Assembly: GCA_021014945.1 (NCBI GenBank)
Contig: MU266593.1
Span: 1 to 35,872, forward strand
Source: Leucogyrophana mollusca
Taxonomy: Eukaryota; Basidiomycota; Agaricomycetes; Boletales
Direction: 5' to 3'
DNA: 35,872 nt
Part shown: piece by piece, positions 1-35,872 of the stretch
How the letters are laid out: the number at the start of each line of letters is the position of its first letter
Position numbering within the stretch: the stretch's first letter is position 1
Notes under the pieces: model-generated
What the model was told of the DNA's origin: nothing
The model's database searches: none
Seen by the model: only the letters and a program-made list of their open reading frames with translations
Program-made: the position numbers and the translations under genes

Positions 1-1
1 G

Positions 2-286
2 ATGTACACACGGAGTGGTGGTAAGAACGGCAAGCATGCGTGGATTAACAGTATCACCAATATCATGCAAGCATCCTACCTGGCTGTCCAAGCATTCGAG
101 AACATGATCGGCTCGCAGTTCCGTGCCATTCCTCAAGACCTGGCGATGCTGCAGGCCAAACAATTTGATTACTCCAACTTCGTTCCTCTGCGCGCTCCAC
201 TCGGCACCCAAAGCAAACCTGGAGAACCTGGTTGTTTGCCAAACGAGCTCGAAGAGTCCTTCACGCCGAAATACCGAAGATCCTGA
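2..286 (+). CDS. 3' end of an unrecognised protein (partial)
   Basis: An open frame runs from the window edge to a TGA at 284-286 and encodes at most 94 residues. It reads as protein-like, with a mixed polar and aromatic composition, a stretch AWINSITNIMQASYLAVQAF that could be helical, and a proline-rich end. I do not recognise the family. The first in-frame ATG lies at base 2-4, so the true start is probably upstream of the window and this is the last exon or the tail of one. It could also be a transposon remnant, because the DNA just downstream (287-700) looks like decayed non-coding sequence. Confidence 0.35.
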   Translation: MYTRSGGKNGKHAWINSITNIMQASYLAVQAFENMIGSQFRAIPQDLAMLQAKQFDYSNFVPLRAPLGTQSKPGEPGCLPNELEESFTPKYRRS

Positions 287-1800
287 GAATCATGAAAGAG
301 CTGACTGCTCGGCCGCGTCCAACTAAAGGGGCGGCAGGGAATTTTAAAAGCAATAACGACGACGAGTAGCTTACTATAGTGTTTTTAATGTCCACGGAGC
401 TGTTTTCAGAGCCCCAGAGCGCTGTAAGCGCTAAAAATCGACCATACCCGCGATTTCTGGCGTTTTTTTAGAGGCTGGCCCCCCATCCACACACGGAGGG
501 GGGGTCTGGATACCCCGGGTCCCGGTCCACACACGGAGCGGAAAATCCTGTCCACACATAAATGGGAAACTCGGGAACCATCCTCCAGGGGGGTATTCAG
601 GGGTCCTGGCCATCCTCGCAGTTGTTGCCAGCGAGCGGCTGCCAGTGCGTGAGGCCGGCAACACCGTGCCGAGCGTGACGCGTGCATACTCTGCCCCACC
701 TCATCGTCATCTCCGCTACGCCAACTTGATAACTACGTCGCCCGCGGTGGACGTATCGCCGTCGCCCGTCGCCCCCTGGTGCGCCCTCGGGATCTCCAAC
801 CGGTTTCCTGAAAGGCGCTGTGGGGAAACGCGTCGTTGTAAGGCTGTCCTCGGGCGTCGATGATCCAAGTAAGTGGCTGTTTCGCTCGGTTGCTAAGTTT
901 GGGAGGATGTGTGTGTGTGTAATAACGGAATGGAGATAGTGTGGTGATCAAAAACGGGCACTAACACAAGTGGAGCACGCCAATGGGAGTGTGGCCAATC
1001 GGTATGGGGGCGCGTCTGTTCGCGAGAATAACGGTGCGTGCTGCGTGTTGCTCACTTTGTCCCATTGCATTTTACTGTGAGTGGCGGCGCTGTGTGCTAC
1101 TTGGTGCATGGCTTCGGGCTGTTCAATTGCGGGCCATGCTTAGGTACTTCGTAGCGGCGATGTCCTTGCTCAAGTTGAAAAGCCGATACACATCCACATC
1201 ATACACCAAGATACATACAGCAAGTATCAGAAAGGTGTCCAAACCAAAATCAAAACCAAAACCGAAGCGATGACAATGGAGATGGCGTTCGTCGGGCTGC
1301 ACACGTTCCTCCCATGTCCGCGGTGCACATGGTGTTCGAGGAGTAGCCATGGTAACTAGTATGCGTGAAATGTCGGTGGTGGTGCGAGAACGCTGTTGTG
1401 ACTATTCGGCCTTGCCGTGGATGCGATAGTAAGACAGTCCGCGGGTGCACCGTGCACGTATTCGTCGTCGACGGCGACCCGTACAACTCTGCCGTACTCG
1501 CTGTCTGCGACGGACAACACCCGGATCATGCGCCAACCCCGCGCGTGCGCTGTGAGGCCATTTCACTGCACCTTGTTCGTGGACCCTTACCCGCCCGCGC
1601 ATTCCAGTCCCTGCGGTGTTTCAGTTTAGTGGTGGAGCCCGGCCCGACGCGAGAGGATGGGATCCGGAGTGTGTGCATCAACAGTTCGTAATTTGGCGCT
1701 GGCGGCAATGTAACTGAGCCCGGCTCCACACTATGTCCTACACTCAAATGCCTCGCTGACCCGATGATCCCCTCACCTTTACCAGCGCACGGCACCAGCC
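287..1800. other. Intergenic DNA, no gene recognised
   Basis: Both strands contain only short overlapping frames without splice-supported continuity. A 12-base string CCACACACGGAG occurs at about 486-497 and 528-539, and a related CACACGGAGTGG sits at the left edge. A short imperfect AACCAAAATCAAAACC run lies near 1240-1262. The last ~100 bases should hold the promoter and 5' leader of the FAD oxidase; I see no clear TATA box. Confidence 0.5.
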
Positions 1801-3848
1801 ATGCAAGGCCTTTTCTGCCTCTTCCTCCTGCTCACAGCGTCCACAGTGCTCGCTCTCAACCAATCCTCGCCCCGCTGCCGTTGCCTATACGGTGACGCCT
1901 GCTGGCCATCCACCTCCGACTTCTCCTCCCTCCAGTCACAGATCTCCCAGCCTCTAATCTACCCCACCCCCACAGCCTCCGCATGCTACCCCCTCTCCAG
2001 TCCCTCCGGGAACTGCACCGACATCCAAGCGAACTGGTACAACGGGACCTGGCGCGCGGACCGCCCGGGATCGATGGACATCACCAACTACGAGAGCTTC
2101 ATCTTCCGAAACGGGTCGATCAGCGCGTGTTATATGAACACGACGCTAGGGGCGCCGTGCGAGCAAGGGAACGTGCCGGTCATCGGTGTCGATGCGCGTT
2201 CCGTGGGCGACGTACAAGCAACTGTGAAGTTTGCTGTGAGCCATAATCTTCGCGTGGCTATCAAGAATACAGGGTAAGGAAGCGCCTTTCTAGCTGTATC
2301 CTTGCTGACCCGCCCTGCAAGGCATGACTTCACGGGGCGGAGCGCAGCTCGCAATTCGTTTATGCTATGGACGCATCATCTCAACAACATTACTTACAAC
2401 TCCACATTTGCTCCGGAAGGGGCGCCTCCAACGGAGACATACGATGGTAAGCACGTCGTCTTTCCAAGTGGTTTTTATTGACCCTAGACGTCGACGTATA
2501 TGTCTACAGCTATCACAGTCGGTTCAGGAGTGCTATGGAACGACGCGTATAACACCGTGGCAGCCGAGGGGCGTATGCTAATTGGCGGTATAAGTGTAGG
2601 GGGTTCCACCGGTGCTGCTGGGGGGTGGCTGCAAGGCGGAGGACACAGTACGTTTTCTCCCTTGCACGGTCTCGGTAAGTTAGCGCCAGTAGTTACACGA
2701 AACTATTTAATTCAACCAGTCCATCTCTTGACCAGGGGTGGACAATGTCATCGAGATCAAGCTTGTCACAGCTGCTGGCGAATACCTTACAGCCAACGCC
2801 CGCCAGCACTCCGACCTATTCTGGGCTCTCCGCGGAGGCGGCGGCGGAACCTGGGGCGTCCTAATCTCCGTGGCCTACCAAACGCACCCCACATTCCCCG
2901 TCACCAACGTTTTCTTCAACGCCACATCCACCAACACCACAGTGATAAAAAGGCTATTCACGGAATTCGTCCGCATCCACCCCGCGCTGTCCGCGGCCTC
3001 CTTCGGCGGGTACGCGACCGTCACAAACGCCTCGCTCAACTTCTTCTATAGCCTCCCGAATGGGACGGACGCGCGTGCGAACGCGAGCTTTGAGTCGGTC
3101 TTTGGCCTGGCGAGGAACCTCACGGCGGAGGGACTTGAGATCGCCGCACAGGAAACGGGGACGTATGAGTCGTTCAACCAGTGGTACCAGAACATACCCG
3201 CAACAGGCATCGTTGATGGTGGCATCCTAGAAATCGCCTCCCGACTCCTTCCAACAGCGCTATTCGCCGAGGATGAATACGAAGCCTTCGCGGACAAGCT
3301 GTTTACCGTCGCTGGTAATGAGATCGGTTGGAAGTACGTCCTTGCACTTCGCCCCTCCCTCCACGCACACCTGCTAAACCCGCGACCCCTCTTTCGCCGT
3401 CAGCCTCGTTGGTGGTGGAGCCGTGTCGAAAGTCAACCCCGGCTCGACCGGCCTCAACCCGGCTTGGCGGGAGTCCTTGGTGGAAGCGGTATGGGGCATA
3501 CAGTGGGGGGAAGGCGCGACGTTCAGCGAAATCGAGCGCTTAAGAAGCGAGCTAGCCGTGACGATGGCACAGGTATCCGCTATCGTGCCCGGGGCTGGTT
3601 CCTACTTCAACGAGGTGCGCAACGAGCCCGTCTACCCTACATACCCATTTCGCGCAGATGATTGAGCTCGGTCTCGTTGGCAGGGATCTTTGTTCGAGCC
3701 CACGCCGAAGCAGACTTACTTCGGCTCTCACTACGATCGGTTGAAGGGGATCAAGGACGAGTATGACTCCACTGGGTTGTTTATTGTTGGGGCTGGGGTT
3801 GGGTCCGATGAATGGGTCGATAATCTGAACTGTCGACGTTTCGACTGA
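1801..3848 (+). CDS. Secreted FAD-linked oxidase (PCMH domain plus BBE C-terminus)
   Basis: Exons 1801-2273, 2322-2446, 2510-2674, 2736-3333, 3404-3614 and 3684-3848 join in frame to 578 residues. Residues 1-19 form a hydrophobic signal peptide, followed by the family's usual CRCLYGDACWPS start. The FAD domain carries NTGHDFTGRS; H159 matches the histidine that holds FAD covalently in berberine-bridge/VAO enzymes. GGGHSTFSPLHGLG and FWALRGGGGGTWGV follow. The C-terminal BBE part contains GSYFNE and LFIVGAGVGSDEW. Where bicovalent members have a cysteine, this one reads HGLG (about H252), so a single histidyl link is likely. Length is typical for secreted basidiomycete members. Substrate is unknown; the family oxidises alcohols, sugars or secondary metabolites with O2. 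The exon 5/6 junction (3614/3684) is the least certain, because a second acceptor lies near 3657. Confidence 0.9.
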
Positions 3849-4406
3849 AGCGTTGTTCCTATTTCGACACGCATTGTTGAGGTCCCGCGCCTGCAACTCA
3901 ACAGCCCTACTGGCCCACATATGCACAGGAGCCCGCGCAATTTGCGCACACCATTTTCGCCGAAGGACGTCTCCGTATACCTGCATTTATTAAGGCAATG
4001 TAAAAGTAAATTCATGCGACTTGGAGACGCGTGGAGCCTCTGACTCGGACATTCGGACGTCGTGCCACGTGGCGAAATTGAGTGGCGGCATGGACAGTTT
4101 TTTTGATCATCTCTCCTGCTGACTGCAAGTTGAAACACTCGTGAGCCGGGCCTCAATAAGAGGGATAGCACGTCTGTGTACGCTCCCAGCTACGTACAAT
4201 CATCAATAGTTAACTCGCTCTTTCCTGACAGCCATCACGCCAATAATCATCACTGTCGTTGCATCTGTTGGACGCGGAAGCTTCGCTCTCCTCCGAGGCT
4301 GTCGAAAATTTACGACTGGACGTGCACCTGGAATTGAAGCCTGACCACTGAAGGACAGCAAACCGAAAGCAGCACGAAAAATCTTAACCCAGATTAAATA
4401 TACACT
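3849..4406. other. Intergenic region between FAD oxidase and TFIIIC gene
   Basis: No coding frame with splice support is visible. The interval must hold the 3' end of the oxidase transcript and the promoter of the TFIIIC gene, which run in the same direction. An AT-rich patch (AGATTAAATATACACT, 4391-4406) directly precedes the TFIIIC start codon. Confidence 0.5.
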
Positions 4407-7400
4407 ATGCCGATCTACACAGCTTTGAGTGTACCCACTGTCATCTCGCACCCTTCCGAAAGATGCTTGCAATGGTCCGAGGATGGACAGGCATGCCTCG
4501 TTACAAAATCTGCTGTGCACATCCTGGTAGGTTGACTTGTATTTTTCTGTATTGACGACTTATTGACGACTAATTTTACGCCAGACACCCGATCCCGGTA
4601 TCAACTTCAGCACGCCCGCCGACATCAAAGCACCGTTAGGGGATAACCAGAGTGAGAGGCCACTAGGGTGGTTTCGAACCATGATCGAAACTACGAAAGG
4701 GCAGACCCACCACTGGCCCACGATCTGCCAAGGTTGACGAGTTCCTTCTCGCCTTCATTTCGGCAACCGCTGACGCGCACGCGAAGACTGGGCGGCGATA
4801 AGTCTAGGTTCTCTCGATGTCTCTGTCCGTACCGTAGCGTGCTCTCCGACCAATGTCACATCACGGGGCAGGTAGCGCTCCGGTATCACGTCGTCCTGGT
4901 GTTGTTCCTGACAGCCGTGTGTAGATGCGTACTTGCGGTCCTGAATTCTAACATGGAAGTATCTCTTTGGACAACAACCAAGAATCATCTCAAAGGAGAG
5001 TGGTCTAACGTATGTCCGGGTGGATCAAAATCCCTTTCTCTGTGTTGAAGTTCAAAACTTAGATTCAAGATGTCACCGCCTTACTGCTTGAGATTTTGTC
5101 CCCAGTGGACGACATAGCACAAACTACGAAGATTCTTCAAGCGCAAGTAACCAGTACGCTACATTTCGTCTCCTATAGGTCTGAGCTGCTATACATCACT
5201 TTATACAAGGTATGGCATGGTCCAAACAGCCTGATTTCGGTGCGGCCCCGGCTCCTTCCATTGACGCGTCGATGCTTGTGTTGGGAAGCCGCGCGGGTTC
5301 TTTGGCCTTTTTCAGGCAAGTCTGGCATTCGAAAACAATTCATCGAAAACTGACTTTTTCTAGGTTCCAGCGTGATACTAACTCGGTATCACATATCCAT
5401 AGTTTGAAGCTCAACGAACGCTGGGTGACGCACCTCTCGTGGTCTCCATGGTTTATAGCGAGCCCCGGGCATTGTACGTCTCCGCTATTCATCTCCTGGG
5501 AATGAACATCTCATCGTTGCTGGTGCCCCAGGTGAATCTTTCCTGGCGTACGCCTCTGACGATGGCAGCATCCGTCTTCTCAAAGTTGCTCAGACTCTCC
5601 AGCCAGTCTCAAACACCGGCCTAGTCCCCCAGTTTGCTGCCAGCGTTGAGTGCAGCTCAGAGGATGAACCTGAGACGGTGCACGGCGCTGATAGCCGGAG
5701 TATCACGGTACTGACGTGGGTTGAGGTGCCGGGGCGCAGCGTTGGTGCATCTCCGTACTTTCGAACCATTGACCACTGAATCGTTTTTGCTCTACCTCTA
5801 AGCCAATACTTGTCTCCTCCAACCCCGGCCTTGTTCATTTCTGGTCACGAGATAAAGGGGCCCACACGCTCACGCTGCACACGCAAAAGTATTCGGCAGG
5901 GTCTTCTGCTCTAGCCCCCGTTTCGGGTGTCGCATATGTCCCCGAGCGAGATGCCCTTATCATCTCGCTATTCGATGGCTCGTTCCATGTCGTACACGAT
6001 TTGTGCGGTAACCCGTCGTTGAGCTCGCCTATTGACGGGGACACTGTCACCTCTGAAACGCTCTCGCACACATCCCGCTCACTCTTTGCGCAAGCAACTC
6101 CTACCGGCATCGAACATATGGACGTGAACCGCATAAATGGAATGGTTTCCTATGATGGGTTGTCGACGCTAGTGTGGATATACGAGTGTGTGGCTTGTTT
6201 GGCGGGTTGGTCACCGGGAACGCTGACATGACAAATTTTTCAAGGACTCTACGACCGTCGGACTTCAGTTACAAACACGAAGCGAGGCACGAGTGCATGC
6301 TTCTGGTGGCGCCCATGTGGAGGCTGGACGACGAAACCATCCTCCGTAATGCGGCGACGACCTTGGGAGACCTGCGTTGCGGTAACCGAATTTAATCCTC
6401 CGCCCGCCCTCGCGACCTCACTTACACTCGCTCCCATCCAGCGCCTGGAAGCACCCCCATATCCCGCCTCCGGCCCATATTTCTCCATTTATGCAATAGC
6501 GGCAGATTCGCTGATCTATGCCCACGGATACTTGAGATTCTCCAACAATCTCCAGCCGTTGACGATACGCTATCGATCGCTGTACCGTCATGGTCCGAAG
6601 GTTTGGTCCCGGAGTTGAACGTGCAGCTCAGGCGTAGTTTCGCAACTCATCTCTTCGGGTGGGAGAGTGTTCTATCCCTGCGCATGAGACTTTCTTTGGC
6701 TGATATGTGTTGGGTGAGTGGCGCGGCCGCAACATTATCTTACTGTCGCGGTCTAACGTCTCTCTCTCTCAAGAAACTGTCACACGACCCGCAGACCCAG
6801 GCAACTTGTGGTCACGTTGCCCAAGTCCTCTTGACCGCGATATCTCAGCGAGTTCTCAGAATCATGATCCGGCACATCGCAGCGCTCGTAGCCGTGCTCA
6901 CCCGTAAGTGCCCGTTTCACCCTTGCCGAGCTGATCTGCATTGACTCCTCTGCCCAATTCAGCGGCCGATATTCCGTTCGTTCTCCGGGTCGTGGTACAG
7001 GGTCTTCTCCCGGGTTCTCCGCCAGACCTCTCGGCCGAGGCCCAAGCGTTATCGGATGCGGTGAATGCAAGGGTTGCAGTTGGCCCCTCCATGGCAGGGC
7101 TGCACGAAGTTTGTCCGGCTTGTCATGTCGAGGTCCCGTTACAAGATATCACCAGGGCCATATGTCCTAACGGACATACCTGGGGTGTGTTCGGTAGTTG
7201 TACCCGTTGTCTTCATAACGACTCATTATTGTCCAGGGCGGTGCTCGGTGACGTCTTTTATACTAGCGACGTCGGCAGTGAGGACGTGTATTGGATGCAG
7301 TCGTAAAGCGTTTTTGCCCGTATCGCAAGGACCATCAGGGGATGGTGAGTGGCTGCCGGTTGCAGCGCGTAGCGATATAGTCAGGGAGCTCCTGGAGGCG

Positions 7401-7448
7401 GTCCAGCGCTGTCTATTTTGCGATAATAGTTTCGTCAGTATCGTATAG
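4407..7448 (+). CDS. Transcription factor IIIC 90-kDa-type subunit (TFIIIC delta / zf-TFIIIC)
   Basis: Fourteen exons join in frame to 764 aa: 4407-4526, 4585-4732, 4787-4871, 4925-5009, 5063-5153, 5210-5315, 5364-5473, 5532-5725, 5803-6185, 6245-6381, 6442-6713, 6774-6903, 6963-7184, 7237-7448. The N-terminal half matches the TFIIIC-delta WD40-like domain (CLQWSEDGQACLVTKSAVHI, LNSNMEVSLW, NHLKGEW, HLSWSPW, YASDDGSIRLL). DFSYKHEARHECMLLVAPMW marks the end of that region. The C-terminus is the zf-TFIIIC ribbon, with likely ligands C671, C674, C688, H692, C697, C712 and C715, plus a late CxxC (C753, C756). The protein would sit in nuclear TFIIIC and help RNA polymerase III initiate at tRNA genes. 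The start is chosen because MPIYTALSVP leads straight into the first beta strand. Intron 6 (5316-5363) uses a GC donor; it is 48 nt and in frame, so retention would also read through. Confidence 0.92.
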
Positions 7449-7739
7449 GCAATGTAGGCAGCGATGCCTTTCTTCTTGGTCCAGGCGTTCTACAGCGACG
7501 GGATCCATGAAAGAGGTCAGATTTTTAACTGGACGGTTGGTCGATGATTCTAGTGCTGTGTGTTATGAGACTCCGTAGGTAGCGCGTCATCGGGCCAGAG
7601 GACTAGATGTGAATGTATAAAACGAACAGCGGTTCTCGGGATACGTGCGGAATCGTGTCTGGCTTGGCCATAACATGGTACCGCTCCTGTACTAGTATTT
7701 TCCTGTGTCTGGCTCTCACATTCGAAGGGTCCTTGATGA

Positions 7740-8460
7740 CGCCCTCTCACCATCCCCCGAAACATGTCGAAATGCCTACTCAAGTGTTCTGGCATCCGTA
7801 GTTACGCATCTGTAAGACCCGGATGGCCCACCGACGCCGGGCCCTGTTTCGCCTGCGACAAGGGTCTCTATCCCACAACGACTTTGGCCCGCCTGCAGCA
7901 GGCTTGAACCCCAGGCTCGCGGGGGACCGGCGTATCCCACTTGCTCGAGGACGCGTGTCCGTCACTGTTTGCTGAGGTCTTGCTTGCACACCGCGTTCCC
8001 AGGAATTCCCTCGTAGTACGACAGCCCCCCTCGTCACGCGGGGACTCCGAATCGGCAGTGAACGTCCCCGGGGCCGCCCAGCGTTCGAAGGTATGAAAAC
8101 ATGGAAATGAGTCTGCCCCACCTGAATGGCTGTGGCTGGCGAACACACGTAGTCAGCTGCGTCGAGCGTTCTAATCACGAGTACACAATCACCGAATGAT
8201 AAGCGGGGAGTGACAGGGAACAGACGGACCTTGGTACGCACCGACCAAGATATCCTCCTTCTGGATCGGGTGCTCTGGAATGTATACGTACTGCTGCATG
8301 ATCGCATCGACATCATGTCTGAACTACTTCTTCGTTGGCTGAGGTTGTCAAGATAGTGATATATCGTCGTCTCAGGGCAAAAATACGCCCTCTTGTACCC
8401 TGCACGAGGCGGGGAGTGCGCTCTTCCTATACCAAAAATCAACTAGCGAAATACGCGGTA
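7740..8460 (-). pseudogene. A element, inverted full-length copy (unknown protein remnant)
   Basis: This segment recurs in the opposite orientation at about 12972-13505 and 19066-19570. Read on the minus strand, the common part encodes EHPIQKEDILVGAYQGPSVP and then SFGDCVLVIRTLDAADYV, but these stretches are in different frames. A 220-codon frame (7780-8442) is open only because it crosses those frames, and the other copies do not preserve it. I therefore call it a decayed gene rather than a live one, although a small intron between the two frames is not excluded. I do not recognise the family. In the direct copies the element lies beyond the peptide-precursor promoter region and points away from it. 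Confidence 0.4.
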
Positions 8461-9143
8461 ACGCAAGAAACGCACGAATAAGATTCATCTCCCTTGAGTT
8501 TGAACATCAGCCTCTTCATTTTCCACATGATGCGGTGCGCCGTGGAAAGTCACCCCCCCTCGAATCTGATAGTAATTGTACATAATGTGCGCGGGGAACT
8601 TGAAGACCTTGTCGATGGGGTGATAAGTTAGAACTTGGAGGTGGGCCGCGGAGTGTTTGCCGCTGCGGTGGTTGGAGATGTGATGTGGCTGTGCGTGCTC
8701 AGCGGCTCCGCTCGCTTGACCTCGGTTTGCAAGAGTCCTCACAGATCCGTCCCGTATTCGGTACTCCATGACTCTACTAATCTTAAAAGTCCACTCACCC
8801 AAGAGACTTTTTCAGGCATCCTCCCAGGTGGGAAACGTCCATTTTGGGTGGTGCTTCAGCCAATCACGATGTCTCTTTCGTGGGCGTAAAGGCCTCAAGT
8901 CCGACTTCTCGCCAACGTGTTTTACAGATTAGTATATGTTCGAGTTCACGCCCCTCTGGCCAATCGGCTGCGCGGTACTGCTGCCCTGGGCGTAATTCGC
9001 GCACTTTCGACTCTGGTGAGGATATAAGATTGAGTAGTACCAAGACCGCCTCCAGCGTCTCGCCTGCTACCCTCACATACATTCCGAAGAAGAGGATTAC
9101 TCCCCAAGTGAGTACTAGTTATTCCCGAGGCACCCAGGCTCAT
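8461..9143. other. Upstream region of the TMEM163-like gene
   Basis: A frame in phase with the TMEM163-like exon is open from 8844, but its translation is not membrane-like and has no family resemblance. It could still hold a 5' exon or leader. GTGAGT at 9110 followed by CACCCAG at 9131 could be a short intron in the leader. Nothing else is supportable here. Confidence 0.4.
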
Positions 9144-10239
9144 ATGACGTTGCTTCACAACATGATAGAAACTACCGACATGCCTTCCCGACGCCGCCTC
9201 CAGCAGTGTGCGATCGCCATCAGCATCTCCAGCGTATTCTACAACGCGGCGGAAGGCGCCATCTCGGTCCTCTTCGGCGTCGACTCGGGTTCCCGGTCGC
9301 TGGTTTTCTTCGGTATTCAATCGGTAATTGAGGTTCTATCGTCTGTTATCGTGGTATGGCGATTCTGGCGCTCTGGGAAGCCAGGTGACGAGACCAGCGG
9401 TGAGGGTGATACCAAGGACATGAAGTATGTTGGGCGCCGATGCCAGTCCCTGCCATGATACTTACTTTCACTGCAGACTCGAGAAGGTAGCAACCATGAG
9501 CATCGGTTCTCTCCTCGTCATGCTTGCGCTCGCGGCGATAGGCACGTCCATCGCCTCGCTCGTCGCGCACGACCACCCAAGCCCCTCCAACGCCTCCCTC
9601 ATCATCGCCTCCGCCACGCTGTTCATCATGTTCCTCTTCTGGCTGCCCAAGCGGTATCTCGCGCGCGCGCTCGACTCGAGCACCATGGCGGGCGAGGCAC
9701 TCTGCACGCTCTCGTGCATGCAGTTCAGCGCCGTGCTCCTCGTCGGGTCGCTGGTGTACCGCGTGTGGCGCGGAGGGTGGTGGGTCGACGCGGCGACGGC
9801 AATTGTGATTGCGCTGCTGTTTGGCTGGGAGGGCGTGAGGATGGTGAGGTGGGCACGCAGTGATGCGTTTGATGGGGGGTGTGGCTGTTGCTCGGGCGGG
9901 GAGGGAAAGGCGGACGGCCTGGTCAGAGTGCAGGCATCCGCGACACAGCTTCGTGGCTGCGCCGATACGGAGAGCTGTCAGTGCTCAGAGAAAGATCCCG
10001 AGCTGCAGATACCAGTGACGCAGCGTCGTGGCTGCGCTGATACGGAGAGTTGTCAGTGCTCAGGGAAAGATCCCGAGCTGCAAACACCCACGACGCAGAG
10101 TCGTGGCTGCGCCGATACGGAGAGTTGTCAGTGTTCAGAGACAGATCCTGAGGTGCAGGCACCCACGACGCAGCGTCGTGGCTGCGCCGATACGGAGAAT
10201 TGTCAGTGCTCGGAGAAGGATCCCGAGGCCGCGGAGTAG
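9144..10239 (+). CDS. TMEM163-like CDF-family membrane protein with cysteine-rich repeat tail
   Basis: Exons 9144-9424 and 9477-10239 give 347 aa. Six hydrophobic segments are visible, beginning at LQQCAIAISISSVFYNAAEG, SLVFFGIQSVIEVLSSVIVV, SIGSLLVMLALAAIGTSIAS, SLIIASATLFIMFLFWLP, LCTLSCMQFSAVLLVGSLVY and WWVDAATAIVIALLFGWEGV. The order and the D/E residues in ALDSSTMAGEAL and GGWWVDAATA fit the cation-efflux fold of TMEM163-type proteins, which bind or move Zn2+ across membranes. After the last helix come a CGCC cluster and four 25-residue repeats starting at R253, R278, R303 and R328, each with RGCADTE(S/N)CQCS. The ATG at 9144 is the first one just before the basic leader RRR; a longer N-terminus from an upstream exon is possible. 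Direction and metal are inferred from family only. Confidence 0.75.
9952..10236 (+). repeat. 75-bp coding tandem repeat, 4 units, Cys-rich tail
   Basis: Four in-frame 75-bp units encode RGCADTESCQCSE(K/T)DPE followed by a spacer ending (P)xTQ. Each has three cysteines in a C-x5-C-x-C pattern, giving 12 in the tail. Unit starts at 9952 and 10027 confirm the 75-bp period. Two further units lie in the fragment at 13674-13983. Confidence 0.9.
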
Positions 10240-10271
10240 GCGTGCGGTTTCTCGCGCTGCTTCGGTGTCCA

Positions 10272-10985
10272 TACTACGACTTACTTGCTGACCTCGTCGG
10301 CCATGTTATGTATCAATCTGCAACTGAAGGCACGTGTGCCGCCGTGACGTCCTTTGAGCGTTGTCCAGACCGCCGATATGCTGGAGGCTTGGACTCGAGA
10401 ATCGGCGGCCGTTGGTCTTCCGTATACGCCCAAATACATAGGAGCCCGACATATCAGTATGGAGCTTCCATCCTGAGCCCTCACCCGGATTCCGGTCCCT
10501 CCAGATGCGTAAGCACGACGCGTTGCAGCCCCGAGCTTGGGGGAACTCGAAGGAGATCGTATCCAGGGACCCCCGAATGTCGGGTTCGAGTCGGGACGGT
10601 TGGCATCACGATGTGCTTCAGCCATACAGCCACTCTTGAGCTTGTCAAACTTCGAGCGAGCTGTAACCAGCGGGTGCGATGTCCTTCCGTGTTTTTTCTG
10701 ACACGATTTGGTACTGGCTGGGATGCCGTTCATATCGAGGAGCTTCAATGTAGCCTTGCTGCCCTCATGATGCATGAAGCCTGGGTCAGTCTAGCTGGTT
10801 CCCTTCCCAAATATGTCTTCGAGCACCACGAACTTGGCATAAAATTCCACTTCGATTCACCTCGCAGCAACACTAGCTGCTGCTGTTCTGCCTCCCTTCG
10901 AGGTGGCCTGTCCAAACTTACTCGAGCACGGCCTCGCATCACCCAATGCCAGTCATCGTACCCGTGGTCTTGGATTCATGGTATT
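10272..10985. repeat. Segmental duplicate R, copy 1 (matches 17020-17755)
   Basis: The block begins with ACTACGACTTACTTGCTGAC, just past the TMEM163-like stop codon, and is nearly repeated from about 17027. Both copies share GTATCAATCTG, the CGAGCTTGGGGG stretch and a long GTAACCAGCGGGTGCGATGT region. Open frames of 86-265 codons occur on both strands, but their lengths change between copies, so I do not call a gene. It probably began as 3' flanking DNA of the TMEM163-like gene. Confidence 0.75.
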
Positions 10986-11008
10986 CATTACCAATGATTG
11001 GCTCCTGG

Positions 11009-11263
11009 CTGCAATCACGCTGGATTCAATCACTAGGGAGCACACCAAGACACAGTCCGTCATCAATTCGCGCCAGCCATATTTCGTACAAGTCACAACA
11101 CCATATCACGCAACCAAAGGAACATTTCTGACCCGCCCGACCCTCCTACCACCAACGACCCAAGGCAGAGACATTGTATGGACGGGCACATTCACGGCAC
11201 GCCTGGAGATCCCGTCGTCAGCGGAGCGGCCGAGATCAACATGAAGATATCCGACGTACACTT
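11009..11263. repeat. Segmental duplicate b, copy 1 (3' flank of peptide gene 1)
   Basis: This ~250-bp block recurs at 14020-14263 and 17772-18027. In every copy it sits immediately downstream of the stop codon of the minus-strand peptide gene. It holds the common string GACATTGTATGGACGGGCAC and is probably the 3' untranslated and flanking DNA of that gene. Confidence 0.75.
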
Positions 11264-12113
11264 CTAGGCGGTGGAGTCCTCGACATCGGATTCATATTCA
11301 TCCGCACCTACATGATACTGTATCACGAGAACGATGTCAACCTACCGCAGTCTCGGACGTTGGAATGTTACGTACGATCTGTGTTGTGAGAAGCAACGGG
11401 AAATCAGCCTGTTGTACAAGAAAAATTCCAAGATAACAGAGCATGACTTACGCCGCCCTATAGCGTGACACCCGACGGACGTCAGCCCGTTGCGCAAGAA
11501 AAAACAAAGTGTTGCAATATGACTCACCACATGCTATGTTTCGAGAAGCGACCGAAAATCAGCCTGCAACATAATACAAATATAAGGGTATTGGACATTG
11601 ACTGACTTCAAAGGGCTCTCCTAGTGATCATCGTCGTTAACAGGGTGGCGGAGGTCATGACAATGCTCGGCTTACGCTTCTCAACAGTAGAGTGCTCGAC
11701 ACCGGATTCATCCACAGATACCTTATACTGTATCACGAGAAGGATGTCAACCTACCACACAAGACAAATCTCGGACGTTGGAATGTTACGCACAGACTGT
11801 ATTGGGAGCAACGGGAAATTAGCCTGTCGTACAAGAACAAATATAAGGTGACAGAGCATGACTTACGCTGCCCAACTATATCGAACACGCAACAGACGTC
11901 AGTCAGTCGCGCAAGAAAAACTAAAGTGTTGGAATGTGACTCGCATTATGCTACGTTTCGAGAAGTGACCGAAAATCAGCCCCTCGTACGAGAGAAATTT
12001 CAAGGTAACAGAACATGACTTACGGTTACCTCGCCCCCTTCCTGCACAGGTAAAGCATGGGCGCTTGTTATGAACACAGCGAGAGCTACGATGGAAGCGA
12101 AAGCGAGTTGCAT
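11264..12113 (-). CDS. Secreted repeat-peptide precursor, copy 1 (Lys-Arg-processed, micro-exon gene)
   Basis: Minus-strand exons: 12024-12113, 11945-11950, 11867-11875, 11794-11796, 11676-11727, 11607-11620, 11528-11533, 11452-11457, 11376-11378, 11264-11317. They join to 80 residues and end in TAG. Residues 1-20 are a signal peptide (MQLAFASIVALAVFITSAHA) followed by LPVQE. Two similar units follow. The first contains YKVSVDESGVEHSTVEKR, whose final Arg codon is split over an intron; the second contains EPFE...YHVGADEYESDVEDSTA. The Lys-Arg is a typical Kex2 site, so a secreted precursor giving two short acidic peptides is plausible. All exons of 3-9 nt are multiples of three, so they might instead be skipped inside longer introns; the two main repeat exons remain in frame either way. 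The second exon needs a GC donor. The family is unrecognised, though the layout resembles fungal KEP or dikaritin-type precursors. Confidence 0.7.
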
Positions 12114-12690
12114 TGTAGATGATATCGATCTATGGAAACGATGGTTTGGCTGGTGGGCTGGGGTTCCCTTTATATGCTGTTGACGAGTTTGCATGCTGGA
12201 GTCACGCAATGGATGCTCCTGACCATAATTGTGTTATCCCCGATCCTTCCAACCCACATCTGCAAAATCCTTTCCAGCAGCGCATGATAAGAGTCCTACT
12301 CGGAGGCGAGTACAACTGCGAGGCAACGTACATCGTTCGGCATTTGCAAAACGCCCAAATGACTCAACCACATCAAAGCTTGAAGTCGAGAAGTCTGCTG
12401 TAAGGTCGATGGAGCTTGCCGATTGTGGTGATGTAGGTAACCGTGTGATCAGAGTAGGTGAAATCTGTTGCCTTAACGATCCAAGTCCGATTATCCCTAC
12501 TTACCTGCAAATGATCCAACCATGGGAGGGGATCTTGCCTCGCGCAACAGAAAATGCGTGTGTAGGAGTCAGGTTGCGGATCAGCACATGGAGCTACCAG
12601 ATTTGGGGGCGACACCTTCATCCAGTTTGGCCAGGAGAGATAGCTGGTTTGGGTTGTCTAGGGATGCTCCCCCTCTGGTCGCCTCGCATG
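12114..12690. repeat. Segmental duplicate d, copy 1 (promoter side of peptide gene 1)
   Basis: This block recurs at 15156-15700 and 18559-19070, each time directly upstream of a peptide gene. The first ~120 bp carry the TATA box. The farther part holds CAAATGATCCAACCAT and the frame PNLVAPCADPQPDSYTR on the minus strand, also seen in copy 2 with changes. I cannot assign a protein to it. Confidence 0.7.
12168..12177 (-). promoter_or_regulatory. TATA box of peptide gene 1
   Basis: On the minus strand the sequence reads GCATATAAAG, about 55 bases before the start codon at 12113. The same box at the same relative place occurs before peptide genes 2 and 3. Confidence 0.65.
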
Positions 12691-12734
12691 TGACTCGGTG
12701 TTCTGTGGGTCATCAATGAAATTTGAAAACCTAA

Positions 12735-12990
12735 GGGCGAATTCCTGACCCTCTTCGATGCATCGGATCTGAGGGCCACCCGAAGGGCGCGCCTTCGCCG
12801 CGCGGATATGGATACTTTATTGAATCTCGAGAGGCAGAAGCTCAGAACCAGCGGGATGATGCGTATGGAGCGTGAGTTCCCCGATACACTTTCGAATCCT
12901 GGGCCCCAGATGTTCCAACTCAAGGGAGATGGATCTTGTTCGTGCGCCTCTCGCCCCACCTCGCATTCCGCTAGCTGGTTTTTGGTATAG
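12735..12990. repeat. Segmental duplicate e, copy 1
   Basis: This block matches 15836-16085: GAATTCCTGAC...CTTCGATGC, then GGCAGAAGCTC and CTCAAGGGAGATGGA, ending at a CGCTAG motif. In copy 1 the A element follows immediately; in copy 2 a different dispersed repeat follows. No gene is supported. Confidence 0.6.
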
Positions 12991-13505
12991 GACGAGTGCT
13001 CTCCCCACTTGTGGAGGATACAAGGCGGTGTGTTCTGCGCTGGGATGACGATATATCGCTATCTCGGCGACCTCGGCCAACGAAGAGGTAGTTCGGACAT
13101 GAAGTTGATGTGATCATGTAGCAGTGCGTGTACATTGCAGAGCACCCAATCCAGAGGGAAGATATTTTGGTCGGCACGTACCAAGGCCCCTCCGTTCCTG
13201 TCGCTCCCCGCTTATCATTCGGTGATTCATCATTCGGTGATTCCGTACTCGTGATGGGAAGGCTCGACGCACCTGACTACGCGCCGTCCGTGAGCCACCG
13301 TAGTCATCCAGATGGGCAGACTCATCTCTATTATGTTTTCACGCCTTCGATAGCTGGACAGCCCCGGGGGACGTTCACTGCTGATTTGAATACCCTGCCT
13401 GACGAGGGGGGACCGTCGCGCGAGAAGGAGATTCTTGGGAAGTTGGAACAGTCTTTGCGAGCAAGACCTCAGTGGGCAGCGATGGGCGCCTGTCTCGAGC
13501 ACGTG
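12972..13505 (+). pseudogene. A element, direct copy B
   Basis: It matches the inverted copy at 7740-8460. EHPIQREDILVGTYQGPSVP is encoded from about 13140 and is followed in the same frame by PRLSFGD and, after a duplicated TCATTCGGTGAT, by SVLVMGRLDAPDYAPSV. In-frame stops precede the EHPIQ stretch (TAG near 13116), and the 3' part found in the other two copies is missing. It is probably a dead copy. Confidence 0.45.
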
Positions 13506-13673
13506 GCTTGATGTTCTTTCCGTCGTCGTGAATGTTCTCCGTCATCACGAACACCTCTTCACCCCTCCCTCCCTCTTCTCCCCTCCCTCCCCTTTCCCTA
13601 TCCCTTCGCTCCTCCGGTCGCGTTGCTTTCTGTCTTTGCTAATCCCTAACGCCTTTCTCTCTGCTCTTCGTTG

Positions 13674-13983
13674 GGTCGCTGGTGGGTCGACGCGGCGACG
13701 GCGGTGGTGATCATGCTGCTGTTTGGCTGAAAGGGCGTAGTGAGGTGGGCGCGCAGTGATGCGTTTGGCGGTGTGTGGCTGTTGCTTAGACGGGGAAGGG
13801 AAGGCGGACGGCCCGGTCAGAGTGCAGGCATCCGCGACGCAGCGTCGTGGCTGCGCTGATATGGAGAGTTGTCAGTGTTCAGAGAACGATCCCGAGGTAC
13901 AGGCACCCACGACGCAGCGTCGTGGCTGCGCCGATACAGAGAGTTGTCAGTGCTCGGAGACAGATCCTGAGGCCGCGGAGTAG
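13674..13983 (+). pseudogene. 3' fragment of the TMEM163-like gene
   Basis: Bases from the WWVD region of the last helix to the stop codon are copied from 9740-10239. A short deletion lies at the start, and an in-frame TGA replaces the Trp codon after LLFG. Only two of the four cysteine-rich repeats remain, and small deletions shift the frame between helix and tail. An ATG at 13756 opens a 75-codon frame through the two repeats to the same AAE end, but without any membrane part. It is most simply a duplicated, broken gene end. Confidence 0.8.
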
Positions 13984-14019
13984 GCGTGCAGTTTCTTGCA
14001 GTGCCTCGGTGCCCAGTTC

Positions 14020-14263
14020 AACCACTAGGGAACACAACATAAAACAGTCCATCATCAGTTCGCCAACCAAATTTCGTACAAGTTACAACACCATATCACG
14101 CAACGAAAGCAATATTTCTGAGAGTGAGAACCCGCCCTGACCGTCCAACTACCAACGACCCAACGCAGAGACATTGTATGGACGGGCACCTTTACGGCAC
14201 GCCTGGGGGTCCCATCGTCAGCGGAAGGGCCAAGACTAACTTGGAGGTGTTCAATGTACACTT
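14020..14263. repeat. Segmental duplicate b, copy 2 (3' flank of peptide gene 2)
   Basis: Same block as 11009-11263, following directly after the pseudogene end; the R block present in the other two units is missing here. Confidence 0.7.
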
Positions 14264-15155
14264 CTAGGCGGGGGAGTCCTCGACATCGGATTCATCCACA
14301 CCTATGTCATACTGTATCATGGGAACGATGTCAACCTACCACACAGTCTCGGATGCTGGAATGTGACTCACACGAGGCGGCCCCTCCTGTGTTTCGGGAG
14401 GCGGCGAAAAATCAGCCTGGTGTACATGAAAAACTCTAAGAATGTTACTCACCCAATCCTAAGTTTCGGGGAGCATCCGAAGATCAGCCGCCATATGATA
14501 CAAATATCAGGGTATTGGACGGTGACCGACTATGGTGGGCTCTCCTAAGGATCGTTGCTGTCAACAGCGTGGCGGATGTCGTGACAATGCTCGACTTACG
14601 CTTCTCGACACCGAATTCGTCCACAGGTGTGTCATACTGTATCACAAGAAGGATATCAGCTTACCGCACAAGACAAACTCGGGCGTTGTAAGGTTAAGCA
14701 CCTTTTGTATTTTGAAAAACAACAGAAAATCAGCCTGATGTATATGAAAAACTCCAAGAATGTGACCCACAGAAAATTACGTTTCAGGGAGCGTCCGAAG
14801 GTCAGTCTGACATGTAAGATAAACAGGGTATTGGACGGTGACTGACTCTGGTGGGCTCTCCTAGTGATCAACGTCGTCAAAAATGTGGCGCAGATCAATA
14901 ACAACACCTAACTTACGCTTCTCAGAACGGACACGGTCAGCCTATTGCGCAAGAAGAAGCAAAGTGTTGGAAGGTGACTCGCGTTGTGCTACGTTTCGAG
15001 AAGCGACCGAAAATCAGCCCGTCATACAAGAAGAATTACAGGGAAACAGAATATGTATGACTTACGTTTGGCTGAAACTCTTCATGCGCAGGTAAAGCGT
15101 GGATGCTTACGACGAAGGCAGCGAGAGCTACGATGGAAGTGAAAGCTAGTTGCAT
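14264..15155 (-). CDS. Secreted repeat-peptide precursor, copy 2
   Basis: Minus-strand exons: 15066-15155, 14983-14988, 14917-14941, 14847-14860, 14600-14636, 14531-14544, 14453-14458, 14372-14386, 14264-14311. They join to about 84 residues with a terminal TAG. The signal peptide is MQLAFTSIVALAAFVVSIHA. Then come ADRVRSEKR and EPTR, YDTPVDEFGVEKR and EPTI, and the terminal YDIGVDESDVEDSPA. Two Lys-Arg sites would release three peptides. The stretch between 14846 and 14637 is treated as one intron; it contains decayed copies of the intron and micro-exon blocks (an acceptor CGTAG has become CGTAA near 14785), so an extra small exon is possible. The first unit looks shortened by a deletion that fused a small exon to the EKR end yet stayed in frame. 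Confidence 0.62.
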
Positions 15156-15700
15156 TGTGGTAGTAGGGACGATATTGATCTAGAAATACAATAATTTGGC
15201 TGGTGGGCTGGGGCTCCTTTTATATGCTGTTGACGAGTTTGCAGGCTGGGGTTGCGCAATGCGTGCTCCTAGCCATAAGCGTGCGATCCTCGAGCCTTCC
15301 AACCAAATCTGCAAATTCCTTTCTGGCGGGGCATAAGAGTCTCCGCGGAGGCAAGCACAACTGAGAGGCAACGTACCTCGTTCGGCATCTGCAAAACGCC
15401 CAGAGTTTTCGACGATATCAGATCCCGAAGTCGAGAAGTCCGCTGCAAGGGCGATGGAGCTTGCTGATTGCTGGAACTGTCGGCTGTGGTTTCGGTGGTA
15501 GGTAACTGTGATCAGAGTGGGTAAATTCTGTTGCTTTAACGACCCAGGGCTGATATCTACTTGTCTGCAAATGATCCAACCATAGGAAAAGATCTTGCCC
15601 TGCGCAACAGAAAACGCGAGTGTACGGGTCAGGTTGCGAATCAGCAAACGAAGCTACCAGATTCGGGGGCGACACCATCATTCAGTTTGGCCAGGAGAGA
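15156..15700. repeat. Segmental duplicate d, copy 2 (promoter side of peptide gene 2)
   Basis: It matches 12114-12690. The minus strand keeps a frame reading SPPNLVASFADSQPDPYTR, parallel to copy 1 with scattered changes. I see too little to call a gene. Confidence 0.65.
15217..15226 (-). promoter_or_regulatory. TATA box of peptide gene 2
   Basis: Minus strand GCATATAAAA about 62 bases before the start codon at 15155, at the same relative place as in the other two copies. Confidence 0.62.
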
Positions 15701-15835
15701 CAGGTACGCTACTCGGGAGCTTGTGAGGCTGTGTTAAGAAGGAGAGACACCCCCACGGCCGGCTGTACCTCCTCGGTCCACCCATGCGTGGATCGAACGC
15801 TCGCGCGCGAGCACATGCCACGTCATTCGCGTTCG

Positions 15836-16085
15836 TGGGGAATTTCTGACGCCCTTCGATGCGTTGGATCCGAGAGCGATGGGCCGGGCGGCCTGAAGGG
15901 CGTGCCTTCGCTGCGCAGATATGGGAACTTCATTCTCGAGGCAGAAGCTCGGGACCAGCGGGATATCGCGTATGTAGCGTGGGTTCCCTGATGCACTTTC
16001 TGGGTTCCTGATGTTCCATCTCAAGGGAGATGGACCCTGCCCGCGCGGCTCTTGCTTGGCCTCGTATTTCGCTAGTTTTTCCTCA
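15836..16085. repeat. Segmental duplicate e, copy 2
   Basis: It matches 12735-12990, up to and including the CGCTAG end motif. Confidence 0.6.
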
Positions 16086-16089
16086 ATTT

Positions 16090-16275
16090 TCGGCCCTCCG
16101 AATTTTTGGTACACTGTATGATTTTCCTCGAAATTGAGCATTTTGGCCACCCCCGAATTCTGGGATCTGGAGATGGAAACTACATACTGGTATGCCGGGC
16201 CGGGGACCTGCCAAAATGCAGGTGAGTTGTCCTGCTGGATGGTCCCATGGATTTGTGCGTCCCTAGACTTCCTGG
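16090..16275. repeat. Dispersed repeat f, copy 1 (matches 20135-20300)
   Basis: Shared strings include GAAATTGAGCATTT, GGCCACCCC, CCTGCCAAAATGCAG and TTGTCCTGCTGGATGGTCCC, in the same order and spacing as at 20135-20300. It is a short dispersed repeat of unknown class, possibly a fragment of a larger transposon. Confidence 0.65.
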
Positions 16276-16354
16276 TGCTTCACCTTGCTTCACTCGTAGT
16301 AAGCTGTAGTAAGTAGAGCTCGTGCGACGTGAGCCGAAGCCGCTTGAGATGCCC

Positions 16355-17012
16355 GCCTATCTGTAGCTGAGCTAATAACATCCCGGAGGATGCCGAGGGG
16401 CAGTTTAGGTGCGCAATTACCTATAAAAGGCGGACATTGGCAATGTTCAGTTCGTTCTGTTCCAACACCACGATGCACGGGATGTCGCGAGAGTCGACGT
16501 CCCAGATTTGACGGTCAAACCTGGGGCTGTTGTCTCGCGTATTGCCCATTCAACCACCCACCGACCAATCTGACCTCACTGAGATGAATGTTGCGAGAGT
16601 CAACGTCCCAAATGTGACAGTCTCATTTGGGACTGTCGATTCCTGTACCATTCATTCATCCATCCATCCATCGTGACTCTGTAGACGAAGCTTCAGATAT
16701 TTAGCTTTAATGGGATGTCGTATATGGTGTTGCGGAACCTTGAGCTCTGTAGCTCCCTCCTTCCATTCATCCATCGATCGGCCCGATCAGATCAGATTTC
16801 AGCGTGCACTGGCACACGTTAGCACTCCCCATTGTCATCAGCGGTACTCAAGCATGAGCCGTACCGCTGGAGGCGGGTGCTGCGGTTAATCCCCAAATGC
16901 GAACCACGTATAGCTTGGGATCTAGTATCATCCTCTCGTTCGTTCGCCATCGTTGCATGTACCAGGTGGATGGGCACTCATCTTCACCTTTGGTAGACAC
17001 CTATGTGAGTTA
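16355..17012 (+). repeat. Hairpin-bearing dispersed element, copy 1
   Basis: It matches 29405-30162 over most of its length, starting near GCCCGCCTATC and ending near CACCTATGTGAGTTA. It holds a TATA box (CCTATAAAAGG, about 16421), a short ATG frame MHGMSRESTSQI, and two hairpins: 16501-16525 (CCCAGATTTGAC / GTCAAACCTGGG, one mismatch) and 16605-16633 (GTCCCAAATG / CATTTGGGAC, perfect). Both hairpins follow a GCGAGAGTC-ACGT leader. No terminal repeats or transposase are visible. Confidence 0.7.
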
Positions 17013-17019
17013 CATTGTC

Positions 17020-17755
17020 TATACTACGACTTGCTTGCTGACCTCGTCGGTCATGTTATGTATCAATCTGAAACTGAACGTGGCGTTCTTTGGGCATTGT
17101 TCAGACTGACGATATGCTGGAGGCTTGGACTCGAGAGTCGGCGGCCGCTGGTCTTCCGTGCACGCCCAGATACATACGACCCCAACATATCAGCATGGGG
17201 CTTCCATCCCAGACCCCTGCCCCAATTTCGGGCCTCCACGGCAAAAACGTTCAGCGTAGATCCCCGGATCTCGGCACCTTCAGACGCGTAAGTACGATGC
17301 GTTGCAGCCCCGAGCTTGGGGGCCTCGAAAGAGGTTGTATCCAAGGACTCTCGAGTCGGGACGGTTGGCATCACGATATGCTTCAGCCGTACAGCCGCCC
17401 TTAAGCTTGTCAAACTTCGAGCGAGCTGTAACCAGCGGGTGCGATGTCCTTCCGTGTTTTTTCTGACACGATTTGGTACTGGTTGGGATGCCGTTCATAT
17501 CGAGGAGCTTCAACGTAGCCTTGCTGCCCCCATGATGCATGAAGCCTGGGTCAGTCTAGCTGGTCCCCTTCCCTAATATGTCTTCGAGCACCACGAACTC
17601 GACAAAATTCCACTTCGATTCACTTCGGATCACCTCGTGGCAACACTAACTGCTGCTGTTGCCGCCTCCCTCCGAGGTGGTCTGTCCAAACTTACTCGAG
17701 CACGGCCTCACATCACCCAATGCCACAGTCATCGTACTCGTAGTCTTAGAATTAT
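17020..17755. repeat. Segmental duplicate R, copy 3
   Basis: Near match of 10272-10985, beginning with CTATACTACGACTTGCTTGC. It abuts the hairpin element, whose insertion or recombination seems to mark the left edge of this unit. Confidence 0.75.
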
Positions 17756-17771
17756 GGTCTCGTTGCCAAGG

Positions 17772-18027
17772 CTGTATTCACGCCGGATTCAACCACTAGG
17801 GAACACGACATAACACAGTCCGCCATCAATTCGCGCCAACCATATTTTGTACAAGTCACAACACCATATCACGCAACCAAAGCAACATTTATGACCCGCC
17901 CCGACCCTCCTACCACCAACGACCCAACGCAGAGACATTGTATGGACGGGCACATTGACGGCACGCCTGGAGATCCCGTCGTCAGCAGAGCGGCCAAGAT
18001 CAACGTGAAGACGTTCAACATACACTT
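17772..18027. repeat. Segmental duplicate b, copy 3 (3' flank of peptide gene 3)
   Basis: Same block as 11009-11263, ending at the stop codon of peptide gene 3. Confidence 0.7.
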
Positions 18028-18558
18028 CTAGGCGACGGAGTCCTCGACTTCGGATTTGTAGCTTACGATATACTGTATCACGAGAAGGATGTCATCCTAC
18101 CGCACAGTCTCGGACGTTGGAATGTTACACACCTTCTGTGTTGTGAGAAGCGCTCGAAGATCAGTCTGACGCATACTACAAATGTTAGGGTATTGGACGT
18201 TGACTGACTCCATGGGGCTCTCCTAGTGATCGTTGTCGTTAATAGCGTGGCGAAAGGCATGACAATGCTCGGCTTACGCTTCTCAACAGTAGAGTCCTCG
18301 ACACCGGATTCGTCCCAAGTTGCGATATACTGTATCACGAGAAGGATGTCAGCCTACCGCACAAGACAAATCTCGGACGTTGGAAGGCTACGCGCCTTCT
18401 GTATTGGGAGCAACCGGAAATTAGCCTGTTGTATAAGAACAATCGCGAGGTAACAGAATATGACCTACGTGCACCCCACGCTGTTCTTGCGCAGGTAAAG
18501 CATGGACGCTTGCGACGAAGACAACGAGAGCTGCGATGGAAGCGAAAGCGAGTTGCAT
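18028..18558 (-). CDS. Secreted repeat-peptide precursor, copy 3 (shortest)
   Basis: Minus-strand exons: 18469-18558, 18396-18398, 18278-18329, 18209-18222, 18133-18135, 18028-18072. They join to 68 residues with a terminal TAG. The signal peptide is MQLAFASIAALVVFVASVHA, followed by LPAQEQRGVH. The first repeat is YIATWDESGVEDSTVEKR, then EPHG, and the last is YIVSYKSEVEDSVA. This copy lacks the 6- and 6-9-nt exon blocks of copy 1, so the leader exon meets the 3-nt exon (AAG) directly. Both 3-nt exons read Lys; skipping them would keep the frame and merge two introns into about 130-nt ones. The first 3-nt exon needs a GCGCGT donor and is the weaker of the two. This is the cleanest copy, and a good one for testing the model. 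Confidence 0.68.
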
Positions 18559-19070
18559 TGTGGTAGTAGGGACGATATCGATCTATGGAAATGGTGATTT
18601 GGCTGGTGGCCTGGGGCTCCCTTTATATGCTGTTGACGAGTTTGGATGCTGGGGTCGCGCAATGCATGCTCCTAGCCATAAGCATGCGATCCTCGAGCCT
18701 TCCGACCCACATCTGCAAAATCCATTCCAAGCAGAGCATGATAAGAGTCCTCCTCGGAGGCGAGCGCAACTGCGAGGCAACGTACCTCGTTCGGCATGTG
18801 CAAATTCTCAACGACATCAAAGCTTGAAACCGAGAAGTCTGCTGCAAGGTCGATGGAGCTTGCCGATTGCTGGAACTGTCGGCTGTAGTATTGGTGATAA
18901 GCAACTGTGTGTTCAGAGTATGTAAAATCTGTTACCTTAACGATTCAAGGCTTATCTCTACTTATCTGCAAATGATCCAACCATAGGAAAAGATCTTGCC
19001 TCGTACAACAGAAAATGCGTGTGTCCGAGTCGGGTTGCGGATCAGCACATGAAGCTACTAGATTCGGGTT
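18559..19070. repeat. Segmental duplicate d, copy 3 (promoter side of peptide gene 3)
   Basis: It matches 12114-12690 up to about 19065, where it is joined directly to the interior of an A element at CCTGTCACTCCCC. Confidence 0.65.
18621..18630 (-). promoter_or_regulatory. TATA box of peptide gene 3
   Basis: Minus strand GCATATAAAG about 63 bases before the start codon at 18558, as in copies 1 and 2. Confidence 0.65.
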
Positions 19071-19570
19071 CCTGTCACTCCCCTCTTATCATTCGGTGAT
19101 TCCGTCCTCGTGATGGAAACGCTCGACGCACCTGACTACGCGCCGTCCGTGGGCCACCGTAGTCATCCAGATAGGCAGATTCATTTCCCATTTTTATGTT
19201 TTCACGACTTCGATAGCTGGACAGCCCCGGGGGACGTTCACTGCCGATTTGGAGACCTGCCTGACGAGGGGGGACCGTCCCGTGACGAGGAGATCCTTGG
19301 GAAGTCGGAACGCGGTCTCGGCGAGCAAGACCTCAGCGGGCAGCGACGGGGTCGTGTCTCGAGCACGTGGGGTACGCCGATCCTCGCACTCGCGGGCCGG
19401 GGATCAAGCCTGCTGCCGACGAGTCGACTTCGGTTTGGGATAGAGTTCCTTGCCGCAGGAAAAACTGGCCCCAGCGTTGGTGGGCTCATCCGAGTCTTGT
19501 AGGCACATAACTCCACATGCCAGGGCATTTCGACGTGCTTCGGACGATGGTGATGGTGATGATGATGCAT
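19066..19570 (+). pseudogene. A element, direct copy C (5'-truncated)
   Basis: It carries the 3' part of the A element from TATCATTCGGTGATTCCGT onwards and lacks the EHPIQ-coding start. A 130-codon frame begins DAPDYAPSVGHRSHPD but shifts relative to the other copies, and the end (GATCAAGCCTGCTGC) is read in a different frame. Likely non-functional. Confidence 0.45.
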
Positions 19571-20598
19571 GCTGCTGTTTGGTGTTGCTGTCGACGTGAG
19601 GCCAGTTCGAGGTAAAACTCACTTCGGTTCGAAAACGCGCCACTTCGTGTCACTTCGGAAGCCCAAAATGGATCGAATTGTGCTTCGTTCACCCCTCGAA
19701 GCGTAGAGGAAGGTGGAACACAGCGGTCCGGCCAGGGTAGCCAATCCGGGGCGAGAGGGTTTTAACAGCAGGAGTATAATGTAGCAGTGTTCGAAGAACC
19801 ATATGTGTTGCATACTGTGGATATTGACAGCATCACTCATGGCAAAATGGCTGGTCAGTGGCGTGCCACGTCCTGCTTTAGCTTGTTGGCAGGCTGCGAG
19901 GCCGAAACGGTGCCTGGACTCGGAGGACACAGACAGCGGCAACAATGACGCACCAGCGAAGAAGCATAAGGACTGATGCGTGACGGGAGCACTTTTGCGA
20001 TGATCTTCAGAGGTTTTTCCTTGGTGGTTCTCTCGATCGTAGATAAATTCGGTTGGGTGTAGGGGTGCTTGTTTGAGCCCTCCTGCTTGCAAGGGGGCAA
20101 AAAAGTTGATTTTTTGGAGGTTCGATGCGTATCGAAGTTCCTCGATTTTCGACCTCCCGAAATTGAGCATTTCGGCCACCCCCCGAATTGCGGGACCCGG
20201 GGATGGAAGCTCCATGCTGGTATTCCGGGCCGGGGGACCTGCCAAAATGCAGCTGAGTTGTCCTGCTGGATGGTCCCGCGGGTTTGTGCGTCCCCAGACC
20301 GAGTACCGCAGAAGACGAGTGCACCTCGTCCGAGGGTTCGAATGATCATGATGCGGACAAGTTTAGACCAGCTCGATCGGGTCAAGAGATGCGCAGCAGC
20401 GTACAAGAATACAATGCGATGGCTCGAGGTCACAGTCCAGAAATAAAGTGCAGCTGGTCGCAGTGCAAAAATAATGCACGTCACGTGGCAGACGCTAGGG
20501 GCTAAATATACCCAAAACAGATACGGTATATCCAAATTTAGCCAACGAACAGGCGCAGCAAAAATGAGCTGGCACACTCTTCGTCGTCGCCCAATAGC
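19571..20598. other. Repeat-rich intergenic DNA before the GDT1 gene
   Basis: It holds repeat f copy 2 and a stretch at 19580-19660 (CAGTTCGAGGTAAAA, then a TTCGAAAxCxCGCCAC stretch) that recurs at about 33980-34050. Long minus-strand frames (19619-20245, 19855-20577) have no family resemblance and overlap repeats. The 3' end should contain the GDT1 promoter; no TATA box is evident. Confidence 0.45.
20135..20300. repeat. Dispersed repeat f, copy 2
   Basis: Matches 16090-16275 in order and spacing of shared strings, with GC-rich substitutions. Confidence 0.65.
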
Positions 20599-23500
20599 AT
20601 GTCAGTCACACCCGCCCTGTCCTCCCCGCCCGACCTCACGACGTACCTCGCCGAGCCACAAAATGACCCCCACGCTGATGCAGAAGCACTCCTCCGTGCG
20701 TTTACGATGATCATCTTCTCGGAAATTGGCGACAAGACCTTCCTCATTGCTGCTCTACTTGCTATGCGCCATCCGCGCATGGTCGTTTTTATGGGTCCGT
20801 CCTGTCTTGCCTTCTCCTTCTCTCGTATTAACTGCTATCCACTCACGCACCCACAGGCGCCCTTGCCTCGCTCCTCCTCATGTCGCTCCTCTCCGCCTCC
20901 ATGGGCCACCTCCTCCCCTTCCTCGCACCCTCCATCCCCCCCGCACTCCCCCAGGCCGCCGCAGGCGCGCTCTTCCTCGTCTTCGGCGCCCGCATGGCCC
21001 GCGAGGGCGCCGCGATGCAGGGCGGGAGCGAGAAGGTCCTCGAGGAGATGCGCGAGGCGGCGGACGAGATCAAGGGGGACGAGGAGGCGAGTGCGGGGGG
21101 CGGCGCGATGGAGCTGGAGAGCGTTGAGCGTGGGGAGGGCGAGGCTGTTTCTGGTTATGACGACACGGACGTAACGAATTCGAAATTAAAGTCAAAGTCA
21201 AAATCAAAATCACAATCCCGCACTCTCGAGGGCGCGCGCAACTTCTGTGCGCTCCTCCTCGGGCCTGTGTTCGTGCAGGCCTTTGTGCTCACCTTCCTCG
21301 GCGAGTGGGGCGACCGGAGCCAGATTGCGACTATTGCCCTCGGGGCCGCGCATGTGAGTGCTCATTTCGTTTTGTAGCCTGTCTTGGTGTTATGCTCTTT
21401 CGTTGGTTGGTTGATTGGTTTGCTCATTGTTTTACACCCTTCTCTATTCCTTTTGGCTCTTACACGTCACCGGCGTCTCGCACCGCCATTTCATCATCGC
21501 ACCGCCACTCGTCCTCCATCACACCACCTCCCTCACTCCCGCGCCCTCGACCAATATGGACGGATCGCGCCCCACCACCTTCTTTCTTCCTTCTTCGTCC
21601 GCTCACCGTCTTCTTTCTTCCCTCTTTGTCCACTCACTGCCTTCTTTCTTCCCTCATTGCCCACTCACCATCTTCTTTCTTCCCTCTTTGCCCACTCACC
21701 GGCTTCTTTCTTCCTTCTTTGTCCGTTCACCACCCGCCTCCTCCTTCCCTGCTAACCCTTCACCCCCTCCGCACCCCTTCTAACCCCTCCACTAACCCAC
21801 CATACCCCAAAAACCCCCGGCCCGCGCACCCCGCACCACACCACACCCCGCCCGCTCGCGCAACTCCATCCCGCGCACCACACAGAACGTCCCCCTCGTC
21901 ACGCTCGGCACCGTTCTCGGGCACGGGTGCTGCACGGCGCTCGCCGTCATCGGCGGGCGCTACGTCTCGACGAAGATCAGCGTGAAGGCAGGTGAGTCGC
22001 CTTGCATGTACTTTCCTATCAATTTTATGTGGTTATTCTTGGCGGGCGTGCGATTTGGTGGGTCTCCTTTTGGTTGGGTGGCCCTTGTTTCCCCCCCTTG
22101 TTTGTACCACACCCCCCACCCCTTGTGTTTGGCATTCTGCCCTCCCTTCCCTTGTGTTCTGCTCTCCCTCTTGTGTTCTGCTCTCCCCCTTGTGTTCTGC
22201 TCTCCCTCTTATATTCTGCCGCCCTCCCCCCCTTGTGTTCTGCTACCCCTGCCCTCCTTGTGTTCTGCCACCCCGCCCCCTGGTGTTCACCCCGCCTCCT
22301 GTGTTTGGTGGGCCACTTGGCTGCGCCCCCCTTGTACCCTAGTGGGCTGCGTTTGGTGGGTCGCTGTTCTGTGCGTTCGAGCGGGCGTGATGCGTTCGCG
22401 AGGGTTGTGTGGTACGCTGGCGTGGGTTGTTGTGTGTTTGGCACTACCCCCGTCCCGTACCGTCGCGCCTGTGTTGTGTGCTTGCGCCCCGTCTCGCGTT
22501 CTGTGATCGTGCCCCGCCCCGCGCTCTGCTCGTGCCCTGCCCCAAGTTGTGCGTACGGACCCTATCTCCTTGCACTAGAGACGTTTGTGTTTCGACTGCG
22601 CTCACGCGTGGGGCGTTTGTGCACGGTTGGTCTTGCACTGGGGACGGTTGGCTGTCCTGGGTTTGGGGCCCGGGCTGCCCTAGGCCGATTATGCTGGGGC
22701 ACCTCAATTGACCTGGGTTTCGGCACCTTGACTGTCCTGGGTTTGTGTGCGAGCCCTTTGGTTTCGGGTGTCCGTTAGAGTCGTTTGACTCTTTCACACT
22801 TTGGGGCATTGTTGCTTTTGCACTCCGGGGCGTCGTTGCGGTGCCCGAGAGCGTCGTCGCTTTTGTGCTCGAACGCTTCGTGACTTTGCTCTCAGCGGCA
22901 TCATTGCTTTTGTTCTCGAGGGCATTGTTGCTTTGTCCTCGGGGGCATTGTTGTTTTTGCACTCGGGGGCATTGTTGTTTTTGCACTCGGGGCGCTTCGT
23001 GGCTTTTGTCCTAGGGGGCATCGTTGCTTTTTCTCCCCGGGCGAGCGCTTTTGCCTTCGGGGACATGGTTGGCTTTGCACTCGAGAACATCGTTGATTTT
23101 GCGCTCGGGGGCACCGCCGCTTTTGCGCTTGGGGGCATCGCCGCTTTTGCGCTTGGGGGCATCGCTGCTTTGCTCTCGGTGGATGGCTAGTTTTGCATTC
23201 GAGAGCACTGTTGCTTGGGCGTTCGAGGGTTTCGTTGGTTTTACTCTCGAAGGCATCGTTGCTTTGCTCTCGAGGGCGTTACTGCCTTTGTGCTCGAGGG
23301 CGTCGATTTTAATGCGTGTATGCGCGTGGTTTGGGCCTGGCGAACGATTGGCCTGTGGACCGGCGGGCGGCTCTCTCGGGCTGGCAGGTGGCTCTCGTCT
23401 GTGGGCTGGTGTGTGGCTCTCGTCTGTGGGCTGGTGTGCGGCTCTCGTCTATGGGCTTGGATGCGGCTCTCGCCTTTGGGCTGGGGTGCGGCTCTACGTC

Positions 23501-23961
23501 TTTGGGCATGCATGCGTTGCCCCTTGCACGAGAGTTCGTGTGTGGGTTCTTGCCCTTGCTCGAGGCCTGCGTATCTCCCTGTTCAACCATCCCCATCTCT
23601 TGCAGTTGCACTTTCGAGCATCCGTTGCGGTTGCGGTTGCGAGTGCACGGGCCGCTGCATCCTGGATCGTATGCTACTGTCACCTTTCACCCCCTCTCCG
23701 CTCCACCTGTCCTTCTTCCGTTCCTCTCATCATTTATTCTTTTCCCAATAAACTTCGGGCTCACTCCCCAATAAACTTCGACCTCGTTCCCCCTTAACCT
23801 TCGAGCCCATTCGTTAAACCCCGAGCTAACCCCCCACCCTTGCAGTAACCCTCGGCGGCGCGGCGCTCTTCGTCGTGTTCGGCGTCATATACCTCTACGA
23901 GGCGCTCGCCTCCACGTCCGCCGCGGCGATACCGATTAGTGTGGATGGGATCACGGCGTGA
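20599..23961 (+). CDS. GDT1/TMEM165 family (UPF0016) divalent cation transporter
   Basis: Exons 20599-20794, 20857-21353, 21886-21991 and 23846-23961 join in frame to 304 aa. Both signature motifs of the family are present: SEIGDKT (E42-T47) and GEWGDRS (E215-S220), each in a hydrophobic half. Further membrane segments are SLLLMSLLSASMGHLLPFL, AAAGALFLVFGARMA, LVTLGTVLGHGCCTALAVIG and GGAALFVVFGVIYLYEALA. Members sit in Golgi or related membranes and exchange Mn2+/Ca2+ for protons, supporting glycosylation. The loop between the halves is long, acidic and then KSKSKSKS-rich. Intron 1 is 62 nt, but introns 2 (532 nt) and 3 (1854 nt) are far larger than any other in the window and are filled with tandem repeats. 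Exon sequence is GC-rich and well preserved, so the gene is probably active. Confidence 0.92.
21579..21733 (+). repeat. 31-bp tandem repeat, 5 units, in GDT1 intron 2
   Basis: Five consecutive units begin CTTCTTTCTTCC and end near TCACC, each 31 bp with a few changes. The array is pyrimidine-rich and lies wholly inside the 532-nt intron. Confidence 0.85.
22140..22300 (+). repeat. CTTGTGTTCTGC degenerate tandem repeat in GDT1 intron 3
   Basis: The word TTGTGTTCTGC recurs about every 18-30 bases among C-rich spacers (22152, 22171, 22190 and onward). It is imperfect and pyrimidine-rich. Confidence 0.75.
22800..23310 (+). repeat. GCATTGTTGCTTTTGCACTCGG degenerate repeat in GDT1 intron 3
   Basis: Units of about 24-30 bp containing GGGGCAT(T/C)GTTG or GGGGCATCG(C/T)(C/T)GCTTTTGC succeed each other across 500 bp. 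Because the array contains few stops, several strands and frames look open (for example minus 22794-23162), but the translations are only repeat shadows. Confidence 0.75.
23376..23500 (+). repeat. 25-bp tandem repeat in GDT1 intron 3
   Basis: About five units of the form GGCTCTCGTCTGTGGGCTGG plus TGTGT. Matching positions at 23401, 23426 and 23451 show a 25-bp period. Confidence 0.8.
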
Positions 23962-25617
23962 GGTGCGGTGGGATTAGTTGGTACGCGCGGAAGGCGTTTC
24001 GGTGTTGGTGAGCTGGATTTGAGGGAAGGAGGCGCGAGGAGGGGCCAGGTGGAGTGAGGCCAGGAGAGGGGATGGGAGAGGTAGGCGCCGGGGGACACTA
24101 CATATCTAGCAGAGACGCTCTCGCAATCACCCACACCGAGCGCGTTGGCACGGCACGGACGGTATCTGTACATTTTTATATACTTGGTATAATACATACA
24201 CTTAGAGTCGGACGTCGACGTTGGTGTCGGTGTTACTTGGGTGGGGCGCGGGGTCAGGGGGTAGGGGCGCGTCGGTTGGGCGGGAGTTCGTCGTTTGAGG
24301 GTCCACGTTGAGTACTGAGTACTGAGTGAGCGGATGGGCAGGTGAACTGAGGTTCGCGTTGGGGTGGGCTCCATCGCCACGAATGCCTCACATTTTAAAC
24401 AATCGCCAACCACCCATTCCTCATCCAGCACCATCAACCTTTTCTCCGTCTTCGCAAACGCTCATCTGCTCATCCACATCGTCACCCAGCACCGTCTTCG
24501 GGCACTCGTGCTGTGCATGATCGGCGGGCCGGCACTAGAGCGCGTGTCCTTGGGTGGTGGTGGACAACAGGCTCGTGACCAAGTGTAATTAGTAGAGTAC
24601 ACTGAGCGACGACGGTGAAGTGTACCAAGTGCCGACTTGAACAGCGGAGCTCCAGGTCCATCCTGTGACCTGTCAATCCCGATGTCTGGTCTACTGGAAT
24701 TCGGACTTTCCAGTAAGTCCTGAAGTTTATCAGATCGACCCACAGATGAACTGGTGGCCCGAGAGTTGCGGTACTTATTTGTGCTGACAATCGGTAGTTG
24801 GGTCGGGGCGATCAATCGAACGGGGCTACTCGAAAACGGGGGACTACTCGAACAGGGAGGGACTCGGAGGGCAAGTGTATTCGCACAATAAGCTACGGAC
24901 GGACCCCTGACCAAAGATGCACGCAAGCGCTCTCTCGAACGACAGAGGTAGGCCTTTCTCCAGAAGACGAAATCCACCTCAGGCCAGTCCTTGAAGAATG
25001 AAAACCATCAGCCGGTCCAAAGACCATCTGCGCGCGGGGGTAAGAAACACAGCCCCCGAATCACGGTCCAAAAGTGTCCAAGTCAAAGGACTGAGTGCTA
25101 GACGGCTGATCGGTTCAGGAGCGAGTGGGGGCAAGGGCCAATGAAGGGGATTATCTTGCTGAAACGAAGGGGAACTATATTTTTGAAGAAGGGGGAAGCA
25201 TATGAAACAAGGGAACAGCGCACACTAGGACAGCCCCTAAGGTGATGGGACCGGTGTATTGGTTAACACATGTCCGATGACTGAACTGAGAGCCCTCTTA
25301 TAGGAGCCCAGACTCGAAAGGCCCTTGGGAGCCCCGGTGCTAGACTCAACAGGCGGAACCGACATGGTGATCGAGACAAAGCAATGCTTCACAACGTTTG
25401 AGAGGTGCGGTACGATACAAAGTCCTAGTAAAAAGTGTCGACGTCAGCACAGTGCGTTGGTAGTACGACTCGAGAACGACACAAACCATTTAACACCGGA
25501 GCTCCATGCTCGATCAATCAACGCGGAAGGCCACAAACCCTTCATAGCCATTATCACCTCCGTCGATATTAGGGAATAACCAAGAATCCGTGCCGTGGTG
25601 CGACTTGGGGAAATGCT
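23962..25617. other. Intergenic region, no gene recognised
   Basis: The first ~400 bp look like the GDT1 3' flank (TGTACATTTTTATATACTTGG near 24170). Frames elsewhere are short or overlap on both strands, for example minus 24462-24977, without family resemblance or splice support. Confidence 0.45.
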
Positions 25618-26060
25618 CTAATGTTGGCCCAAGTCAGTACTAGTATGGGTGGGACCGCCACGGCCACTCCTACCAAAGGGATCGCCACGGCAACCATCAT
25701 CTAACACAAACAGCGTCGCACATTATCAGTAAACAAGAGCCTTGACAGCTACTTTAAAGATAAGTATTTGGACTCACTGTTGTAGAGCTTGACACTGTAG
25801 GCTCCTGCATTCTGGAAAGCGAGGGACTTGACGTCGTTGATTCCCTTCCGGCTAACTTTGATTTTGAAGCACCCTGTAGTGTGGAAGCCCCAGGCATAGG
25901 CCCAAAAGTACTCGTGGCCACGGCGGGTACCACAGTCAATCTCGCCAAAGACCCTCATCTCCCAAACCCGCTGGCTTGGCAGCCCAAAGGGCGAGCACTT
26001 GGCGTCAACAGAAATAGCAAGTAACAAAATGGCGAAAAGGATGTTGAAGAAGGACGTCAT
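25618..26060 (-). CDS. Small secreted four-cysteine protein
   Basis: Minus-strand exons 25778-26060 and 25618-25700 join over a 77-nt intron (GTGAGT...TTAG) to 121 aa. The signal peptide is MTSFFNILFAILLLAISVDA, then KCSPFGLPSQ. The mature part has four cysteines: KCSPF, EIDCGTR, TTGCFK and, only after splicing, NDGCRG. That allows two disulfides. Motifs such as HEYFWAYAWG and GAYSVKLYNNDGCRG recall small secreted proteins of Agaricomycetes and, weakly, crystallin-like folds; this is inference. Without splicing the frame ends after ESKYLSLK and loses the fourth cysteine. In-frame upstream ATGs at 26072 and 26123 would add up to 21 residues before the hydrophobic segment; the start at 26060 gives the most typical signal peptide. 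Confidence 0.72.
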
Positions 26061-28292
26061 GGTCAAATTCATAGCTCCGACCGGACCGACCGGAGATGGC
26101 GAAAGGGCGATAGATGGCTTCAAATACCCGGCAAAGAGTTATCAGAGCGGGAGCTTCTTGTCTTTATAGCGCGTCGGATATCTGTTCCGACCAAGGACAC
26201 TAGATCGTCTTCACCTCGGGAAGGCCGGACGATAATTTACATGTGGCTGGGGCTCTTCAGGCTTTGACACCAGACTTCCTGAACACACCAGTTGTCGTCC
26301 GCCGGCGTGCTTGGCGCCTGTGACTCGCGTTGTTGGGCTTGGAGGAACCAGACCAGAATTGTTAATTCTGATCCACATCAGAGCGTAGTATCGGAGACTA
26401 ACACGCCTTGAGTGACCACACCACGTCAGGGCAGACTAGGGATGGGCCAAGCACGTAACCGTGCGGAAAAGCTGTCCAGCCCGAATGCCAGGGGGTCGGC
26501 AGTTCTCCTTTCAACGCACCATTTCAACCCCGAATGACGACAAACAATTACCCCATAACCACGAGCCCCATTTTGAGAGGGACTGCTGCCGGATCGCCAC
26601 GCCGGTGAGTTGGAAGGGCTAAGATATGATTTGCAAGCCACTCACCAGATGGGGTAAGCTTCGAGGACAGATTGGCCGTTTTGGCTTGGACCTGGTATCG
26701 ACAGGTGTTTCAAGTTATGGGGCTGACCACCGGGGTAAATGACTTCTTCATGGCCGTGAATTTCTCGTTGTCAAAAACAAATGGCCATTATACGGCTGCT
26801 GTAATAATGGTAACTGCACTCGCTATGCCGGTCCCAGAAAGGCTCATCAGAGCAGGGAAAGGGACGGAGTAAACCTACTTCAAATACCTGCACTGAAGAT
26901 GGCCGCGAAATATCGACGCCGGGGAGTCTCGGGAAGTATCCACACCAAACCGTGATCGCCAAGCAAACGGTTGCAGAAAGCTTGGGGCCCTGGGCGGAAT
27001 CTGCACGGGAGCTCGATTTCGGCGTTCCGAACGCTCCGCATCCTCTTGTACGTTCAATTTTCCTAGACGAGGGCGAAGCTCGGAAGGACTTATGCGGCTA
27101 TGGACCATGGTATGGACCATGATTTGTGCTAGTCCAGATCGGGACTCGAGGCCACAGTGACAGTGTGCACTGCCCACATTTAGCTCACCCCCTCCCACCC
27201 CCCGCGTGCGTTGGACCTGCGTCAACACAGTAATAGTCTTGTCGATTCGGAGCAAGTGGCACCTTCGTCGTGTGCGAAGCTCGAAAAACCACATTTTCCA
27301 ATGTCAGGTGGCGGCTTGTTCCGAACCTAGTAGTTTTGTCGTGTAAGTCACACTTGACGAACATTTTAAGACACAAACGTTCATCCTTACCCACATTCGT
27401 TTTTTCCTGGCACTCCTCCGTTCTCGCATGCCATGTACCCTTGACCATGCGGCCAGGGTGAGTTCGTCACAGCTGATCTCAGGTCGATTTCGGTCTCCTT
27501 CGTTTACCGCCCCTGTTTGTCCTTGGAGCACGTCCAAACAAATTACTGCGCCCCCAGACCGCCCAAGTTCACCAATCCTTACAGCAAACACAATGGTTGG
27601 AGGCCGTCGATTCATCACGGAGTCTGTAAAGAAGCAATGGGTGACGATGTCAGGTTGTGTGAGCTCCAACAAGATAACTCGCATTACCCACTCCAGCCGT
27701 CGAAGTATCAACCGTCTACTTAGACTGTCGCGGTTGAAAGGTTTTGTCATTCATAGGCCTCTCCGGCCAGGTGGACTGCGCGAATTGAGTGCTCTGGATG
27801 CTTCAGTTCCCATGGCAGTTGACAGAGCCGAATTTAGTCTTAGCGAGCAGGCAGTGCGCATTTATGCTCAGGATTGATGCTCCTGGAAAGTCGGTCAAGA
27901 TCGTGTCGTTGGCTGCACGGCTCGCGTTGAGTGCAGTAGTGCAGCAGGTGTGGCTGCCAGTGGTAAGCGCGAGTATGCCGCCACTTAGTTTCAGTCTCTA
28001 TTTTGCCGATTTTGTGATTGGCCACGCTTTGTTTGTACATACTCCACTATAAACAAGTCGGTGAGGGGAGCAAATCAAAATCTGGTCTATCGAACTGAGA
28101 TTAGCTGCAACATGATTACCGTCCGATAACGGCCCTGATTTTGGCCAACTTAATAAGCGGCGTGGGGTTGGTGGCTTGTCCCCCGACCTCCTGATAATAC
28201 ACGTCGAATCGACTTGGGTTTGAATTTGAACGGCATGCCTACGAACGCAGACCCAAGGTGAGCTGTGCGATCTCGGCTTTTGAGCCAATCTC
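26061..28292. other. Intergenic region, no gene recognised
   Basis: It includes the promoter of the secreted protein; minus strand TTTATAGCG-type sequence lies about 100 bp upstream (near 26160). Frames of 62-149 codons exist (for example plus 27428-27877, minus 27304-27750), but they overlap each other and show no family features or splice-linked partners. Confidence 0.45.
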
Positions 28293-29156
28293 ATGAACCC
28301 CCACTCAACACCATCGTAACTCTCCAATATTCGCATTGCTCATTGTCACTGATGACGATCCAATGCCACTATAAACTTGATCGAAATTGGATATTGAATC
28401 GCGAAGCTGCATATTCTGCAAGATCATCGCAGGTACGTTATATTTAGCGTCAACCCCCTCCCCCATCATACGATTACACCCTTGAACTGACACCAGGAGA
28501 CATACCGAGCTATAAAGTTCTCGAGACCGATCATACGTGTGTACCCATCTCTAGCTGTGATGAGGACTAGAATTGGTCCTGGGCCAAACTTCCTGACGCA
28601 CTTGGAACCACTGACAGGATTGCGTTTCTCGACATCAATCCCGTATCAGTTGGGCACACACAAATCATTCCGAAATGTACGTGGGCGTCACTCTCTCCCG
28701 TTCCCTCTCCCCACCGCTCACTGCTCACCCAGACCACGCCAAAACACTCATCGACCTACCTGACGCCCACCTCGCCGACATCGGTCCCTTGCTCAAGAAG
28801 GTAGCGCTGATGACAGGGGCGGTAGAATATAACGTCTTGCAGGTGCGTTTCTTTCCTACGTTCCCCTGTGTTGTACAACTATTGACTTGGTTGTCAACTC
28901 ATGATGATGAATCCGTGGTCAATGCAGAATAACGGCGCGATGGCCTTCCAGGTGAGCTTCCTTCATTGAGAACCACGCTTGAAAATCCCTCACGCTCCCA
29001 CCTCCACAGCACGTCCCCCACGTCCACTTCCACGTCATCCCAAAGACGCGCAAGGACGACGGCCTGGTGCTCGACATCGACGCTAACTGGCCAATGCGGC
29101 AGCCCGCGAAGGAAGAGCTGGCTGAGACGCTGGAAATGATGAAGGCGCGGGCATGA
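28293..29156 (+). CDS. HIT-family nucleotide-binding protein (HINT1/Hnt1-like)
   Basis: Seven small exons join in frame to 142 aa: 28293-28315, 28407-28432, 28497-28536, 28618-28676, 28733-28842, 28928-28951, 29010-29156. The protein reads CIFCKIIAGDIPSYKVLETD, then AFLDINPVSVGHTQIIPK, and NNGAMAFQ into HVPHVHFHVIPK. The HIT triad H98-V-H100-F-H102 is complete; H100 matches the nucleophile of HINT phosphoramidases, which hydrolyse AMP-lysine or AMP-NH2-type substrates. The second and third residues of the CxxC (C9, C12) could bind Zn as in many HINT proteins. Exons of 23, 26 and 24 nt are very short but each is needed for the family sequence. The start MNPHSTPS is the only ATG that splices into frame without a stop. 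Length is typical of the family. Confidence 0.9.
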
Positions 29157-29404
29157 ACTTGGGACGTATACCCAGACGATATGGAAACTGGAGTGGACAA
29201 TTGGCGGTCCGGATCGGATTGGACGCACATATCATGGTGTATTCGTACAATGGTCATACCGTGGATTTTACAGAGATTGTATGCAGCGGGTGGGGCTGAG
29301 TTGCACGTCTTAATCCACCCCATGACCGTTGCCACATCCTCTGAGCACTCTGTTGTTGTACCAGCTTGCACAAGAAAGATCCAGAAGGGGCAGTTTAAAG
29401 GGCT

Positions 29405-30162
29405 CAGAGGTGCCCGCTTATCCGTAGCTGAGCTAATAACATCCCGGAGAATGCCGGCCATCCTGTGCACAACCACATATATAAAGGCGGACATTGGCAA
29501 AATTCAGTTCTGTCCCACCACCACGATGCATGGGGTGTCGCGAGAGTCGACGTCCCAGATTTGACGGTCAAACCTGGGGCTGTTGACTCACGTATCACCC
29601 ATTCAACCACCCACCAACCAATCTGAGCTCACTGAGATGGATGTTGCGAGAATCGACGTCCCAAATGAGACAGTCTCATCTGGGATTGTCGATTCATGTA
29701 CCATCCATTCATCTACTTTGTGGACGAAGCTTCAGATATTTAGCTTTGATGGGATGTCTTATATGTTGTTGCGAAACCTTGAGCTCTGTGGCTCCCTCCA
29801 TCCATTCATCCGTCGATCGGCCTGATCATCAGATCAGATTTCAGTGTGCACCGGCGCACGCTAGCACTTTACATCGTCATCTGATAGTGGTATTCATGCC
29901 TGAGTTGTCTTATTGCTACCCAGCATGTTCATTGCCACCCGCAAAAAAAACAGTGGAGTGGGAGAGTCCACACCGTAAACTCAAATAGCTGTGTTCCCCT
30001 GTTCTTCTAGTAAGTCACCACTGGGTGCTGCGTTGAATTACCAAATGCGAACCGCGTATTGCTTGGGATCTAGTATCATCCCCTCGCTCGTTCGCTATCG
30101 TTGCATGTAACAGGTGGATGGGCACTCATTTTCGCCTTTAGTAGACACTTATGTGAGTTAAG
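29405..30162 (+). repeat. Hairpin-bearing dispersed element, copy 2
   Basis: It matches 16355-17012, with about 100 bp extra internally. TATA box CATATATAAAGG near 29477; short frame MHGVSRESTSQI from 29526; hairpins at 29554-29578 and 29660-29684. The second hairpin differs in sequence from its partner in copy 1 yet still pairs. An 80-codon frame (29583-29825) contains VARIDVPNETV; it is not clearly preserved in copy 1. Confidence 0.7.
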
Positions 30163-30716
30163 TTTTCTACCATATGCCGCCGTGATTGGGGGGTTTTTTT
30201 TTTCGCTTGGTGGACGGTAGGTTGTCAAGGGACGACCCTACAACCCGGGGCCACGAGGCTCTGTACGAACTTCGCTATCATCGGGGCTTCGAAAACTTAC
30301 ATTAAATTTCTCTCGACGTCCAGGAGCTCGCCGACACCGCTCATTCAGGGGCAATCGATGGATCTAACAATCGCGTCAGCATCCAGGTTAACGCAGTCTT
30401 ACTGTAGCGACGACGGATCGAAGCACTTCAACTTGCTCATTGGTTCATTCAGTCAGTCACCACCCTGAGGGGAGGGGGAGCGATTAAATAGTCCTTGCTT
30501 ATCCGTCTATCGAGCTTGAGAAATACAATCCTGACATTGGGACGGGCACGATTTATGATACAACAGAGAAGTCCCCATACAATCCGAGCCACGAAAACAC
30601 AACGACTGCGGGAATGGCGGTATCCTCCGATATCTCACCTGCGAAAGCGCAGATAAGTTCATGTGACTAAAGCGTCATGAAAGGGAGATAACTTACAGTT
30701 CGCCGTCGACCTTGGC
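30163..30716. other. Intergenic DNA, no gene recognised
   Basis: A T-rich run (GGGGTTTTTTTTTTCG near 30190) and then unremarkable sequence. It includes the 3' flank of the minus-strand gene at 30717. Confidence 0.45.
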
Positions 30717-31091
30717 TCAATAGCGGGGCCCCACGTCATAAGGGTCGGAAACCGTGACAAATTGTATGTCCTTGAGGAACTCGAGCTCATCTTCAAGGTC
30801 CTCAAAAAGAAGCTTTCTGATGGTTCGTGCTTTAGGGTCCTCGCGGAAATGCCTGTGGTGCGTTTTGGTCGCCGAGTGATCGGTTTTCCCGTGAGTCATG
30901 AAGAATGCTTTGTTCTCCCCACGCCAGCAGACGGAAATGCACGCTGGGTACATCTTGTGCCTTCTGAAGTAACGGTTGATCTCGTTCGGGATGAACCAAT
31001 CGTCAGGGAATGGGATTTCGGGATACTTTCGTTGGGCCCATGCTTTTGCCTGGGATGTTTCCATGATGTAACCTCCAGTAACCCAAACCAT
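30717..31091 (-). CDS. Unrecognised conserved-looking basic/acidic small protein
   Basis: A single uninterrupted frame of 124 codons begins at the ATG at 31091 (MVWVTGGYIME) and ends at TGA 30717-30719. It looks like real coding DNA. There is a basic aromatic middle (FIPNEINRYFRRHKMYPACI, CWRGENKAFFMTHGKTD), a KTHHRHFREDPKARTIRKLL segment, and an acidic helix FEDLEDELEFLKDIQFVTV that ends SDPYDVGPRY. There is no signal peptide or membrane segment. I do not recognise a family, although the style resembles uncharacterised basidiomycete proteins present in many copies. No intron is required. A non-ATG extension to 31103 is open but not needed. Confidence 0.6.
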   Translation of the reverse strand: MVWVTGGYIMETSQAKAWAQRKYPEIPFPDDWFIPNEINRYFRRHKMYPACISVCWRGENKAFFMTHGKTDHSATKTHHRHFREDPKARTIRKLLFEDLEDELEFLKDIQFVTVSDPYDVGPRY

Positions 31092-31942
31092 GGTGCTTGG
31101 CACGATGGATAGTACGAATGGGATGGGGTGGTCGTAAACTCACTATACGAGATGAACAATCTGGTCGTTTGATAAACTGGAACGACCGGAGTGACTGTTG
31201 CTCAGAACAGAAGTGGTGAACGTGGGGTATTTTACTGGAATGACGGTCACGTGTAGCCAAGGTTGTTTCACCTTCTGCTCGTTACCTAATACCTCCTCTG
31301 CTATTCGCGCCACCATGTCCACTGGTTATCTCTGAGTCGTCGTGCTAACACTCTCTTTGGCGTGCCATAGTACTGCTCCTTGCTTGTCGTAATCTAAGTA
31401 CTTCCGTACTGAGCACGTACGAACGTGAGTTACTGTACTGATGCTTATCCGTCGAAGCTATACTACTAACCCCGACACACATATATGAAGGGTCGTCAGT
31501 CTCCCTCGATATTGATCCTTAGTGCCGACTGGCTATGTGACCACGGCCTCCGCTTCTACCATTGTAAGTGTTCGCAGCTTGATCACTTGTGTTACCATCC
31601 GGTATCCATTTCCGAATCATCCGTCATGGGTAGCGACCCGATTGGCTGAACAAGCTTAAGCTAAAATCCTTGAGCGTCTGGAGAGCAGATACCATTCTGG
31701 TACCCCAATACTCCAAGGTCAACACCTAAATTTAGAATGAGGCAGGATGCCATGATCGGCAGCATGCATTAAAAGCATCACTAAAAACGCCATGGACCGA
31801 CCTGTTGGTCGAACTCACCATGAGGCTTTCGCGGGCGAGATATAAGAGGTCGGCGGCTCATATTCCACGAGATCCTACGAGATCTCTGCTGTTGCATCAT
31901 AAATCCCGCACTTGTCCCGCAAGTGCTTCACTCGCACAAAGA
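31092..31942. other. Intergenic region, no gene recognised
   Basis: Promoter side of the minus-strand gene at 30717 and 3' flank of the DUF6533 gene. No frame with splice support was found. Confidence 0.45.
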
Positions 31943-33694
31943 TTACCGGCTATGTACGCCCGGTCCCACCCCACCGCATACCTCAATCTCCCCTCTAGTC
32001 ATTCTCGATTGACCGTGGCTTGAAATGTAAGCTGGACATGACCATTGGCATCGAGGCGTCATTTGCGCGCTGGTCGCTCTCGCGAAGGTCAAATAGGATT
32101 CGAGATGCGAGGATGCTATGGATGACGAGCTGTGGTCTGTATCATGCTCGTCAGCGCTTCCGGTCACAGGGAGGGCCCTGGAAGAAACATACACGTCGAG
32201 CATGTTGCTGCACTGGATCTGAAGATGAGGAATTCATATGTATCCATTACAAGACACTTGGATATGACTCACGGGAAAATGGGCATCAATAATAACATTT
32301 GCCATAGTCACGGCTGGAATTCCAAGTCGGTCACGAAGGCGCTCGAATAACATATGGTTGATCAGAAAGCGACTCACCAATGATGCACATGATATACCCT
32401 ACCGCGCCGCGATATACGGTCGTCACGATTGAACTCGAATAATTCCGGTAGTCGTGGTATTTCATATAAACCATCAAGCACAACAATACTTCCCGACAGC
32501 ATTAGCCAGCAGTTGACAGAGGTCGTTGAGATGAAAACTAACCAAGCTCATACGCTAAGAGGAACGCATACACGAGCGCGCTATTTCTCGATGATGTTGC
32601 CTCGTAGTAACCGGCAGTTTCCGTCGCTGGAAGAAAGGCCACAGTTCAGAGGTCGATTGCGTACCAGTTCCGCGAAAGAGTGCCTCACGTCTCGATACCA
32701 GGATATTTCCGTCCAGATTTGCAGTCAGGGCTCCGGCAATGGTGACCTCAAGGTGCGACTCTTAGAACAACTCGAAGGCGAAGGAAAAAGAAAGAAGCGC
32801 GCACTATACCGTACACAGTCAGACCCACTAGCAATCTCTTGCTGCATTTCCAAAATGCATAAGTCCGAATAATGAGCAATACTACACGAAAGAAGCATGT
32901 CAGATATAGCGGATTGAGGCGCGACTCGTGGTGATAGCAATATTGACCTTCTGCAGCAACAATGCTTAGGAAGTGTAGGACTGTCACACATCTCCATCAG
33001 CGCCGCTTTTCGGATTTCTAACGGGACATACCATTCTCTGCGAGGCCCGTGCTAGTCTGGAAGGCGCTAGTGCGTTAAGCGGTTAACACGAACCAGAAAG
33101 AAGAAAAGGACCCACTTCACTGCTCAGAATAGCTAATTTCAGATCAATAAGATCATGGATGGAAGACGGAGGGCCTCGAACACTTGCCATATGTAGTCAT
33201 CCCAGCCCCAACGAAGGGCAGATATCGCGAAATGGTGAAAGCGATTCGCGTGGTATCCCATTTTCTCCCCCACACCCAGCGAGTCTGTGCAAATTCCCGT
33301 AAATCGGTCAGAGTCCAGCTTCGGGGTTAGAGATTGAGATCACCTCAGACTCGAATGTGATGCAGTAATCGAAGATCTGTAAATGGTTGACTAGGTCAAC
33401 GCTAGATCGGCGCGATGGAGCATCATAATCTCTACCAAGACTGCCAACCCAGCAACTATTGGCAGTCAAATATCAGCAGAGATAGCCGCAGGAGTTGACG
33501 TATACGCACCGTTGAAGTACCGCAAAGTCTAAGGTTGGAGCCATGCATGAGCGAACAATCGATTGAGATGAATGACGCTCGGATGGATGTACCTTTTGCG
33601 TTTGCCACTGAGAAATTGCAGTGAAGCCTATGGCCATGTTCGCAAATTGACGAGACGTTCGAAGCTGCCTCAGCCTATATACTGTTGATGACAT
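31943..33694 (-). CDS. DUF6533 domain multi-pass membrane protein
   Basis: Minus-strand exons resolved: 33593-33694, 33510-33528, 33436-33455, 33344-33376, 33188-33284, 33116-33132, 33032-33056, 32948-32980, then from 32881 downward, and at the 3' side 32543-32626, 32378-32488, 32273-32313, 31943-32218. They spell the DUF6533 pattern: RYFNVAGLAVLIFDYCITFE, WGRKWDTTRIAFTISRYLPF, ENVLHFLSIVAAEG, LLIIRTYAFWKCSKRLLVGL, SALVYAFLLAYEL, LLCLMVYMKYHDYR and TVYRGAVGYIMCII. The family is expanded in Agaricomycetes, has about seven membrane helices and has no known function. The part between about 32810 and 32627 could not be spliced convincingly, so either an intron is misread or the gene carries a lesion there. 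Intron 5 (33187 to 33133) uses a GC donor. Confidence 0.75.
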
Positions 33695-34759
33695 AATTCA
33701 GCTGATCGCAGAAAGCGATTCGTGTGACTGATGACCGCTGGGTTAGTAGCTTCCGGCATTTGGAACAGCAGCATTGTCAGAATAAGTGAGATCGAACAGT
33801 GCACAGACCCGATGATATGATGACAAGCATGATGCATCCCAGGACCGTGTCAAGTTCGAAGTTCGGAACAACACATCAGGCACGACCTCTCGGACCCAAA
33901 TAGACGGTCTAAAAATGAGTCTAAGAGATGGCGTTTTAATTTTATGTTATGGGAAATTGGTCTTCTGATCTAGTGTTGCTGTCGCAGTGAACTCAGTTCG
34001 AGGTAAAATCTGGTAAAATTCGCCTCGCTTCGAAACCACGCCACCTCGTCCTTCTTCGTTATTAGGATTCACCCCGCGGCAACACGAGCCTGGCCCTTCG
34101 GTGTCTGATAGCAAAGATAGATTGATTCCTCCTCCATTTCCTCCAGCAGACCTCTACAGCGCTTCATCGACCCTCTCTACATTTCAATACATGAACTATG
34201 TAGGACCTCCTCGTGTACTAGCACATGTATGTATTTTCACTTTTATAATTGTCCAATCTTCTAAAACACCAAGGTAGTACGAGACTCAGGCTCTCGGTTT
34301 TTTCCGGTATCCATGGCCGGGACTCTGGGTTGCTCTGCGTTCCCAACTTCATCGATGATCTGCCTCCCTTCGCTTTGGAGGATCAGAGCTCCAGCTCCAG
34401 CTTGTTCGCTATAGCTACGACACAGGCCAGGTACACGATGCATCGCGGCGACCTTTATCGGCCAGAATCATCGTTCGTGGCTGACGCTCGTCGCTGATGA
34501 TGTCGATCTCACCATGGGCTCTCTCAAGTAATGACCCAGATTCTGTTTCACGCGGAAAACCTTAGTGCAGAAATCTGCGTACCAGATCCGAACGGTCGTG
34601 TATGGGAGTGGTATCACGCCCGGGATGTTAGGCGTCAATCTGAATTATTTGTGCGTCGGCGCTCGGATTGGGCCCTGGACATTAGGCGTCAAACTTCGAA
34701 CCTCGTTTGTGTGTTCGGATCACATCACTCTTGTTTCGCTGCTCCTGTGATTTAGGTTT

Positions 34760-34870
34760 CCCATGGAGATGTATGTTGCGAGATTTCTTGTCCCAGATTT
34801 CGATTGTTAAATCTGGGGCGTGGACTCACTCAACATTCGCTCATCCATTCATCCATAAGCTTCTGAATCC
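34760..34870 (+). repeat. Hairpin element, partial third copy
   Basis: The leader GTTGCGAGA...GTCCCAGATTT and the following CTGGGG-GTGGACTCA resemble the first hairpin module of copies 1 and 2. The hairpin at 34792-34817 has perfect 9-base arms CCCAGATTT / AAATCTGGG but a different loop. The TATA part and the rest of the element are missing. Confidence 0.55.
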
Positions 34871-35584
34871 ATACGAATATTCCATGGACATATTCATTGC
34901 GCAGGCTGTCACTGATGGCAGTGGACACATTCGCCCCACGCAAGTACGAGGATGTTATTGATCCGTTAGCAGGCCATAGGTCAGACGGAGCCAGACATCA
35001 TGGGCATCGAGATTTTGCGGTTGGTCAAGTGAGTAAGCCCATAGCGGCGAAGACAGTCAAAAATTGGGACGTACTCAAGGGTAGTACGTACTACGCGCTG
35101 AGTCAGGTCTCAGGCCCCGTACATATACGTGGTCTTCCAAAGTGAATCATTGAGATCAAGGATGTTGATTGGGTGTGCTTGGGAGATTGGAATGGAATGA
35201 GAAAAACTGCCCACGTGTCCCGACATGTTCGACAGGGCGAGGCTTCCCGATTGATTCACCTATTGAAGGCGCAGATATGGACAAGGTACACAGAGAATTA
35301 ACCAATATGTCCGCAGACACATCAAAGAGATAAGCCCGAACGACGTTGGCGTAGATTAAAAGTGGCACGATACGACAGAAAGCCCTACCCTAGGAACACA
35401 CTGGATGGGCCACCGGAGAGCAACGGTAACGTTGACGCAGTGATTGATTGGGACGGATGTTGGTTACGATACCTGGGATGCGACCTGTGAAGTACCCGGA
35501 TCTGTGGCAGTTCCAATGTTTCTACCCTCGCTAGTCAAATGGCCCGTGAGCTGTGTCAGAACGACAGTGGGTGACTTCCCGCAA

Positions 35585-35613
35585 GGATTTAGAGACGATA
35601 CGTCTCTAAATCC
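35585..35613. repeat. Perfect 13-bp inverted repeat
   Basis: Arms GGATTTAGAGACG and CGTCTCTAAATCC flank a 3-base ATA centre, 18 bp before the start codon of the secreted-protein frame. Twelve bases of one arm (CGTCTCTAAATC) occur again at 35755-35766 inside that frame. Confidence 0.85.
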
Positions 35614-35630
35614 ACGTCAGAAAAGGCAAT

Positions 35631-35872
35631 ATGCCGAGATGCCAAGTACGTTGGTACCTTGTTGCTCTGACTTTGCTCGCTGTAGATTTTCGTGTTGCTA
35701 CGCATTCCACGCCCATCAATGGAGGGGTAGAAACCCCTCCACAGAACGAATTATCGTCTCTAAATCTCTACCCGACCCTTATGGAGGCTTTATCGACCTA
35801 TTTAGGTGGGCGGAAGGTATGTTTTTCGGCATTCTGTTTCTATTTCTTAGCAACTGTACCTGCTGTATTTTT
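35631..35872 (+). CDS. Start of a probable secreted protein (runs off the window)
   Basis: An ATG at 35631 opens a frame to the window edge. The first exon probably ends at the GTATGT donor at 35817, after LSTYLGGRK. Residues 6-20 are hydrophobic (VRWYLVALTLLAVDF), like a signal peptide, followed by a polar stretch STPINGGVETPPQNELSSLN. Beyond the donor the frame turns into a Cys/Phe-rich stretch typical of translated intron. I do not recognise the family from these ~62 residues. An alternative is that it is an unrelated open frame, since nothing upstream confirms a promoter. Confidence 0.4.
   Translation, partial: MPRCQVRWYLVALTLLAVDFRVATHSTPINGGVETPPQNELSSLNLYPTLMEALSTYLGGRKVCFSAFCFYFLATVPAVF
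35721..35740. repeat. 8-bp inverted repeat in coding frame
   Basis: GGAGGGGT and ACCCCTCC are separated by AGAA, giving a strong GC hairpin within the presumed first exon at 35631. Confidence 0.7.

Follow-up and report, generated by a model that had tools for sequence, protein, structure and literature searches.

What do the three small genes repeated in a stretch of the genome of Leucogyrophana mollusca, a relative of the boletes, encode, and does their layout belong to a described kind of peptide precursor? The window, which is the whole 35,872-nucleotide stretch analysed (contig MU266593.1, here C267), carries three minus-strand genes at 18558-18028 (copy A), 15155-14264 (copy B) and 12113-11264 (copy C), which read as proteins of 68, 84 and 80 aa. 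The first-pass annotation had described them as a secreted precursor array of about these lengths (80, ~84 and 68 aa), and the leaders, TATA boxes, Tyr exons, EKR ends and stops it placed there are all present; the lengths were recovered for copy C directly, for copy B from a hand-built model, and for copy A with the stop set. The TATA boxes lie 69, 69 and 61 nt 5' of the ATG in copies A, B and C, respectively. By inspection the leader is hydrophobic and ends in ALP. Each copy contains two Tyr exons, and all three share an open frame and a common stop context. A single KR in copies A and C delimits two units each; the hand model of copy B has two KRs and an extra unit, ADRVRSEK, which lacks Tyr. 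Two hypothetical L. mollusca proteins on deposit correspond to these genes, P0002 (77 aa) to copy A and P0005 (69 aa) to copy B. None was found for copy C by protein searches, and copy C alone as query gave no match at E 1. Next to the array, parts of a transporter gene have been duplicated as well. The features are as follows.

18622..18627, minus: copy A TATA box
18469..18558, minus: copy A exon 1, leader MQLAFASIAALVVFVASVHALPAQEQRGVH; splice search, identical exon in P0002
18396..18398, minus: copy A 3-nt micro-exon AAG (K), GC donor; stop-set search, not in P0002
18278..18329, minus: copy A Tyr exon YIATWDESGVEDSTVEK plus first Arg base; splice search, in P0002
18209..18222, minus: copy A Arg-completing exon (R)EPHG; splice search, in P0002
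18133..18135, minus: copy A micro-exon of 3 nt, AAG (K), with which a 33-nt exon of P0002 (TDLRALLTTQK) ends; splice search
18028..18072, minus: copy A terminal Tyr exon YIVSYKSEVEDSVA and stop; splice search, in P0002
15219..15224, minus: copy B TATA box
15066..15155, minus: copy B exon 1, leader MQLAFTSIVALAAFVVSIHALPAHEEFQPN; hand model, in P0005
14983..14988, minus: copy B 6-nt micro-exon CACAAC (HN), GC donor; search and hand model, skipped in P0005
14917..14941, minus: copy B exon ADRVRSEK plus first Arg base, 41-nt intron before it; hand model, skipped in P0005
14847..14860, minus: copy B exon (R)EPTR; hand model, skipped in P0005
14600..14636, minus: copy B Tyr exon YDTPVDEFGVEK plus first Arg base; hand model, in P0005
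14531..14544, minus: copy B exon (R)EPTI; hand model, in P0005
14453..14458, minus: copy B 6-nt micro-exon GATTGG (DW); hand model, in P0005
14372..14386, minus: copy B 15-nt exon EGPPR; hand model, in P0005
14264..14311, minus: copy B terminal Tyr exon YDIGVDESDVEDSPA and stop; hand model, in P0005
12169..12174, minus: copy C TATA box
12024..12113, minus: copy C exon 1, leader MQLAFASIVALAVFITSAHALPVQEGGEVT; splice search
11945..11950, minus: copy C 6-nt micro-exon CATAAT (HN), GC donor; splice search
11867..11875, minus: copy C 9-nt micro-exon TTGGGCAGC (LGS); splice search
11794..11796, minus: copy C 3-nt micro-exon TCT (S); splice search
11676..11727, minus: copy C Tyr exon YKVSVDESGVEHSTVEK plus first Arg base; splice search
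11607..11620, minus: copy C exon (R)EPFE; splice search
11528..11533, minus: copy C 6-nt micro-exon CATGTG (HV); splice search
11452..11457, minus: copy C 6-nt micro-exon GGCGGC (GG); splice search
11376..11378, minus: copy C 3-nt micro-exon ATC (I); splice search
11264..11317, minus: copy C terminal Tyr exon YHVGADEYESDVEDSTA and stop; splice search

The splice-site models were trained on 82 introns from six of 17 modelled genes, none of them in the window. Copy C was obtained with the stop position left free, as 80 aa in 10 exons. Copy A with the stop set gave 68 aa in six exons (score 19.9); with the stop free, a different chain of 77 aa with another end scored higher (25.1). Copy B with the stop free gave a 70-aa chain, and with the stop set the search's own path was 91 aa, or 68 aa once introns up to 230 nt were permitted; the 84-aa model was built by hand from nine exons, with introns that include one of 41 nt and one of 210 nt and with one GC donor. 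Since the free-stop search chose other ends for copies A and B, those ends are unproven by the search alone. In 200 dinucleotide shuffles per copy, each with the stop set, none reached the observed score (19.9 against a maximum of 13.5 for copy A; 66.0 against 9.7 for copy C; 43.4 against 9.4 for copy B, where the score is that of the 91-aa path and the hand-built model itself is unscored).

The idea that each repeat is its own exon did not survive this modelling. One repeat in the window is spread over two to five exons, micro-exons lie 5' of the Tyr exons, and at the EKR boundary the exon ends in GAGAAGC before an intron beginning gtaag, the Arg codon being finished by the following exon (GAGAGCCCNNNNNA). 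Direct joining of one Tyr exon to the next was rejected, because EKR ends in phase 1 and the frame breaks. The micro-exons and the Arg-codon intron went unstated in the first-pass annotation, yet its three protein lengths imply them.

The array belongs to a larger family. The leader query matches 22 places on 11 contigs of the genome, and related genes were also recovered by DNA search; a short DNA motif from the beginning of the leader had 1988 matches and was discarded as uninformative. UstYa (PF11807) matches lie within 10 kb of 14 of the 22 leader matches, zones that make up 1.15% of the genome, and the figure is 10 of 22 at 5 kb and 16 of 22 at 15 kb; these counts used 27 of the 35 UstYa spans and set aside eight additional pieces located on C364 and C417. 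UstYa occurs on 7 of the 11 contigs. By family search it is absent from the remaining four, C58, C231, C32 and the window's own contig, so that the proximity used to recognise dikaritins is not seen at the window; C58 is among the nearest relatives of the array by DNA. A tblastn search of the window for UstYa relics, with four fragments carrying the HxxHC motif out of 10 loci scanned, returned nothing beyond short matches attributable to chance (best E 0.32). The family profile search, which covered annotated proteins, listed no other basidiomycetes.

Taken together, the open frames through consistent splice sites, the related genes, the UstYa association and the purifying selection on cores described below point to a RiPP precursor of the KEP/dikaritin type, present in three tandem copies, as the likely identity of these genes. 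The related genes, the family's UstYa association and selection in relatives likewise support the original proposal of a secreted, Kex2-type multi-core precursor. Once the genes are transcribed, as we presume, the leader would route the precursor into the secretory pathway, and Kex2 would cleave after Lys-Arg to free short peptides, of which those following a KR would have a Glu-Pro start, a variable stretch around Tyr and an acidic tail at the end; the predicted products include EPFEHVGGIYHVGADEYESDVEDSTA and EPIGEFSYFLASEEGTAVE. Where UstYa oxidases are encoded close by, as for most of the family, they would cross-link Tyr and probably cyclise the peptide; for the window copies, UstYa may act from another locus or the peptides may remain linear. 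Several observations count against the RiPP-precursor reading: no UstYa on the contig, one KR in copies A and C, hand or pattern assembly of 7 of the 17 models, weak selection on the leader, loss of splice sites in copy B, and the differing free-stop ends of copies A and B.

It is possible, but clearly less probable, that these are ordinary linear KEPs, encoding unmodified secreted peptides that serve as signals or surface-active molecules, with UstYa irrelevant at the window locus. The four contigs without a UstYa match would fit, as would the linear KEP-derived peptides known in Agaricomycetes (PMC9769878). UstYa near 14 of the 22 leader matches argues against it, as does the retention of at least one Tyr in most units, which is expected of an oxidase substrate, though Tyr is missing from some short units (copy B's ADRVRSEK and C270b's LDSTPEK).

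Selection was examined in the family and in the array. In the core exons of C391a and C270a (11 and 10 units, chosen by the start AAAG, length and donor/splice sites), pS was 0.65 in both and pN was 0.04 and 0.05, respectively. The cores of these two array genes are under purifying selection, their variation being almost only synonymous. Between C193 and C289, mismatches occur at 4 of 162 aligned exon bases and 38 of 247 aligned intron bases. In the first Tyr exon of copies A and C, the four codons after Tyr differ at 6 of 12 bases and the rest of the exon at 2 of 40, and three introns differ at 24 of 191 and the 3' flank at 14 of 199; the excess in the 12 post-Tyr bases, which were chosen post hoc, gives Fisher p values of 0.001 against the exon rest and 0.003 against the introns. 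Comparison of the three leaders gives little sign of purifying selection, with pS/pN of 0.12/0.12, 0.12/0.10 and 0.24/0.14. In relatives the leader is followed by a KR, which the window copies lack, and copy B, with acceptors lost, has a decayed appearance. These last features, together with the contig's lack of UstYa and the duplicated transporter fragments, are what one would expect if the window copies were a side lineage in decay, the remains of a dikaritin cluster that has lost its other genes. We regard this as unlikely, given the open frames, TATA boxes and common stop context in all three copies and a Tyr-exon flank less diverged than the introns between copies A and C.

Across the 17 modelled genes there is no internal stop, introns are in phase 0 (n = 112) or phase 1 (n = 69) only, and processing sites have their Arg codon split by an intron. 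Exons of 3-9 nt number 59, in 13 of the 17 models; 42 are of 3, 6 or 9 nt and 17 are of 8 nt. C58, C270b and C41 have more KR-bounded units than the window copies by our own count, which is not that of the PMC7329392 pipeline. Seven models came directly from the splice search (copy C; C270c and C270d; and, with the stop set, copy A, C391b, C391c and C289), three keep the search's chain apart from end exons substituted by hand (C58, C391a and C270a), and seven are from hand or pattern assembly (C41, C270b, C86a, C86b, copy B, and C231 and C193, whose search chains were 78 and 50 aa long). C86b lies outside the 22 leader matches; the models leave out the leader matches C270:13196, C193:52051, C41:116926, C32 and two on C47, as well as a gene at C41:111.6k for which no model was obtained.

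The deposited models of these genes also hold Tyr units and acidic tails. P0002 and P0005 agree with our models in leader, Tyr units and stops and retain an REPxx exon, with small exons skipped or added, and each of P0001-P0005 omits some modelled micro-exons while keeping the frame. That micro-exons are not real, with REPxx and Tyr exons separated by single long introns and the deposited skips correct, is improbable despite those omissions in all five proteins, since C58 has an acceptor and a GTGAGT donor around a 6-nt exon coding FS in 6/6 units, nine exons of 6 nt in C270b are flanked by GT-AG introns, every intron of that gene measuring 54-73 nt, and deposited proteins themselves contain 3- or 6-nt exons (V and FG in P0001, PP and VG in P0003, DW in P0005). 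Regulated skipping of micro-exons is possible in these genes. In the proposed RiPP precursors the coding units would be exon cassettes, with a phase-1 intron in the Arg codon and phase-0 introns flanking the pre-Tyr micro-exons, phases that would let units be gained, lost or skipped in frame. A bolder and rather doubtful extension is that they are a fungal counterpart of micro-exon genes, in which alternative 3-9 nt exons before Tyr would yield many, probably cyclic, peptides per gene and Arg-codon cassettes would cause cores to be gained and lost quickly.

What is new, as judged from the gene models, is the anatomy: an intron that splits the Kex2-site Arg codon, together with micro-exons. We found no paper on exon-split Kex2 repeats in the open-licence literature, among the matches listed; in the main text of PMC9769878 'exon' and 'splic' are absent and 'intron' appears once, in a cloning method. 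In a published survey covering 1461 fungal assemblies, 103 of 1680 basidiomycete KEPs (6.1%) had a DUF3328 gene in their vicinity, and its authors proposed that the enzyme motif differs in basidiomycetes or that cyclisation hardly occurs (PMC7329392). Its input was annotated proteins with at least three repeats, so precursors split by micro-exons would be mis-modelled or missed. Since 13 of the 17 precursors modelled in this genome contain exons no longer than 9 nt, and UstYa lies near 14 of the 22 leader matches, basidiomycete cyclic RiPPs may be undercounted. Micro-exons may explain why such peptide genes go unnoticed in mushroom-forming fungi, and the arrays make micro-exon splicing directly testable in one.

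The layout itself, with its leader, Tyr cores, acidic flanks and KR, reads as that of a Kex2-processed repeat protein or dikaritin precursor. The first-pass view that no described family has it gives way to matches with KEPs and dikaritin precursors (PMC9769878, PMC7329392) and with P0007-P0009; the Lys-Arg does end the conserved flank, as proposed, but this does not set the array apart, since related genes and P0007-P0009 share the placement. KEPs are defined by a signal peptide, three or more tandem repeats that are each 8 aa or longer and bounded by dibasic sites, and Kex2 cutting (PMC7329392). Agaricomycetes KEPs share with the array a leader and repeats parted by dibasic sites (PMC9769878); unlike them, copies A and C have two units each, with one KR, and so fall short of the three repeats in that definition. 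Dikaritins (ustiloxin, phomopsin, asperipin-2a) are alike in leader, repeated Tyr cores, Kex2 sites and UstYa/DUF3328 near many relatives, and YDI in several units recalls the dikaritin YXI cores (PMC6339444, PMC7329392). Unlike dikaritins, the array has repeats cut by introns into micro-exons, a basidiomycete host and a contig lacking a UstYa match, and is known from genes alone. The ascomycete Kex2-repeat proteins P0007-P0009 (Nemania, Lasiodiplodia) share the order core, acidic flank, EKR and differ in their FKYPF cores; their profile E values run from 1.6e-4 to 0.098, and the likeness may rest on composition. Schistosome micro-exon genes encode secreted proteins from symmetric micro-exons; the array, as modelled, may resemble them in this, no homology being claimed, and alternative inclusion may likewise apply here. 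MSDIN/cycloamanide precursors give rise to basidiomycete ribosomal cyclic peptides through prolyl oligopeptidase and are not known to involve a secretion leader or Kex2. Both they and, as proposed, the array are basidiomycete peptide precursors, the array being the one with a leader and KR sites.

The Leucogyrophana mollusca genes form a genuine family of precursors whose exon anatomy is unusual. Three minus-strand genes between 11264 and 18558, reported in the first-pass annotation, were confirmed by reading the strand, with MQLAF...HALP leaders, TATA boxes, Tyr exons and stops all present:

18558–18028, minus strand: precursor gene, copy A
15155–14264, minus strand: precursor gene, copy B
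12113–11264, minus strand: precursor gene, copy C

Their proposed lengths (80, ~84 and 68 aa) were recovered by free search for copy C, for copy A only with the stop set, and for copy B only as a hand model. Splice-site models were trained on 82 introns, all from loci other than the window (36 from genes C391a and C270a; 46 from C41, C270b, C86a and C86b, all on other contigs). Copy C was solved as 80 aa in 10 exons with the stop not set. With the stop set, copy A came out as six exons coding for 68 aa; with no set stop, the search favoured another chain of 77 aa (score 25.1 vs 19.9). For copy B, a 70-aa chain was favoured with the stop not set, and with the stop set 91 aa, or 68 aa once long introns were allowed; the 84-aa hand model, equal to the first-pass reading, uses one 41-nt and one 210-nt intron. 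In each copy the best stop-set score exceeded all 200 dinucleotide shuffles, the copy B score being that of the 91-aa path and not of the 84-aa model.

Protein searches returned six deposited L. mollusca proteins (P0001–P0006), all hypothetical. P0002 is copy A and P0005 is copy B; no deposited counterpart of copy C was found in these searches. On the window, P0002 has five exons (introns of 139, 55, 43 and 60 nt) and P0005 six (429, 55, 72, 66 and 60 nt). The extra P0002 exon TDLRALLTTQ had no in-frame counterpart, by eye, in the single unit compared from contig C58. P0001 (gene C270d) keeps the modelled 3-nt V and 6-nt FG exons and skips PP and VG; P0003 (C270c), which starts inside the leader, has PP and VG but lacks V and PG. 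P0004 was assigned to contig C231.

In all three copies, each non-terminal Tyr exon ends GAGAAGC/gtaag in phase 1 (slashes mark splice boundaries), and the following exon, GAGAGCCCNNNNNA, completes the Arg, adds E-P-x-x and restores phase 0. Copy C carries micro-exons HN, LGS and S ahead of Tyr exon 1 and HV, GG and I ahead of Tyr exon 2; copy A has a micro-exon K ahead of both Tyr exons, and copy B has small exons HN and DW with EGPPR. Each copy has one GC donor. Because of the phase-1 EKR ends and the micro-exons, the repeats are not single exons, as had been proposed, and the KR codons are themselves split.

Leaders and EKR/gtrag arrays were also found on other contigs by DNA and pattern searches. 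The leader query gave 22 matches genome-wide (E up to 10 allowed; best 3.4e-10, weakest 0.24), and 17 genes were modelled, with 198 exons in total. Internal exons of at most 9 nt numbered 59, in 13 of the 17 genes.

Sizes of the exons of at most 9 nt
6 nt: 35
8 nt: 17
3 nt: 6
9 nt: 1

The introns of these models are in phase 0 (112) or phase 1 (69), with none in phase 2; judged by eye from the exon lists, the phase-1 introns split an Arg codon. C391a contains KGYDITGGD 12 times in 25 exons, and C58 contains EPIGE/FS/YFLASE six times, with an EKR end on 5/6. The same two-exon units occur in C41 (e.g., EPLVAGTAG/ITLYSADISEESTIEKR), C86a, C86b and C391b, where the smallest exon is not below 17 nt; a few short units are single exons, such as EPLGSDVADVEK in C193. 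A TATA box lies at −57 to −80 in all 13 upstream regions inspected.

UstYa (PF11807), the oxidase family of dikaritin clusters, has at least 35 matches in the genome. Such a match lies within 10 kb of 14 of the 22 leader matches, in zones making up 1.15% of the genome. This count is based on 27 spans, leaving out another 8 pieces on C364 and C417; leader matches of one cluster are non-independent, which makes the p value computed for the association too small. Seven of the 11 leader-bearing contigs have a UstYa match; the PF11807 search found none on the window's contig, C58, C231 or C32. Two UstYa fragments, from the leader-bearing loci C193 and C41, hold two HxxHC motifs, which are typical of the family. 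The UstYa gene groups with the best PF11807 scores lie on C364 and C417, neither of which has a leader match.

Differences among core exons are mostly synonymous in C391a (11 units; pS 0.65, pN 0.04) and C270a (10 units; pS 0.65, pN 0.05). Between C193 and C289, mismatches affect 4/162 aligned exon bases and 38/247 aligned intron bases, besides 3 and 5 gap positions, respectively. Between copies A and C, the four codons that follow the first Tyr, a stretch chosen post hoc, differ at 6/12 bases, versus 2/40 in the rest of that exon, 24/191 in three introns and 14/199 in the 3' flank. The three leaders (pS/pN 0.12/0.12, 0.12/0.10 and 0.24/0.14) show little sign of purifying selection, which weakens the case for all three copies being in use. 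The window copies are among the least certain members of the family, having few repeats and a contig without a UstYa match, and one of them being partly decayed.

Other features of the window are as follows:

1801–3661, plus strand: pieces resembling, by motif, a secreted FAD-linked oxidase; the two pieces searched matched no family in Pfam
7.7–8.5 kb (inverted) and 29.4–30.2 kb: further recurring window pieces
9424–10239, plus strand: open frame with a PF01545 cation-efflux match, whose C-terminus, perhaps a metal-binding tail, repeats RGCADTE(S/N)CQCSxxDPE four times
10266–19068: nested duplications bearing copies A, B and C, pieces about 70–88% identical
~13.68–14.01 kb: duplicated parts of the PF01545 frame
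22.5–23.8 kb, both strands: long repetitive open frames, minisatellite-like by eye

Tiny exons per se are not new, given earlier fungal reports: microexons of 2–10 aa were reported in basidiomycete P450 genes in 2005 (PMC1184071), and a 2024 paper, whose abstract states that filamentous fungi had until then lacked described functional microexons, cites predicted fungal cases and S. pombe tests in its introduction (PMC11121469). No description of systematic tiny exons within peptide repeats was found in the literature searched. None of the terms intron, exon and splic occurs in the main text of the dikaritin paper PMC6339444; the main text of PMC7329392 has neither intron nor exon. The layout of the window genes had been thought to match no described family; as portrayed in four papers, it is that of the Kex2-processed repeat proteins and dikaritin precursors, which have it in common with the L. 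mollusca genes (PMC9769878, PMC6339444, PMC7329392, PMC9233826).
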